NCBI RefSeq assembly: GCF_014696615.1
Contig: NZ_JACJQJ010000013.1
Span: forward strand, 1-64,000
DNA: 64,000 bases
DNA from: Nostoc linckia FACHB-104
Lineage (GTDB): Bacteria; Cyanobacteriota; Cyanobacteriia; Cyanobacteriales; Nostocaceae
Direction: 5' to 3'
Both the position numbers and the translations under genes were made by a program. This document shows, one piece after another, positions 1 to 64,000 of this stretch (its first letter is position 1; each line of letters opens with the position of its first letter). The notes below the pieces were generated by a model, which did not search any database, had not been told where the DNA came from, and saw only the letters and a list, made by a program, of their open reading frames with translations.

Positions 1-203
1 TTGGGTGACGGTTGCGTCCCCCAAACCCCCTCCAAAATTATTGTTCTGTTTTTTTGTTGAGTAACTAGTTTTTTGGTTTTGTTATCAATTAATTTTTTAA
101 CTTAACTGTATTTAAGTATAATCAAAAAAAATTCATTATAATGCTCAAACACTCGCTAAAGCTAAGCCCCAGCGAGTTGATCTGAGCCGATCAAATCGCC
201 AAA

Positions 204-542
204 TTAGCTGTCAATTAACTTGAAGCCCCAAGGTTTGAGGGCTGCTTTGGCTATTTCTTTGTCTATGCCTTCATAAGCCTCCCATTCCAGAGGGTGATCT
301 TTAGGATGTCCTTCACCCACATTACCCGCGACTTTAATTATGGGACAGTTAGCCAAGCGATCGCGCTCTAACCCTTTTGGTAGTGCTAATTGGACTTTGC
401 GACCAATAAATTTCGATACACTTTCTTTAGCTACTGATTCACGGATTAAACAGATATCACCAGCCGTGCCCCAAGTAGTTTGGTAGATATAAAGGAAGGA
501 TATGTAGGTTTGCGGTTTTAGGGATCTTTTGATAACTTGCAT
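204..542 (-). CDS. Conserved hypothetical protein (112 aa)
   Basis: A 112-residue soluble protein that I do not recognise. It has no signal peptide or membrane segment; the C-terminal half is charged, with a GEGHPKDHPLEWEAYEG stretch. It lies 34 nt downstream of the large CRP/AAA/polyferredoxin gene on the same strand, so the two are probably co-transcribed and it may serve the same redox process, but that is inference from position only. The ATG start is the first in frame. No cofactor motif is visible (one Cys only near residue 31 and one near 66). Confidence 0.6.
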   Translation of the reverse strand: MQVIKRSLKPQTYISFLYIYQTTWGTAGDICLIRESVAKESVSKFIGRKVQLALPKGLERDRLANCPIIKVAGNVGEGHPKDHPLEWEAYEGIDKEIAKAALKPWGFKLIDS

Positions 543-576
543 TATTTGTAATCCTTACACGAGACAGAAAAATTCG

Positions 577-3099
577 TTAAAAAACGATAATCATCCACAT
601 ACTAGCAGCCAGCCCAATCGCTGCTAAGTGTTGCCAAAGCAGGGCTTTCAGAGGTTGACGAGCAATTTTTTGCGTTAATACTACGGTTAACAACACGGAT
701 AATATCAGGGTGCTACCTTGCAAAAAGTCGATTACGGCGGGGTGTGCTATCAAGACTGGTAACTGTTCTCCATTGAAGCCAAAGGTAGCAAAAGTTATGG
801 GAAGAATCCGCCCACCTTCTCCTAAGCCTAGATGCAGATAATGGGCAAAGTTACCTCCTAATACTAATGGTAGGTAACCATAAGCAAGCTCAATAAATTT
901 TTTAGGTTTCCGCCCTGAATTAAACAGTTGCGTTAAGCCGTAAGCTACTAAGCAAATTGCTGCTGGAACTATCAAGACTAGCAGAGATAATCCTAAATGC
1001 TGCCAAAAAATTGTTAAATCTATGTTTAAACCTAACCACGCTTGTAATTCTGGCAGTCGATGCAGATATACACCACCCAAGAGCAAAAATAATAGTGCTA
1101 CTTCATAGTTGTGGGCTATATGAGTTGTCCATAGTTCAATCCCTGGAGGACGTAGGTTAAACTCGACGGAACGATGGGGACAGGCTTTTAGACAAGTCAT
1201 GCACAACACGCAATCTCTGTTATCTTCTAATTGTGCAGGATGAGAGTACAAAGGACAGCCGTTTGTTTCCATCCCCTCACCTTTTTGCGGCCCGCCTTTA
1301 TAGCATTGATAAGTCGTGCAACTGGCGGAACAGATACCTTGCTGGGCGCGGAGTTCTGTCATGGATAGTTTAGCAAATAAACCATTCATGCCGCCGATGG
1401 GGCAAAGATAGCGGCACCAAAATCTGCGCTCAAAAATGGCGGAAAATATCATTGCCCCAGCAGTGATTAATAGCAGCAAGCAAGCTGAGAGGTAAGCTGT
1501 ATCTTCTAACTTCCAGAGTTCTTCCCATAGGAAAATTAGGGTAAATAGTCCAAATAAAAACCAGCCTCCCCATTTCTCCGCTTTTTCTCTAGGCCAACGC
1601 TGAAGTTTTCTAGGAAACAACCACAGCGATAATTTTTGCGTAATTTCACCATAAATCATAAACGGGCAGATAGAACACCAAATACGCCCTAGAAAAGGGA
1701 ACAGAAACAGAAAGAACGGCCACCACCAAGCCCAAAAGAGATTTAAAGCAAAATTGCGATCGCGTGTTTGAGGCCCAATAAATAATACACCTACCAAAAA
1801 AGCAAAGGCTGCAAAGGTAAAACCATAATTAATGCGATCAGGCCACCAGTCACTACGCAAAAACCTCCGCAAGCCAGGATAAGCATTTAATAAATTAACG
1901 CGAAATTGCTTTTTCTGGGGTTCGGCTGACCAAAATATTTCTTCTGTGAGTTCTTTCCCTTCTCCTAGCTGGACAATGGCTCTTTCTACCAAATTTTTCA
2001 ATTCTTTGAGATTACCAGGAAAATCGTAAGCCTGTAAGCGGCGCAAGGCTTCGGGGGTAATACGCGGTTTCTCTAAACCCCGCCCGCGGCTGTAGAGACT
2101 GGTGTAATATTCAACCTGAGCTGTAATATCAGCTTTGCGTACTCGTAGGGGTGGTACTTTAATTACATGACCTACACATCGTTCAATCCGAGCCTCTGCT
2201 TTTTCTGAAACAATAAAAATTCTGGCTTGACTGGTACGATGTTCAGCTTTTGGTTCTCCAGGACGAGTAATAGGAGTATATGTATTTGTTCGGAGTAACT
2301 CGGCGACTTCGGGTAATAATTCTTGCGGCAATTCTTGGATATTATTGAGAATTAAACTTCCTTCTCCTAACCATTCCAATAGTCCTGGTTTTCCACCAGC
2401 ACGACCGAATAAATCTGCGCCACTGGTTTGCAGAATGCCACAATTAACTTTAATAATTGGTTCTCGCCGCTTTGGAGAGCTAAAGTGAATTAAAGTAGCG
2501 ATATTATCTTTTTCTAACCCTGGTTCGCCAAAGATTTCTACAGATTTGTAATCGCTGCTAGCTTCGCGAATTTGCTCCCGTAGACGCACCGCATACCGAC
2601 TCGTACCAACAATTCCCCGTTGCGCCTTGGTAACTAAATATGGACGTAAAGCTACAGCACGTTCTTGTTCGTAGGTTAAAGCCGATGTCACCTGTGCCAA
2701 TTCTTGCGCCAATAGCCGGAAAAAAGCCTGATTAATTTCTGGGTATTGAGTTACTAACTCGCGAAATTTAGCCGCAGTTACAACCCATAATTGACATTCT
2801 GAGAGGGTAGTAATTGCGAATGGCGTTAATTCATCTAACAGTAATTCTTTCAGGTGAATTACTTCTCCAGGAAGGAATCCCCGAGGTAGGGCTGAGTTCG
2901 TTGGGCTGGTTTCACTTTCTAACTGACCACTTTGGACAATATAAAGTGCTTGCGGAGGAGTACCTTCGCTTACTAGAGTAGTGTTAGCTGGCACAACTTG
3001 TAACTCCATCACCTGAGCGATCGCTTCTAATACCGTAGGTGAGAGAATTTCTAAAGCTGTACGTTCTTGTAGCCACACTGTATCTGGAGATGTCATCAT
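577..3099 (-). CDS. CRP-like domain + degenerate sigma54-type AAA+ domain + membrane polyferredoxin (NapH/NosR-like)
   Basis: Three parts are seen. Residues about 10-135 form a cyclic-nucleotide-binding-like domain. Residues about 160-400 match a sigma54-activator AAA+ domain (FPGNLKELKNLVERA near its end). Residues about 420-840 are a membrane module with roughly eight hydrophobic segments, CxxCP-type motifs (WCSICPF, WCRYLCPIGG) and a ferredoxin-like cluster (CVLCMTCLKACP). The ATPase looks dead: the P-loop reads GEPGLEKD (Lys near 197) where the family has GESGTGKE, Walker B reads SLILNNIQEL with both acidic residues replaced by Asn, and the GAFTGA loop is missing. Cyanobacteria have no sigma54, so it is probably a sensor or regulator of membrane electron transfer rather than a sigma54 activator. 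I place the start at the ATG at 3099 because GGAG sits six bases upstream; an ATG at 3111 is the alternative. No HTH is visible. Confidence 0.8.
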   Translation of the reverse strand: MMTSPDTVWLQERTALEILSPTVLEAIAQVMELQVVPANTTLVSEGTPPQALYIVQSGQLESETSPTNSALPRGFLPGEVIHLKELLLDELTPFAITTLSECQLWVVTAAKFRELVTQYPEINQAFFRLLAQELAQVTSALTYEQERAVALRPYLVTKAQRGIVGTSRYAVRLREQIREASSDYKSVEIFGEPGLEKDNIATLIHFSSPKRREPIIKVNCGILQTSGADLFGRAGGKPGLLEWLGEGSLILNNIQELPQELLPEVAELLRTNTYTPITRPGEPKAEHRTSQARIFIVSEKAEARIERCVGHVIKVPPLRVRKADITAQVEYYTSLYSRGRGLEKPRITPEALRRLQAYDFPGNLKELKNLVERAIVQLGEGKELTEEIFWSAEPQKKQFRVNLLNAYPGLRRFLRSDWWPDRINYGFTFAAFAFLVGVLFIGPQTRDRNFALNLFWAWWWPFFLFLFPFLGRIWCSICPFMIYGEITQKLSLWLFPRKLQRWPREKAEKWGGWFLFGLFTLIFLWEELWKLEDTAYLSACLLLLITAGAMIFSAIFERRFWCRYLCPIGGMNGLFAKLSMTELRAQQGICSASCTTYQCYKGGPQKGEGMETNGCPLYSHPAQLEDNRDCVLCMTCLKACPHRSVEFNLRPPGIELWTTHIAHNYEVALLFLLLGGVYLHRLPELQAWLGLNIDLTIFWQHLGLSLLVLIVPAAICLVAYGLTQLFNSGRKPKKFIELAYGYLPLVLGGNFAHYLHLGLGEGGRILPITFATFGFNGEQLPVLIAHPAVIDFLQGSTLILSVLLTVVLTQKIARQPLKALLWQHLAAIGLAASMWMIIVF

Positions 3100-3111
3100 C
3101 AGTTTCTCCAT

Positions 3112-3574
3112 GCAGGCTGCTTGCGGTATAAAAGGAATTATCCCTGATTATGGAATGGCTGCGTGATGGGTTGGTCAGATCTCCCGAATCTCTGGGTTCC
3201 CTTGGCAATGTTAGGTTTAATTATGATAGCGGCGGTGTTTTTCAGCCGTAGCGGTTAATTTTGCACAGCCAGTCAAAACTTGTAGAGACGCGATTAATCG
3301 CGTCTGTAAAAAAGGCAAACAATCTTATTGACTTATCCCGCAAGAGAACTTGGCTTGGGGAAACTAGATTGCAACTGTAGCGTCAAAGAAACTATCTAAA
3401 TACTCATTCGCTATCAGGATGCACTTAATATTTAGTAACCTCAGCGTCACCGCTACTAGCAAAGTAGTACGCAAATTTAAATAAATCCAGAAAAATTATG
3501 ACTATTAAGTGCTTATTCCGGAGAATTGGGATGAGTAGCTAGCTTGACTATGCAATTCTCAAGGTAATAAAAGC
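3112..3574. other. Intergenic region between divergent genes
   Basis: This 463-bp gap should hold the promoters of the two divergent flanking genes. It contains a 20-nt perfect palindrome (agacgcgattaatcgcgtct, 3286-3305) of a type repeated elsewhere in the window (near 50222). I see no convincing coding sequence or RNA gene. Confidence 0.5.
3286..3305. repeat. Palindromic dispersed repeat
   Basis: The sequence agacgcgattaatcgcgtct is its own reverse complement. A near copy (agacgcgattcatcgcgtct) lies at about 50222-50241. Such short 'gagacgcgat' palindromes are scattered between genes in Nostocales genomes. Confidence 0.6.
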
Positions 3575-4300
3575 ATGACAAATATTCCTAAACAATCCCA
3601 TGTAAGCAACGGTACAGCTCATATACCGCATGGCGTGATTTTAACCCTAGCGCTAACCAGTCTCTTATCCTACGGAATTGGACTTACCAGTAACAATCCT
3701 GCTACTGCGGCTCCGCGTGCAGTACAGGTACAATTATCCCAAAATGTCCAAAATAGTGGCAAAAAGCTGCCTAAAGCTGTTGCTCAAGCTGTACTTAATG
3801 ATGCATCTAAGCGTTCAGGAGTAGCGATCGCTAATTTGAAAATAACGCAATTCAGCGCCAAAACCTTTGGTAATCCCTGTATTTTCCAGTTTGGTGAAGT
3901 TTGTACAAGAGAATACAGGCCAATTCGCGGTTGGGAAGTAATTGTTCAGGTTAATGAGCAATCTTGGACTTATCACGCTAATAAAAATGGCTCACAAATT
4001 CTGTTAGATCCCAAAATTAATGCCTCGGGAAATGTTACTTTACCAAGAGCGATCGCCAATAAAGTTTTGGCAGATGCAGCTAAACGTTCTGGGGTAGCAG
4101 TTGCGAATTTACAAATCACTCAAGCTACAGCCAAAACCTTTGGTAACGAATGTCATTTTAATTTTGGTGAAGTCTGTGCAGAGATTTACAAACCCGTTGA
4201 AGGTTGGGAAGTAATCGTTAAGGTGAAAGAGCAATCTTGGACTTACCATGTAAATAAATCTGGTTCGCAAATTGTTTTAGATCCAAAAATTCAAGTATAA
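3575..4300 (+). CDS. Exported protein with two tandem ~85-residue repeats
   Basis: This 241-residue protein starts with a long N-region and a hydrophobic stretch (about residues 20-47) ending in PATAAP, which fits a signal peptide. The mature part is two copies of one domain (about 62-150 and 153-241). Each carries KxxGVAxANLxITQ, then AKTFGN.C..FGEVC with two cysteines that could form a disulfide, GWEVIV, and EQSWTYH.NK.GSQI.LDPKI. The duplication is obvious by eye. I know no function for this domain; a periplasmic or extracellular role is inferred from the signal. AAGG lies about 10 nt before the ATG. The gene is monocistronic and AT-rich gaps surround it. Confidence 0.75.
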   Translation: MTNIPKQSHVSNGTAHIPHGVILTLALTSLLSYGIGLTSNNPATAAPRAVQVQLSQNVQNSGKKLPKAVAQAVLNDASKRSGVAIANLKITQFSAKTFGNPCIFQFGEVCTREYRPIRGWEVIVQVNEQSWTYHANKNGSQILLDPKINASGNVTLPRAIANKVLADAAKRSGVAVANLQITQATAKTFGNECHFNFGEVCAEIYKPVEGWEVIVKVKEQSWTYHVNKSGSQIVLDPKIQV

Positions 4301-4968
4301 GCAAATGTTACTTTACCCAAAAAGGTGAGAGCATAACATTTTAAACTCAAAATTTGGTTGGGGGAAAAGGCTTCGCGGTGCAAGTTTATGCTTAACTTAC
4401 TTCCTCAAAGGATAACTTTGTGAGTTGCGAAATTTCGCTTATTACGAAGCGCAAACTGTAGGGTAAAAGTTTCCGAAACTTACAATTCCAGGTTTCCTTT
4501 TTCCTTCTCCCTTTTATATATCTCATGATAGATACTTAATTTGTTAGCAATTGCTGTAGATATCTTTAAGTTTTTCGTGAACTTGGATATGTATAGCAAT
4601 GAATACTTTAGTAATATTACTGAGATATTTAATTAAATAAATAGAGAAGATATTTACTTTTGAATAACCACTTTTCTCTATAACCATTAGCCTTTTTGTC
4701 AGCACAAAAACATTATTTAGCAAGCATTTTAGACACAGCCACCCCATTCAATAACACAGGACTACACAAGAAATAAATGATAGTCATGGTAGTATTACTT
4801 GCTATTTATAAAATATTCATAATGCAAATAAAAATTTTTACAAAAATATTGATTTTACTGTAAGTAATCTTATCACCATATTTAATAAATCTTGGTTAAA
4901 ATCCAATCTTTACATTCCGTCTATTCAAGTAGAAAATGGATTCAAAAGTTGATTGATGTTGATTGAGT
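4301..4968. other. AT-rich intergenic region
   Basis: About 670 bp of AT-rich DNA upstream of the RiPP-like gene. An open frame at 4544-4747 on the minus strand has no ribosome-binding site and unusual composition, so I do not call it. I see no RNA gene or repeat of note here. Confidence 0.4.
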
Positions 4969-5235
4969 ATGAAAAGCGTAGCAGAAAACGTCAGAGAAAT
5001 AGACTCTTTAATTGAAGAATTAAGTGATGAAGAGCTTGCAAGTTGTGTAGGTGGTTGTGGCTGGTATAACCCAGCAGGGAATGAATGTGAAATTGAAACG
5101 CAAGATGATGGAACATTTAAAATTACAGAGTATGTTCTAGTTGGTGAAGAATGGAATTCATCTTCATATACAACCAATTCTATAGCTGATTATTGGTACG
5201 ATCCTAACGGTTCAGCCCGCTACAAAATTAGATAG
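4969..5235 (+). CDS. Putative RiPP (peptide natural product) precursor with double-glycine leader
   Basis: An 88-residue peptide. The N-terminal 27 residues are acidic and helical (IDSLIEELSDEELASCVGG) and end in the Gly-Gly that marks the cleavage site of Nif11-type and related peptide leaders. The following core is rich in Tyr, Trp, Ser, Thr, Gly and Asn and has two Cys (GCGWYNPAGNEC). By analogy the peptide would be modified and exported by a C39-peptidase ABC transporter, but no modification enzyme, protease or transporter gene lies nearby, so the assignment rests on the leader alone. A TTG six bases upstream could also start it; I prefer the ATG. No strong ribosome-binding site is seen. 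Confidence 0.6.
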   Translation: MKSVAENVREIDSLIEELSDEELASCVGGCGWYNPAGNECEIETQDDGTFKITEYVLVGEEWNSSSYTTNSIADYWYDPNGSARYKIR

Positions 5236-5552
5236 AGAAGATGACGTAATTAAATATAAATAAAAGATAAGAGGGAATTACCAAAACAAGATTAATACTA
5301 GAAAGAATAGTGTTTTGAACTGTTGCTTTGGTTTTGAGCAAAGGTTAACTGAATAAAGGTTAAAGTTTTTTCTTTGTCCTTCTCATCGGAACCGACAAGT
5401 ATTACTACCCTTAAAACTATTGCAGGCTTTACCTGTATAAACTATGTAGATCTGCCAATGGCAGATCTATTCGTATTCTGGGGATATTTTTTGGTCATGC
5501 AATCTGATGAGCTTAGTATATAATGATAGATTGTGTCGATCAAAGCCAAACC
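5236..5552. other. Intergenic region upstream of rpmI
   Basis: This 317-bp gap is the leader and promoter region of the rpmI-rplT operon. It contains a 23-nt perfect palindrome (5447-5469), listed separately. No other coding sequence is apparent. Confidence 0.5.
5447..5469. promoter_or_regulatory. Perfect 23-nt palindrome in the rpmI leader
   Basis: Arms tagatctgcca and tggcagatcta are exact reverse complements around one central A, ending 83 bp before the rpmI ATG. No T-run follows directly, so it does not look like a plain terminator. It may be a protein operator or part of a mRNA fold; L20 is known in other bacteria to repress its own operon by binding leader RNA. Confidence 0.5.
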
Positions 5553-5750
5553 ATGCCTAAACTCAAGACTCGTAAAGCAGCGGCAAAACGATTCCGTGCC
5601 ACCGGTACAGGTAAAATCGTGCGTCGCAAAGCTTATAAAAACCACCTTCTAGAGCATAAAACTTCAGATAAGAAGCGCAGTATGTCCAAGTCTGGACTTG
5701 TACACGAACGCGACGAAGATAATGTACGTTTGATGCTCCCCTATTTGTAA
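5553..5750 (+). CDS. rpmI: 50S ribosomal protein L35
   Basis: The 65-residue product starts [14 protein letters not shown] and is very basic, the normal length and N-terminus of bacterial L35, a component of the large ribosomal subunit. The frame is open 10 codons upstream, but the ATG at 5553 matches the family start. rplT follows after 21 bp, the usual rpmI-rplT order; infC, which precedes them in many bacteria, is not adjacent here. Confidence 0.97.
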
Positions 5751-5771
5751 GTCCTTCAGGAAAATTAAGTT

Positions 5772-6131
5772 ATGACACGGGTAAAACGCGGTAACGTAGC
5801 TCGTAAACGCCGCAATAAAATTCTCAAACTAGCTAAAGGTTTTCGCGGTTCCCACTCAACTCTGTTTAGAACCGCTAATCAACAGGTAATGAAAGCACTG
5901 CGGAGTGCTTATCGCGATCGCAAAAAGAAAAAGCGCGATTTCCGTCGCTTGTGGATCGCCCGCATTAACGCTGCTGCAAGGGTACATGGTTTAAGCTACA
6001 GCAAACTCATCGGTAATCTCAAAAAAGCCGATATCCAACTCAATCGCAAAATGTTGGCACAATTAGCAGTTGTCGATCCAGCTAGCTTTGGCAAAATTGC
6101 TGAATTAGCTGCTAGCCAAGCTAAAGCATAA
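5772..6131 (+). CDS. rplT: 50S ribosomal protein L20
   Basis: The 119-residue product begins [20 protein letters not shown], the classic L20 N-terminus, and continues with the conserved [20 protein letters not shown] region. L20 binds 23S rRNA early in large-subunit assembly and in several bacteria also represses its own operon. AGGA lies 10 bp before the ATG. It is co-transcribed with rpmI. Confidence 0.97.
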
Positions 6132-6218
6132 AGGATTAAGGATGAAGTATAAAGTATGAAGGCTGAAGTATACCCCAATAAACGGGGGGGCTGGAAGAAA
6201 GACAGCATACTACACAGA

Positions 6219-7025
6219 ATGCGTGTCTGGCAGCAATTCTTGTTTTCATCCTTTATCCTTTACCCTTTATCCTTATTATTAGTTGTTTGCTTGTGCTTTT
6301 TGGGGACAGTACCAATTGCATCTGCCGCCCAAATGCCAGAAATTCAGCGGCGAGGCTATTTTACTATTGCTGTCAAAGATAACTTGCGTCCCTTGGGATT
6401 TAGAGATACCAAGGGTAATTTGCAAGGATTGGAAATTGACTTAGCACAGCGTTTGGCAAGTGACTTGCTAGGTAAAGCAAACGCTGTGAAGTTACAACCC
6501 GTAGCCAATCGCGATCGCTTATCTGTAGTATTAAACAATCAAGTTGACTTTGCTATTGCGCGGGTAACAGCAACAGAGTCACGTTCTCGCTTAGTGAGTT
6601 TCAGTGTTCCTTACTACTTTGATGGTAGTTATGTAGTTGTAAAGGATACTGGAATACAGCGAATCAATGATTTAGCAAAACGCAAAATTGCTGTACTCAG
6701 TAACTCCACGACAATTGCCGATGTCAGGTACTATGTGCCGAATGCTGAGTTAGTAGGAGTAAAGTCCTATGCAGAAGCGAGAGAAAAAATAGAAAGCAAT
6801 GCTGTAACCGCCTTTGCCGCCGATGCTAGCGTTTTGAGTGGTTGGGTGCAGCAATATCCCCAGTATCGGCTACTGCCAACTAAACTATCCACAGCACCTT
6901 TATCTGTAGTCATGCCCAAAGGCTTGCAATACGATGATTTAAGACTACAAGTAAATGGCGCGATCGCACGTTACATAGCTGAAGGTTGGCTCAAGCAACG
7001 CGCCCAATATTGGGGGTTACCATAA
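6219..7025 (+). CDS. Periplasmic amino-acid-type solute-binding protein (SBP family 3)
   Basis: The 268-residue protein has a long hydrophobic signal sequence (about residues 7-36, ending IASAA). The mature part has the family-3 binding-protein pattern: an IQRRGYFTIAVKDNLRPLGF start, then LEIDLAQRLASDLL, RLSVVLNNQVDFAIARVT and TESRSRLVSFSVPYYF. Such proteins bind amino acids for ABC uptake or act as sensors; no permease or ATPase gene is next to it, so the transporter is elsewhere or it acts alone. I chose the ATG at 6219 over one at 6156 because the upstream codons fall in a low-complexity 'aaggatgaagtat' intergenic repeat. It lies about 90 bp downstream of rplT. Confidence 0.8.
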   Translation: MRVWQQFLFSSFILYPLSLLLVVCLCFLGTVPIASAAQMPEIQRRGYFTIAVKDNLRPLGFRDTKGNLQGLEIDLAQRLASDLLGKANAVKLQPVANRDRLSVVLNNQVDFAIARVTATESRSRLVSFSVPYYFDGSYVVVKDTGIQRINDLAKRKIAVLSNSTTIADVRYYVPNAELVGVKSYAEAREKIESNAVTAFAADASVLSGWVQQYPQYRLLPTKLSTAPLSVVMPKGLQYDDLRLQVNGAIARYIAEGWLKQRAQYWGLP

Positions 7026-7162
7026 TTTTGTCATTGGGTAATTGGTAATTGGTAATCAGATTTTCTTCCCCACTCACCAATCCCCAATCCCCAATCCCCA
7101 ATCCCAGTCCCCTTGCAACGGATAATAGATAAGAAGACTCTTTATATTCGTATTTCAAGACA

Positions 7163-7687
7163 ATGGATAACAGTCTAGCGGTTGTTTATCTCTCAATTTT
7201 CGTAGCTATACTCGCATTTGCGGTTGTGAATGTTTTCCAGCAAATTTTCAAAACTCGTCGGATTGAAAGTTCCTTGTCTCGCTTAAAAAACAAGTTGAGT
7301 AAAGATAAAGGTACTACTCAAGAATATTACGAGTTAGGGAGTATTTATTCTCAAAAGAAAGTCTACTCCCAAGCGATCGCTCTTTTCCAAAAAGCCCTCA
7401 AAGCAGCGGAAGACGAGGGAGAAGAAGCTGTTGCTCCTATCTACAATGGGCTAGGGTATGCTTACTTTGCCCAAGAGCAGTATGATTTAGCAATTCGTCA
7501 TTACAAAGAAGCCCTGAAGTTGAAACCTGATTATGTTACAGCGCTCAATAATCTCGGCCATGCTTATGAGCAAAAAAAATTAACTACACAAGCACTACAA
7601 ACTTACGAAGAAGCGCTCAAATTTGCGCCTAATAATTCTACGGCTAAACGCCGTGCCGAATCTTTGCGCCGTTTAGTTTCTGCATAA
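7163..7687 (+). CDS. ycf37: Membrane-anchored TPR protein, Ycf37-like photosystem I assembly factor
   Basis: The 174-residue protein has one N-terminal membrane segment (about residues 5-25) followed by a basic loop and three TPR units (about 57-160; repeats include YYELGSIYSQKKVYSQAI, IYNGLGYAYFAQEQYDLAI and ALNNLGHAYEQKKLTTQAL). Length, anchor and repeat number match cyanobacterial Ycf37 (Pyg7 in plants), a thylakoid factor that helps assemble photosystem I. The short TPR array makes other TPR proteins possible, but the combination is characteristic. Confidence 0.8.
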   Translation: MDNSLAVVYLSIFVAILAFAVVNVFQQIFKTRRIESSLSRLKNKLSKDKGTTQEYYELGSIYSQKKVYSQAIALFQKALKAAEDEGEEAVAPIYNGLGYAYFAQEQYDLAIRHYKEALKLKPDYVTALNNLGHAYEQKKLTTQALQTYEEALKFAPNNSTAKRRAESLRRLVSA

Positions 7688-8050
7688 GTAGTTGGTGTTG
7701 GGTATTGGGTGTTTGTTTTCCCCATTACCCATAATTTGTAATTCTTAGAAGTAGGGTGTGTTACGCCGTAGGCTAACGCACCTTAAATTTTTGATTACAT
7801 TTTGCAAATTCAAATAAATCTATTCTGTTTATCAACACAGCCTGGGTATATAGATAATACCAATTTTAAAAAAGAATGCGACAGATTGTAGGGGCATGGC
7901 ACTGCCATGCCCTCTAGAATATATTGATGTGTTGCAAACATGATTAAATTTGGTACAAAACCAGTTCTCCAAAATTCGTGTATCCAAATTGCATAATTAC
8001 GAACTACGAATTATGAATTGGTACTCTATCTTCCTGTAAATATCTAAAGA
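7688..8050. other. Intergenic region with dispersed repeats
   Basis: This 363-bp gap holds a 'gtagggtgtgttacgcc...ctaacgcacc' inverted repeat (about 7752-7783) and a 24-nt near-perfect palindrome (7890-7913). I see no gene. The promoter of the amine oxidase gene should lie near its end. Confidence 0.45.
7890..7913. repeat. Palindromic dispersed repeat (first copy)
   Basis: Arms aggggcatggca and tgccatgccct pair with each other. A second copy lies at 18903-18926. It is a dispersed intergenic palindrome; no function is known to me. Confidence 0.6.
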
Positions 8051-10030
8051 ATGATTAAGAAGTTACGGTTCTTTAGTTTAGCTATTGCCATTATTATTTT
8101 CATTGTTGGTGCTTTAGGTTATAGGGAAATGTTATTTGCACAACAGCCTGCGATTTCCCATCCTTTAACAGCGTTAACATCAGCAGAAATTAATACAGCG
8201 GCTGCAGTGGTGAAGAAAGATAAAAATCTTACTGATGAAGCTGTATTTCCCTTAATAACTTTGCAAGAACCAGATAAAAAAGAAGTTCTTAATTTTACAC
8301 CAGGTAAATCCTTTCAACGCCAAGCTTTTTTAGTAGTGTATGAGCGAGAGAAAAATCAAACTTATGAAGCTGTAGTTGATATAAAAACTCAAAAATTGAG
8401 TTCTTGGAAAGCAATACCTAACGCCCAACCTGCATTAATTAATCCCGAATATGATTTAGCACGAGAAATTGTCAAATCCAACCCCCAATGGCAAGCAGCA
8501 ATGCAAAAACGGGGAATTACAGATTTTGACCAAATTAAAATTAATTGCTGGGCACCTGGGATTTTAACTGATAGCGAAACGGCTAAAGGTAAGCGTCTTT
8601 GTCGTGCTTTATCTTACTACAAAGGTAAACATTGGAACTATTTTGCTAGACCGATTGAGGGTGTACTAGCTACTGTTGATTTAAACAAAGGTAAAATCGA
8701 TAGTTTTATAGACAACGGAGTAGTACCTTTCTCTCAACAAAATTGGAATTATGATATCCACTCTTTAGGTAAATTACTTTCACCACCAAAATTATTAAAA
8801 ATTCTCCAACCTCAAGGTAATAGTTTCCGTATTCGCGGTAATACAATTAGCTGGCAAGGTTGGAATTTTCGCTATCTCATGCATCCCCGCAGTGGATTAG
8901 TTCTTTATCAAGTAACTTATGATGATGGGGAAAAAATTCGCCCAGTTTTATACCGCGCTAGCCTATCAGAAATGGTAGTGCCTTATGGTCATCCTAATTT
9001 TAACTGGGCTTTTAGAAATGCCTTTGATGTTGGCGAATATAACTTTGGTTCTCTCGCAACTTCAATGGAATTGGGTAAGGATATTCCCGAAAACGGCTTG
9101 TTGCTGAATGCGGTGATGGCTAGCGAACAGGGAGAACCTTACGAAATGCCAAGAGTGATTGGCATTTATGAACGAGATAATGGAATGTTGTGGAAGCATT
9201 ACGAATACAACACCCAGAAAAATTATGTCCGTCGTAATCGAGAATTAGTAATGACAATGACGGCAGCGGTTGATAATTATGATTACAGCCTGAACTGGAT
9301 TTTTCGCCAAGATGGCAGTTTAGAAATTGAGAATGATTTAACAGGAATTGTTTTAGTACAAGGAACAGCAGACGAGAAACAAGCTAAAGATAATTCCTAT
9401 GGAAGGCTGCTAGCTGAGAATATTTTCGGGGTGAATCATCAACACTTTTTCAACTACCGCCTAGATATGGATGTAGACGGACAGGCTAATTCTGTGATGG
9501 AAATGAATGTGCAAGCCTTACCGCAGGATAATCATAATTCTCTGGGAAATGCGATCGCAGTTACCGATACTCCCTTAACCACAGAAAAAGCTGCTGTGCG
9601 CGATTTGGATATGAAACACAGCCGGGAATGGATGATTGTTAACGCCAAGCGCCAAAATACTTTAGGCACTCCCCCAGCATATATGCTTATGCCTGGAGGT
9701 AATGCAATATTTTACCCTGTAGAAGGTTCAAAGATTCGTGAAAAAGCTGGCTTTGCAACACATCATGTTTGGGTGACAAAATATCAGCCAGATGAACTCT
9801 ACGCTGGCGGTGATTATCCGAACCAAACTCAACCAGGAAAGGGTTTACCGCAATATATTGCCAACGATGAACCTTTAACTGGTGAAGATATCGTACTGTG
9901 GTACACAATGGGCGTTACCCATATTCCCCGCCCTGAAGATTGGCCTGTGATGCCAACGCACCGAGTTAGCTTTAAACTTGCCCCTAGAGGATTCTTTAGC
10001 CGTAATCCTGCGATTAATTTACCGGAGTAA
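8051..10030 (+). CDS. Copper-containing primary-amine oxidase
   Basis: The 659-residue protein oxidises primary amines to aldehydes with release of hydrogen peroxide and ammonia. All catalytic residues can be placed: the topaquinone precursor is Tyr410 in the DNYDY motif, the catalytic base is Asp326 in FDVGEYNFG (84 residues earlier, the normal spacing), and the copper ligands are His463 and His465 in NHQHFFNYRLDMDVDG and His624 in GVTHIPRPEDWP. An N-terminal hydrophobic segment (about 7-25) suggests export. Topaquinone forms without helper enzymes from Tyr, copper and oxygen. The gene stands alone; it probably lets the cell use amines as a nitrogen source, which is inference. I see no truncation. 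Confidence 0.93.
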   Translation: MIKKLRFFSLAIAIIIFIVGALGYREMLFAQQPAISHPLTALTSAEINTAAAVVKKDKNLTDEAVFPLITLQEPDKKEVLNFTPGKSFQRQAFLVVYEREKNQTYEAVVDIKTQKLSSWKAIPNAQPALINPEYDLAREIVKSNPQWQAAMQKRGITDFDQIKINCWAPGILTDSETAKGKRLCRALSYYKGKHWNYFARPIEGVLATVDLNKGKIDSFIDNGVVPFSQQNWNYDIHSLGKLLSPPKLLKILQPQGNSFRIRGNTISWQGWNFRYLMHPRSGLVLYQVTYDDGEKIRPVLYRASLSEMVVPYGHPNFNWAFRNAFDVGEYNFGSLATSMELGKDIPENGLLLNAVMASEQGEPYEMPRVIGIYERDNGMLWKHYEYNTQKNYVRRNRELVMTMTAAVDNYDYSLNWIFRQDGSLEIENDLTGIVLVQGTADEKQAKDNSYGRLLAENIFGVNHQHFFNYRLDMDVDGQANSVMEMNVQALPQDNHNSLGNAIAVTDTPLTTEKAAVRDLDMKHSREWMIVNAKRQNTLGTPPAYMLMPGGNAIFYPVEGSKIREKAGFATHHVWVTKYQPDELYAGGDYPNQTQPGKGLPQYIANDEPLTGEDIVLWYTMGVTHIPRPEDWPVMPTHRVSFKLAPRGFFSRNPAINLPE

Positions 10031-10547
10031 GGGACTTCCAACTCAAAAAATATTCCATCCCTGCGGGACGCTACGCGAACGCTTTGTCAGCAAAGGATAA
10101 AGAATCTACCTCGCTTGGTAACGCATTTTTGAGATTTTTGGACAGCATAGTCGGTATCTCACGGGCGTTCAGTTTTTTAATTATAGGCTTGAGGAGATTT
10201 AGTAATTGATTTAAGAGATTTTCAAGTAAAAAAATATTGCATTTTTATTGTTGCTTATTGACAGTTAACAGTTAACAGTCATCAGTTAACAATTAATGTT
10301 TAATGAAAGGTTGCAGAAAATAAAGATTTATGTCACTTAAACAACATCATTGTTGTTTAAATTAAGCGCTAAACCCTTGATGGGACATGAGTTTGAGCAA
10401 TATCACTTGTCGTGAAACTTAATAATTTCCCCATTTTATAAGGGCTACAAGTTTTGAGAGAATCAAACAACGATGAGAAAACCAGCAATCATAAGTCCAC
10501 CTCTTAACGGACTCTGTGTTATTTCAGTTTAAAAGGGAGAAAACCTG
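10031..10547. other. Intergenic region upstream of chlB
   Basis: This 517-bp gap contains a 'gggacgctacgcgaacgc' repeat and 'cagttaacag' repeats (about 10260-10290). The last 150 bp should carry the chlB promoter; I see no clear NtcA box or other operator. The chlB ribosome-binding site is GGGAG at about 10535. Confidence 0.4.
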
Positions 10548-12074
10548 ATGAAATTGGCTTACTGGATGTATGCAGGGCCAGCGCACATTGGTACGCTGCG
10601 AATTGCCAGTTCTTTTAAGAATGTCCATGCCATCATGCACGCCCCACTAGGCGATGACTATTTTAATGTCATGCGCTCCATGCTATCGCGGGAAAGGAAC
10701 TTTACTCCGGTAACAGCCAGTGTTGTAGATCGCAACGTTTTAGCACGTGGTTCTCAAGAAAAGGTAGTAGAAAATATTACCCGCAAAGATGCCGAGGAAC
10801 ACCCAGATTTAATTGTTTTAACTCCTACCTGTACTTCTAGTATTTTGCAAGAAGACTTGCACAACTTTGTAGAACGGGCACAAATAGAATCGAAAGGCGA
10901 TGTCATGTTAGCGGATGTGAACCACTACCGCTACAACGAACTGCAAGCTGCCGATCGCACTTTGCAACAAATAGTGAAATTCTACATTGAGAAAGCCCGC
11001 AAAAAAGGCGAACTACCAGAAGGCAAAACTGCAAACCCCTCAGTCAATATCATCGGGATTTCTACCCTGGGTTTCCACAACCAGCATGATTGCACCGAAC
11101 TCAAAAGGCTGATGGCTGATTTGGGAATTGAGGTGAACACCGTGATTCCTGAAGGCGCTTCTGTCAACGAATTGAAGAAGATGGCGCAAGCTTGGTTTAA
11201 CCTAGTACCTTACCGCGAACTCGGTTTAACAACAGCGCGTTACCTTGAAGAACAATTCGGCACTCCTTACGTAGATATTACGCCGATGGGTGTTGTAGAA
11301 ACTGCCCGTTGTATCCGCAAAATTCAGCAGGTAATTAACGCCCAAGGTGCTGAAGTAGAGTACGAAGAGTTCATCAACGAACAGACTTTGTATGTATCTC
11401 AGGCTGCTTGGTTCTCCCGTTCTATTGACTGTCAAAACTTAACTGGTAAAAAAGCCGTCGTGTTTGGTGACAACACCCACGCCGCCGCCATGACTAAGAT
11501 TTTGTCACGGGAAATGGGGATTCACGTTGTTTGGGCGGGAACATACTGCAAATATGATGCAGACTGGTTCCGCGCACAAGTCAGCGAATATTGCGATGAA
11601 GTATTAATTACTGACGATCACGGGGAAATTGGCGATGCGATCGCCCGCGTCGAACCCTCCGCTATCTTCGGTACCCAAATGGAACGCCACGTTGGTAAGC
11701 GCTTAAATATACCCTGCGGCGTAATTGCTGCACCTATCCACGTGCAAAACTTCCCCATTGGTTACAAACCATTCTTGGGTTATGAAGGTACAAATCAGGT
11801 CACAGATTTAATCTACAATTCCTTTACTTTAGGAATGGAAGATCATCTTTTAGAAATCTTCGGCGGACACGACACCAAAGAAGTGATTACTAAAGGAATT
11901 TCTGCCGAATCTGATTTGAATTGGACAAAAGATGGTTTAGCAGAACTCAACAAAATCCCCGGATTTGTGCGCGGAAAAGTGAAGCGCAACACCGAGAAAT
12001 TTGCACGCGATCGCGGCATTAAAGATATCAATTCTGAAGTGCTTTACGCTGCAAAAGAAGCTGTTGGTGCTTAA
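10548..12074 (+). CDS. chlB: Light-independent protochlorophyllide reductase subunit B
   Basis: The 508-residue product starts [20 protein letters not shown] and is full length for ChlB. With ChlN it forms the nitrogenase-like catalytic component that reduces protochlorophyllide to chlorophyllide in the dark; electrons come from the ChlL iron protein. The conserved [14 protein letters not shown] stretch and the C-terminal EVLYAAKEA region are present. chlL and chlN are not next to it, as is usual for chlB in cyanobacteria. A rho-independent terminator follows at 12098-12140. Confidence 0.97.
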
Positions 12075-12097
12075 TTGAATAGTTGAATTCAGAAAAT

Positions 12098-12140
12098 TCA
12101 GGGTGAAGAGTAAGAGATACTTTTTACCCTGATTTTTTTT
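12098..12140 (+). terminator. Rho-independent terminator of chlB
   Basis: Arms tcagggt (12098-12104) and accctga (12126-12132) form a stem followed by eight T's. It starts 24 bp after the chlB stop. Confidence 0.75.
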
Positions 12141-12199
12141 AATTATAAATATAGTTGGGGCTAATCCCGCTTCTTTACCATAATTCCACCTGAATAGCT

Positions 12200-12550
12200 A
12201 TGCCAATAACGATAAAACTAATGGCTGATTATGGGTGCGACCCTTTATGGTGGGCAGATGCTGATAAAGTTGGTAATATCGATCCAGCAAAATTGCCCCT
12301 CAGTCAAGAAACCATAAATCGCTTAAAAAATTGGGCTAGTGATTATAATGCAAGCTTAAACTGGCAAGATCCTGCTAACTCACCAGATTTAAGTCCAGAA
12401 GCTGAAGCAGCTTTTGAGGAGGAAGGAATTAACCTCTGGAAGCAACTACAAATAGAGCTAGCACCTAATTATCAAGTTATCTATTTCAGCGAGTTACTAG
12501 GTAAAGTGATAATGCATCCCAGTGAATTAGAAGCTAGCAGTGTGTATTAA
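12200..12550 (+). CDS. Conserved hypothetical protein (116 aa)
   Basis: A soluble acidic protein of 116 residues that I do not recognise as a named family. It starts MPITIKLMADYGCDPLWW and has a helical central part (SQETINRLKNWASDYNASL). The length and acidic, Trp-rich N-terminus suggest a small cytosolic protein. It stands between the chlB terminator and the convergent recQ gene, so it is probably transcribed alone. Confidence 0.7.
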   Translation: MPITIKLMADYGCDPLWWADADKVGNIDPAKLPLSQETINRLKNWASDYNASLNWQDPANSPDLSPEAEAAFEEEGINLWKQLQIELAPNYQVIYFSELLGKVIMHPSELEASSVY

Positions 12551-12579
12551 CGCAGTGTCACCTAATTACTAATTAACCA

Positions 12580-14742
12580 CTATTTCCTTTTCTCCCTTCG
12601 CCATTTTCCCCGCACTAAGCGAATTTCATCATAAGTATAATTCTCACCCAGCTGTTCGCGAATTGGGGTGAGAGAAATATCACCTAGCACTTCTAAGACT
12701 TGCCAAATCTTTTTTTGCTTTTCTAAAGGAACCAAAACATTTAAATCTACAGGCTGATTATTTTCAATTAAATCTACTAGATGTCCGACAACTGTACTAG
12801 AACGAATATTTCTTTTCTCGGCAATTTCAGCCACAGTTAAACCGCGTTGATGCAATTGTAATGTCAATAATTCTGTAGTCGAAGGTAAGCGAAAACCAAA
12901 AGCTGGTTTTTCATTCACCACTACATCGATGACACCTTGTTCTTGACGATAGGCGCGAATTTCTGCCAGAAATTTATCACCATATTGAGCGAGTTTGTGA
13001 CTACCGACACCAGAAAGTTTGGCAAATTCGGTGAGGGTTGTAGGTTGCACCTGTGCCATTAATTTCAAGGTAGAATCTTGAAAAACAACGTAGGGTGGTA
13101 CCGATTGTTCATCAGCTAGTTGTTTCCGCAGCGATCGCAATCTCTGCATGAGTAGTTCTACCTCAACCGCTTTTTCGCTAGTGTCTTCCCAAGTAACTTT
13201 TTGTACTGCTGGAACAGCTAAATTAACGGTGCGTTGTCGCCGCATTACTTCCCAACTCAAGGCGTTCAGCTTCAAAACTGAGTAACCATCGGTGGTTTGT
13301 TCGAGTAAACCTTGATGCAAAAGCGATCGCCCCAGCATTCGCCATTCATCCACAGTTCTATCTTTACCAATACCGTAGGTAGATAGCTTGTCATGTTCGT
13401 TTTGGGTAATTTTCTGGTTTTTTGAGCCTCGCAACACATCAATAATATGCAGCATCCCAAATCTTTCTTTACAACGCGCCACGCAAGATAAGAACTTCAT
13501 CGCTTCAATTGTCCAATCTTGCATTGGTTTGGGATAACGGCAATTATCACAGTTACCGCAATTACCTGCAAAGCGTTCGCCAAAATAACCTAGTTGAATT
13601 GTGCGTCTGCAATCTGTACCTTCGGCATAGTCTATCATTTGCCGCAATTGTTGTTTGGCAATCAATTGTTCTTGCGGATCGGTTTTTTGGTTAATACTCC
13701 ATTCAATAGTTTTAATATCACCATAATTAAAGAACAGCGTACAGCGTGAAGGTTCGCCATCCCTACCCGCCCTACCCGATTCTTGATAATAACTTTCTAT
13801 ATTGCGTGGTAAATCAAAGTGAACCACCAAGCGCACATCCGGCTTATTAATTCCCATCCCAAACGCAATGGTGGCGACAATTACCCGCGCATCATCGCGA
13901 ATAAACCGCGTTTGATTTTTGGTGCGTTCGTCGTCAGTTAAACCCGCATGATAAGGTATGGCGGAAATTTTATCGTTTTGCAATTTAAAAGTTAGTTCGT
14001 CAACTTTTTTACGAGTCAAACAATAAATAATTGCCGAACCTTGGGTTTCCCGAATTAATTCTAATAATTCTGCGTAAGCATATTTAGATTTAGAACGGAT
14101 TTCATAATAAAGATTTTGACGGTTAAAGCTGGCGATGTGAATACTCGGTTGCTTTAACCCAAGCTGTTGGATAATATCACTGCGAACGCGATCCGTAGCT
14201 GTAGCAGTCAGGGCGACAGCAGGAATATTGGGGTAACGTTTGCGTAGCGATCGCAATTGCCGATATTCTGGACGGAAATCATGTCCCCATTCCGAGACAC
14301 AGTGCGCCTCATCAATTGCAAAGGTAGAAATCCCCACTTGGTGATTAACTAAATCCAGAAACGGCAGAAATCTTTCACTTAAAAGCCGTTCTGGTGCGAC
14401 ATAAAGTAATTTCACCTTACCACTGAGGATAGCTTCCTCCCGCGATCGCACCTTATAGGCATTCAAACTACTATTGAGGAACGTAGCGCTAATATTATTA
14501 TTCCGTAACGCTTCCACCTGGTCTTGCATCAAAGCAATCAAAGGTGATACCACCACCGTCAAACCCTTCTTTAACAGCGCTGGTAACTGAAAGCACAAAG
14601 ATTTACCACCACCCGTAGGCATCACCACCATTAAATCTCGATTTTGCAGCGCATCCTCGATAATTTGCCGTTGTCCCGGACGGAATCGGTCATAACCGAA
14701 GTGATATTTTAGCGCTTGTTCGAGATTCGGATACTGAAGCAT
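12580..14742 (-). CDS. recQ: ATP-dependent DNA helicase RecQ
   Basis: The 720-residue protein is a 3'-5' superfamily 2 helicase for recombination and repair of stalled forks. Visible: the Q-motif/zero region ([13 protein letters not shown]), Walker A in [14 protein letters not shown], the DEAH box in [18 protein letters not shown], motif VI region [17 protein letters not shown], a zinc-binding RecQ-Ct domain ([10 protein letters not shown] then CGNCDNC), an HRDC domain (about 530-600) and a C-terminal winged/helix-turn-helix extension ([21 protein letters not shown]). This is the full RecQ architecture. The ATG overlaps nothing; a HIP1 site lies just upstream. Confidence 0.97.
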
Positions 14743-15079
14743 AGCGATCGCTTTTTTGGGTGCGTTCTGCGTGAGTAGTTATGAGGATAACAGGATTTTA
14801 GCAATCTCCTGGGATTGTGGGGGTTGGGGAAGGGGGATTAGGGATTGGGGACTGGGGACTGGGGACTGGGGATTGGAGACTGGGGATTAGAGACTGGGGA
14901 TTGGGTAATGGGTAATGGGGAAAGATAAATAACTTTTGACTCTTGACTCTTGACTCTTGACTTTTGACTCTTGACTCTTCCCAAAAGCCATATTGCACTT
15001 ATATGAAAACAGCTATAAACTTTTTAATCTGATTACTCAACCGTAGAGATAATCCAAAGTTCAATATCTCCAATTGCCC
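14743..15079. other. Intergenic region with two heptamer-type repeat tracts
   Basis: The gap between divergent recQ and rtcA holds two low-complexity tracts: variants of 'ggggact' (about 14815-14915) and tandem 'ttgactc' heptamers (about 14936-14979). These are the short tandemly repeated repetitive sequences common in heterocystous cyanobacteria. No gene is seen. Confidence 0.6.
14936..14979. repeat. Heptanucleotide tandem repeat (ttgactc)
   Basis: About six tandem copies of the heptamer ttgactc, with one 'tttt' variant, form an STTR tract in the recQ-rtcA gap. A related tract (ttgaccc) lies at 51372-51417. Confidence 0.8.
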
Positions 15080-16129
15080 ATGATTGACATTGACGGTTCC
15101 TACGGAGAAGGAGGCGGACAAGTTCTTCGCACTTCCTTGAGTTTAGCGGCTATTACTGGTGAATCTATCCGCATTGCAGGTATTCGTGCTAAACGTAGAA
15201 AACCAGGATTAGCAGCACAACATTTAACAGCAGTTCGTGCTGCGGCGAGAATTTGTGATGCCAAAATGCATGGAGATACTTTGGGTTCCATGATGCTGGA
15301 ATTTATTCCTGGTAGTTCTGTGAAGCCGGGACAATATACTTTTGATGTCACCGAAGCACAGCAACGCGGATCGGCTGGGGCGATGACTTTAGTATTGCAG
15401 ACTGTTCTTTTACCTTTAGCTTTAGCTTCTGCGGAATCGCAAGTAATTTTAAAAGGTGGAACTCATGTCCCTTTTAGCCCCACCATGACCTATATTGAAC
15501 AAGTATATTTGCCAATGCTGCGCCGCATGGGAGTGAAGGCGACAGCTAAGTTACGCGCTTGGGGATGGTATCCCCAAGGTGGCGGCGAAATGCAAATTAA
15601 GGTGAATGGTAGTGGCAAAATTAACGGTATTACTTTGCTGGAGAGAGGTAACTTACACCAAGTCAGAGGATTAGCTGTAGTCACAGAATTAGCCTCGCAT
15701 ATTTCCCAACGCATGGCGAATCGCGCCCAAAATTTATTACGCCAAGCTGGGTTAAATGCAGCTATTCAAGCCTTGCGAGAAAAAGGAATTGCACCGGGGG
15801 CTGGTGTTTTTTTAACTGCTGAATATAAAAATAGCTTGACTGGATTTGGTGGCTTTGGGCGTTTGCGCTTACCAGCCGAGAAAGTTGCAGATATTGCTTG
15901 TCGCCAATTATTAGAGTTTCATCACACAGGCGCGCCAGTCGATGAACATTTAGCCGATCAATTATTATTACCAGCTACCTTAGCCTTAGAAGAAAGCCAA
16001 TATGGGGTATCCAAGATTAGTACCCACTTAACCACAAATGCGGCAATTATTGAAAAATTTGGACTAGCGCGGATTACAGTAGATGAAGCCAAAAAGATAG
16101 TCGCGATCGCACCTCATACAAAACATTGA
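15080..16129 (+). CDS. rtcA: RNA 3'-terminal phosphate cyclase
   Basis: The 349-residue enzyme turns a 3'-phosphate at RNA ends into a 2',3'-cyclic phosphate using ATP. It begins MIDIDGSYGEGGGQVLRTSL, the signature start of RtcA, and keeps the RAKRRKPGLAAQH and HVPFSPTMTYIE regions. The His adenylylation site would be in the late DEHLADQLLLP part (H residue about 298). No RtcB ligase or archease is adjacent. I use the ATG at 15080 rather than the TTG two codons upstream. The end of the gene is inside an 81-bp direct repeat. Confidence 0.95.
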   Translation: MIDIDGSYGEGGGQVLRTSLSLAAITGESIRIAGIRAKRRKPGLAAQHLTAVRAAARICDAKMHGDTLGSMMLEFIPGSSVKPGQYTFDVTEAQQRGSAGAMTLVLQTVLLPLALASAESQVILKGGTHVPFSPTMTYIEQVYLPMLRRMGVKATAKLRAWGWYPQGGGEMQIKVNGSGKINGITLLERGNLHQVRGLAVVTELASHISQRMANRAQNLLRQAGLNAAIQALREKGIAPGAGVFLTAEYKNSLTGFGGFGRLRLPAEKVADIACRQLLEFHHTGAPVDEHLADQLLLPATLALEESQYGVSKISTHLTTNAAIIEKFGLARITVDEAKKIVAIAPHTKH

Positions 16130-16280
16130 ATTTTGAATATACGTAGGGTGCGTTAGCGTAGCGTAACGCACCGCCTCCGCGGGCAATACAGATTAATTAG
16201 CGATCGCACCTCATGCAAAACATTGAATTTTGAATATACGTAGGGTGCGTTAGCGTAGCGTAACGCACCGCCTCCGTGGG
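16103..16280. repeat. 81-bp direct repeat, two copies, covering the rtcA 3' end
   Basis: Copy one is 16103-16183 and copy two 16200-16280, with two mismatches. Each copy holds a HIP1 site, the last codons and stop of rtcA, and a 'tagggtgcgttagcgtagcg' inverted-repeat unit. The second copy is therefore a duplicated gene end plus intergenic DNA, and the event is recent. Confidence 0.9.
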
Positions 16281-16375
16281 ATAGCACCAGATGATTTAAG
16301 GGATGCGTTATTAACGCATCCTACAATTTCATACTGTTGACAACACCAGCCGCGTAGCGTAACGCACCACCCCTG

Positions 16376-16747
16376 CTATCCTGTTGACAACGCCAGCAGT
16401 AAACAGATGCATAATAGACCTAATATCAACAGTAAGCCCTGATTACGTTTAATCCAACCTTTGACAACCACACCAAAACTCTGTTTAGCAAGCTGCTGTT
16501 GTGACTCTAACTTAGTCTCCTCCAGATTTTGATAAAGAGTACAGTCTTTCGCGTAGGGACGTTTAGGAAAATTGCAAGTATCATCCGCATGATAGGTGCA
16601 AGTATCGCACAGATAACCATCACCACTCACACGATGCAACGGAATACCCGGATGTCCGTAAGCTTTGAGAGTCGTCTGACAATAAGGACAAGTAATAGCC
16701 TGATGATCAACGAGTTGATGGCAGCGAGGACAAGTTACAGTAGCCAC
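16376..16747 (-). CDS. Zinc-ribbon protein with C-terminal membrane anchor
   Basis: The 123-residue protein opens with a zinc ribbon (CPRCHQLVDHQAITCPYC, residues 5-22). A second Cys-rich part (CDTCTYHADDTCNFPKRP, then DC) may hold another metal. After a Gln-rich linker comes one C-terminal membrane segment (about 101-121). The domains would face the cytosol as a tail-anchored protein. The start is a GTG; no ATG lies before the first CxxC. The exact role is unknown to me. Confidence 0.7.
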   Translation of the reverse strand: MATVTCPRCHQLVDHQAITCPYCQTTLKAYGHPGIPLHRVSGDGYLCDTCTYHADDTCNFPKRPYAKDCTLYQNLEETKLESQQQLAKQSFGVVVKGWIKRNQGLLLILGLLCICLLLALSTG

Positions 16748-17083
16748 AACCTAACTAAGCGTAAATTATTATGTAAACATTTCGATTTTAGCGATTTCCC
16801 ACGCCAAAAGGGAAAAGGCTAAATAAAACACTTTAACTTTTACCCTTTAATCTTTACCCCAAAACAAATTTTTATTCCCAAATTATATAGGAATCATACT
16901 TGATTTAAGTTCACGTAGGATGCGTTAGCGATAGCGTAACTCATCAGCATTAGCTGCATTCAACACAACCTAAAATTACTTAATTCATACTTCATCCTTT
17001 ATCCTTCATCCTGCAGAAATTTCTCCGGATCAACTAGTCAAAAGTTGAATAATAATTTATATTGAGTCTGGCTATTCAAAACT
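16748..17083. other. Intergenic region
   Basis: This 336-bp gap contains a 'gtaggatgcgttagcgatagcgtaac' repeat (about 16914-16940) and 'cttcatccttt' low-complexity sequence. I see no gene or RNA. Confidence 0.4.
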
Positions 17084-17407
17084 ATGGAAATGCCCCAACG
17101 CGTATCAATTCGCTACAAAGATGCGTCGTATAACACTAACGAAATTAGGTTAAAAACCTTCAGGTTAGCTTTTCAACTTTGGGAAGAAGAAAGCAAACCC
17201 AAAAAAACAGAATTGTATGAATTTATCTCATCTTGCTTAAAACAAATTGACCGCCAAGACCGTTTTATGATTTCTTTTTTATTCCTTGAATTAGCAGACA
17301 TGATCCGTGATTCTGCTCTGAATAGAGAAATGAAAGAAGTTTTAATTAAAACAGCCTTTAGAGAATTTTCCTGCGCTGTCTCTGATTTTGAATCTAGCTC
17401 TAAATAA
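17084..17407 (+). CDS. Conserved hypothetical protein (107 aa)
   Basis: The 107-residue soluble protein is predicted mainly helical (RLAFQLWEEESKPKKTELY, IRDSALNREMKEVLIKTAF). I do not recognise a family. The ATG is the first in frame; a second ATG two codons later is possible. It is isolated between repeat-rich gaps. Confidence 0.6.
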   Translation: MEMPQRVSIRYKDASYNTNEIRLKTFRLAFQLWEEESKPKKTELYEFISSCLKQIDRQDRFMISFLFLELADMIRDSALNREMKEVLIKTAFREFSCAVSDFESSSK

Positions 17408-17444
17408 GAGATTATTTATCAATTAAAAATAAATCTTGTTGTAG

Positions 17445-17510
17445 GGTGTGTTAGGCGCATATGATAGATATTATTTGCTACAAAATAACTAATCTAGCGC
17501 CTAACGCACC
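17445..17510. repeat. Inverted repeat 'ggtgtgttaggcgc...gcgcctaacgcacc'
   Basis: Arms of about 14 bp, nearly perfect, frame a 38-bp AT-rich loop. It belongs to the 'gtagggtgcgtta' repeat class found at many intergenic sites in the window. Confidence 0.65.
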
Positions 17511-17635
17511 GCCGCGAATATGGTAAGTAAGTCGGCAAAAATAAACACAACTATGTTAATAAACGTAAATAGGTTTAAAATCCTTACCAATGACTAATGA
17601 CCGCCTTAGCTAGTTATCTTTAATTTCGCCAACCT

Positions 17636-17791
17636 ACTTACGTTACAATACGGTTCAGTTAGCGTTAAAAGCCTTATTTGGCGTAGGTTGGGTTGAACGG
17701 AGTGAAACCCAACAAAGTCGTGAAAATTTTGGGTTTCGTCCCTCAACCCAACCTACAATGATTCTTAACTGAACCGTATTGACTTACGTTA
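17636..17791. mobile_element. MITE-like element with 16-bp terminal inverted repeats and 10-bp target duplication
   Basis: A 136-bp element (17646-17781) starts caatacggttcagtta and ends with its exact reverse complement. It is flanked on both sides by the same ten bases, acttacgtta (17636-17645 and 17782-17791), the mark of transposition. A second inner inverted repeat (gtaggttgggttga / tcaacccaacctac) makes the whole element fold on itself. It has no coding capacity, so it must be moved by a transposase from elsewhere. A 10-bp duplication would suit an IS4-like enzyme, which is inference. Confidence 0.85.
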
Positions 17792-17839
17792 CTTAATAAA
17801 ATATAGAAAATCCGATTTGATTTCCGAAAAAATCTTAGC

Positions 17840-17868
17840 GGATGCGTTACGCTATCGCTAACGCATCC
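17840..17868. repeat. Inverted repeat 'ggatgcgtta...taacgcatcc'
   Basis: Ten-base perfect arms around a 9-nt loop. It is another member of the 'tgcgtta' intergenic repeat class. Confidence 0.6.
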
Positions 17869-17942
17869 TACATGAACTTTGGCAAGCAGGGTAAGCAAGC
17901 GTAGCATCAATATTGAGTAATTTATTCCTTTATTCTTGACTG

Positions 17943-18235
17943 AATCAACTTCAGGGTTCCCGGAATTACCATCAGGGTTGACATTTCCGTGTTTCGCGCA
18001 GTCGGAATCAACTTCAGGGTTCCCAGAATTAACATCAGGGTTAACGTTTCCGTGTTTCGCGTAGTCGGAATTAACTGCAGGGTTGACGTTTCCGTGTTTC
18101 GCGTAGTCGGAATTAACTGCAGGGTTCCTGGAATCAACATCAGGGTTGACGTTTCCGTGTTTCGCGTAGTCGGAATCAACTTCACGGTTCCCGCAATCAA
18201 CATCAGGGTTGACGTTTCCGTGTTTCGCGTAGTCT
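17943..18235. repeat. Tandem repeat array built on 21-bp subunits
   Basis: Five copies of a block containing tttccgtgtttcgcg recur at intervals of 63, 42, 63 and 63 bp. Each block is made of 21-bp subunits of the pattern 'aatcaacttcagggttcc'. Because 21 is a multiple of three, frames stay open on both strands; I do not regard either as a gene. Unlike CRISPR there are no unique spacers. Confidence 0.8.
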
Positions 18236-18462
18236 GTAGGAAATTTCGCCTTGAGGTTAACAAAAACATACTGGCGTTCTAAAATTCACCAACAGTTTTA
18301 AACCCTAGAAATGACATATTTTGAGACTTTCAAAATTATAAATTGCGCTAAATTACGGAAATTTTGAGTTTTTTCAGAAAAATCAACAATTCTACGTATG
18401 ACAAATTTTTCCATAATTGTCCACTATAGATTTAGGAAAAATTTGCTAATAGGGTGCAAATA

Positions 18463-18825
18463 ATGTCAAGAATGAAACGTAGTTCACGTGTTCTTAGCAA
18501 AGCTGAGAAGCGTCTAGCTAGTATTGAATCTATCAATTCCAATCTCGACGTAGGAGAAGGATTAACAGTCCAAGATTATACTGAAAAAATCCAAAACCTG
18601 CGCGAATCTTTAAAAGCATATAATCGTACTCTCTCTACTATAGATAATTTATTAACTCAAATTGTAGAGAATGAAAAAGATTTAGCAGATTATTCTGAGA
18701 ACATTTTGCGTGGTATTGCCTATAAATTTGGCAGCGATAGCCATGAATATCAGATGGCTGGGGGTACAAGGAAAAGCGATCGCAAACGTGTTGTGCGCCA
18801 AAATGCAGCTGTGCCTACTGCGTAA
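18463..18825 (+). CDS. Conserved hypothetical coiled-coil protein (120 aa)
   Basis: A basic-ended, mostly helical protein: a heptad-like central region (YTEKIQNLRESLKAYNRTL, STIDNLLTQIVENEKDLAD) is followed by a basic C-terminal tail (RKSDRKRVVRQN). AGGG sits eight bases before the ATG at 18463, so I prefer it to a GTG nine bases upstream. I do not know the function; the helical core and length recall small cyanobacterial proteins of unknown role. Confidence 0.7.
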   Translation: MSRMKRSSRVLSKAEKRLASIESINSNLDVGEGLTVQDYTEKIQNLRESLKAYNRTLSTIDNLLTQIVENEKDLADYSENILRGIAYKFGSDSHEYQMAGGTRKSDRKRVVRQNAAVPTA

Positions 18826-18902
18826 TACCCTGCGGGAAGCCGCTACGCGTCTACGTAATTACGTAAGCCTCGATATAAATAGGTGAAAAGCTATAAATTG
18901 GT

Positions 18903-18926
18903 AGGGGCATGGCAATGCCATGCCCT
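18903..18926. repeat. Palindromic dispersed repeat (second copy)
   Basis: aggggcatggca and tgccatgccct arms, near-identical to the copy at 7890-7913. Confidence 0.6.
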
Positions 18927-18953
18927 CACTCACGATAAGAGAATGCATAAATC

Positions 18954-19316
18954 CTAAAATGCTTCTTGAGATAATAATGGCTCAAATGATTGGTAAGCTT
19001 CATAATTGCGAAAATGTCGAGTATATAAATCAACAACATCCTCAGATGAATCAATGTCATCATACAAAACTGAATTAACATCTACCACTTGCTGCAAAGA
19101 CCAAGTAATAGTTTCTCCATTCTCATTTGTATAGCTGACGCTTTCATTTTTTCCATAATTTACAGCCTTGATTTTTGCTTCTTCCAAAGAAGCCGCTTTA
19201 ATTAGCACAAAGCTTTCTTGATATAAAGGTTGATAACCAGGTGCGTCTGAAGAGGATTTATAGAGAATAATAGCGATGTAAAATGATGCTGCTTGATTTA
19301 TAATTTCAGTTTTCAT
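18954..19316 (-). CDS. DUF4288-type protein (120 aa)
   Basis: The protein has the DUF4288 pattern: an early FYIAIILYKS strand, PLYQESFVLIKAASLEEAKIKA, GKNESVSYTNENGETITW and a closing Val-Asp strand. No activity is established for the family to my knowledge. I chose the ATG at 19316 because GGAG lies about 9 bases upstream of it; an ATG at 19355 would add 13 residues. It lies 155 bp downstream of the STAND gene on the same strand and may be co-transcribed with it. Confidence 0.75.
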   Translation of the reverse strand: MKTEIINQAASFYIAIILYKSSSDAPGYQPLYQESFVLIKAASLEEAKIKAVNYGKNESVSYTNENGETITWSLQQVVDVNSVLYDDIDSSEDVVDLYTRHFRNYEAYQSFEPLLSQEAF

Positions 19317-19471
19317 CCCCTGTTCTCCACAGCTACTTTTTAAATCTAGTATCATTCAATAATTTCCAAGCTTTTTTCCCAGTTGCAGATTTATTGTTTT
19401 TGATATCTTCCAAATAAGAGTTCAGAAACTCGCCGGGAAACTCCTGCCTGATGGTTGCTTTTTGGCAGATT

Positions 19472-22183
19472 TTATCTTCTTAACTTAGCACTTACTAAAT
19501 TCCACAAAAGCAGCAGAATGAACCATAAAAATGCAAATGGAAAGGCTATTAAACCGAAAATAAAACACGAAATAAACTGTAATTTCCCAGTTTGCGCGAA
19601 GTTTATTAGCGATTTTAGCCACTGAGGATAAGTTTCAAGAGAATCTCTAAGTTCTTGAGAAATCTGCTGGGCTTGGTACGAGGCGGCAAATCCTTCCTGA
19701 ATTCTACCAAAACGAGAATAGGTAATACCCAAATTCATTAAGCATAAGCCTTCAGCATTGCGATCACCTATTTTCCTAAAAATATCCAAAGACTGCTGGT
19801 AGAATTCAATCGCCCTTTGGTATTCCTCAAGAGAACTGTAAGCAATCCCTAAATTCATTAAGGATAAGCCTTCATTCTTGCAATTACCTATTGCCTTAGA
19901 TAGATCCAAAGACTGCTGGCAAAACTCAATTGCTCTTTGGTATTCTCCTAAAGATAAATAAGAATTGACCAAATTTGTTAAGTATAAGCCTTCATTATTG
20001 CAATCACCTATTTCCCTTGCAATATCTAAAGACTGCTGGTAGAACTCAATCGCCCGTTGGTGCTGTCCCAAGGAGTTGTAAGCAGTACCCAAATTGCCCA
20101 AGGAAGCACCTTCGTTGTTGCGAGCGCCTATTTCTCTCGATATATCTAAAGACTGCTGGAAAAACTCAATCGCCCTTTGATAGTTTCCCAGGGAGTAGTA
20201 TACATTTCCCAAACTAATTAAGGAATTACTTTCGCTCTTGCGAGCGCCTATTTCTCTCGATATATCTAAAGACTGCTGGAGGAACTCAATCGCCTGTTCG
20301 TACTGTCCCAAGGAGTTGTAAGTATTGCCCAAATTGCCTAAGGAAGTACCTTCGCCATTGCGATTGCCTATTTCCCGATTGATCTCCAAAGATTGCTGGA
20401 AGAACTCAATCGCCCGTTGGTACTCTCCCAGGGATTTGTAAACATTACCTATACCGATTAAGACAGCATCTTCGCCGTTGCGAGCGCCTATTTCTCTCGA
20501 TATATCTAAAGACTGCTGGAAAAACTCAATCGCCTTTTGATAGCGTCCCAGGGAGTTGTATACATCTGCCAAATTGTTTAAGAAATTACCTTCGCTCTTG
20601 CGATCGCCAATCTCCCTAAAGATATCCAATGACTGCTGGTAGAACTCTATCGCCCGTTGGTACTCTCCCAGGGAGTTGTAAGCATTGCCCAAATTGCCCA
20701 AGGATTTACCTTCGCCATTGCGATCGCCGATTTCCCGTTTGATATCTAAAGACTGCTGCAAGAATTCTATCGCCCGTTGGTACTGTCCCAGGGAGTTGTA
20801 AGTATTGCCCAAACCGATTAAGGAATTAGCTTCGCCATTGCGATCGCCAATTTCCCTGGAGATATCTAAAGACTGCTGGTAGAACTCTATCGCCCGTTGG
20901 TACTGTCCCAGAGAGTCGTAAGCAATGCCCAATGAACCAAGAGAAGCAAGATAATTCCAATTTTCTCTAGCGCCGATTTCTTGCCATTTACTTACTAACT
21001 GCCCATATAATTCTACCTGGTCTACATAATGACCGCGTAAGGTTAAAAAATTATCGCAAAACCGAAGCGCATCAAAGGCAGAATTATAATCTTCCAATTG
21101 ATAAAAGTGATGAAAAATTTCTAAGTATTCTTTAACATCATCTTTTGTTTTCCAAGGCTTTTGTTTAGCAATTGAGCGATAATAATCAATAGCTCGTTGA
21201 TGTTCCTCAGTCTGATTGCCAGCCTTATACCGCACATATTCCAAAACCACAGGCTGAAACTCAAATCGCCGCTTACCATTCAGCTTTTCTACCAACAAAG
21301 AACGCTTAACAATATTCCTTAATTCTCCCTCAATCTCTGCTGCTGAATTTCCTGGTAACACCGCCACGGCTGCTGCACTATCAACCGCACCACGATAAAC
21401 ACTAATATTCAGCAATAAAGCCTTTTGTAACTCACTCAATCTATTAAAACTGGCATCTAATACCAACACCATCCCCACATTTTCCCGGCGATGCACACCT
21501 ACCACTTGAGTATCTGTCAACAACTGCTGCAAATTCCCTAATCCTAAATCTGCTAATCTTTTTAAATCTGGGTCTTGGGGATATTCTTCTTTTAATAAAT
21601 CACCTACCAATCGCAACAGCAGGGGATGTCCATCTACTAATTCAACAAACTCTGCTAAATCTCCCCGAATCCCTAATGCTGTTAACAGTGCTACCCCTTC
21701 ATCTACTAGCAAACCTTTCAAAGGTAGCCACTCAAAGCCTTTTAATTCTGGTCTTTCTCTGGTGGTAACTATTACCTTACTATTACCGCCAAATTCCACC
21801 CAAGCGTTGAAAAATTCGCCGTAGAATAGACTTCCCCATTGTCTATTAGGTTGTAATAAACTCTCTAGATTGTCAATAATCAGTAAAAATTCACCACTGC
21901 GTAAACACCTCACCAGCGCTTCTACTAACTGCGCTTCATCTTCTGGAACCGGAAAGCCAAATTCACTGAGTACTTGACGGGCTAAATCGCTAAAACTTGC
22001 CCCATTACTCACATCAGCCCAAAATCGCTTGGGGAAACCTGCAATTTCTTCATAAATTTTCGTCGCCAGCATCGATTTACCAGTACCACCGATGCCTTCT
22101 ATGCCAATTAAAAAGGTATTGTTATCAGTTAACCATTGCTGTATTTGAGTAATTTCTGCTTTGCGTCCTTGCCAATACGCCAA
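19472..22183 (-). CDS. NB-ARC/STAND NTPase with 11 TPRs and C-terminal membrane segment
   Basis: Residues 1-280 are an NB-ARC-type switch ATPase: P-loop GIEGIGGTGKSML, Walker B FLLIIDNLE, sensor VIVTTRERPEL and the GHPLLLRLVGDLL motif. Residues about 400-845 are eleven 40-residue TPRs, ten almost identical (pattern LG..Y.SLGQYQRAIEF.QQSLDI.REIG.R). The tail holds one membrane segment (about 870-895). STAND proteins bind a trigger through the repeats and oligomerise to activate an N-terminal effector; some are anti-phage sensors. The only standard start is a TTG at 22183, placed at the very edge of the ATPase, yet the frame is open 42 codons further upstream without any ATG, GTG or TTG. It therefore probably continues the gene at 22288-22716 by a -1 frameshift. 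Confidence 0.85.
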   Translation of the reverse strand: MAYWQGRKAEITQIQQWLTDNNTFLIGIEGIGGTGKSMLATKIYEEIAGFPKRFWADVSNGASFSDLARQVLSEFGFPVPEDEAQLVEALVRCLRSGEFLLIIDNLESLLQPNRQWGSLFYGEFFNAWVEFGGNSKVIVTTRERPELKGFEWLPLKGLLVDEGVALLTALGIRGDLAEFVELVDGHPLLLRLVGDLLKEEYPQDPDLKRLADLGLGNLQQLLTDTQVVGVHRRENVGMVLVLDASFNRLSELQKALLLNISVYRGAVDSAAAVAVLPGNSAAEIEGELRNIVKRSLLVEKLNGKRRFEFQPVVLEYVRYKAGNQTEEHQRAIDYYRSIAKQKPWKTKDDVKEYLEIFHHFYQLEDYNSAFDALRFCDNFLTLRGHYVDQVELYGQLVSKWQEIGARENWNYLASLGSLGIAYDSLGQYQRAIEFYQQSLDISREIGDRNGEANSLIGLGNTYNSLGQYQRAIEFLQQSLDIKREIGDRNGEGKSLGNLGNAYNSLGEYQRAIEFYQQSLDIFREIGDRKSEGNFLNNLADVYNSLGRYQKAIEFFQQSLDISREIGARNGEDAVLIGIGNVYKSLGEYQRAIEFFQQSLEINREIGNRNGEGTSLGNLGNTYNSLGQYEQAIEFLQQSLDISREIGARKSESNSLISLGNVYYSLGNYQRAIEFFQQSLDISREIGARNNEGASLGNLGTAYNSLGQHQRAIEFYQQSLDIAREIGDCNNEGLYLTNLVNSYLSLGEYQRAIEFCQQSLDLSKAIGNCKNEGLSLMNLGIAYSSLEEYQRAIEFYQQSLDIFRKIGDRNAEGLCLMNLGITYSRFGRIQEGFAASYQAQQISQELRDSLETYPQWLKSLINFAQTGKLQFISCFIFGLIAFPFAFLWFILLLLWNLVSAKLRR

Positions 22184-22287
22184 ACTTTTCTGTGGGTTCC
22201 CGGCTTTGAGAACCCCAGGCGATTCTGCTTTGGTACTGCTTTCTAATAAAGCTAATATTTCCTCCTGTTCAGCAGTAATAATATTAA

Positions 22288-22311
22288 TTACTTTGGGTTG
22301 TCGTACCTCCT
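22288..22311 (-). promoter_or_regulatory. Candidate programmed -1 frameshift site
   Basis: On the minus strand AGGAGG (22311-22306) is followed after eight bases by CCCAAAG (22297-22291) and directly by the stop TAA (22290-22288). The heptamer is in the X XXY YYZ register of the upstream frame, and -1 slippage enters exactly the downstream NTPase frame. An upstream Shine-Dalgarno plus slippery heptamer is the known layout of the bacterial dnaX -1 frameshift. Confidence 0.55.
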
Positions 22312-22716
22312 AAAGTCATAAGTTGAGTTATCAACACCACCTGCTTTATTAATCTGTATACTTTCATCGTAAGATTGAGCATTAAGATTAACAGAACCAT
22401 CAGCAGATTTTGTTTCTTGCCAAATCTTGGCTATTTCCTCAGCCAGTGCTGTATCTGAATCCAAAATCTTCTTGATTTGTACTCGCAAGCTGGCTTGTAA
22501 ATCTTCATCATCTGGATTTTGCGCCACATCCGCCGCCGCTTCCTTTGCTGCTTCCTTCGCCTCTACCTTGGGTAGTAACTTAGCCCAAATAGCTTTCGCT
22601 TTATTCCACCCATCCTCACCAACTTTCTGCGATGCGCCTTCTATGGCTTTATTACCCACATTCAACAGGAACGGCAAACAAGGCGCGAGAAACTTAACAA
22701 TTAAAGCAATATCCAT
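22288..22716 (-). CDS. N-terminal (effector-associated) part of the STAND protein
   Basis: A 142-residue product from the ATG at 22716 (a GTG at 22737 is the alternative). It has a hydrophobic start (IALIVKFLAPCLPFLLNVG), a helical, Ala/Lys-rich middle (KAKAIWAKLLPKVEAKEAA) and an LRVQIKKILDSD part, typical of the short domains that precede NB-ARC or TPR modules in cyanobacterial STAND proteins. Its last codons, CCA AAG TAA, contain the heptamer C CCA AAG with an AGGAGG eight bases upstream. A -1 slip there reads on into the NTPase frame and would give one protein of about 1,080 residues. Alternatively the break is a mutation or sequencing error. Confidence 0.75.
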   Translation of the reverse strand: MDIALIVKFLAPCLPFLLNVGNKAIEGASQKVGEDGWNKAKAIWAKLLPKVEAKEAAKEAAADVAQNPDDEDLQASLRVQIKKILDSDTALAEEIAKIWQETKSADGSVNLNAQSYDESIQINKAGGVDNSTYDFRRYDNPK

Positions 22717-22895
22717 ATATTTACGCGGTTCAACCACTGTTATTTATACAATGGTATGTTAGCGCATTCCGAAAATAGGCATTTGTCATTGGTCATTTGT
22801 CATTGGTAATTGGTGTTTAGTGTTGGGAATTTGCCATTAATTATCTCTCCCCTGCTCCCTGCCCCCTGCCCCTCTGCCTTGCCAAGTCCCCAACC

Positions 22896-23102
22896 TCAAG
22901 ATACTGAATGACCTAAATCTTTGAATTTCCATTTCATATACGCCTCAACAGAAGGGAAGTATTGCATGATGCCGTCTAATCCTTCAGGTCTTCCTTTGAG
23001 GTAAGCTTCCAAATATGCGGAATCTTGCATTTTGGGTAATAACCCAGCATCGCGATCGCGACATCCTTGTTGATAACGAATTTCCCGTAAGTTATTAAAC
23101 AT
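22896..23102 (-). CDS. Small conserved hypothetical protein (68 aa)
   Basis: A 68-residue protein starting MFNNLREIRYQQGCRDRDAG, charged and without signal or membrane segment; it has an aromatic C-terminal part (FPSVEAYMKWKFKDLGH). I do not recognise it. It is on the same strand as the STAND gene block but 180 bp upstream of it. Confidence 0.55.
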   Translation of the reverse strand: MFNNLREIRYQQGCRDRDAGLLPKMQDSAYLEAYLKGRPEGLDGIMQYFPSVEAYMKWKFKDLGHSVS

Positions 23103-23461
23103 ACTAATACACCCATCTATTCATATATATTCAGCTACTACTTATACTCTATGCATTCCGCAAGCTAGGAGCAAATACTATTGTTTTTCAAACTCATAAA
23201 TACAAGTTATTGTTAATACGGAATACTTCAAGATTTAATTGCTACTTTCTACCTTGAGCTTCAACGTGACGCACATTTTCTCAGGTTTTGCGTGCGTTAC
23301 GGCTACGCCTAACGCACCCTACAAGTAGCAATTATCGTCAGTAATCATTGCTGAGTGTTCATATCCGCTGACAAGCTAAGTTTTCCTAGCAAATATAAAA
23401 TTGTTACAACATATAAATACGTAGTATCCTAAATGATTGGTGTTTCAATAAGTCCAAAGTC
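23103..23461. other. Intergenic region with one inverted repeat
   Basis: The gap between divergent genes contains a 'gtgcgtta...taacgcaccctac' inverted repeat at about 23292-23322. The promoter of the next gene must lie near its end; I see no operator. Confidence 0.45.
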
Positions 23462-23971
23462 ATGAGCAAAAACTTCTTAGGATTACTACTAGGCGGAGTG
23501 GCTGTTAGCTTGGGACTTTCCTCTGGGTTAGTTCAAGCACAACAGCAGGTTGCGGATGCTCAGGTTACAGCAATGGTAGAAGCGCTACGAAAAGCAGCAC
23601 CGCAAACTGGCAAGCAAAACGATGGACTATATAGTCAATGGCAAGTAAAACCAGAAACCCTCAAAGGTTGGGCAAGAACTTGTCTCAAAAAAGAGCTAAC
23701 ACCGACACAATTTGAGAACAGCCCACAGACAGCACGCGAAGTTGTCTCCTGTATCACGCGCCGAGAGTTAAATAACCAATTTCGCGCTACTAACAATAAT
23801 GAAACCGCGGCGGTGAATGGTGTGGCTTGTTGGTGGATGACGGGAAATTATACAGGCTGTAATAGTGGCTTTACTGCTGCTTATGTTAAAAAAGTGTCCC
23901 AATTTTATCAGCAAGAACGTGCAAAGCCAGCACCAAATCCAGCAGCGCAACCTTCAAAGCCTTCTAATTAG
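23462..23971 (+). CDS. Secreted protein with cysteine pairs (169 aa)
   Basis: A clear signal peptide (hydrophobic residues 4-23, cleavage after VQAQ) leads to a mature domain with four to five cysteines (CLKKELTPTQFE, VVSCITRRELN, VACWWMTGNYTGC) and a Pro/Ala-rich tail. Helical stretches ALRKAAP and WQVKPETLKGWARTC resemble small exported cyanobacterial proteins of unknown role. A strong terminator follows, so it is a single-gene unit. Confidence 0.75.
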   Translation: MSKNFLGLLLGGVAVSLGLSSGLVQAQQQVADAQVTAMVEALRKAAPQTGKQNDGLYSQWQVKPETLKGWARTCLKKELTPTQFENSPQTAREVVSCITRRELNNQFRATNNNETAAVNGVACWWMTGNYTGCNSGFTAAYVKKVSQFYQQERAKPAPNPAAQPSKPSN

Positions 23972-23988
23972 GGGCTTGTGTGTTTAAA

Positions 23989-24029
23989 GGGAAGGGTGAA
24001 AAGTATATCTTTTCACCCTTCCCTTTTTT
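23989..24029 (+). terminator. Strong rho-independent terminator
   Basis: A 15-bp perfect stem (gggaagggtgaaaag, 23989-24003, with 24009-24023), a 5-nt loop and a T6 tract. It lies 18 bp after the secreted-protein gene. Confidence 0.9.
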
Positions 24030-24101
24030 CCCTTAACTAATAAGTATGGGAACTTACTTTAGTTAATTTGCGATCGCAAACCAACCTAACTTCATACCCG
24101 A

Positions 24102-24260
24102 TTACTTCTTGGCGATTACCCAAATTGCATGGACAATTCCAGGGATATAACCGAAAAAGGTCAAAAGAATATTAATCCAAAAATCTTTACCTATCCCTAC
24201 TTGCAAAAACACGCCTAAAGGGGGTAGCAAAATCGCGGCGATAATCCGAACTAAATCCAT
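24102..24260 (-). CDS. Pmp3/YqaE family small membrane protein (52 aa)
   Basis: A 52-residue protein found by translating the minus strand: it begins MDLVRIIAAILLPPLGVFLQ and ends in GYIPGIVHAIWVIAKK, with two membrane segments. This is the Pmp3/YqaE pattern, a proteolipid linked in plants and yeast to salt and cold tolerance through membrane potential. AGGAGG lies five bases before the ATG, one of the best ribosome-binding sites of the window. It is too short for a naive gene finder but is full length. Confidence 0.9.
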   Translation of the reverse strand: MDLVRIIAAILLPPLGVFLQVGIGKDFWINILLTFFGYIPGIVHAIWVIAKK

Positions 24261-24398
24261 GTAAGCCTCCTGTGAATGTTAATAGTGAGCAGACATTTAA
24301 GTAACAAATTCGCTACTGCTCAGATATCTATTAATATTTCAACGATAACATTAGCCCATTTGTTGCTTAATTCTCGTAATTTGACAACAATCTCTACA

Positions 24399-24740
24399 CT
24401 AGCCACCACTAATTTTGGCTTTATAACCCAGCTTGGTTAAAATCTCGACAATTTTTTGTTTGTGGTCGCCTTGAATTTCAATTTCCATTTCTTTAACGGT
24501 TCCACCTGTACCGCATTGAGTTTTTAATTGTTTTACTAAATCATTGAGGGTTTCTGGTTTAGACTGAAAACCACTAATGACGGTAACAGTTTTACCTTTA
24601 CGCCCTTTGCGGCTAGCTTGCACTTTCAAATTTTGCTGTTGCGGTGGTAGTTCGGCAATTGGTCTTTCTAAAGCAGGTGAGTTATCGTTGCCAAATTCAC
24701 GATAGACGAAGCGTTTGTCTGAAGAATTGGAAGGAGACAT
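24399..24740 (-). CDS. SUI1/eIF1-like translation factor (YciH)
   Basis: A 113-residue protein with the SUI1 domain in its C-terminal two thirds: ASRKGRKGKTVTVISGFQ, LVKQLKTQCGTGGTVKE, IEIQGDHKQKIVEILTKLGYKAK. Bacterial YciH proteins resemble eukaryotic eIF1 and may check start-codon selection. The variable N-terminus (SDKRFVYREFGND) is normal for the cyanobacterial form. I use the ATG at 24740, with AGGAG just before it, rather than an ATG 12 codons upstream in low-complexity sequence. Confidence 0.9.
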   Translation of the reverse strand: MSPSNSSDKRFVYREFGNDNSPALERPIAELPPQQQNLKVQASRKGRKGKTVTVISGFQSKPETLNDLVKQLKTQCGTGGTVKEMEIEIQGDHKQKIVEILTKLGYKAKISGG

Positions 24741-25147
24741 AAAAAGGATGAAGGATGAAGGATGAAATATGTACACCTACGGGGAAGCAAGCTACGCGTC
24801 GCGTCTCCGACAGGAGAAGGATGAAAATAGGTGAGATTCCAATACTGCTTGGTTAAGGATTTTCAACTCGGAATTTGGTTTGGGGAAAAGGTGAAAGGGT
24901 AAGGGTTAAAGGTTTTTTCTTGCCCTTTTCCCCTTTTGCCCTTAACTGACAAGTATTGCGTGAGATTCTAGTCTAAATACCTTGTAAGGCTTGGTAGACA
25001 TACAGTTAGATTCAAAATATAAGAAAATTTGCGGTCATCAGTTTTAAGAATTTTGACTTTTAAATACCGCCGAGCGATCGCACTTCTTATTCTATGCGGC
25101 TCAGACTTTATCTATAATAAAGTTCGTTCCGTCGTAGAGATCAGTCC
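24741..25147. other. Intergenic region upstream of trpB
   Basis: The 407-bp gap holds 'ggatgaaggatgaa' low complexity, 'gaaaaggtgaaagggtaagggtt' repeat-like sequence and, near its end, a TATAAT at 25113-25118 that may be the trpB -10 box. No gene is seen. Confidence 0.4.
25113..25118 (+). promoter_or_regulatory. Possible -10 box of trpB
   Basis: TATAAT lies 30 bp before the GTG start of trpB. No good -35 hexamer is seen 17 bp upstream, so the call is tentative. Confidence 0.3.
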
Positions 25148-26389
25148 GTGACTACCACACCCATATCTCCAAGTTCCCCATCTACTGCTTCTGTTCCCGA
25201 TACACAAGGACGCTTTGGACGCTTTGGCGGTAAGTACGTCCCGGAAACATTGATGCCTGCGCTGGTTGAATTAGAAGCAGCTTATCAGCAATACCGCAAT
25301 GACCCTGAGTTTCTCGCTGAACTGCAACAACTGCTGCGAGACTATGTAGGGCGCGCAACACCGTTGTATTTTGCTGAACGGTTAACTACTCATTATGCTC
25401 GCCCAGATGGTACTGGCCCGCAAATTTATTTAAAGCGGGAAGACTTAAACCACACTGGCGCACACAAAATTAATAATGCCCTGGGTCAAGTACTGTTGGC
25501 AAAGCGCATGGGCAAACGCCGAATTATTGCCGAAACTGGTGCTGGACAACATGGAGTAGCCACGGCAACGGTTTGCGCTCGGTTTGGGCTGGAATGCATT
25601 ATTTATATGGGTGTTCATGATATGGAACGCCAAGCGTTAAATGTATTCCGCATGAAATTAATGGGCGCAGAAGTACGACCTGTAGCTGCGGGAACTGGAA
25701 CCCTCAAAGATGCAACTTCTGAAGCGATTCGGGATTGGGTGACAAATGTAGAAACAACTCACTACATTCTCGGTTCAGTCGCAGGCCCCCATCCTTACCC
25801 CATGATGGTACGTGATTTTCATGCCGTCATTGGTCAAGAAACCCGCGCCCAAGCTCAAGAAAAGTGGGGCGGTTTGCCAGATATTCTCATGGCTTGTGTG
25901 GGTGGTGGTTCCAATGCGATGGGACTATTTTATGAATTTATTAATGAACCTTCTGTGCGCCTAATTGGGGTAGAAGCAGCCGGAGAAGGCGTGAATACAA
26001 ATAAACACGCTGCCACCTTAACAAAAGGGCAAGTGGGTGTACTACACGGCGCAATGAGCTATTTGCTGCAAGATGATGATGGGCAAGTAATTGAAGCCCA
26101 CTCCATTAGTGCGGGTTTAGATTATCCCGGAGTCGGGCCAGAACACAGCTATTTGAAAGATACATCTCGCGCCGAATATTACAGCGTCACAGATGCCCAA
26201 GCCTTAGAAGCATTCCAAAGATTATCCCGCCTAGAAGGAATTATCCCAGCATTAGAAACATCTCATGCGATCGCCTACCTAGAAACCCTCTGTCCGCAAC
26301 TCACTGGTAGCCCCCGCATTGTAATTAACTGCTCCGGACGCGGTGATAAGGATGTACAAACTGTAGCGAAGTTTTTAAATCCGGCGTAA
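25148..26389 (+). CDS. trpB: Tryptophan synthase beta chain
   Basis: The 413-residue PLP enzyme joins indole and serine to make tryptophan, with TrpA as partner. It shows the [17 protein letters not shown] start, the PLP lysine in [25 protein letters not shown] and the phosphate loop [10 protein letters not shown]. The length matches TrpB1. Translation starts at GTG; the N-terminal Ser/Pro-rich stretch is typical for cyanobacterial TrpB. trpA and other trp genes are not adjacent; trpF lies 34 kb away. Confidence 0.97.
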
Positions 26390-26394
26390 ATGGG

Positions 26395-26470
26395 CATGGG
26401 GCATGGGGCATGGGGCATTTCTCCCCTTGTCTCCTTGTCTCCTTGTCCCCCTCATCCCCAGTCCCCAGTC
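26395..26470. repeat. Low-complexity heptamer tracts after trpB
   Basis: Three copies of gggcatg are followed by tandem tctcctt and ccccagt units. The tract fills the gap between convergent trpB and the ADP-ribosylglycohydrolase gene. Confidence 0.65.
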
Positions 26471-26478
26471 CCCAATCC

Positions 26479-27315
26479 CTACCGCCTCACCAAACTCATC
26501 AGCTGTTTATCCAACTCAATGAGATAATCTCTGCCGTAGGTACCATTCTCTAAACCCATCAAGAGATGATTGGGGATGTCTTGTGTGATTTCTTGACTAC
26601 ATGAACCAGCAGCGAGGGCTATGGTGGCGACTGTATCCACATCACCAGTAAAAGCTATACAATCCTTTAACAGTTCGCTCATGCTGTGATTTCGCATTAC
26701 TGCTGTAATTGCGGCTCTAACGCTCATCCATCCTTTAGACTTAACTTTACCTTCCCAGGGCTTAGACCATTCTCCAGAAACATAGCCTTCGAGAAACTGC
26801 CCTAATTTGCGCTTTGGCCCTAGTTGGTAAATAAAATAATGGGTCATTAAAGCGGCAGCAACGGCGGCGTTAATGCCATCTGGTGTATTGTGGGTAAGAG
26901 CTGCTTGAATAGTTGCGGCTTCTATGACTTTATCTGGTGTAGCAAAAACTCCAATCGGCCCTGCGCGCATTGCTGCACCGCTTTTATCGCTATCCGGACG
27001 AATTTTGGCTAGGAACTCTGTTCCATCTGAGATACTTTCTAGAAAATCGTAAAAGCCACCAGCATAACCTTTCCTGCGATCGCGTTTAAAGCAAGTCACA
27101 AAACTCTCAGCTAAAACTTGCGGTGTCCAAGGTGCTCCGGAGACAATTACTTCTGTGATCGCAATGCTCATTTGGGTGTCGTCTGTGTAACTACCAGGAT
27201 TGAGCCGATGACGAGGATGTGTGACGTATCGACTCAAATCGTTATAGACGCTCATTTCGTCAGCGTATTCAAAGCCTGCACCGTAGGCATCGCCAATTGC
27301 TAATTCTATGAGCAT
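26479..27315 (-). CDS. ADP-ribosylglycohydrolase family protein
   Basis: The 278-residue protein has the DraG-like fold signatures: AIGDAYGAGFEYADE near the start, the metal-binding SYTDDTQMSIAITE, and GDVDTVATIALAAGS late in the chain, which together hold two Mg ions. It should remove ADP-ribose from proteins or small molecules. A draT (ADP-ribosyltransferase) is not adjacent. The Nudix hydrolase upstream on the same strand could degrade the released ADP-ribose. Confidence 0.9.
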   Translation of the reverse strand: MLIELAIGDAYGAGFEYADEMSVYNDLSRYVTHPRHRLNPGSYTDDTQMSIAITEVIVSGAPWTPQVLAESFVTCFKRDRRKGYAGGFYDFLESISDGTEFLAKIRPDSDKSGAAMRAGPIGVFATPDKVIEAATIQAALTHNTPDGINAAVAAALMTHYFIYQLGPKRKLGQFLEGYVSGEWSKPWEGKVKSKGWMSVRAAITAVMRNHSMSELLKDCIAFTGDVDTVATIALAAGSCSQEITQDIPNHLLMGLENGTYGRDYLIELDKQLMSLVRR

Positions 27316-27418
27316 CTACAAGTTCCCACAATAGCTAAAGGTTAAAGCTGAACTTTACCGCGATACCCTAACGCCTCTACAGAGGGAAAAATCTTGTGCT
27401 TTCCCCAGTCCCCAGTCC

Positions 27419-27967
27419 CTAAACCAAGAAAGGACGCGCCAATAAAAAGCTAGATATCGTTTTCGCATCTACTGGTTCACCATCTAGGAAGGCTTTCTCC
27501 AGTTCTTCGGGGGTGTAGTAGAGGATTTCAATATCTTCATCATCTTCTTTTGCTGGCGGTGTCTCTAATTTTTCCAAATCTCGCGCCAGAAAAGCATAGA
27601 GAATTTCATCAGAATAACCAGGAGCCAGAAAAAACTCTCCTAGTTTGTCCCATTTGTTAGCACGATAACCAGTTTCTTCTTGAATTTCCCGCTGTACTGT
27701 TTCTAAGGGATCTTCATTGAGTTCTAGAGTACCAGCCGGAAACTCGATAATTCTGCCTTGAATAGCAAAACGATACTGGCGCAACAGAATTAGCTTACCT
27801 TCTGGCGTAACTGGCACAGCTAGAGCGCCGCCTGGGTGACGAATACACTCCCATTCTCCCTCCGCTTTATTGGGTAACCGCAAGCGATTAACTTCAAAAT
27901 TAAACTTGCGCCCTTTATAAAATAAGCGTTGTCTCAGCAGCTGCGGTAATTCTCTACCTAATGGCAT
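27419..27967 (-). CDS. Nudix hydrolase, ADP-ribose pyrophosphatase type
   Basis: The 182-residue protein contains a perfect Nudix box GTLELNEDPLETVQREIQEE followed by TGY (G-x5-E-x7-RE-x-x-EE-x-G). The N-terminal strands (FNFEVNRLRLPNKAEGEW, HPGGALAVPV) and C-terminal extension match the ADP-ribose pyrophosphatase group, which cuts ADP-ribose to AMP and ribose-5-phosphate. It is full length. It precedes the ADP-ribosylglycohydrolase by 103 bp on the same strand, so they may form one transcription unit. Confidence 0.9.
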   Translation of the reverse strand: MPLGRELPQLLRQRLFYKGRKFNFEVNRLRLPNKAEGEWECIRHPGGALAVPVTPEGKLILLRQYRFAIQGRIIEFPAGTLELNEDPLETVQREIQEETGYRANKWDKLGEFFLAPGYSDEILYAFLARDLEKLETPPAKEDDEDIEILYYTPEELEKAFLDGEPVDAKTISSFLLARPFLV

Positions 27968-28053
27968 AGTTTAGTTGTTGTCTTTCGATACAAAGGCAAA
28001 TATTCAGACTGGTTGTACAATCCAGAAGTTCTCTGTGTTTATGGGTGGTAATT

Positions 28054-28566
28054 TTAATTGCCCATGAATAAATGTACATCAGAACAGTCTACCTCTTTAA
28101 CCAGTTCTTTAATCACACATCCGGAAACTGGCTCTACCCAATTTGGTGCTATTTCTGCTAAGGGTACTAGTACAAAAGCCCGCTCCCGCATCCGGGGATG
28201 GGGAATTTGCAAATTTGGTGTGTGTAAAATCAAATCATCATACAACAGTAAATCTAAATCTAGGGTGCGGGGGCCCCACCTCTGTTCACGAACACGTCCA
28301 AATTTCTGTTCAATTGCTAATAATGTTTCTAATAATAGGTGCGGTAGCATAAATATTCGCAATATTGCACAGCCGTTTAAATAATCTGGTTGGGGCGGGC
28401 CTACGGCTTTAGTTATATACCAATGAGATTGGGCTTCAAGTAAAATCCCTGGTGTTTTGGCTAAGGTGGCGATCGCTGCATCTAAAATCAACCGCGAATC
28501 CCCGATATTACTACCCAGAGCGATAGCTGCACCTACACCTGTAGCAATCTCAGCAGTTTTATCCAT
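28054..28566 (-). CDS. folK: 2-amino-4-hydroxy-6-hydroxymethyldihydropteridine diphosphokinase
   Basis: The 170-residue product transfers pyrophosphate from ATP to the pterin alcohol in folate synthesis. Signature elements: AIALGSNIGDSRLILDAAI, the Mg-binding RTLDLDLLLYDD, and IPHPRMRERAFVLVPLAEIAP. I chose the ATG at 28566; a GTG at 28623 would add 19 residues with no family match. It lies 86 bp upstream of the Nudix gene on the same strand. Confidence 0.95.
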   Translation of the reverse strand: MDKTAEIATGVGAAIALGSNIGDSRLILDAAIATLAKTPGILLEAQSHWYITKAVGPPQPDYLNGCAILRIFMLPHLLLETLLAIEQKFGRVREQRWGPRTLDLDLLLYDDLILHTPNLQIPHPRMRERAFVLVPLAEIAPNWVEPVSGCVIKELVKEVDCSDVHLFMGN

Positions 28567-28826
28567 ATTACTTATCTGGTCTTTATACCTATATCCTTCG
28601 GTATATTTTTCCGCTGAGTCCACGGTCTGCTGAATCCGAGTAATTGATGAGAATTCTGTACTAATCTTTACGGGATCGTATTTAAAGAATTCTAAAAAGT
28701 CATCATATTTGACTTAATTTAGTTCTTTATTTATGGGATATTATACTAACACGAAAGTGGTACGCTAACCCCGTAATTTTTGGCTGGTGGTTAGGTGACA
28801 ACTACTATTTGAGCTGAGGAACTAAC

Positions 28827-31268
28827 GTGGGGAAACTAACCTCCTGGTTCAAGCAAAGATCACCCGATTTCAGTGCATCTGACAAGGAGAAACCGCGATT
28901 GTCGCCTGGTAATAATCTCGAGAACGAAGAATCTGTAAATGAGAACTTACCATCAACCAAGCTGGACAAGTTAAAGCCGGTACTGAGCCAGATGCAAAAC
29001 ATCTCATCTGGGATCGTTGCCAAACTCTCCAGTCGCGATAAACCTTTTTATCGTCGCCTCTGGTTCTGGGCTAGTTTAAGTGTCGGTGGTAGCGTTATTG
29101 CCATTAACTACGGCATCGGGTCAATCGATCGCACTTTGCCAGATAAATCTGAGTTGAACGCTGTGATCCGTGAGCAGACATTAACGATTAAAGCTGCTGA
29201 CGGGACAATTTTACAACAGCAAGGTGAAGCAGCAAGAGAGCAGCTAAGACTCCAACAAATACCAGATAAGTTCAAACAAGCTTTTATCTCGTCTGAAGAC
29301 AGGCGATTTAGGCAACACAATGGTGTTGATCCCCAAGGGATAGTTAGAGCAGTTTTAAATAATTTGCGATCGCAAAATGTTGTGGAAGGTGGTAGCACGA
29401 TCACCCAGCAGCTAGCGCGCATTCTCTTCCTCAAACAAGAAAAAACTATTTGGCGTAAGCTCAAAGAAGTCCGTCTGGCACAAAAGATGGAAAATGAATT
29501 GAGCAAAGACCAGATTCTTGAGCGTTACTTGAATTTGGTGTATTTGGGATCTGGTGCTTATGGTGTAGCCGATGCTGCATGGGTATATTTTAGTAAAACT
29601 GTAGACCAATTGACCCTACCGGAAATGGCTACTATTGCTGGATTAGCACCAGCACCCAGCCTTTACGCCCCAGATAAAAATCCCGAAGCGGCAAAAGCAC
29701 GGCGGAATTTGGTGTTGCAGCGGATGCAGGAAGATAAAATCATTACCGCAGCTGAAAGGGAAGCCGCAACTAAAGAACCGCTAACGATTAACAGTAGTTT
29801 CCCCAAGCGACTGCAAGTAGAATTTCCCTACTTTACTACTTACATTCAAAAAGAATTACCCAAGTACGTTTCCCCTGATGTTTTAGCAGGTGGGGGGTTA
29901 GTTGTTGAAACCACCTTAAACCCAACTTGGCAGAAATTTGCCGAGGAAGCAGTAGCTAAAACCCTGAGAAATCAAGGACGTTGGGAAAACTTTAAACAAG
30001 CAGCGATGGTAGCCATTGACCCCCGCAACGGCGAAATTCAAGCAATGGTGGGGGGTAAAGATTTTGAAAAAAACCAATTTAATCGAGCTACTCAGGCTCA
30101 GCGCCAACCAGGCTCAACATTTAAAGGCTTTGTTTATGCGACTGCGATCGCTAGTGGTAAGAGTCCCTACGACAGTTACGAGGATGCACCCTTTGTTGTA
30201 GATGGCTATGAACCGAAAAATTACAGCGAAAACTTCCGTGGCTGGATGAATATGCGCGATGCCCTCACCAGTTCCATTAATATTATTGCGGTGAAGGTGT
30301 TGATTGATGTGGGATTTGAGCCAACAATTAAGCTAGCTCAGGAAATGGGCATTAAATCGGAACTCAAGCCCACATATTCTTTAGCACTTGGCTCAAATGA
30401 AGTAAATCTGCTGGAATTGACAAGCGCTTACGGTAGTTTTGCCACTCAAGGCTTGCACACAGACGCGCATGGTATTCGCCGCATCCTCAACCGCCAAGGC
30501 CAGGTAATTTGGTCATCTGATTTTTCCTCCAAGCGGGTGCTTGATGCTGATAGCGCCGCGATTATGACTTGGATGTTACGTAATGTTGTCCAAGCTGGTA
30601 CAGGTGCAGCAGCCCAATTAGATAATCGACCTGTAGCCGGCAAGACTGGCACATCTGATGAAGCCCGGGATTTGTGGTTTATTGGTTACATTCCCCAACT
30701 CGTAACCGGAGTTTGGCTAGGTAACGATGATAACCGCCCGACTTGGGGTAGTAGTGGTAGCGCTGCTTATACCTGGCATGAATTTATGGAACAAGCCGTC
30801 AAAGAAATGCCAGTAGAAAAGTTTCCTCCACGTCCAAAATTAGATGGTCGTAAGGGTACAATTAAAGCCCAACGCCTCAAGCCCAAAAGCATTGTTAATA
30901 AAGCTGTTCCTTCTACAGATCAAGATGAGGACAACTCTAATAATGAGGAACGCCCATCGAGAAGGCGCAGATATTCTCAACAAGAACAACAAGAAGAAAC
31001 CCCAAGACGGCGGCGCAGACGTTATTACCAAGAACAAACTAATGACACACCTTCGTATAGCAGAAGGCGGCGCTATCGTAGCACAGAAGCAAGCAGCAGT
31101 GATTCTTCTGCAGAATCTCGTCCCCGTAGGCGCAGGCGTGTAGAATCTCAACCTTCCACACCTGGGAGATCTCGCAGTTCTGCTTCATCCTCGGGTAGTG
31201 GCTCATCTGGTTCTGCTAATTCTACCCCTACCTGGCGGGAAAGACTGAGACCGTCGTCCTCGCAATAA
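28827..31268 (+). CDS. Class A penicillin-binding protein (PBP1A family)
   Basis: An 813-residue bifunctional peptidoglycan synthase. After a cytoplasmic tail and one membrane anchor (about 78-98) come the glycosyltransferase domain (IKAADGTILQQQG, SSEDRRFRQHNGVDPQGIVRA, EGGSTITQQLARILFL) and the transpeptidase domain with SxxK in GSTFKGFVYATAI, SxN in SSINIIAV and KTG in GKTGTSDEARDLW. The last 130 residues are an unusual low-complexity tail rich in Arg, Ser and Gln/Glu. Translation starts at GTG with GAGG nine bases upstream. Cyanobacteria carry several such PBPs; which one this is cannot be decided here. Confidence 0.94.
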   Translation: MGKLTSWFKQRSPDFSASDKEKPRLSPGNNLENEESVNENLPSTKLDKLKPVLSQMQNISSGIVAKLSSRDKPFYRRLWFWASLSVGGSVIAINYGIGSIDRTLPDKSELNAVIREQTLTIKAADGTILQQQGEAAREQLRLQQIPDKFKQAFISSEDRRFRQHNGVDPQGIVRAVLNNLRSQNVVEGGSTITQQLARILFLKQEKTIWRKLKEVRLAQKMENELSKDQILERYLNLVYLGSGAYGVADAAWVYFSKTVDQLTLPEMATIAGLAPAPSLYAPDKNPEAAKARRNLVLQRMQEDKIITAAEREAATKEPLTINSSFPKRLQVEFPYFTTYIQKELPKYVSPDVLAGGGLVVETTLNPTWQKFAEEAVAKTLRNQGRWENFKQAAMVAIDPRNGEIQAMVGGKDFEKNQFNRATQAQRQPGSTFKGFVYATAIASGKSPYDSYEDAPFVVDGYEPKNYSENFRGWMNMRDALTSSINIIAVKVLIDVGFEPTIKLAQEMGIKSELKPTYSLALGSNEVNLLELTSAYGSFATQGLHTDAHGIRRILNRQGQVIWSSDFSSKRVLDADSAAIMTWMLRNVVQAGTGAAAQLDNRPVAGKTGTSDEARDLWFIGYIPQLVTGVWLGNDDNRPTWGSSGSAAYTWHEFMEQAVKEMPVEKFPPRPKLDGRKGTIKAQRLKPKSIVNKAVPSTDQDEDNSNNEERPSRRRRYSQQEQQEETPRRRRRRYYQEQTNDTPSYSRRRRYRSTEASSSDSSAESRPRRRRRVESQPSTPGRSRSSASSSGSGSSGSANSTPTWRERLRPSSSQ

Positions 31269-31617
31269 AGCGGGTCATTTGTTGTTAGTTGACTGTTGAC
31301 TGTTGACGGTTAACAGTCAGCAGTCAACTTCGCTAAGAACCGTATTGACCCTTAAATTTAAAATCTAAAATCCGTCTTGAAAAGTTTGCTACGGTGGGAA
31401 ACCCTCCTTGCAACTTTTGTCTTCTCTACGAGAGGCTGCGCCCGACGCGAAGCGATGCCGCAGGCTTTACGACACGCTACGCATAGCTTGCTTCTTTGCA
31501 GGAGTATGCAAAATCTCAAATTTAAAATTGCTAGGTTCAAACTACAGAGGGATGTTAGGTGATACGCTCGTTTTATAGTGTGTTAAGCAGTGTTACCTAC
31601 ATTAGGAGAATATACTC
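31269..31617. other. Intergenic region with hairpin and dispersed repeats
   Basis: A hairpin formed by gttgactgttgac / gtcagcagtcaac (about 31290-31326) follows the PBP stop. Further on are 'ctgcgcccgacgcgaagcg' and 'gctacgcatagcttgc' repeats common in Nostocales. I see no gene. Confidence 0.45.
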
Positions 31618-31842
31618 ATGCTTATATTCATGCAAACAGCCGCACCAATAGCAGATGGGCCTCATTTTCCTTTTGCTTTTACATTTGTATATGTATTTGG
31701 TTTTATTGCTGCTGTTACCATTGGTTCCATCGCCTGGTATAACTCTAAGCGCCCACCTGGTTGGGAAAGCAAAGAACGTCCCAACTTTGTACCCAAGGTA
31801 GAAAAAGAAGAAACTCAGGGTCTGGGTGAACCGAAGTCATAA
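31618..31842 (+). CDS. Psb35-like small thylakoid protein (74 aa)
   Basis: The protein has one membrane segment (about 19-40, FAFTFVYVFGFIAAVTIGSI) followed by AWYNSKRPPGWE and a charged cytosolic tail. This resembles the small photosystem II-associated protein family related to Psb35; the assignment is from recall of that pattern and is not certain. AGGAG lies nine bases before the ATG. It is a single-gene unit. Confidence 0.65.
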   Translation: MLIFMQTAAPIADGPHFPFAFTFVYVFGFIAAVTIGSIAWYNSKRPPGWESKERPNFVPKVEKEETQGLGEPKS

Positions 31843-31935
31843 GTGCTGATGCGTGCTGAGTTAAATTACGAAATTTAAAAACATGGTCAGGCGCGAGATA
31901 TCGCGTCTGCTTAAACCAACAATCATAAATCTCTT

Positions 31936-32358
31936 TTAATTTTGCACCTCAACCCAACGCCGATAAAGCTTTTGAATTTGTTTAAGCAAAGCATTGTAAC
32001 CTGGCTGGTGTGACTCGCTAGCTTTCCCTAACTCCTGCAATTTTGTCAAGAGTCTTGCTTCTTCGATTGCCACATCCCCGTCACTATAAATTAGACCACT
32101 GATAGCTTCAATTAAACTTTCACAATCTTCTAAGCTAGGATGATCGCCTAAATATTCTTGTACCCAGGTATAGCACTCATTTGGTTGTACCGGAACTAAT
32201 TCGTACAGCCAAGGCTTAATCTCTGGATCGGTGGCTACACCTTTAGCTTGGGCGATTTCGCGCAAGTATTGGCGTTCTTCCGGTTGGATTCTACCATCAA
32301 TCCAAGCTGCCCCGATCAGGATTTTCACTAAGTTTTTCACATTGGAATCAGTAACCAT
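31936..32358 (-). CDS. TerB-like domain protein (140 aa)
   Basis: An all-helical acidic protein with the TerB pattern: LVKILIGAAWIDGRIQPEE, RQYLREIAQAKGV, and later ISGLIYSDGDVAIEEARLL, where the Asp-Gly loops resemble metal-binding turns. TerB domains occur in tellurite resistance and in stress-linked or membrane-linked complexes, but the substrate is unknown here. I prefer the ATG at 32358 (GAGG upstream) to an in-frame TTG eight codons earlier. It lies just after rsmB on the same strand (gap 56 bp). Confidence 0.75.
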   Translation of the reverse strand: MVTDSNVKNLVKILIGAAWIDGRIQPEERQYLREIAQAKGVATDPEIKPWLYELVPVQPNECYTWVQEYLGDHPSLEDCESLIEAISGLIYSDGDVAIEEARLLTKLQELGKASESHQPGYNALLKQIQKLYRRWVEVQN

Positions 32359-32414
32359 GCTGCATCCTCTGGGAGATTTCAACCTCGCTTAAATAGTACA
32401 ATCACAAACAGTGT

Positions 32415-33812
32415 TCACTCGGAATTATTAGTTTTTCTTAAGCGCACCATAAAAAAGCCATCCATGTCTTGGCGATGGGGCCAGACTTTACACCAACCTT
32501 CAGGGGTGGAATAGGCAAAAGCAGGTGAATCTTTGCTAGGAGGTTCAATTTGCCAATCAGGAGACTTAGTCAAAAATTGTGTAATTACAGCCTCATTTTC
32601 TGAAGGATGTAGCGTACAGGTAGCGTAGACAAGGACACCGCCTGGTTTTACAAAAGTAGCAGTATGCGATAAGAGTTCTGTTTGCAGTTGAGAAAGTTCT
32701 TGCACAGTTTCAGGCGTTTGTCGCCAACGTGCATCAGCATGACGGTGGAGAGTTCCCAAACCAGAGCATGGTGCATCTAATAATACGCGATCGCCTGCAT
32801 TATGAAACTGTAAAAATTCACGGCTGTCACCAGTACAAATTTGAATCGATTGCAAATTCAAGCGTTTGGCGTTTTCTTGCAATTTTTTGAGACGGGAAGC
32901 AGTGCGATCGCAAGCCCAAATTTTCCCTTTATCCCCCATCAATTCAGCAATGTGGGTAGTTTTACCTCCTGGCGCAGCACAAGCATCAATCACCACTTCC
33001 CCTGGTTGCGGATCGAGTAAATGACTCACCAATTGAGCGCTACTATCTTGGACAACCCACCAACCTTCACGAAAACCAGGTAAATTTTGAATCGGCCCAC
33101 TATTACCAATTACTCTTAAAGCTTGTGGTAGGTGGGGTATCCGCCTGACTAAAATATCAGCCGATTGCAACGCCGCTTCCACCTCCTCAATAGAACTGCG
33201 AAGCGGGTTAATTCGCAAATCAATTGTGGGTGATTGGTTCATCCATTCACACAACTGTTCTGTCTCCGCAAAACTCAGTTGTTCTAACCACACTTTTATA
33301 ATCCAGTCAGGAAAGCTGTGTAAAATCCCCAAGCGTTCCACAGAATTATCTGGGAGTTGCAAAGGAATATGGGATGCAGATGAAGAGGATGAAGTAGATT
33401 TTTCCCCCTCATCTCCCTTATCCCCCTCAGCCTGTCTAATATATTGCCGCAATAGACCATTCACAAACCCAGTCAGTCCCGCAAAGCCGTTGTCTTTAGC
33501 TAGTTGCACAGTAGTATTCACAGCCGCAGAAGCCGGAATCCGTTCTTGATAGCACAGTTGATATAAACCAAGATGCAGGATAGTGCGGAGTTCTTTTGGT
33601 TGTTGGTGAGATTTCTTTTTAGCGAATTGGTCAATTAGCGCATCAAGGGTGCGTTGTCGCCTGACGCTGCCATAAACTAATTCTGTAACTAAACGGCGAT
33701 CGCTATCTTGTAATTTAAATTTTTGCAGTACTTTATCGAGAGCAAAATCAGCATAAGCCCCTTTGTGAACATCTCGCAGGGCAAGAAAAGCTATTTGACG
33801 AGCATTTATCAT
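32415..33812 (-). CDS. rsmB: 16S rRNA (cytosine-967-C5)-methyltransferase
   Basis: The 465-residue enzyme methylates C967 of 16S rRNA using SAM. The N-terminal NusB-like RNA-binding domain (ARQIAFLALRDVHKGAYADF) is followed by the methyltransferase domain: SAM motif IDACAAPGGKTTHIAELMG, motif IV LLDAPCSGLGTLHRHADARW, and catalytic-Cys motif VYATCTLHPSENEAVI. A Ser/Asp-rich insertion at about 130-150 is the only odd feature. Full length. Confidence 0.96.
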   Translation of the reverse strand: MINARQIAFLALRDVHKGAYADFALDKVLQKFKLQDSDRRLVTELVYGSVRRQRTLDALIDQFAKKKSHQQPKELRTILHLGLYQLCYQERIPASAAVNTTVQLAKDNGFAGLTGFVNGLLRQYIRQAEGDKGDEGEKSTSSSSSASHIPLQLPDNSVERLGILHSFPDWIIKVWLEQLSFAETEQLCEWMNQSPTIDLRINPLRSSIEEVEAALQSADILVRRIPHLPQALRVIGNSGPIQNLPGFREGWWVVQDSSAQLVSHLLDPQPGEVVIDACAAPGGKTTHIAELMGDKGKIWACDRTASRLKKLQENAKRLNLQSIQICTGDSREFLQFHNAGDRVLLDAPCSGLGTLHRHADARWRQTPETVQELSQLQTELLSHTATFVKPGGVLVYATCTLHPSENEAVITQFLTKSPDWQIEPPSKDSPAFAYSTPEGWCKVWPHRQDMDGFFMVRLRKTNNSE

Positions 33813-33975
33813 GGAAATCTTTAAAATGTTAGATTTTATAATTTAGAGAATTTTATTTATACTCAGGCTATAAATTTTAAAAAAAATAGCAGGATTCAAT
33901 CAATTATATGTACGGCGTGATGCAACTGATGAAGGGAATTATCAGCTTATATGCATAAATGTAAGTAATTGAAAC

Positions 33976-35391
33976 TTACAAATCACAAACTTGGGAAGCA
34001 TCACTTAAATCTAATTCACCTAAACTAATCAAAGCTAAATGTTCAGGGGTGCGGCTCAATTCTTTGGCTAACAAAAATCCAGTAATTGTCCAAGTTTGAT
34101 ATCTTCTCGCTTCTTTGCCAATTAATAACCCCCTAGTACCATCATAATATTCTGGCCATTCATCTTCACTCAAACGTGTTTCGGCAAGTGCGATCGCTTT
34201 TTGAGCCAGACTTGTTCTACCTGTTTTTTGAGCAGCAGCAGTTAACAGCCACAATAAAACAGGCCAACTGCCACCATTATGATACGACCAAGGTATATTT
34301 TTCGGGTCACATCCAGTAAAAATCCTGTATTCCTCTTTTTGTACAGCCGGGAAGCAGATTTTCATCGGCATTTCTCCGACTAGGTCTTGCCATTGTTCTT
34401 CAATCAGGTTCATAATGGCTTGCGATTGGCGATCGCTTGCTAAAGAAGAAATAATTGCCATCAAATTTCCTAGTGCAAAAAAGCGTGTATCTAGCTGTGA
34501 CGGCCCAACATTTCCTGCTAAATAACCACCAATTTTTGGTAACCAAAGAGCCAAGTTAATATAGGAAATTGAATCTGCATAAATATTAAATTGATTAACT
34601 GCTGTCTGACCATATTCCTCACCTTTAAAGCGATAAATTATATTCAGACGAGGTATATCTATCCAATAATGATTGCGAATATGCTCTCTTAATAAAGGTA
34701 AGCGGTTATTAATACCCATCACAATTTCTTCATTACCAGCACAAATTAATAGCTTGCGCGCTGCTCGTAAGGCTGCATAAAATAAAGCTTGAATTTCTAA
34801 AGGATAACCATAAATACCCAATCGCCGATGAATCATACAAGAACCATCTGGAACTAATAGCGTTGGGTACATATCAAATCGCGTCGCTAAGCAGAGTTCC
34901 ATAATTAACATGATTCCTTGCTGAAATTGCGGCTGCAAGGCAAATTTTATATCCTTTGTTGCTTTCACATAGGCATATAAAATAATAATCCACCAGAGGC
35001 AAGAATCAACTGGTGTAACTCGTGCGATCGCCTGTTCGCCAAAATCTGCTTCTAAGGTTTCTTGCCCATCTTTCAATACAACTTTAAAGCTGGCTGGTAT
35101 CAAACCTTTACCAGGAGTATAAGCATTTAATTGATTTTGCGTTGGTTGTAATTTTAACGTCTCTTCCAAAAAATTTCGGACTATATCATATCTACCTTTA
35201 ATGAGAAAAAGTAAGGCTGAAGAGACAAAATCTCTCACAAAACAATGGTCATAATTTATTGCTGTTAACGAAGGATCGCTGGCAGCTATTGTACCTACAG
35301 GACGACCTTGATAATAAAGAATTGAATTTTCTAGTAGTTCCCAGGCCTGTTTTTCTATATCATCAAATATATATAATTTCTCTTTTTCCAT
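33976..35391 (-). CDS. Alkaline/neutral invertase (GH100), copy 1
   Basis: The 471-residue cytosolic enzyme splits sucrose into glucose and fructose. Family features: [31 protein letters not shown], the [22 protein letters not shown] stretch (shown in part) and [22 protein letters not shown] start at the ATG at 35391 (GGAG upstream), since upstream codons do not align with the paralog at 35899-37347. The two copies are tandem but separated by a terminator, so they are regulated separately. Sucrose hydrolysis feeds nitrogen-fixing cells in Nostocales; that this gene does so is inference. Confidence 0.92.
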
Positions 35392-35898
35392 AGCGAGAAA
35401 CACTCCATTTTGCTTGGATGTTGGCAATAGATAATACTTTTATTGAGCGCTGAAGCTTTAATGCTTTTATTTAGGTAATAGCTACAGATATATAGTTGCA
35501 GAGTATTTACCACACTTTCCCAGCACTATATTTCTTCACATATTCTTTCAGGATAACCTAATTTTTTCAGTTAATTCATTTGGTTTTATGACATATTATT
35601 GAATCTGTCATGGAAAACAATTGAGAAAAAGCTAAAAGCACTTTTAACTACAAAATCAGGGTATCAATATTACAGCAGATTGCAATTTTGTGAGTTACAA
35701 ATAATTGTTAGTAGATTAGCACACAGTCAATAATTCAATGTGCGTTGCGCTGTGCGATAACACAACCTACAAAAATTATTCAAATTTGATGAATTGCTTG
35801 GGATGATACAGACAAAAAATCCCGCCTGCTGGGATTTTATAAATTCCGTGCAGGCGGGTTTATTCTTAATAGCTGTGATTATCTCTCGCTAGGTATTT
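35392..35898. other. Intergenic region between the two invertase genes
   Basis: This 507-bp gap holds the terminator of the second invertase (35814-35860), an inverted repeat (gtgcgttgc...gataacacaacctac, about 35740-35771) and the AT-rich promoter region of the first invertase. No gene is seen. Confidence 0.5.
35814..35860 (-). terminator. Rho-independent terminator of invertase copy 2
   Basis: Minus-strand stem aacccgcctgc / gcaggcggg with a run of T's after it. It begins about 40 bp past the stop of the invertase gene at 35899. Confidence 0.8.
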
Positions 35899-37347
35899 CT
35901 ACCGCGATAGGTATGGATCTACACTGCTAATTTCAAATTCGCAAGCTCTAGAAACTGCTTCTGGAGATAATTCATCAAAACTCACCAATTTTAAAGAACT
36001 GGGGTTCGCTATTAGTTCTTTCGCTAATAAAAATCCAGCAATTGACCAAGTTTGATATTTTCTCGCTTGCTTACCAATCAATCGCCCTTTCTTACCATCG
36101 TAATATTCTGGCCATTCATCTTCGACTAGACGTGTTTGAGCAAGTTCAATTGCTTTTCTCACTAAACCTGTTTTGTTAGTTTTCACAGATGCTGCTGCTA
36201 ACATCCACATCAACACAGGCCAGCTGCCAGCATTATGATACGACCAGGGAATATTTTTCGGATCGCAGCCAGTAACAATTCTATACTCTTCATGTTCCAA
36301 AGCTGGGAAGCAGATTTTCATGGGCATATCTCCCACTAAATCGTCCCATCTTTCTTCAATTAGATTCATAATCGCTTGCGACTGTTCTTCCGTTGCAAGG
36401 TCAGAAATGATCGCCATCAAATTACCAAGTGAAAAGAAGCGAGTATCTAATTGTGATGGGCCGACATTCCCAGCTAAATAACCGCCTTTTCTTGGCAACC
36501 ATTTGTCTAATTCATAATAGGGAATAGAGTCTACATATATATTGAATAAATTGACTGCTCCTTTGCCATATTCTTCACTCTTGAAGCGGTAAATGGCATT
36601 GAGGCGATTAATATCTATCCAATAATGCTGACGAATATGAGCGCATAAAAGAGGTAAGCGGTTATCAATTGCGGCGACAACATCTTGGTTCCCATTGCAA
36701 ATTAATAACTCACGCGCAGCACGCAGAGCTGCATAAAATAATACTTGAATTTCTAGAGGATGACCATATATACCCAAACGACGGTCAATCATACAAGCGC
36801 CATCTGGAACTAATAGCGTTGGGTACATATCAAATCGATTCGCCAAGCAAATTTCCATAATTAACCGAATCCCGGTTTGGAATTCAGGTTGATAAGCTAG
36901 CGAATAATCTTTGGTGGCGACTACATAAGCACGCAACAAAAGAATCCACCAGAGACAAGAATCTACAGGTGTGACTCTGGCGATCGCGTGTTCGCCAAAA
37001 TCAGCCTCTAAATACTCTTCGCCATTAATAGATACAACTTTAAAACTAGCAGGAATTAAACCTCTTCCCGGCTTATATGCATCTAAAGCCCTTTCTTTAG
37101 GCTGTAACTTTAAGGTTTCTTCCAGAAAATTACGAACAATTTCTGGTTTACCCTTGAGCAGAAAAATTAAAGCCGATGAGACAAAATCGCGAATAAAACA
37201 TTGGTCGTAATTCAACGCCTCTACAGACGGATCGTATGCAGCCAAAGTCCCAACAGGACGACCTTGATAATAGAGAATCGACTTTTCTAATGCTTGCCAA
37301 GCTTGTTCTTCTATATTTTCAGCTATTACCAATTCGTTTATTTGCAT
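35899..37347 (-). CDS. Alkaline/neutral invertase (GH100), copy 2
   Basis: The 482-residue paralog of the preceding enzyme shares long identical blocks ([59 protein letters not shown]). The catalytic Asp candidates in [11 protein letters not shown] and FIRDF are present in both. The frame stays open 53 codons upstream of the ATG at 37347, but that region does not resemble the paralog, so I exclude it. Like copy 1 it lacks a signal peptide and acts in the cytosol on sucrose. Each copy has GGAG 10-13 bases before its ATG. Confidence 0.92.
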
Positions 37348-38264
37348 CGCCAGAATAACTCCACTAGATTTGTATATTTGTGGTAGATGCGTTCGTTCTG
37401 ATGTATGAAATTTGCTATCTTGATCATAACAAAGACGATTTTTTGAATAGCAAATGCAATGTGGGAATAAATGATTAACTCTACAAAAGCTGTCTATAAC
37501 TGCCAATTCTGATGTTGCTTAACTGGCAGTTAATTTGCTTTTAAGCAATAAGCATCCTGGTGAAAGAGAACTTTTTATCTCTCACCTTAAGAAATGATAT
37601 TACTTTGAAAGCAGTTACGCAAAATATATTTTTAGCTTGAGCGCAAATCGACTTTTATGCCTGGAATGCTGGATTTCTCAACCAAAAATATATTGCTAAC
37701 ACTGTTGAAGATTTCCTTAGAGTTTCAAATAGTTAAAGTATTTTTACGTAGCTAGGATTTAGTTTTTGACACTAAAAATTATTCTATTCCCCTATAACTT
37801 AATAATTTATAACGTTTTTTCAAATTATGCAATATGAATTCTTAAAAAAAATGAATTGTCAATACATCTTAGGGGCTATGTATTGTAACCTATCTATTTA
37901 TAAAGTGGCTAGTATATGGAAGTCAGTAGCTAAAATACTCTGAATACCAGAGTTATTAACTCCAAATCTTTATATCCTTGCCAATAAAGGAAAGATAGCT
38001 CATCTTAAGAGAATTTAAAGTAATTATTATAACATTAGCAAATTTTAAGAAATTTGTAGTTAACTAACATGAATGCTAATGGCTACAGTTGAGCTTAATA
38101 TAAAGTCGCAAAGACACAGAGGAAGAGGTTAGAGAGACATGTGATACCTGCGGGAAATGCACTAGCACCTGCCCTCATTTTGCAATTTGATATTATTTGT
38201 AATAGTAAAACCCCTCAATATTTTCTTTGAGGGGTTATTAATATAATTTGCCTAAATGTATAAG
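37348..38264. other. Long AT-rich intergenic region
   Basis: About 900 bp with no convincing gene. It holds an 'aaagacacagaggaagag' repeat (about 38107-38130) of the class seen at 40831-40860, and ends with the terminator of the HNH gene (38209-38236). I see no RNA gene, but a small RNA cannot be excluded by eye. Confidence 0.4.
38209..38236 (-). terminator. Rho-independent terminator of the HNH gene
   Basis: Minus-strand stem aacccctcaa / ttgaggggtt with a short T-run. It lies 29 bp after the HNH stop. Confidence 0.8.
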
Positions 38265-38639
38265 TTATTCTGAACTACGCGCACCCTTGCCACGATTGCA
38301 TTTGTAACAGAGTGTTTGCAAATTGCTAATATCGTTACTGCCTCCTTTAGAAAAAGGCTCTTTATGATCAACCTCTAGCGTGACTTCAGGTGGAAATCTA
38401 CCGCAAGAAACGCATTTATGACCATCTCTTTGTAAAACTGCGAAACGAACTGATAGAGGAATATAGCGCGATCGCTTTTTTGTTTCCTGGTTAGATGGGG
38501 ATGTTGACTGAGTAACAGTCTCTGTTTTCCGTTTGGTCTTCTTTACTTTTTGAGGCTTCGGCTCATTTACTAAAACTGCAAACTCCCGAATTACACCTCT
38601 TACCAGTTTTTGAAATTCATTAGGAGCTTTTCTTGCCAT
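38265..38639 (-). CDS. HNH endonuclease
   Basis: The 124-residue protein starts with a helical part, a basic Lys/Thr-rich linker, and ends in a complete HNH nuclease: RYIPLSVRFAVLQRDGHKCV, CVSCGRFPPEVTLEVDH, then FSKGGSNDISNLQTLCYKCNRGKG. CxxC pairs bind Zn and the Asp-His and Asn residues form the catalytic site. The start at 38639 lies two bases after the stop of the upstream glycine-zipper gene, so the two are translated together. HNH nucleases serve in restriction, DNA packaging and toxins; the partner is not a known modification enzyme, so the role is open. Confidence 0.88.
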   Translation of the reverse strand: MARKAPNEFQKLVRGVIREFAVLVNEPKPQKVKKTKRKTETVTQSTSPSNQETKKRSRYIPLSVRFAVLQRDGHKCVSCGRFPPEVTLEVDHKEPFSKGGSNDISNLQTLCYKCNRGKGARSSE

Positions 38640-38641
38640 TG

Positions 38642-39445
38642 TTAAACCCAACCGTAACTTGAGCCTGCTTCAGCCTTAATTTGGGCAATTGTTCTTTCAA
38701 TAAAATTTAAGTCACTCTTAAGGCTTGATGTCAATTTCATCAACTGCTCAAGCTGATTTTGTAACTGGTTAGCAGTTTGGTGGTGATTATATTTACGTAT
38801 TAAAGCTTCACGAGCTAAATCTTCACGTCCTTTTTTCATAGCTAATACTGCTATTTCATACCATTGTTGGACTTGAATTTGAGCTTGCTGGAATTTGGTT
38901 TGCACCTTTTCTTGGCTAGCTTTAACGCTGTAAATGTTTTCCAGTATGCTCAGTTTTATTTGGTTGAGAGATTCAACAACTTTATTTGGGTCATTAATAA
39001 CTTGACTTTTATCTAGAAGCCGCAACAAACCATAAGCACCAAGTCCAACTACTGCGCCAGCAGCTGCAACAGGAGCCATACCAATGCTAAAACCGCTTCC
39101 TGCTACAAGTAAGCCCATATTGCCAACAGTAGCAGAAACCCCGGCACCACCAGCTGCTCCTAACGCTGCTGCACTCAAAGCTAAGGGATCTCGGTTTTCT
39201 ATTCCTTTCTTAGTCCCGTAAGCAGCTATACCAGCAACTGCACCCGTAGCTATCAAGTGAGGTGCACCAATGCCAACGGCTGTTCCTGCGGCTGCTAATC
39301 CCATGCCACCAACTGTTTGATAAACTCCAGCACCAACAGCTGCTCCTCCAGCTACAAATGCTGTACTTTCTCCATAATTAAAATTGCCTGCCATGTCGTT
39401 AAAGTTTGCCCGGATGATCCGGCTCATGCGATCGCCTATTCCCAT
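38642..39445 (-). CDS. Glycine-zipper membrane protein with internal duplication and C-terminal coiled coil
   Basis: A 267-residue protein. Residues about 30-145 are hydrophobic and rich in Gly/Ala, and are two copies of one unit: TVGGMGLAAAGTAVGIG and AVAGIAAYG in the first, TVGNMGLLVAGSGFSIG and AVVGLGAYG in the second. Glycine zippers of this sort pack helices in membranes and occur in pore-forming proteins. Residues about 165-260 are a charged coiled coil (QAQIQVQQWYEIAVLAMKKG). It reads directly into the HNH gene (2-bp gap), so both form one operon. I know no family name. A second ATG at 39427 is a possible start. Confidence 0.7.
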   Translation of the reverse strand: MGIGDRMSRIIRANFNDMAGNFNYGESTAFVAGGAAVGAGVYQTVGGMGLAAAGTAVGIGAPHLIATGAVAGIAAYGTKKGIENRDPLALSAAALGAAGGAGVSATVGNMGLLVAGSGFSIGMAPVAAAGAVVGLGAYGLLRLLDKSQVINDPNKVVESLNQIKLSILENIYSVKASQEKVQTKFQQAQIQVQQWYEIAVLAMKKGREDLAREALIRKYNHHQTANQLQNQLEQLMKLTSSLKSDLNFIERTIAQIKAEAGSSYGWV

Positions 39446-39633
39446 ACTATGGTTGTGCTCCCTCTAGCTAACACTTAAACTCACAGTCTTATCTAATACC
39501 TATTTCCAGCCTAAAGTAAGTACACTTTTGCCACTTCGTTAGAATTAATGAAATATGTCTTTCTGTTCATGAATTTTGTTTAAAGTGCAGCCTTCCGCTA
39601 TCTTAGGTTTTGAGTTAATAAATTGCGCTTAAC

Positions 39634-40830
39634 ATGACTTCGCTTTCTCCTCACAAAAAAGCCAGAGCCTTAAAACCCACTAGCCGCCGCCCTGCTAAAG
39701 AACTGTGCAGCGAGTGCGGACTGTGCGATACATACTACATCCACTACGTCAAAGAAGCCTGCGCCTTCATTAATCAGCAAATAGGGGAACTGGAAGCACA
39801 AACCCACACCCGTTCTCGCAATCTCGATAACCCCGATGAACTTTACTTTGGTGTTCATCAAGACATGATGGCGGCGCGGAAACAGCAACCTATTGAAGGC
39901 GCACAGTGGACAGGTATTGTCAGTTCCCTGGCGATTGAAATGCTGAATCGCGGTCTAGTTGAAGGTGTTGTCTGTGTGCAAAATACTAAAGAAGATCGCT
40001 TTCAACCAATGCCGATCATTGCCCGTACCCCAGAGGAAATACTGGCAGCGAAAGTCAATAAGCCAACACTATCGCCCAATCTCTCAGTTTTAGAGCAAAT
40101 AGAACAATCTGGGATGAAGCGGTTATTAGTGATTGGAGTTGGTTGCCAAATCCAGGCATTAAGAGCCGTAGAAAAGCAGCTAGGCTTAGAAAAGCTGTAT
40201 GTTTTAGGTACACCTTGCGTAGATAATGTTACCCGCGCTGGACTGCAAAAATTCTTAGAAACCACCAGCCGATCGCCTGAAACTGTCGTGCATTACGAAT
40301 TCATGCAAGACTTTCGTGTTCACTTCAAACATGAGGATGGCTCTACAGAAATGGTGCCGTTCTTTGGTTTAAAGACTAATAAGCTCAAAGATGTCTTTGC
40401 TCCCTCATGTATGAGTTGCTTTGATTATGTTAATTCTCTAGCTGATTTAGTTGTCGGCTATATGGGCGCACCCTTTGGCTGGCAATGGATTGTTGTAAGA
40501 AATGATACAGGCAAAGAAATGCTGGACTTGGTGAAAGACCAGTTAGATACCCAACCTGTAATGTCTCAAGGTAACCGCAAAGAAGCTGTACAACAAAGCA
40601 TTCCGGCTTACGATAAAGCTGTGACTCTTCCCATGTGGGCAGCAAAACTTATGGGTGTGGTAATTGAGAAAATTGGCCCGAAAGGTCTAGAATATGCCAG
40701 ATTTTCGATTGATTCCCACTTTACGCGCAATTACCTGTATGTGAAGCGGAATCATCCGGAGAAGTTGGAAGCTCATGTGCCGGAGTATGCTAAGCGAATC
40801 GTTGAGCAGTATAAGTTACCGGAAGAATAG
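39634..40830 (+). CDS. bciB: Ferredoxin-dependent 3,8-divinyl (proto)chlorophyllide 8-vinyl reductase (Slr1923/BciB type)
   Basis: The 398-residue iron-sulfur flavoprotein belongs to the F420-hydrogenase beta-subunit family. It shows the Cys cluster ELCSECGLCDTYY, the GVGCQIQALR core, GTPCVDN and APSCMSCFDYVNSLADLVVG. In cyanobacteria without BciA this type reduces the 8-vinyl group in chlorophyll synthesis; related plant enzymes reduce 7-hydroxymethyl chlorophyll, so the exact substrate is inferred from family. Full length. It is not linked to chlB, 27 kb away. Confidence 0.88.
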   Translation: MTSLSPHKKARALKPTSRRPAKELCSECGLCDTYYIHYVKEACAFINQQIGELEAQTHTRSRNLDNPDELYFGVHQDMMAARKQQPIEGAQWTGIVSSLAIEMLNRGLVEGVVCVQNTKEDRFQPMPIIARTPEEILAAKVNKPTLSPNLSVLEQIEQSGMKRLLVIGVGCQIQALRAVEKQLGLEKLYVLGTPCVDNVTRAGLQKFLETTSRSPETVVHYEFMQDFRVHFKHEDGSTEMVPFFGLKTNKLKDVFAPSCMSCFDYVNSLADLVVGYMGAPFGWQWIVVRNDTGKEMLDLVKDQLDTQPVMSQGNRKEAVQQSIPAYDKAVTLPMWAAKLMGVVIEKIGPKGLEYARFSIDSHFTRNYLYVKRNHPEKLEAHVPEYAKRIVEQYKLPEE

Positions 40831-41280
40831 CTCACGCAGAGGCGCAGAGGCACAGAGAGAGTTTTTAGAGGTTATGAACTACCCTTGAGATACCGTCTTT
40901 GATGAGTGAGACATTAAAGTTGATTAGCAATCCAACTCGCTTGTTAGCAAGGCGCAAGTAAGTTAGTAGTTGTTTTTTGTGTACTGGATGAACGCTTTCC
41001 ACTGATTTAAGTTCAACAATTACCTTATCTTCAACTATCAAATCAGCACGAAAGCCTTCATCCAAAATCACATCCTCATACACAACAGGAATAATTACCT
41101 GTCTTTTTACCTGTAACTTTCGCCTCCGTAACTCAAAGTCCATAACTGTCTCATATACGGCTTCGAGTAAACCAGGCCCCAAAGTAGTGTGAACCTTGTA
41201 AGCAGCATCCACAACTGCACCCGAAATCTCATTCTCAATCATTCTCCTCTGCGCCTCCGCGTCTCTGCGTGACACAATCA
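40831..41280. repeat. Inverted pair of 'acgcagaggcgcagag' repeats around the GxxExxY gene
   Basis: The left repeat is at 40831-40860 and the right, in opposite orientation, at about 41243-41280. Cores share cacgcagag.cgc.gaggc. They belong to the class whose translation appears as RRDAEAQRR in many cyanobacterial open frames. Confidence 0.75.
40865..41242 (-). CDS. GxxExxY protein
   Basis: The 125-residue protein has the motif GLLEAVY (G-x-x-E-x-x-Y) and a PD-(D/E)xK-like end: FRADLIVEDKVIVELKSVE, where the Asp, Glu and Lys could form a nuclease-like site. The function of the family is not established to my knowledge. I use the ATG at 41242: codons further upstream encode RRDAEAQRR, which is the repeat and not the protein. 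The gene is exactly bounded by inverted repeats and sits between convergent and unrelated genes. Confidence 0.8.
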   Translation of the reverse strand: MIENEISGAVVDAAYKVHTTLGPGLLEAVYETVMDFELRRRKLQVKRQVIIPVVYEDVILDEGFRADLIVEDKVIVELKSVESVHPVHKKQLLTYLRLANKRVGLLINFNVSLIKDGISRVVHNL

Positions 41281-41307
41281 TAACTCATGTTATTTATGTA
41301 ACAATGC

Positions 41308-42537
41308 TTAAGCAGGGCCGACAGCTTCTATTGCTGCTTCTAGTGCGATCGCAATATGCGTCCAATGCGTCCCTCCTTGGCAATAAACCACATAAGGCTC
41401 ACGCAATGGCCCATCTGCGGAAAATTCCAAGGTGCTGCCCTCAATAAATGTCCCCCCAGCCATGACTACCTGGCTCTCATACCCCGGCATTTCATCGGGG
41501 ATGGGGTCAAGGTAGGAACCAATGGGAGAATTTTGTTGTACGGCTTTACAGAAGGCAATTAGCTTTTGGGCGGAACCGAGTTTAATTGCTTGAATTACAT
41601 CGCGGCGGGGTGCTAGTGGGGCGGGATTGACGGGATAACCCAGTTTATCAAAGACATAACCCGTTAGATGAGTGCCTTTCATCGCTTCTCCCACCATCTG
41701 CGGTGCAAGAAATAACCCTTGGAACAGGAGGCGATTTTGGTCAAAGGTTGCACCACCATAACTACCAATACCAGGGGCAGTGAGACGACAGGCAGCAGTT
41801 TCTACTAAGTCAGCGCGACCAGCAACATATCCACCGGCAGTAACAATAGTGCCACCAGGATTTTTAATCAATGAACCCGCCATTAAATCTGCACCAACAT
41901 GGGTAGGTTCTTGAGTTTCGATAAATTCCCCGTAGCAGTTATCTACAAAGCAGACGGTGTTCGGATTTTGCTGTTTAACTAGTTGGACAATTTTTTCAAT
42001 GTCAGCAATGGATAAGCTAGGCCGCCAAGAATAGCCACAGGAGCGTTGAATTAGCACTAACCGAGTGTTGTCTCTAACGCTAGTACTTAAGGTTTGCCAA
42101 TCTATTCTTCCTTCTGAGGTTAAGTCTAATTGGCGGTAATTTATGCCAAACTCAATAAGGGAGCCTTGGCCTTTACCCCGTAAACCAATCACTTCTTCGA
42201 GCGTATCGTAGGGAGCACCGACCACTGCTAACATTTCATCTCCAGGACGCAGCACACCATATAAGGCACAAGCGATCGCGTGAGTCCCTGAAACAAACTG
42301 TACCCTTACCGCCGCAGCTTCGGCACCCATTACTTCGGCAAATACTTTATCTAAAGTTTCTCTTCCTAAATCATCGTGGCCGTATCCACTTACACCTGCA
42401 AAGTGGTGTGCACCTACGCGTTGATGACGAAAGGCATTTAGTACTCGTTGAAGATTGTGCTTGACCTGAGCGTCAATTCCAGAAAAAATCTCTAACAGTG
42501 CCTGTTCTGCTTGCCGCAGCTGTTCCAAGCTGTTCAT
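41308..42537 (-). CDS. PLP-dependent enzyme of the methionine gamma-lyase / aluminium-resistance family
   Basis: The 409-residue protein is a fold-type I PLP enzyme: VQFVSGTHAIACALYG near the front, FVDNCYGEFIE (Asp binding the pyridine nitrogen) and the lysine in GSLIKNPGGTIVTAGGY. The GTHAI and GYGHDDLGRETLDKVFAEV parts are characteristic of the family named after aluminium resistance and often annotated as methionine gamma-lyase-like. Its true substrate is unknown. It lies upstream of desC in the opposite direction, sharing the promoter gap. The ATG at 42537 is the first in frame. Confidence 0.88.
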   Translation of the reverse strand: MNSLEQLRQAEQALLEIFSGIDAQVKHNLQRVLNAFRHQRVGAHHFAGVSGYGHDDLGRETLDKVFAEVMGAEAAAVRVQFVSGTHAIACALYGVLRPGDEMLAVVGAPYDTLEEVIGLRGKGQGSLIEFGINYRQLDLTSEGRIDWQTLSTSVRDNTRLVLIQRSCGYSWRPSLSIADIEKIVQLVKQQNPNTVCFVDNCYGEFIETQEPTHVGADLMAGSLIKNPGGTIVTAGGYVAGRADLVETAACRLTAPGIGSYGGATFDQNRLLFQGLFLAPQMVGEAMKGTHLTGYVFDKLGYPVNPAPLAPRRDVIQAIKLGSAQKLIAFCKAVQQNSPIGSYLDPIPDEMPGYESQVVMAGGTFIEGSTLEFSADGPLREPYVVYCQGGTHWTHIAIALEAAIEAVGPA

Positions 42538-42623
42538 TGGTTCCTCATTAAAAAAAAATTAAATAAATATGCGGATTTTGGGATCGCGCAGATTAGGCTT
42601 CACCTTTCCTATTCAGGTTACTC

Positions 42624-43442
42624 ATGACAATTGCTACCTCAACCAAACTTCAAATTAACTGGGTTAATACCCTCTTCTTCGCTGCGTTGCACATCGGAGC
42701 GCTGTTTGCCTTGCTTCCTAGTAACTTTAGCTGGAAGGCATTTGGTGTCGGTTTATTGCTCTACTGGATTACCGGAGGTTTAGGTATTACTTTGGGTTTT
42801 CACCGCCTGGTTACCCATCGCAGTTTTCAAACTCCCAAGTGGTTGGAATATCTATTGGTGCTTTTCGGAACTCTCGCCTGTCAAGGTGGGCCAATTGAGT
42901 GGGTAGGTACACACCGTATCCATCATCTACACTCGGATACTGAACAAGACCCCCATGATTCTAATAAGGGCTTTTGGTGGAGCCATATGGGTTGGCTGAT
43001 TTATCACGCACCCGCTCACGCTGAGGTTCCTCGCTTCACTAAAGACATTGCCGATGACCCAGTTTATCAGTTTTTGCAAAAATATTTTATTCTCGTCCAA
43101 GTGGCTCTAGGTTTGTTGCTATTGGCCATAGGCGGTTGGCCGATGGTTGTTTGGGGCATTTTTGTGCGGATTGTTTGGGTGTACCACTGTACCTGGTTGG
43201 TCAATAGTGCTACACATAAATTTGGTTATCGTACCCACGAATCTGGCGATCGCTCGACTAATTGCTGGTGGGTAGCTTTACTGGTATTTGGCGAAGGCTG
43301 GCACAATAACCACCACGCTTTCCAATACTCAGCACGTCACGGCTTGGAATGGTGGGAAATTGACATGACTTGGATGACTATTCAATTGCTACAAGTGCTT
43401 GGTCTGGCTACAAATGTGAAGCTAGCAGATAAAAAGTCATAA
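42624..43442 (+). CDS. desC: Acyl-lipid delta-9 desaturase
   Basis: The 272-residue membrane enzyme puts the first double bond (position 9) in lipid-bound stearate or palmitate, using ferredoxin. Three His boxes are visible: HRLVTH (about 60), HRIHHLHSD (about 98) and HNNHH (about 234). Four hydrophobic helices surround them. It is the first gene of a four-desaturase cluster; delta-9 desaturation is needed before the others. The start has CAGG nine bases upstream. Confidence 0.95.
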   Translation: MTIATSTKLQINWVNTLFFAALHIGALFALLPSNFSWKAFGVGLLLYWITGGLGITLGFHRLVTHRSFQTPKWLEYLLVLFGTLACQGGPIEWVGTHRIHHLHSDTEQDPHDSNKGFWWSHMGWLIYHAPAHAEVPRFTKDIADDPVYQFLQKYFILVQVALGLLLLAIGGWPMVVWGIFVRIVWVYHCTWLVNSATHKFGYRTHESGDRSTNCWWVALLVFGEGWHNNHHAFQYSARHGLEWWEIDMTWMTIQLLQVLGLATNVKLADKKS

Positions 43443-43655
43443 GCCAGTAATCGACTGTCAATTGCATCTTGACATTAAGCAGTTGATAGTTTACTTAGTG
43501 GCAAAGTTTTTTTAGTAACCAAAAATATTGATTCCCTTAACTCTTAAACAAGAGTGAGTTGGGTTACTATAATCCGAGACGTTAATGTGTATAAGCTTTA
43601 CGGCAAACCACTTTGTGGTGTGTTGGTGGAAGATTTTGTTGTTTTTCAGGTTTTC

Positions 43656-44708
43656 ATGACTACATCAATAATCAAAATTCAAAATCAAGCTAATGACCTT
43701 GGTAGCTCCAACCTGAGGCTAAAAGATATTATTAAAACCCTGCCCAAGGAGTGTTTTAAAAAGGATAAACGTAAAGCTTGGACAAATGTGGTGACTGCCG
43801 TTTTGATGGTGGCTTTAGGCTACTTCAGTTTGGCAATTTCTCCCTGGTTTCTCTTGCCATTTGCCTGGATTTTTACAGGTACAGCTTTGACAGGTTTTTT
43901 CGTCATTGCCCATGATTGCGGTCATCGTTCCTTTGCGAATCGTCGCTGGGTAAACGATTTGGTCGGGCACATTTTAATGATGCCTTTAATTTATCCATTT
44001 CATAGTTGGCGGATTAAACATAACTATCACCATAAGCATACAAATAAGCTGGAAGAGGACAATGCTTGGCATCCCATCACACCAGAAGTATTTCAAAATT
44101 GGGGGCCATTCCGCCGTTCAGTCTTTGAAGGCTTTATGCGTAACCGCTTCTGGTGGGTAGGTTCCATTGGACATTGGGCAGTTGTACATTTTGATTGGCG
44201 TAATTTCAAAGCTAAAGACCAATCAAGTGTTAAGCTTTCTGTGGCTGTAGTAGTAATTTTTGCAGCCGTTGCCTTTCCACTACTTATTGCCACAACTGGC
44301 ATTTGGGGATTTGTCAAATTTTGGCTTTTACCCTGGATGGTTTACCATTTTTGGATGAGTACCTTTACCCTGGTTCACCATACTGCTGCAGATGTTCCTT
44401 TTAAGGCAACTAACAAGTGGAATGAGGCTCTAGCTCAACTGTCTGGCACTATTCATTGTGATTATCCACGCTGGATAGAATTTCTCTGCCACGATATCAA
44501 TGTTCATGTACCTCATCATCTTTCTACTGCAATTCCTTCTTATAATCTGCGCTTGGCTTATAAGAGCATCAAAGAAAATTGGGCAGATTATCTTCATGAT
44601 GAAAGCCAATTTTCTTGGGCTTTAATGAAGGAAATTACAGGCCAATGCCAACTTTACACTCCTGATGTTGGTTATCAAACTTTTGACGATTATTACGCAG
44701 GGCGATAA
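43656..44708 (+). CDS. desA: Acyl-lipid delta-12 desaturase
   Basis: The 350-residue enzyme adds the delta-12 double bond to oleate on membrane lipids. Histidine boxes: HDCGHRSF (about 82), HNYHHKHTN (about 118) and HVPHHLSTA (about 288). I start at the ATG at 43656, since a frame open from 43554 gives a non-homologous leader. It follows desC by 213 bp. Low-temperature induction is known for desA in other cyanobacteria, but no element is seen. Confidence 0.94.
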
Positions 44709-45035
44709 ATCAAAGATGAGGTATAACTTGGAAGATTATTTTGTCTTCTAGAAAGTTTTGCTTTTATCTGTGTAATTTCCCCTTGTTAGTGATTTGTATT
44801 CTGGCAGATCCTACTAATGAACATTGTTCAGGAAATTGCCAGAAGACATTTTTGTGCGGATCAGCACTCAAAAACGTATCTCCAAAGCTGCTCATTGCAG
44901 AGGTCAAACGATTTTGGATTTTGTATTGGTTACACCCTCTAGGGGTGAGACATAATCACAACAAACTAAAATACGCCAATCTAAAATTTTCAGTAACATT
45001 TCCTTGTTTACAGCAAGGTTAGAATTTATATTCCA
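44709..45035. other. desA-desB intergenic region
   Basis: A 327-bp gap. An open frame at 44741-45022 begins with TTG and has no family resemblance, so I regard it as chance. The region may carry the leader of desB. Confidence 0.45.
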
Positions 45036-46142
45036 TTGAATCCAGTGCCATCAAACAGTATCCCAGCCGACAGCGTTAAGCTACTCCATACCGTTAGCTC
45101 ACAATCATCTGAAGATTCGACAAAATTGCCTTTTACCTTGCAGGAATTAAAAGCTGCAATCCCACCTGAATGCTTTCAGCCGGATTTAGGTAAATCTCTC
45201 TATTACTTTTTTCGAGACATCCTCATTATTGGTCTACTTTACGCAGTTGCTAATTATCTGGATTCTTGGTTTTTCTGGCCTATTTTTTGGCTAATGCAAG
45301 GAACAATGTTTTGGGCTTTGTTTGTAGTTGGACATGACTGCGGACATCAATCTTTCTCTAAAAAGAAATGGCTCAATGATTTAATTGGACATCTTGCACA
45401 CACACCAATACTCGTTCCTTATCACGGTTGGCGAATTAGCCACAGAACCCACCATCTCAATACCGGCAATATCGATAATGATGAAAGCTGGTATCCTGTG
45501 AGCGAATCACAATATAAAGAAATGCCGTGGGAACAAAAGATAGGGCGGTATTATGTGTTTTTCTTAGCTTATCCAGTTTATCTGTTTAAGCGTTCTCCTA
45601 ATAAAGAAGGTTCCCACTTCTTACCCAGCAGCTCACTTTTCAAACCTGCTGAAAAATGGGATGTGATTACCAGCACTGTACTATGGACTTGCATGGTAGC
45701 GTTGCTTGGCTTTCTTACATATCAATGGGGTTGGTTATGGTTGTTGAAAAATTACGCCGTACCCTACATTGTGTTTGTAATTTGGCTAGATGTAGTGACA
45801 TTCTTGCATCATACTGAGCCTGATATTCCCTGGTATCGTGGCGAAGATTGGACTTTCCTTAAAGGTGCTATTTCTAGCATTGACCGCAATTACGGTTTAA
45901 TCAACCATATCCATCACGATATCGGTACTCATGTAGCTCACCATATCTTCCTGAATATCCCTCATTACAATTTGCTCAAGGCAACTGAGGCAATTAAACC
46001 AATTATGGGGGAATATTTCCGTGAGTCTCAAGAACCCATTTGGAAATCATTATGGCGTTCCTGTATTAGCTGTCATTTTGTGCCCGATTCTGGCGGAAAA
46101 GTTTACTACACATCTAATAGTAAACTTGCCAAACCTTCATAA
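45036..46142 (+). CDS. desB: Acyl-lipid omega-3 (delta-15) desaturase
   Basis: The 368-residue enzyme introduces the omega-3 (delta-15) double bond to make alpha-linolenate. Boxes: HDCGHQSF (about 100), HRTHH (about 136) and HVAHH (about 305), the last with the HIHHDIGTHVAHHIF context of the omega-3 group. The start is a TTG at 45036; no ATG lies nearby in frame. Distinguishing omega-3 from delta-12 rests on the context and on the presence of a separate desA. Confidence 0.9.
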   Translation: MNPVPSNSIPADSVKLLHTVSSQSSEDSTKLPFTLQELKAAIPPECFQPDLGKSLYYFFRDILIIGLLYAVANYLDSWFFWPIFWLMQGTMFWALFVVGHDCGHQSFSKKKWLNDLIGHLAHTPILVPYHGWRISHRTHHLNTGNIDNDESWYPVSESQYKEMPWEQKIGRYYVFFLAYPVYLFKRSPNKEGSHFLPSSSLFKPAEKWDVITSTVLWTCMVALLGFLTYQWGWLWLLKNYAVPYIVFVIWLDVVTFLHHTEPDIPWYRGEDWTFLKGAISSIDRNYGLINHIHHDIGTHVAHHIFLNIPHYNLLKATEAIKPIMGEYFRESQEPIWKSLWRSCISCHFVPDSGGKVYYTSNSKLAKPS

Positions 46143-46273
46143 ATAGACAGCATTTTATGAACTGAAAAAGCATAGTTCAGGAGATAATCTTCTTACGCTT
46201 TTTACGTTTCGATTAACTAGTGCTAGCTTCCTATGAAGCAGCACTTTCATCTTAAATTTACGTGAGTAAATCT

Positions 46274-47395
46274 ATGACAACAGCACCAGAGACAAGAGTC
46301 ACTTTTACTAAAAACTTGGGTTTTAGAAAAGAACTGAATAAACGAGTTGATGCTTATTTTAAGTCCAACAATATTTCTACCCGCGATAATCCAGCAATGT
46401 ATTTCAAAACATTGACTATTGCAGTTTGGGTAATTGGAGCCTGGACATTTACTCTCTTCGGCCCCCCGCAAATCTGGCTGAAAGTGATTGGCTGTATTGT
46501 TTTAGGATTGGGTATTGCGGCTGTAGGATTTAGTGTCGGACATGATGCTAATCATGGCGGTTATTCGAGTAAGAAATGGGTCAATACTCTTGTGGGTTCA
46601 ATCTATGACGTAATTGGATTATCTAGTTATTTATGGCGATACCGTCATAATTTTCTACATCATACTTATACGAATATCTTAGGTCATGATGTGGAAATAC
46701 ATGGTGATGGCTTAGTGCGAATGACTCCCTATATGGAGCATAAATGGTATCACCGATTTCAACACATATTTATTTTATCTATCTATACAATCATCCCTAT
46801 TTACTGGTCTTTTGCAGATATTCACATCATTCTGTTTAAGCGTAAATATCATTCCCATGTGGTTCCTACACCCAAACCGCTAGATATGCTGATCCTTTTT
46901 GGAGGTAAAATAATCTGGCTGGCACTTTTTCTAGGAATCCCCATTGCTGTAGGCTACAGTCCTATACAGGCGCTTGTAGGATTTCTCATCACTTACATGA
47001 CCTATGGATTTTGGATTTGCATAGTCTTTATGCTGGCTCATGTGATGGACACAGCAGAGTTTATCCAACCAGAGAGTCAACCAGAAGAAATTGATGATGA
47101 ATGGGCAATTTTCCAAATTAGAACCACCGTTGATTTTGCTCCTAAGAATCACTTCTTAAATTGGTATTTAGGTGGACTGAATTACCAAGTTGTCCATCAT
47201 TTATTCCCTCAAGTTTGTCATATTCACTATCCAAAAATTGCTCCTATTTTGGCAGAATTGTGTGAGGAGTATGGAGTGAAATATAATGTCTGCCCAACAT
47301 TTACATCAGCACTTGGTTCTAATTTTCGTTGGTTGAAATATCTAGGAACTACGCCAAACGCAGAATATAAAACTCCAGCTTTAGTGAATAATTAG
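46274..47395 (+). CDS. desD: Acyl-lipid delta-6 desaturase
   Basis: The 373-residue enzyme makes gamma-linolenate and stearidonate by delta-6 desaturation. It matches the DesD pattern closely: HDANHGGYSS, HNFLHHTYTNILGHDVEIHGD, and the last box QVVHHLFPQVCHIHYP with Gln in place of the usual His. Without a fused cytochrome b5 domain it is the cyanobacterial type. A GTG at 46262 is an alternative start. A strong hairpin (47447-47473) follows. With DesC, A and B this gives the four-desaturase (group 4) lipid type. Confidence 0.93.
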   Translation: MTTAPETRVTFTKNLGFRKELNKRVDAYFKSNNISTRDNPAMYFKTLTIAVWVIGAWTFTLFGPPQIWLKVIGCIVLGLGIAAVGFSVGHDANHGGYSSKKWVNTLVGSIYDVIGLSSYLWRYRHNFLHHTYTNILGHDVEIHGDGLVRMTPYMEHKWYHRFQHIFILSIYTIIPIYWSFADIHIILFKRKYHSHVVPTPKPLDMLILFGGKIIWLALFLGIPIAVGYSPIQALVGFLITYMTYGFWICIVFMLAHVMDTAEFIQPESQPEEIDDEWAIFQIRTTVDFAPKNHFLNWYLGGLNYQVVHHLFPQVCHIHYPKIAPILAELCEEYGVKYNVCPTFTSALGSNFRWLKYLGTTPNAEYKTPALVNN

Positions 47396-47446
47396 CACAA
47401 CTTACTAAGTGTTACGTGTAGTTTCTAAGCTGTAATATCAAACTTT

Positions 47447-47473
47447 TAAGGACATAGTATTACTATGTCCTTA
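47447..47473. terminator. Perfect 27-nt palindrome after desD
   Basis: Arms taaggacatagta and tactatgtcctta meet around one T. It sits between convergent desD and proA-like genes and is probably a bidirectional terminator, though its T-run is weak. Confidence 0.6.
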
Positions 47474-47588
47474 ATTTAAGGTAAAAATGGCATTGGGAAT
47501 GGGTAATTGGTAATTGGTAACAGGAATTTATTATTTGTTATTTCTCCCTTATCCTCCTCCTCTTCCTCATCTCCCCATTCCCCAATCC

Positions 47589-48854
47589 TTAAAACCTACC
47601 ATTCCCCTGCACAATATGCTTAACAGTTGTCAGAGTTTCTAGGCTAATAAATCCCCGGCGATGACCTTTTTGATTCGACATTCCTAAAAATATCGAGTCT
47701 CCCCGTGAAGGGTTGCGAGAAAAACGCGGGGACGCATTGATATAGGTGGAGGCGCTATTTACTCCTAAAGCAAACTGGCGACTTTCTTGATAAGATTCGG
47801 TGACAATGCAGTCGGCATGACCGCTACTATATTGATTAATCCACGCGATCGCAGCTTCTAAGCTATCTACTAGTTTAAAAGCTACTGTCTTAGTTAAATA
47901 GGCAGTTCCCCATTCTGCTTCCTTAGCTAGCTGCAATTGTGGAAAGGCTTCTACAAGTTCTGCATCGCCTTTTACTTCAAAGCCTTTGTCTTTTAAACTG
48001 TTCCACAAAACTGCTAGAGATGACGGTAAGGCTTGGCGATGAATTAAGACTTTTTCAATGGCGTTGACTGGATCTGGATCGCTTTCATGGCTATCGATAA
48101 TCATCCAGCGTACCATTTCCAAGCTGCTATTGAGCGACCAGTAAAGGTAACAGTTGCCCATTGCTGACTTTAACACAGGGCAAGTTGCTTGTCGCATGAC
48201 TTGCTGTACCAAGGTGGAACGTCCGTAGGGAATGACTAAATTTAAGTATTGGTCTTGAACAACCAAATCCCGAACGGAAGCACCATGTTCTGTGGTAATC
48301 AGTTCTAGACAACCGGCTGGTAAACCAACCTCAGTAATAGCGTTTTGGAGAACATTGGCGATCGCTTCGTTGGAATGACTCGCCTCAGTGCTGCCTTTGA
48401 GAATAATACTATTACCAGTTTTGATACATAAACCCGCGGCGATCGCTCCTAAATCAGGGAACGCCTCATAAATAAATCCGATAACTCCTAAAGGCATTAA
48501 CTGGGAGTAACTTTGAGAATCATCCTGCTGATACTCAGCATTTCTCACCCGCCGCAGCGGATCGGATAATTCCCCCAACCGTTGTAGGATTTCCACAGTC
48601 GTTTCTAGCCTCTTGGGAGTTAATTTTAGCCAATCTAAAATTAACTCTGGCACTGCCATTTCTCGGCTTGCTTCTAAATCTAATGTATTAGCCTCTAGAA
48701 TGTCATCAAAGGCGCGTTCTATAGCCCGCGCCATTGCTAATACAGCACGACTACGGTCTACTCCTTTTGCGATCCCCAGCTTAAGGGAAGCTTGGTAAGC
48801 GCGTTTAGCGCTATTCATTGGTTCGGGGATGTCATCCAAAACTTCAACGGTCAT
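47589..48854 (-). CDS. ProA-like (gamma-glutamyl phosphate reductase) paralog lacking catalytic cysteine
   Basis: The 421-residue protein has the ALDH-like ProA fold: AKRAYQASLKLGIAKGVDRS, PLGVIGFIYEAFPDLGAIAAG, LKGSTEASHSNEAI, VIPYGRSTLV and ATCPVLKSAMGNCYLY. The site that holds the nucleophilic Cys in ProA (PSVCNAMETLL type) reads DPVNAIEKVL with Val263, and the conserved FTDGGxFGLGAE loop reads FSRNPSRGDSIFLGMS. It should therefore not reduce gamma-glutamyl phosphate by the normal route. The true proA is likely elsewhere. The start is the ATG at 48854, five bases after the preceding gene. Function unknown; it may be a regulator or work on another aldehyde. Confidence 0.8.
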   Translation of the reverse strand: MTVEVLDDIPEPMNSAKRAYQASLKLGIAKGVDRSRAVLAMARAIERAFDDILEANTLDLEASREMAVPELILDWLKLTPKRLETTVEILQRLGELSDPLRRVRNAEYQQDDSQSYSQLMPLGVIGFIYEAFPDLGAIAAGLCIKTGNSIILKGSTEASHSNEAIANVLQNAITEVGLPAGCLELITTEHGASVRDLVVQDQYLNLVIPYGRSTLVQQVMRQATCPVLKSAMGNCYLYWSLNSSLEMVRWMIIDSHESDPDPVNAIEKVLIHRQALPSSLAVLWNSLKDKGFEVKGDAELVEAFPQLQLAKEAEWGTAYLTKTVAFKLVDSLEAAIAWINQYSSGHADCIVTESYQESRQFALGVNSASTYINASPRFSRNPSRGDSIFLGMSNQKGHRRGFISLETLTTVKHIVQGNGRF

Positions 48855-48858
48855 TGAG

Positions 48859-49266
48859 TTAACGTCTGTAGGTAAGCCAGACCATGAGTGCTGGCAAAAT
48901 AGCCAGAAGTACCGCCACCATTGCCCAAGCAATAATGGTGGAACCATTTGCTAATCGCAGTGCTAATGGTAGCCATATAATCACTAGCACGAAAATAATG
49001 CCCAGCGCTATCGGCAGATAGCTTTCTCCCAGTCTTGGATGGACAACGTGCCAACTATTACCCATCCAGCGCCAAGCACGTTTGTAGGGATAGGTGGTGG
49101 AAAGTTGCTCTAGGACATAAGCATCATTTTCTACCACAAAGATTTGTTGACAGCGATCGCAACCAAATGCGTCTGTCAGGGTAATCGGAACTAACCGTCC
49201 CCGGCGACGACAGGGACAGGGATATTCCGTATTGAAGTCTATTTTTTCAGGTTTTTGGGATTGCAC
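48859..49266 (-). CDS. Zinc-ribbon protein with two C-terminal membrane segments
   Basis: The 135-residue protein has four Cys in two CxC/CxxC pairs at the front (CPCRRRGRL, FGCDRCQQIF), then a soluble domain with WRWMGNSWHVVHPRLGE, and two membrane helices (about 83-101, 108-131). It begins at GTG. It lies only four bases upstream of the ProA-like gene, so the two are one operon. I do not recognise the family. Confidence 0.75.
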   Translation of the reverse strand: MQSQKPEKIDFNTEYPCPCRRRGRLVPITLTDAFGCDRCQQIFVVENDAYVLEQLSTTYPYKRAWRWMGNSWHVVHPRLGESYLPIALGIIFVLVIIWLPLALRLANGSTIIAWAMVAVLLAILPALMVWLTYRR

Positions 49267-50029
49267 AAGCGTTCTAATAACTTGAGCTTATTTTTTACAA
49301 TATGTGAAAACACTATTCCTCGGTCTATGCCTTGGGTAGTGGTTTTCTGATTTTTCCTTTCTTTATACAGTTAGGAGACAAAGCCGAGACTGCAATGATT
49401 CCCCAAGATAAATTAGGCTGAATTGAGCTGTTGTCACAGCGGTTTTCACGTTCGGGTATTTAAATAGAAGCTATCTGGCTGCTGTTCTTTGTTATGTTGA
49501 GCAATCTTGTTTAAAAGTTTTCTCGTCTGCATCTGTGGCTTAAAAAGTCATCTAGTAGTGTTTTTTAGACATTTATTGTTTTTGAATCTCTGGCACCGTT
49601 TTTAGTTTAAGTGGCAATATCTCATAAAACAACTGTTCTCTGAGGTTAAGCCTCTAAAAATAATCAGTACCAGCACATCAATGTTAAATTTTTAAGTCAA
49701 ACGCATTACAATTTAATCGTCAGGTTAATCAAGAGTCAACAGTCAATAGTTAATCCGGACTCTTAAATTTAAGCTACCTTCCCGAAAAAAAGGCTATTGG
49801 AAACGCGAATGAACTTAATAGTACTGACTCTTGGTCTAGGTAGATTTTGGCTCGCTTCAAAGCCATAAGGTGCTTTACACCTAATAATATCGCTATTAAT
49901 CTAGCCACCCTTGATCCAGTTTAGTACACTGAACAAAAAACGAAGTGACTACATATATAAAGATTAGATTAAGCCAATCTGCAAATGAATTGAAGTTTAT
50001 ACTTAATCGAGGCTATGATAACTACATAA
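49267..50029. other. Intergenic region upstream of the tRNA block
   Basis: About 760 bp without a supported gene. I looked for RNA genes and saw none I could defend. It should contain the promoter of the 48859-49266 gene. Confidence 0.4.
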
Positions 50030-50101
50030 AGCGGGTAACGCGATTCGAACGCGCGACATTCACCTTGGCAAGGTGACGCTCTACCACTGAGCTATACCCG
50101 C
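50030..50101 (-). tRNA. tRNA-Gly (GCC)
   Basis: The minus strand folds as a normal cloverleaf of 72 nt: acceptor GCGGGTA / TACCCGC, D-arm GCTC...GAGC, anticodon stem CACCT with loop TTGCCAA (anticodon GCC), T-loop GTTCGAATC. CCA is not encoded. It reads glycine codons GGC and GGU. Confidence 0.97.
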
Positions 50102-50267
50102 ATTGCTCAACACATTTACTATAATGTCATAAATATCTTGGTGTGTCAACCCCCTGATTGAATTTTGGACTCAAGGAGGGGGTGAGGGAGCAGGGGAGGA
50201 ATGCTTAATTCTACTTTTGAACAGACGCGATTCATCGCGTCTCTGCAACTCTTGACCCAAACCGCTA

Positions 50268-50846
50268 TTAGCCCAATTCTTCAGACTCAGGAGAGAAATT
50301 GCCGATGCTGGCGCTGGGGAAAGATGCAGGTAGAGATGGGCTATTACGGGCGTATGGCTCTGTAAGATTAGAACGCAATTGTCGCATCAGACTGGCCATT
50401 TCTAAAGCATTCATGGCGTATTCCCAGCCATGATTACTTTTTATCCCAGCTCTTTCTAAAGCTTGCTGCATGGTGTCTACTGTCAAAATGCCAAAAATTA
50501 CAGGCACACCAGTTTGAAAGCTGGCTGCGGCAATGCCTTTGGCTACTTCCGAAGAGACATAATCGAAATGAGGTGTTTGCCCACGAATGACAGCGCCCAA
50601 GCAAATAATGGCATCATAACGACGAGAAAGGGCTAATTGCCGCGCTACTACTGGTACTTCAAAGCTTCCAGGAACCCAAACGTAATCAACTTGATTACCC
50701 TGGGGGTCGGGATCTACACCGTGGCGTTTCAAGCAATCTTGACATCCCTCTAACAGCTTTACGGTAACTAGGTCATTAAATCGACCAATTACCAATGCAA
50801 ACCGCAAAGGTTCTGTTTGAGTAAAAGTTCCCTCAAAAACTGCCAT
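50268..50846 (-). CDS. ribH: 6,7-dimethyl-8-ribityllumazine synthase
   Basis: The 192-residue enzyme makes the riboflavin precursor lumazine from a butanone phosphate and an aminopyrimidine. Motifs: [47 protein letters not shown] (with catalytic His) and [17 protein letters not shown]. The C-terminal 30 residues are a Ser/Pro-rich extension not seen in shorter family members. AGAGG lies about six bases before the ATG. tRNA-Gly is upstream of the gene's end, on the same strand. Confidence 0.96.
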
Positions 50847-51032
50847 GACCGCCTCTTTACAAACTATACATCAAGGCTAATATACATTTCTTCTGCAAAG
50901 ATAGAAGAGCAGAAGAACACAATCAGCTAAAAATAACCAGGTGAAAAAATCAATTCACCCTAATTACTCTTTAGCTTAGCTCTTCTGCTCCTGTAATATC
51001 TTTGCTATTTAACTGTGTCTCTAAGCGATCGC

Positions 51033-51221
51033 CTATACTACAAAAAAGTTTAATAGCCCTACCAAAAATACTAAGGCGATCCAAACTCCAGAACCTAGCC
51101 AGAGTAGTCTTTTAGACTCTACCCAATTTTGGGGGGTTGCATAAGCAACGGGAACGCCAATAACTAATACAAAAGACAGCAGAACCAGCGCTAACAAAGC
51201 AATTTGGAATATTATGGTCAT
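51033..51221 (-). CDS. psbZ: Photosystem II protein PsbZ
   Basis: A 62-residue protein with two membrane helices ([20 protein letters not shown] and [14 protein letters not shown]) and the [11 protein letters not shown] loop. This is PsbZ (Ycf9), a thylakoid subunit at the edge of photosystem II. I use the ATG at 51221, with GGAGAAG seven to ten bases before it. Confidence 0.95.
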
Positions 51222-51371
51222 TTTTGCTTCTCCCAAGACAGCGAAATACTAAAGATAGAATATCGTACAGGGCAATACTGACATTTCCTTATTTGTTAAG
51301 CTAGCAGAAATTGCGTCACTATAATCATTAATCCGCAGTCAAAAGTCCATAGTCAACAGTCCAATGAAAAA

Positions 51372-51417
51372 TGACCCTTGACCCTTGACTTTTGACCCTT
51401 GACCATTGACGCTTGAC
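51372..51417. repeat. Heptanucleotide tandem repeat (ttgaccc) abutting a start codon
   Basis: About seven imperfect copies of ttgaccc/ttgactt end two bases before the ATG of the next gene, filling the place of a ribosome-binding site. Confidence 0.8.
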
Positions 51418-51418
51418 T

Positions 51419-54151
51419 ATGGACTTAATTCTTTGCCACACTACTGCTGATTTTGACGCACTGGGAGCTGCGGTAGGGCTGACGCGGTTACAACCAGGTA
51501 GCAAAATTGTACTCACTGGCGGTGCTCACCCGCCTGTACGAGATTTTTTGGCGTTACATCGAGATGAGTATCCCCTGATTGAACGGCGTTCGGTCAATCC
51601 TGAGAAAATTCGTTCTATAACTGTAGTCGATACTCAACAGCGCGATCGCTTGGGTAAGGCTGCTGAATGGTTCGATTTACCTCATGTCAAAGATATCATT
51701 ATCTACGATCATCACCTGGGACAAGACACAGACATTCCCGCCACTCAAACCCATATTTCCCCAGTGGGAGCCACTACAACTTTAATGGTGGAGCAATTGC
51801 AACAACAGCAAATCTCTCTTACACCATCTGAAGCTACAGTTATGGCTTTGGGTATCCATGTTGATACAGGCTCGCTAACATACGAGCAAGCTACACCACG
51901 AGATGCTTTAGCTTTGGCTTGGTTAATGCAACAAGGAGCCAGCTTGTCTGTAATTGCGACTTATCGCGACCCTGGTTTATCACCACAATTACAGCAGTTA
52001 TTAACTAAGGGGCTGGACAATTTAGAATATCTCTGCTTGCGTGGATATACAATTGCATGGGTAACTTTAAAAACTCATGAATTTGTACCAGGGTTATCGA
52101 GTCTTGCTTCCCAACTAGTGGAATTAACCGAAATTGATGCTTTACTGCTGGCAAACGAATACCCTTTGACAGAAGATGAATCTCGTTTAACAATAATTGG
52201 GCGATCGCAAATTCCCGAGACTAATCTCAACGAATTATTCCAACCTTTAGGCGGTGGTGGTCATTCGCAAGCAGCATCGTTGAATTTACGCGGAGTCGAT
52301 TCCCAAGCTGTCCTCAAGCAACTTCTAGACGAATTTAAAGCTACAATTCCCCATCCCCTCACAGCTAGGGATTTGATGTCCTCTCCTGTCCGCACTATCC
52401 GTCCGGAAACCACAATTACGGAAGCACAGCGGATCATGTTGCGTTATGGACACTCCGGTTTATCTGTAGTTGATGCTCAAGGGCAATTATTAGGTATCAT
52501 TTCCCGCAGAGATATCGATATCGCTTTACACCACGGTTTTAGTCATGCACCAGTCAAAGGCTACATGACATCCAACATCAGAAGTATTACACCTGAAACG
52601 ACATTGCCACAAATTGAGGCATTGATGGTGACTTATGATATTGGGCGATTACCAGTATTGGATAATGGGCAATTAGTCGGAATTGTGACGCGCACTGATG
52701 TATTGCGAGAATTACATCAAAATAGCGCCGAGTTTCGAGAGATGGATTCTCAGTCGCAATTTCCCCTCAAAACTCAAGATTTAGGACTCAGCACAGAATT
52801 AAAAAATCGCCTAACTCCCCAATTATGGCAATTGCTGACCCAAGCATCTCAAGAAGCCGAAAAACGAGGTTGGCATTTGTATTTAGTTGGTGGTGCAGTC
52901 AGGGATTTACTATTAGCTGAAGGCGCAAGCAAGACTTTAATGATTAAAGACATCGACCTAGTAGTTGATGGCTTCCATAAAGCTGCAGATGTGGGTGCGG
53001 GTGTAGAACTAGCCAAAGCATTACAACAAATGCACCCAGAGGCGCGCTTAGAAATTCACGGTGCTTTTCAAACTGCAGCTTTACTATGGCACAAACACCC
53101 AGAATTGGATTCGTTATGGGTAGATATTGCAACGGCTAGAACTGAATTTTATCCTTATCCCGCCGCCAATCCGGAGGTGGAAGCGAGTTCTATTCGCCAA
53201 GACTTATACCGCCGAGATTTTACCATCAACGCTATGGCCCTGCGGCTAACTTCTTCCCGTCTTGGTGGGAGAACCCAGCAAGCTGCACCCCTACTCGATT
53301 TTTTTGGCGGATTACTAGATTTACAAGCCAAGAAAATTCGGGTTTTACACGCCAACAGCTTTATCGAAGATCCCACCCGGATTTATCGCGGTGTGCGTTT
53401 TGCTGTCCGCTTTGGATTTGCAATTGAAGCACAGACAGAAGATTATATTCGCTATGCCATTAATAGCGGTGTTTACGATCGCACTGCCCAAGAGAATAGC
53501 AGAACACCAGCTTTACAAACTCGCCTCAAAACAGAATTAAAACATATACTCGAAGCACCATATTGGAAACCTGCTTTACAATTACTCGATAACTTAGGCG
53601 CATTACAGTGCATTCATCCCACCTTGAAATTAGATGAGGATATCTTACGAGAATTACGTTTATTAGAATTATGTTTGCGAAGATTTGACCGCCAGCAGAC
53701 TTTAATTCACTGGCAAATGCGTTTAGAAACTTTAATCGCCCACCTATCGCCTAAATATAGGGAGAAAGTGGCGAAAAATCTGCAAATGCAAGAAGAAAGT
53801 ATTAGTAGATTGAAAACCTTAGCTCAGATACAACCTGAGGTGATAGCATCATTATCTAATTTTCAATCCCCCAGTCAGATAGTCAATTTATTGCGACAGC
53901 AGGATTTACAAACACTTATTTTAATTGCTTTGAAAAGTCCGCGAACAATCCGGCGGCAGATTTGGCATTATTTAACAGTTTGGACTAACGTGCAACCCAT
54001 TCTCAATGGTAATGACTTAAAGCAACTCGGCTACAAACCCGGCCCCCAATATCGCCAAATCCTCGATGATTTACTCACAGCAACCTTAGATGGTGTAATT
54101 AAAAATCAAACCGAAGCACAAGAATTTTTAACAACACATTATCCTCATTAA
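51419..54151 (+). CDS. DHH phosphoesterase-CBS-tRNA nucleotidyltransferase/poly(A) polymerase fusion
   Basis: A 910-residue three-part protein. Residues 1-310 are a DHH phosphoesterase (HTTADFDALG, VVDTQ, IYDHH, then DHHA1 GGGGHSQAAS). Residues about 318-435 are two CBS domains (LMSSPVRTIRPETTITEAQ, YMTSNIRSITPETTLPQIE). Residues about 475-900 are a class II nucleotidyltransferase (LYLVGGAVRDLLL, DIDLVVDG, YRRDFTINAMALR) and its RNA-binding helical part. Such fusions are known in cyanobacteria and may add A or CCA to tRNA while the DHH part trims small RNA or nucleotides. Whether it adds C and A or only A is not clear. The ATG at 51419 is immediately preceded by a heptamer repeat. Confidence 0.93.
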   Translation: MDLILCHTTADFDALGAAVGLTRLQPGSKIVLTGGAHPPVRDFLALHRDEYPLIERRSVNPEKIRSITVVDTQQRDRLGKAAEWFDLPHVKDIIIYDHHLGQDTDIPATQTHISPVGATTTLMVEQLQQQQISLTPSEATVMALGIHVDTGSLTYEQATPRDALALAWLMQQGASLSVIATYRDPGLSPQLQQLLTKGLDNLEYLCLRGYTIAWVTLKTHEFVPGLSSLASQLVELTEIDALLLANEYPLTEDESRLTIIGRSQIPETNLNELFQPLGGGGHSQAASLNLRGVDSQAVLKQLLDEFKATIPHPLTARDLMSSPVRTIRPETTITEAQRIMLRYGHSGLSVVDAQGQLLGIISRRDIDIALHHGFSHAPVKGYMTSNIRSITPETTLPQIEALMVTYDIGRLPVLDNGQLVGIVTRTDVLRELHQNSAEFREMDSQSQFPLKTQDLGLSTELKNRLTPQLWQLLTQASQEAEKRGWHLYLVGGAVRDLLLAEGASKTLMIKDIDLVVDGFHKAADVGAGVELAKALQQMHPEARLEIHGAFQTAALLWHKHPELDSLWVDIATARTEFYPYPAANPEVEASSIRQDLYRRDFTINAMALRLTSSRLGGRTQQAAPLLDFFGGLLDLQAKKIRVLHANSFIEDPTRIYRGVRFAVRFGFAIEAQTEDYIRYAINSGVYDRTAQENSRTPALQTRLKTELKHILEAPYWKPALQLLDNLGALQCIHPTLKLDEDILRELRLLELCLRRFDRQQTLIHWQMRLETLIAHLSPKYREKVAKNLQMQEESISRLKTLAQIQPEVIASLSNFQSPSQIVNLLRQQDLQTLILIALKSPRTIRRQIWHYLTVWTNVQPILNGNDLKQLGYKPGPQYRQILDDLLTATLDGVIKNQTEAQEFLTTHYPH

Positions 54152-54177
54152 ATTCCATCATCTTTTTTGCGCTTTTA

Positions 54178-54372
54178 GGTGAGAAATATTATGCATATAC
54201 CCTAGAAGAATATCTACAAATACAAGAAACCTCAGAATTCAAAAATGAATACCAAGATAGAGAAATTTTACCAATAGCTGGCGGGATAAATAATCACAAC
54301 GAAATCGCAGGTAATTTTTATGCAGTTTTTACTCAAAGTAAATACACTCATTTCCAAGGGTTAAAAATTTGA
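54178..54372 (+). pseudogene. Truncated Uma2-family nuclease gene
   Basis: The frame gives YAYTLEEYLQIQETSEFKNE, GGINNHNEIAGNFYAVF and stops after about 64 residues, at KI. These match the N-terminal part of Uma2 (PD-(D/E)xK-type) proteins, common in cyanobacteria. The catalytic C-terminal half is gone and there is no start codon in the frame. It is a relic. Confidence 0.8.
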
Positions 54373-54497
54373 GGTAAAAAATTCAACGAAATTATCAGTT
54401 TTTCAAGCTTTTCACGAAAATTTGAGGCTTCCAGGACGGCAACATTATCGGTAAAGTCACACATTTGGTTGTTAGTATTCGTAAAATTTAGGGAACC

Positions 54498-55058
54498 ATG
54501 AAATTATCAACTTCCCTAAACATTACTGCGATGAGTCAACCTATAATATCTAGTTCCTCGATAGACAATATTGATGTTCCTCTAGAACGGGATATTTTTC
54601 TCCGGACATTAATCCGAGAACTATCCGGAACCTTGCAAGATATCGTCGGCATGGAAGAAGCATCTGGTTTTATCAGCGTGGTAGGTCAAACTATAGGAAA
54701 AGAAATCGATCACACCTACAAATCAGCATTACAAGTCTCCAATTTAGACCGTGAACAGGTAATTCAAGTGCTTCTAGATTTAAAGAAGCGGATTCAAGGA
54801 GATTTCTTTGTTCTCGAAGAAACTCCAGATAAAATTGTTTTTGGTAATCGCATTTGCCCATTTGCAGAAAAAGTGCTTGGTCGTCAATCAATGTGCATGA
54901 TGACCTCAAATGTCTTTGGTTCGATTGCGGCTGATAATCTTGGATATTCTAAAGTCGAACTGCAAAAAACAATCGCAAATGGAGATGCTCAATGTCAAGT
55001 TGTAGTTTATTTACAGCCTACAGAATTAGCAGGTGGAAGGGAATACTTTAAAGGCTAA
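54498..55058 (+). CDS. Methanogen output domain (MetOD1) protein
   Basis: A 186-residue protein with the MetOD1 pattern: [20 protein letters not shown], then [34 protein letters not shown] and AQCQVVVYL. The conserved Cys residues near 120 to 133 may bind metal or heme, as inference. MetOD1 domains occur in signalling proteins. It is six bases upstream of a histidine kinase, so the pair is co-translated and probably forms a sensor with that kinase. A second ATG at 54531 could also start it. Confidence 0.8.
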
Positions 55059-55064
55059 TATTAT

Positions 55065-56366
55065 ATGAATCCAGAACATTTTCTTGAAATTGCTCAAGCT
55101 TTACCCGAACCTTTACTGCTTGTAACCAGTCAAGGTGAAATTCTGGCAACTAATCCATCTGTCGCGATTATGCTGGGACGAAGCATCAAGGAAATTAGAG
55201 GACAAATGCTGTTTGAACTTGTTTCTGAACCTACTGATAAAGTTTTGAATTATTTGCAAGCTTGTTCAAGGAGTCGGCAATTTGTTCTTGGCTCCTTAAC
55301 ATTTTTTCTTGCTGACCAAACATCATTAATTTGTAAGTGTGAAGGTGCTGTAATTCAACCATTGACTTCAGAATCGCCAGCTTTTAATATTCTACGTTTA
55401 CAAAAACGAGCATCAGCAAGTGGAGATTTTATTCTCCTGAATCGAAAAATTGATGAATTAACAAAAGAAGTCCAACACCGCAAGCAAGCCCAAGAAGAAC
55501 TTTCGCGGCGCAATCAAGAATTGCAAAAAACAATAGATAAAAATCAAAAATTACAACAAGCCTTAAAGGAAATCAAAGAAATTAAATTACAACTTATACA
55601 GACCGAAAAAATGTCAAGCCTTGGGCAATTGGTAGCGGGAATAGCCCACGAAATCAATAATCCGGTATCCTTTATTTACTCAAATATTAAACCCGCAATT
55701 ACACATATTGAAGACTTATTTAATATTCTTGATAATTGTAATTGCCATGATGAAGATACAAATGATGAATTAGAGTTTTTGCGTGAAGATTTGCCAAAAT
55801 TATTGAATTCAATGAAGGTAGGAGCGGAACGAATCAAGCAAATAGTGTTGTCGCTGCGTAACTTTTCGCGGATGGATGAAGCCCCAATGAAGGAAGTGGA
55901 TATGCATGAGGGTATTGATAGCACGTTGATGATACTCGGTCATAAATTAAAGTTGACATCGCGTGGTAAGAAAATAGATTTAATTAAAAAATATGGTGAA
56001 TTTTCTGCAATTGAATGTTATCCCAGTCAATTGAATCAAGTATTCATGAACCTGCTGTCAAACGCAATTGATGCAGTAGATGATGTGGAGTCACCACAAA
56101 TCGAAATAACGACAGATTCAGTGGGTGAAATGGTAAAAGTATTGATTAGGGATAATGGCGTGGGTATACCCGATAATTTGAAGCATAAGATATTCGACCC
56201 ATTTTATACTACTAAACCAGTTGGTCAAGGTACGGGAATGGGTTTGGGAATAAGTTACCAAATTATCGAACGCCACCAAGGTAAGATTTGGTGCGACAGT
56301 CGATTAGGTGAAGGTGCGACGTTTGTAATCGAAATACCAATGCGTAGTCAGTTTATCCCCTCATAA
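55065..56366 (+). CDS. PAS-domain sensor histidine kinase
   Basis: The 433-residue kinase has a PAS domain (8-115), a coiled coil (125-185, KIDELTKEVQHRKQAQEEL), HisKA with His195 in GIAHEINNPVSFIYS, and HATPase with N box NLLSNAIDAVDD, G1 DNGVGIP and G2 GTGMGLGISYQII. No membrane segment is visible, so it is cytosolic and may get its signal from the MetOD1 partner encoded upstream. There is no response regulator gene next to it. Its stop overlaps the end of a decayed XisI gene on the other strand. Confidence 0.93.
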   Translation: MNPEHFLEIAQALPEPLLLVTSQGEILATNPSVAIMLGRSIKEIRGQMLFELVSEPTDKVLNYLQACSRSRQFVLGSLTFFLADQTSLICKCEGAVIQPLTSESPAFNILRLQKRASASGDFILLNRKIDELTKEVQHRKQAQEELSRRNQELQKTIDKNQKLQQALKEIKEIKLQLIQTEKMSSLGQLVAGIAHEINNPVSFIYSNIKPAITHIEDLFNILDNCNCHDEDTNDELEFLREDLPKLLNSMKVGAERIKQIVLSLRNFSRMDEAPMKEVDMHEGIDSTLMILGHKLKLTSRGKKIDLIKKYGEFSAIECYPSQLNQVFMNLLSNAIDAVDDVESPQIEITTDSVGEMVKVLIRDNGVGIPDNLKHKIFDPFYTTKPVGQGTGMGLGISYQIIERHQGKIWCDSRLGEGATFVIEIPMRSQFIPS

Positions 56367-56690
56367 AGGCATAGTGAATTGACGTTTAAAAGGTGAATAA
56401 AAACCAATTACAATATCGGAAGCAGGTACACCAAACTCCACCAATCTTTCTGCAATCAGGTCTTCCGTACCATTATATTGAATCCATATTTTTTCATTTA
56501 AAATATCAAAATGCAGCACAGCGCCAAATACCCTCTCATCTCAATTCCAGCCTACATAAGCTAATTGATAATGGTCGTTTTCATTATCAAAAATTAATTC
56601 CGCTTTTACATCATCAGTATTAGCAGTAAATTCTGAATGTTCTCTCAAAAATTGTTTAATAATTTGGCGATAGCGTTCTATTTTGTCCAT
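56361..56690 (-). pseudogene. XisI-like gene with an internal stop codon
   Basis: The minus frame from the ATG at 56690 gives MDKIERYRQIIKQFLREHSE, AELIFDNENDHYQLAYVGWN, then TGA at codon 50 (56543-56541), and continues in the same frame as DERVFGAVLHFDILNEKIWI and DLIAERLVEFGVPASDIVIG to a stop at 56361. This is the whole XisI family pattern (fdxN-element excision controlling factor type), with one nonsense codon. The gene is probably dead. Confidence 0.85.
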
Positions 56691-56749
56691 TGCCTTATTT
56701 CCTCATTTTTAGGGACATAAACTATCAATTTCAGCAAGCGTTTGTAATG
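56678..56749 (-). pseudogene. XisH C-terminal remnant
   Basis: Only the last 23 codons remain (KLIVYVPKNEEIRQWTK), overlapping the start of the XisI frame as xisH does before xisI in intact pairs. The rest of xisH is missing. Confidence 0.65.
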
Positions 56750-56878
56750 CTTGAGAGTGAATGAATCTATAGAAAAATATATTTCTTATCTAAGGGTATT
56801 AAATAATTGTATTCAAAAATTATGCAAAGACGCAAAGTGAATTTTGATTTTCTTCTCTGCGTCTCTGTGTGTGAGCAT

Positions 56879-58075
56879 TTAACTGATAGTTGACTTGGCA
56901 ATTACTCCCAATTGCATTCCTGATGGATAATTACCATCTTCTTTAATGCGTTTAATTTCGGCATCGCCAATCCGAAAATTTAACTTTTGTGCTACTGTCC
57001 GCACAATATCTCCGCGATCAATTACGCCAGCTACCGCACCAGCCGGAGATAGTACTGTAATCCGAGGTAACTGTGCATTTTCCATTTTGTTAATCAACTC
57101 AGCTAAAGAAGTTGATTCTGCAACTGTAGGAATTTCTGTTAATGGATGCACAATAGTTTGTAGGGTTTGCGTTTCCCATTGACTTCTTTCTACTAAGCGT
57201 AAATCGTCAATGGAAACCATTCCCCGGTAACGTCCATCAGCAGCAGCAAAATAAACCTCTGGAGCATTAGTATCTAATAGATATGCATCAGCAAAGGAAC
57301 GCAAAGTCTGATCCGCATCAACTACACGAAAGTCTCGCGTCATAGTATCAGCAGCTACGACTTTCAGCAAGGTTTCTTGTAATGTTGTCACGCTGTCATA
57401 GCTGTTGGCGTTACGAATCCCAAACCAACCCAACAATACAATCCACAAACCTAAAGCTAATTCTCTAGTAAAAAAGTCTATAGCAAATCCGAGAGCGATC
57501 GCACTATAACCCAAAATCTGCCCCGCCCGAGCTGCTAAATGTACAGCTTGAAAGCGGTTACCTGTAAACTGCCATAGTGCTGCTTTTAATACTTGTCCTC
57601 CATCTAGAGGTAAGCCGGGAATTAAGTTAAATAAAGCCACAACTAAGTTAATTCTGGCCAAATCATTGACCATTTCACTGATAGGGCTAGTATCAGGTAA
57701 CACGTAAGCCAGTAGACGCAGGATAAAAAATAAGGTAATACTCACCAAAGGCCCTGCGATCGCAACTTGAAAGGCTTTACCTGGAGTTTTCGATTCTTCT
57801 TCGATCGCCGCAATCCCACCAAACAAAAATAAGGTGATGGAATTTACTTTAATCCCTTGCGATCGCGCTACTAAGCTGTGTCCTAACTCATGTAACAACA
57901 CCGAACCAAATAGCAGTAGCGCCATGACTATCCCCGCACTCCACGCTACCGTACTTCCCCATTCTTGGTAAGCTACCCCAAAGTTGAGGGTTGCTAACCC
58001 TAAAATTACGAACCACAGAGGATCTAAAAATAGTGGAATCCCAAATAAAGACCCAATTCTCCAATTTGTTTGCAT
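56879..58075 (-). CDS. Site-2 protease family zinc metallopeptidase with CBS domains
   Basis: A 398-residue membrane protein. Zinc site HELGH (residues about 63-67) and the later GLPLDGGQVLKAAL are the S2P/M50 signatures. Six or so membrane helices end at about 225. Two CBS domains follow (DTMTRDFRVVDADQTLRSF and LTEIPTVAESTSLAELINK). S2P enzymes cut membrane-bound regulators inside the membrane; the substrate is unknown. CBS domains suggest control by adenosine nucleotides. Confidence 0.94.
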   Translation of the reverse strand: MQTNWRIGSLFGIPLFLDPLWFVILGLATLNFGVAYQEWGSTVAWSAGIVMALLLFGSVLLHELGHSLVARSQGIKVNSITLFLFGGIAAIEEESKTPGKAFQVAIAGPLVSITLFFILRLLAYVLPDTSPISEMVNDLARINLVVALFNLIPGLPLDGGQVLKAALWQFTGNRFQAVHLAARAGQILGYSAIALGFAIDFFTRELALGLWIVLLGWFGIRNANSYDSVTTLQETLLKVVAADTMTRDFRVVDADQTLRSFADAYLLDTNAPEVYFAAADGRYRGMVSIDDLRLVERSQWETQTLQTIVHPLTEIPTVAESTSLAELINKMENAQLPRITVLSPAGAVAGVIDRGDIVRTVAQKLNFRIGDAEIKRIKEDGNYPSGMQLGVIAKSTIS

Positions 58076-58997
58076 GACATCTTCCTAAAAGTAGATCTTT
58101 GCCGTAGTAGATGATATAAATAATGCAAGTGTTCTTTTATACTATGAAGCGTGCCTATGGCGAACCTTTTGCCCCACAACTGTGGCGATGCTCTAATTTC
58201 TAGAATAGACAATTAATCGTTATTTAATCACGCAAAGAAAATAAAATTCTCATTTCTAATCTCTAAGCCTCTTAATCATAAATATGGTGCAATATGGTCT
58301 CTATTGTTGAGAAGACCTGTATTACAATAATTATGTGTTTAAGACAGAAGAGAAAGCGGAAATGAAGCAAGAAAACTTTTTAACCGCTTGTATAACGTTC
58401 ACACCGAAGCATCTACCCTAAATGTAAATAGAGTTTAAAACTCTATTCCTGTGAGTATTCTGATGTTTTCAGCATTAGTCATCTATAAAGATTGAAGTGG
58501 CAATTTTTACAGGCAAGTAAGATAAGGGACTGCCAACGAAAAAATATACAATCGCTTTTGTGAGCAGGGGACGCAGAATTTTATGATGATATTTGCTCTC
58601 CTTGCATAATTTATTTTCTGGAAGTACCTAAAACAATATGTTGAAAGTACTGAAGCAATATTTTATTAAGTGAAATAAATTATTGTCTAATAGGAAAAAC
58701 TTAAATTTTGATGTGGTTTTTACCTAATATTTTTTTGTTTTTTTGTTAGTCTCACTAATAAATTAAAAGAGCATATATACCATTCTTATTTCATTTTTTA
58801 AAGCCAAAGTAAATTTGTCTATTCTTCTTTCCAGTTCCTTATTATCTACCTTAAAGATACATTTTGCAACTTCTGCAAGCATTGCTATATATCAATTATT
58901 TATCTTTGTACATAGATGAACTATTGTACAAACAAGATTATGGTAGGGTGAGTTTAACACTGGAGTTAGTAATACTAGATTACCTGGGATAAACAGT
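58076..58997. other. Long AT-rich intergenic region
   Basis: About 920 bp between divergent genes, with no gene or RNA that I can support. It should hold the promoter of the site-2 protease gene on the left and of the small membrane protein on the right. Confidence 0.4.
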
Positions 58998-59285
58998 ATG
59001 CTTTTACCAGTTTTTTACATGGCAAGCATTGATGAGATAGACACAGCAAATCTTTCTAGCGGTGAAATACAAGTGCGGAATATTGCCAAAAATCTCTCCT
59101 TAATTCCGACTTTTGTAATATATGCGCTTTTTTTACCGCTACTAATGATTTTATATTACTGCTACGAACCAGGGAAAGAAAAAATTCACGTCTTTATCTT
59201 TACTTTTATCATTAAACCAATTCGTTGGTTCTCATATAAAATAGTTTATTTTATTTGTGATTTTTTCAGAAAATTGAATAATTAA
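58998..59285 (+). CDS. Small membrane protein of unknown function (95 aa)
   Basis: A 95-residue protein with two hydrophobic stretches (about 32-52, 62-85) and a conserved-looking acidic front (SIDEIDTANLSSGEIQV). No family is recognised. The ATG has only a weak purine run upstream. Coding status is likely but not certain. Confidence 0.5.
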   Translation: MLLPVFYMASIDEIDTANLSSGEIQVRNIAKNLSLIPTFVIYALFLPLLMILYYCYEPGKEKIHVFIFTFIIKPIRWFSYKIVYFICDFFRKLNN

Positions 59286-59480
59286 GCGCAGAAACTACGG
59301 ATATAAGGATGAAAGAAAACTTTTTAATTTGTGTCTTTATGCCTTTGCGGTTCAAGATTTTTTTTACACAAAGGCACAAAGGCACAAAATATATTTAACT
59401 CAAGTGAATACAAAGCTGAATAGATTTCAGCCTGAAAAATTCAAAGAGATATTGTAGTTAAAATCCTTAATGAATCAAAA

Positions 59481-59729
59481 CTACAGACGACCGATGTTAG
59501 TCAATCCCAAAACAATGCCTACACCGATAATATGACCGAAAGCCATTGCACCGATGAATGTAGTTACACTCACAGGTAGACCAGGTAACTTAGGGCCAAC
59601 ATTGGGATATTCAATTCTAGTAGACAGCAAAACAGCTACAATGGAACTGATACTGATGATAATTGCTACTGTGGTATTCCACGCAGGTGTTGCGGGAATA
59701 GAGGAAGCTGCTAGTAAGATTGATGACAT
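59481..59729 (-). CDS. psaK: Photosystem I subunit PsaK
   Basis: An 82-residue protein with two membrane helices and the PsaK C-terminal signature AFGHIIGVGIVLGLTNIGRL. PsaK sits at the outer edge of photosystem I, where it binds chlorophyll and helps couple antenna. The loop between the helices is shorter and its sequence (RIEYPNVGPKLPGLPVSVTT) differs from the usual PsaK1, so this is probably a divergent paralog. The ATG at 59729 is used; a TTG precedes it directly. Confidence 0.88.
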   Translation of the reverse strand: MSSILLAASSIPATPAWNTTVAIIISISSIVAVLLSTRIEYPNVGPKLPGLPVSVTTFIGAMAFGHIIGVGIVLGLTNIGRL

Positions 59730-59864
59730 CAAGTTTGTGTCTCCTGAATAGGAAAATGAACTTAAACCATCAAGATTATAAAATTGATTAGGAAAAAACC
59801 AGAAAATAATAGAAAAATATCTACCTTTTTACAGGTATTTTTCTAAAAATATAGATAAACATAT

Positions 59865-60518
59865 ATGCGAGTTAAAATTTGCGGCATTACTCAACCTCAG
59901 CAGTCTGTAGCGATCGCTTCCCTTGGTGCGACAGCCCTAGGATTTATTTGTGTACCAACTTCACCCCGTTATGTTAACGTACAGCAAATTTTGGCAGCAG
60001 TAGCGCCATTACCCCAGCAAATAGACAAAATTGGAGTCTTTGCCAACGCTAGCATTCAGGAAATCAGCCAAACAGTGGTTAACTCTAATTTAACGGGTGT
60101 ACAACTGCATGGTAATGAAGCACCAGAGTTTTGCTACCAACTGCGTCAAGCTTTGCCAGAGGTAGAAATTATTAAAGCCTTGAGGATTAGCCACCACGAG
60201 CATCTTAAGCAAGTGGGTGAGTATACCAATTATATAGATACGCTATTGCTTGATGCTTATCATCCCCAGCATCTTGGTGGCACAGGTCAAACCATAGACT
60301 GGACTATGCTACAACAATTTAACCCCAGTTGCCCGTGGTTTTTAGCTGGAGGATTAACACCAGATAATATCTTAGATGCCCTGAGCTTAGTGAAACCCAA
60401 TGGTATAGATTTATCTAGTGGTGTGGAAAGAAAACCGGGAGATAAAGATTTAGATTTAGTCGCCAAGTTATTTTTAAAGCTGAACAGTGATGCGAGCGAT
60501 CGCACAATCAGGGCATGA
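59865..60518 (+). CDS. trpF: Phosphoribosylanthranilate isomerase
   Basis: The 217-residue TIM-barrel enzyme isomerises phosphoribosylanthranilate in tryptophan synthesis. Seen: catalytic Cys in [41 protein letters not shown] and the phosphate site [10 protein letters not shown]...GIDLSSGVE. Full length. The nearest genes are psaK and folE on the other strand. Confidence 0.96.
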
Positions 60519-60716
60519 AAATCTCCTGGATCTAGCCTAAGGGATTTCCAGAAAATAAATTATTCCTCTTTCAGAGGAACAAATTCTTTCTCCTCTGCTT
60601 CCTCTGCTTCCATAGCGATAGAATGTTTTTGAATTGGAAGTCCCGAAGGGCCTTATTTTCAAGGATGAAGCCTGAAGATTGAAATTATTCATTCTTCATC
60701 CCTTAAACTTTATTCT

Positions 60717-61424
60717 TTAAAAGAATGCTGCTTGGTGACGAATTAAATTCAAGAATTCTTCGCGGGTTTTGTGTTCATCTTGGAACACACCTAACATCGC
60801 ACTGGTGACTGTCCAAGAACCCGGTTTTTGCACACCGCGCATTACCATGCACATATGAGTTGCTTCCATCACTACTGCAACTCCTTGTGGATTGAGGATA
60901 GTCTGAACTGCTTCTGCAATTTGGCGGGTAAGTCTTTCTTGTACTTGTAGACGGCGGGAATACATCTCGACAATCCGCGCTAGCTTGCTGAGTCCAACAA
61001 CTTTTTGGTTAGGAATGTAAGCAATGTGCGCTCTCCCCATAAAAGGCAACATATGATGTTCGCACAAGCTGAAGAAATTAATATCGCGGACTAAGACCAT
61101 TTCGTTATGGCCTTCGTTAAAGATGGCTCCATTAACGAGTTCTTCTAGGGATTGGTTATAGCCGCTGGTCAGAAACCGCATGGCTTCCGCTACTCGTTTA
61201 GGCGTTTTGAGTAGGCCTTCACGTTCAGGGTCTTCTCCCACACCCAATAGTATTTGGCGGACGGCTGCTGTCATTTGCTCCATCTCTTCTTCTTGAGGAG
61301 AATGCAAATTAGGCTCATGTCCGTCGTGGGTATTGCGATCAGGTCTGAGAGTGATGGCTTCTGCCAAGTCGGGGATTAGAGGTGATTGTGAGCGATTAGA
61401 ACCGTTCGGACTCGCAATAGTCAT
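60717..61424 (-). CDS. folE: GTP cyclohydrolase I
   Basis: The 235-residue enzyme makes dihydroneopterin triphosphate from GTP, the first step to folate and pterins. Zinc ligands are Cys and His in [18 protein letters not shown] and the Cys in [31 protein letters not shown] is the usual core. The N-terminal 50 residues are a variable, acidic extension typical of cyanobacteria. Another folate gene, folK, lies far upstream in the window. Confidence 0.97.
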
Positions 61425-61530
61425 GATTTAAGTTTGAATAAGGGTTGAGTTGTGTGTCATTTGCCATTTGTCATTAATCATTTGTGATGAACAAAAACAA
61501 ATGACTAATGATAAACCAACGAAAGACTAA

Positions 61531-62256
61531 TCAGAGAACGCCAGCGCTAGGCATGAGAGTTAATTCATCAATGACTGCTTGTGGTGGCAATAAAGCTGTG
61601 TGCAGAATCGACTGGGCAACAATTTCGGGTGTTAACATTTTTGAGCGATCAAAGTTGGCGTTAACTGTTTCTGTATCCCAAAGTTCGGTATTCACAGCAC
61701 CAGGACAAATTGCTGTGACACGAATTCCGTGGGCACGTTCTTCTTGTGCTAAAGCTTGAGAAAGGGCAATCAAACCAGATTTACTCACACTATATGCACC
61801 CCAATTCGCAAAGGCTTGCTTGCCAGCAATTGAGACAATGTTGATAATTGTGCCGCTGTGGCGATCGCGCATTCCTGGCAAAATCCCTAAAATACACTGG
61901 AAGACGCTAGTGAGATTTAAGTTAATCACTTGTTGCCAGTCTTCTAAGGAAGTTTCGCTCAAAGTTCCTGTATACGCTATCCCCGCACTATTGACCAAAA
62001 TGTCTATATCGCCAAAGTCATGGGCGATCGCTTGTATTTGTTCTTTTACTTGCCCAATACAAGCTAAATCGACAGCATAACTTTTGGCAGCAACGCCTGT
62101 ATGCTTTGCTGCTACTGCCACCGCCTCCAATTTCTCTAAGGAACGGCTGACTAAGGCGACATCTATTCCCACCTTCGCAAAGGCTAAAGCAGTTGCTTTC
62201 CCAATTCCACTACTTGCCCCAGTAATTAAGGCACGTCGTTTCGGCTCAACGCTCAT
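61531..62256 (-). CDS. Short-chain dehydrogenase/reductase
   Basis: The 241-residue NAD(P)-dependent reductase has the cofactor motif TGASSGIG, the NSAG strand and the catalytic YSVSK (with Ser in NIVSIAGKQA). The closest pattern is a 3-oxoacyl-ACP reductase-like SDR of unknown substrate. In many cyanobacteria an SDR sits between accA and folE, as here. Full length, no signal. Confidence 0.9.
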   Translation of the reverse strand: MSVEPKRRALITGASSGIGKATALAFAKVGIDVALVSRSLEKLEAVAVAAKHTGVAAKSYAVDLACIGQVKEQIQAIAHDFGDIDILVNSAGIAYTGTLSETSLEDWQQVINLNLTSVFQCILGILPGMRDRHSGTIINIVSIAGKQAFANWGAYSVSKSGLIALSQALAQEERAHGIRVTAICPGAVNTELWDTETVNANFDRSKMLTPEIVAQSILHTALLPPQAVIDELTLMPSAGVL

Positions 62257-62647
62257 GCTATCTCCAGATTTGTTGGCGGTTCTGCAAGCTTCTACATACC
62301 CAATTATTTAACTCTCTCGGTTTAGATAGATTAAAGCAATCTAATACATAGATTAAAAAAATCTAAAAAAGCCGATGATTGTTGATGACAACTGTTATAT
62401 TCGTTGCCAAGATGGGTGTTTTTTTGGTTAAATATTTGCCCCTAGATGAACATTTGTAGTCATCTAGAAAATTCCATTGCAACACTCAATGTTATTACCA
62501 AATAACTGAATATTAGACAAATCAATCATCCAATAGAGTTGATTTGCCCAAAAGTAAACGCCTATGACTGAGAAGATTGTTAAAAATCTTTAAGCGTCAT
62601 AGGCAATTATAGCATTGCTGCTATGCTAAGCAAGCATCTTCAGGTTG
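62257..62647. other. Intergenic region with accA hairpin
   Basis: This 391-bp gap holds the hairpin at 62560-62604 after accA and the SDR promoter region. 'aatctaa' repeats are seen at about 62330-62370. No gene. Confidence 0.45.
62560..62604 (-). terminator. Hairpin downstream of accA
   Basis: Arms gcctatgac (62560-62568) and gtcataggc (62596-62604) enclose a smaller stem (agatt / aatct). On the minus strand the hairpin follows accA by 44 bp. The T-run after it is weak. Confidence 0.55.
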
Positions 62648-63628
62648 TTACTGAGCAAGTTCAGTGAAAATGCCAATTTTGCGGAATTTTTCGTAGCGCA
62701 ATTGACGGCGTTCGGAAGCCGTTAAACGGTTGAGTTCGTCCAGATTTTCCAATAGAGCTTGTTTGAGGGTTGTAGCGGCTTCTATTGGGTCAGAATGAGC
62801 GCCACCAATTGGTTCCGGCAAGATTTGGTCGATAATACCCAAGTTTTTCAAGTCATGGGAAATAATTTTGAGAGCAGTAGCGGCTTGTGGAGCTTTGCTA
62901 GCATCTTTCCACAAAATAGCGGCACAGGCTTCCGGGGTTGCAACTGTGTAAACAGCGTGTTCAAACATCATTAAGCGATCGCCTACACCAATACCAAGTG
63001 CGCCACCAGAACCGCCCTCACCAATTACCGTACAGATAATAGGCACATCCAAGCAGAACATTTCGCGTAAATTGTAGGCGATCGCTTCTCCTTGTCCTTG
63101 ATGTTCGGCTTCTACTCCAGACCAAGCTCCTGGCGTGTCGATAAACGTTAAAATCGGCATCGAAAATTTGTTAGCGTGTTCCATCAACCGCAATGCTTTG
63201 CGATAGCCGCCAGGATAGGGCATACCAAAATTGCGGGCAATATTGTCTTTGGTATCCCGCCCTTTTTGATGGCCTAACATCACTACAGGCTGTCCACCCA
63301 AACGACCGACACCACCCACTAAAGCCGGATCGTCACCACCACAGCGATCGCCATGTAACTCCATCCATTCATCACTAATTGCTTGAATGTAATCGAGAGT
63401 ACTAGGACGACGGGGATGACGAGCAACTTGCAATCGCTGGGATGGGGATAGACTAGTAAAAATTTCCTCACGCAGTTGCATAGCGCGTGCTTCTAGCTGC
63501 CGGATTTGACCAGAAACATCCACACCATTTTCTTCTGCGAGTTGCCGAATTTGATCAATTCGAGTTGCGAGTTCTGCTAGCGGCTTTTCAAAATCTAACA
63601 GTAGCGGTTTACGCTCGGTAGTTGCCAT
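62648..63628 (-). CDS. accA: Acetyl-CoA carboxylase carboxyltransferase subunit alpha
   Basis: The 326-residue alpha subunit of acetyl-CoA carboxylase carries out, with AccD, the transfer of the carboxyl group to acetyl-CoA, the first step of fatty acid synthesis. Family blocks: [55 protein letters not shown] and [21 protein letters not shown]. It lies downstream of the acyl-ACP reductase gene on the same strand. Confidence 0.97.
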
Positions 63629-63639
63629 AGTTAGGGATT

Positions 63640-63860
63640 AAGATTAGGGATGGGGTATTAGGTATTGGGTATTGGGGGTTGAAAATTGGGGATTAGGGGC
63701 TGGATAATGGATAAAAGAAATAGAGTATTGAAAATTGGAGATTTTTTGATATCAGGGATCTGAAGATTGGGTTTTAAAGATTAGAGATAAAGGCTGGTTG
63801 ATTTACCTTGTCTCCTCATTTTCCTATTTCCTGTCCCCAGTCCCCAGTCCCCAATCACCA
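63640..63860. repeat. Low-complexity 'gggtattgggg' and 'ccccagt' tracts
   Basis: Imperfect repeats of ggattgggg and ccccagt fill the accA-acyl-ACP reductase gap. They look like the heptamer tracts at 14815-14915 and 26395-26470. Confidence 0.6.
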
Positions 63861-63864
63861 ATCA

Positions 63865-64000
63865 CTACACTAGCAGTGGTCTAAATCCATGCTTAACTGA
63901 AACCTGACCAATCTGCTCCATTTTGTCTACGGTAATCTGATTCCGCCCCCAAGAAAAGTTCGTATATAACTTCTCAAACTCCAGCAGCATTGATTCCGCA
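63865..64000 (-). CDS. Long-chain acyl-ACP reductase, C-terminal end (cut by window)
   Basis: Only the last 44 codons are inside the window. The peptide includes [20 protein letters not shown] and ends KHGFRPLLV, which matches the conserved C-terminus of cyanobacterial acyl-ACP reductase, the enzyme that turns acyl-ACP into aldehyde for alkane synthesis with ADO. Its place before accA agrees with that order in other cyanobacteria. The gene continues beyond position 64000. Confidence 0.8.

Follow-up and report, generated by a model that had tools for sequence, protein, structure and literature searches.

A conserved programmed −1 frameshift very probably links a small helical protein to an NLR-like STAND NTPase in Nostocaceae

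On the reverse strand of a 64,000-nucleotide stretch of Nostoc linckia FACHB-104 (NZ_JACJQJ010000013.1, positions 1 to 64,000; the window), a 142-codon open reading frame (ORF) ends in a slippery heptamer that adjoins its stop codon, and a −1 slip there leads into the frame of an NB-ARC/TPR protein. Comparison with homologous loci of the same layout, which we term class A, makes it very probable that C CCA AAG / UAA is the site of a conserved programmed −1 ribosomal frameshift. Taken as a whole, the explanation we consider best—a frameshift that gives a free BELL-like effector and an effector–NLR fusion from one mRNA—is likely to be right. Outside transposable elements, prfB, and dnaX, conserved programmed frameshifting is, to our knowledge, uncommon in bacterial host genes. 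The junction comprises:

22288..22716, − strand: short 0-frame ORF, 142 aa, BELL-like effector candidate (ATG at 22716, stop included)
22306..22311, − strand: AGGAGG, Shine-Dalgarno (SD)-like, with an 8-nt spacer 5′ of the heptamer (duplex −11.6 kcal/mol; optional in the family)
22291..22297, − strand: slippery heptamer C CCA AAG in X XXY YYZ register (CCCAAAG in 21 of 22 class A loci, AAAAAAG in 1)
22288..22290, − strand: 0-frame stop TAA, adjoining the heptamer (TAA in 22/22 class A loci)
22184..22291, − strand: −1-frame linker, translated only after a slip (KVINIITAEQEEILALLESSTK...), open and without ATG, GTG, or TTG, with a −1 codon-position pattern in 17 other loci
19472..22183, − strand: NB-ARC/TPR ORF, 903 aa from the TTG at 22183 (ORF-finder call, from the ORF list)
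21752..22162, − strand: NB-ARC domain match (Pfam PF00931, E 6.3e-12)
19766..20944, − strand: TPR repeats, approximate extent (Pfam TPR_12, E 2e-92, and related models)

The short ORF closes with AAC CCA AAG TAA. An earlier note had described this end, the register of CCCAAAG, the AGGAGG eight bases upstream, and the adjoining stop, all of which are exact base for base. Its claim that a −1 slip enters the frame of the 903-residue NB-ARC/TPR protein was also confirmed, the predicted product being ~1,081 aa (142 + 939). The first ATG, GTG, or TTG of that frame is the TTG at 22183, upstream of which the frame is open to 22309, giving the 42 open codons that had been reported; VINIITAEQEEILALLESSTK, a tryptic linker peptide of the window copy, lies upstream of any such codon. 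The downstream protein combines an NB-ARC P-loop domain with a repeat sensor (Pfam NB-ARC and TPR), as in NLR-like STAND NTPases. NCBIfam returned no match for the short protein and, for the NLR, TPR proteins with most rows below the cut-offs; PADLOC likewise had no match for the short protein and matched the NLR only with TPR and other repeat-driven models. Downstream of the heptamer, the linker contains a second AGGAGG (22261-22266); neither ATG, GTG, nor TTG occurs close to it.

To place the junction among its relatives, we surveyed 217 genomes of the window's family (Nostocaceae), of which 74 carried a relative of the N-domain at 93 places, and drew 27 loci from a named collection, among them Nostoc, Anabaena, and Aphanizomenon records. 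Loci read were 30 of the 93 family places, 40 further stretches, and the whole named set of 27; the 21 family places outside this reading are at ≤50% identity, apart from one 25-residue fragment. Class A was defined as loci whose NB-ARC frame starts within 80 nt of the short ORF's stop, and among the loci read this frame is always −1. Removal of duplicates reduced 34 class A rows to 22 distinct loci in 21 genomes with 8 genus codes, two of the loci belonging to the window genome. Of 388 genomes sampled across the order, 52 had a match; 30 of these belong to other families, and class A was found in 0 of the 10 outside places read; a plasmid search gave only two distant N-domains (<60% identity).

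Ortholog alignment showed heptamer and frame change retained together: a slippery heptamer in the 0-frame register followed by TAA ends the short ORF in 22/22 class A loci, and the downstream −1 frame is kept in all 22. Among the read loci with NB-ARC within 80 nt of the stop, there was no single-frame ortholog lacking the heptamer. An X XXY YYZ heptamer ends only 1 of 61 other N-domain ORFs (A AAT TTT at L037, a two-gene locus), whose stops are TAA in 32, TAG in 23, and TGA in 6 (heptamer before stop, 22/22 vs. 1/61, Fisher P = 3.3e-19, rows not independent). CCCAAAG by itself is not rare, with 10 occurrences in the 64-kb window against 10.0 expected; the above-chance feature is thus the heptamer directly before the stop, in 22/22 homologues with the −1 arrangement vs. 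1/61 of the other N-domain ORFs.

That window count, equal to the chance expectation, is what a chance heptamer would give, and a decayed gene or a sequencing indel had been named earlier as the plain alternative. Single copies do decay: in one class A locus (G208; L056/L072), residues 1-25 and 18-140 lie ~1 kb apart, so that its N-terminus is interrupted. Against this stand 22 distinct loci in 21 genomes with the same arrangement and both frames otherwise open where read, which effectively exclude decay or indel and leave this family of explanations, chance included, with almost no probability. The window genome itself holds a second copy on contig C77, with 86% DNA identity over query bases 133-2716, which reads AAC AGC CCA AAG TAA CTA and thus retains the slip site between different flanks. 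The 5′ part of this copy ends contig C147, whose last 86 bases equal the first 86 of C77 (by eye), so that the two contigs probably join. Each copy has the same small gene nearby (MKRSSRVLSKAEKRLASIES-like; window 18454-18825 and L126:3441-3812), and a larger unit may therefore have been duplicated; short-repeat ORFs (ARNTET...) also lie near both (window 17922-18269 and L126:3984-4373).

Variation around the site is unevenly distributed. In the 17 of 22 loci that have one linker length in common, the final four bases of the heptamer and the TAA never vary, while pairwise differences per site are 21% over the next 30 nt and 33% over the upstream 30 nt, figures compared ungapped, with a one-codon tail indel inflating the upstream value. 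Of 27 short-ORF columns with an invariant amino acid (Met and Trp left out), 4 are also invariant in codon. Linkers fall into three length classes, two of them shorter than the commonest by 3 and 9 nt, and all stay in the −1 frame. The linker varies by codon position in the manner of −1-frame protein (0.176, 0.146, and 0.246) in 17 loci that exclude the window copy. In codons 3-16 after the stop, variation is lowest at third positions (0.148 vs. 0.181 and 0.210; 17 loci), a pattern that would fit an added constraint on the RNA. A −1-frame stop immediately precedes the heptamer on its 5′ side in 8/22 class A loci, where the frames can be joined only by slipping on the heptamer itself.

These patterns bear on whether the NLR has a start of its own, at TTG 22183 or by near-cognate re-initiation after the TAA, and is made as a separate protein coupled to the short gene. 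The TTG is the ORF-finder call, a start codon occurs at +41 to +50 in 16/22 loci, and a TTG at +107 or +116 in 21/22. The same TTG, however, encodes the leucine of KSLAYWQGR, which lies ~65-70 codons past the ATG in the class B NLRs compared and is absent in L018, where the first start codon falls five codons before the Walker A motif; no ATG, GTG, or TTG precedes +107 in 6/22 loci. Independent initiation also leaves the invariant heptamer and TAA unexplained, and the linker sequence that precedes the TTG changes between loci as −1-frame protein does. We consider two separate proteins very improbable and read the junction as a frameshift.

The one exception in heptamer sequence bears on the kind of slippage. 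In L018 (identical in sequence to L040, a MAG) the heptamer is A AAA AAG; on the tree this locus is nested among the CCCAAAG loci (starred branches 97/98 and 97/90), indicating, from one sequence only, that one slippery heptamer was swapped for another. Its seven As could favor slippage of the polymerase rather than the ribosome as the event that joins the frames. The other 21 loci have CCCAAAG, with no run longer than 3, far below the runs of ~nine at which polymerase slippage is reported in the available part of one study (PMC3711429); these short runs count against transcriptional slippage, to which we assign a very low probability. For the ribosome, C_CCA_AAG is described as highly shift-prone in E. 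coli in passages of a review (PMC5009743). The window genome encodes both tRNA-Lys UUU and tRNA-Lys CUU, and the latter should moderate slippage at AAG; according to PMC4066793, such motifs can still occur in IS elements when it is present. Among the stretches read were also tRNA arrays of 18 genes (L158, on C59) and 21 genes (L159, on C97), the second including a CUA anticodon that ARAGORN assigns to Pyl.

Two kinds of candidate stimulator were compared. The earlier note had proposed a dnaX-type design of SD plus heptamer. The SD-like pairing of the window copy is strong (−11.6 kcal/mol), but the design is not family-wide: pairing of −7 kcal/mol or better is found in 7/22 loci (L001, L011, L013, L018, L019, L020, and L066), and we rejected a conserved SD as the family-wide main stimulator. 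RNA 3′ of the site is more structured than protein-keeping synonymous shuffles (mean z −1.73; 17/22 loci below −1), compared with 0.12, −0.23, and −0.29 in three control regions inside the NLR. Five of the 22 loci miss z −1, and the window copy, at −0.34, lies near the shuffled mean. On this comparison, 3′ RNA structure is the commoner candidate stimulator in the family than the SD-like element. Its candidate stem has two arms:

22271..22277, − strand: 5′ arm of the candidate 3′ stem, TACTGCT (from family helix counts; weak structure at the window copy)
22234..22240, − strand: 3′ arm of the candidate 3′ stem, AGCAGTA (from family helix counts; weak structure at the window copy)

Across the family, this stem (GGT[A/G]CTGC/GCAG[T/C]ACC) is paired in 93.6% of cells. 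It contains one covarying pair (AU 11, GC 5, GU 5, other 1), and 27/500 shuffles reach its score, so that covariation support is modest. Adding a stop-adjacent stem to the main stem gives an H-type pseudoknot paired in 84.2% of cells, with 1/500 shuffles as high and 4/500 for covariation; for its lower helix, pairing reaches only 62% of cells. The RNAalifold consensus, a method that cannot show pseudoknots, is weak (−2.09 kcal/mol). A full pseudoknot at the slip site is a possibility, less well supported than the main stem. A trade-off between strong SD and 3′ structure was considered and set aside as a trend only (Spearman −0.40, P = 0.06, loci not independent). Overall, comparison of the loci supports the frame arrangement, the heptamer, the stop, conserved −1 coding, and the 3′ RNA structure.

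The short protein has two parts in the window copy:

22414..22716, − strand: predicted helical N-domain, residues 1-101 (AlphaFold2, mean pLDDT 66.9, helices 3-101)
22312..22383, − strand: disordered tail, residues 112-135, without a QVG core, at the place of the class B QVG (AlphaFold2 model and tail comparison)

Searches with the N-domain gave little to name it by: Foldseek against PDB returned nothing at E 0.001 or better, a profile search of PDB sequences yielded 9 hits up to E 1, most of them to designed helical proteins, and Pfam on 54 members found scattered weak matches (the commonest in 11/54) and no family match. With a helical model at pLDDT 66.9 and no Pfam or fold match, the short protein is a candidate BELL. 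Several relatives (among L078-L085, L087, and L093) have a frame that stays open for ~200 to 300 codons ahead of the N-domain Met, and longer proteins may thus exist there.

Context for this candidate comes from related loci with two genes (class B), in which an effector ending, e.g., NIQVSANAYDQSTVKQVGKIDANQVSF is followed by an NLR starting, e.g., MAEEPSPSNSNNIEMNLTAYGESKVTQVGQINAAEV, whose open frame begins 43-786 nt past the effector's stop. L055, L070, L073, and L078 have class B tails and no NB-ARC match within the stretch read. A motif (QVG) common to the effector C-terminus and the NLR N-terminus was present in 11/11 class B pairs tested (11 of a set of 12 class B loci), scoring 35-61 vs. 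shuffled means of 19-22, with 0 to 14/1000 shuffles as high and L053 weakest. Class A lacks both halves of this pairing: the NLR-side copy is absent, with scores of 13-28 mostly near shuffled values (L018 at 28, 5/300 shuffles as high), and the tails examined have no QVG core. On these grounds, class A departs from the standard BASS pair. N-domain ORFs of L077, L087, L093, and others end in other motif-like tails (NQVIGKMEGNAKAIGKVHGNVNM, GNKSIGKVSGDATIN), and at L058/L077 and L087 the downstream protein carries a matching, different motif (by eye).

We propose that class A works like a BASS pair in which the second motif is replaced by the frameshift fusion. In-frame ribosomes would stop at UAA and release the 142-aa BELL-like effector with its flexible tail; a fraction would slip back one base, from CCA AAG to CCC AAA, and continue into a ~1,081-aa fusion carrying the identical effector and tail followed by the NB-ARC/TPR sensor. 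The fusion may serve as the signal-sensing nucleator and the short form as the effector pool, activation causing oligomerized fusions to recruit free effectors through the shared N-terminal part. Slip efficiency would then fix the ratio of short to fused product with no second gene needed, a role to which the paired-motif sister loci give concrete form. We infer the occurrence and rate of slippage, the effector activity, and the purpose from this arrangement. The division into effector pool and sensor is the reading we lean toward, by a little, and its recruitment step is weakened by the missing QVG core in class A tails. That loss would also suit a real frameshift whose short product serves as a decoy or as an inhibitor of the fusion, as would the ability of an IS short product to act alone as a regulator, noted in a review (PMC5009743). 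The homologous short protein of class B, however, stands beside a motif-bearing NLR, as in published pairs described in part of a review (PMC7889193), and we regard a decoy role as plausible though unlikely. Should the effector-pool reading be right, an NLR-like bacterial receptor would have its effector-to-sensor ratio set by a seven-base slip site, tunable and testable, with the sister loci bearing paired RHIM-like motifs as a natural comparison set. Annotation pipelines would likely record such a receptor as two entries, a small hypothetical protein and an NLR truncated at its N-terminus.

One-gene and two-gene forms are intermingled in descent. Classes A and B are mixed on the N-domain tree, leaving a single origin of class A unsupported, and on an NB-ARC tree (quick search, 44 rows) they are mixed again, with 11 changes and 18/500 label shuffles as low. 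Genome G014 carries one locus of each class (L010 and L065), and thus a class A locus beside a member of the comparison set. The mixing may reflect gene conversion between paralogues that left the class A junction intact. A broader picture, on which we are evenly divided, is a one-gene NLR signalosome in which the frameshift replaces motif pairing: effector alone and fusion would come from one mRNA with an identical shared part, at a ratio set by the slip, with the two forms interchanging and the heptamers swappable.

Among known systems, the arrangement most resembles in its parts the BELL/BASS pairs of multicellular bacteria (Dyrka et al. 2020), in which, as far as the accessible text of three papers goes (PMC7889193, PMC8086366, PMC9815663), BELL effectors and NLRs share BASS motifs. 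Both have a small helical effector-like protein beside an NLR, and class B also has the motif shared between effector C-terminus and NLR N-terminus; class A differs in lacking the NLR copy and the QVG core and in reaching the NLR by a −1 frameshift. A frameshifted NLR was not found in the literature among the matches listed. Effector and NLR genes of the Dyrka 2020 pairs can overlap, according to part of a review (PMC7889193), and earlier notice of the arrangement in that work is therefore possible.

A single-frame counterpart occurs at L125:575-3970, where one ORF joins an N-domain relative to a QVIGQ motif, nSTAND1, and a periplasmic-binding domain. It is followed by L125:4052-4807, a CHAT protein whose N-terminus carries a similar motif, NQVIG. 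As in the class A fusion, an N-domain relative precedes a STAND NTPase in one protein, here together with a RHIM-like motif; unlike class A, it is encoded in a single frame without a slip, has another NTPase and another sensor, and is followed by the CHAT protein.

In its recoding signals, class A shares with dnaX a slippery heptamer (A AAA AAG in one lineage), an SD-like element in some copies, and predicted 3′ structure; in class A the SD-like element is not conserved. The direction of the product is opposite to that implied by the proposed dnaX-type design: frameshifting truncates the dnaX product, whereas the class A slip extends the short protein, as in IS3-type elements. IS3-type orfA/orfB likewise gives a short 0-frame product and a −1 trans-frame fusion at X XXA AAG, as described in the portions available of two papers (PMC5009743, PMC4066793); class A differs from it in having no mobile-element gene, an NLR in place of a transposase, and a stop that adjoins the heptamer in 22/22 loci.
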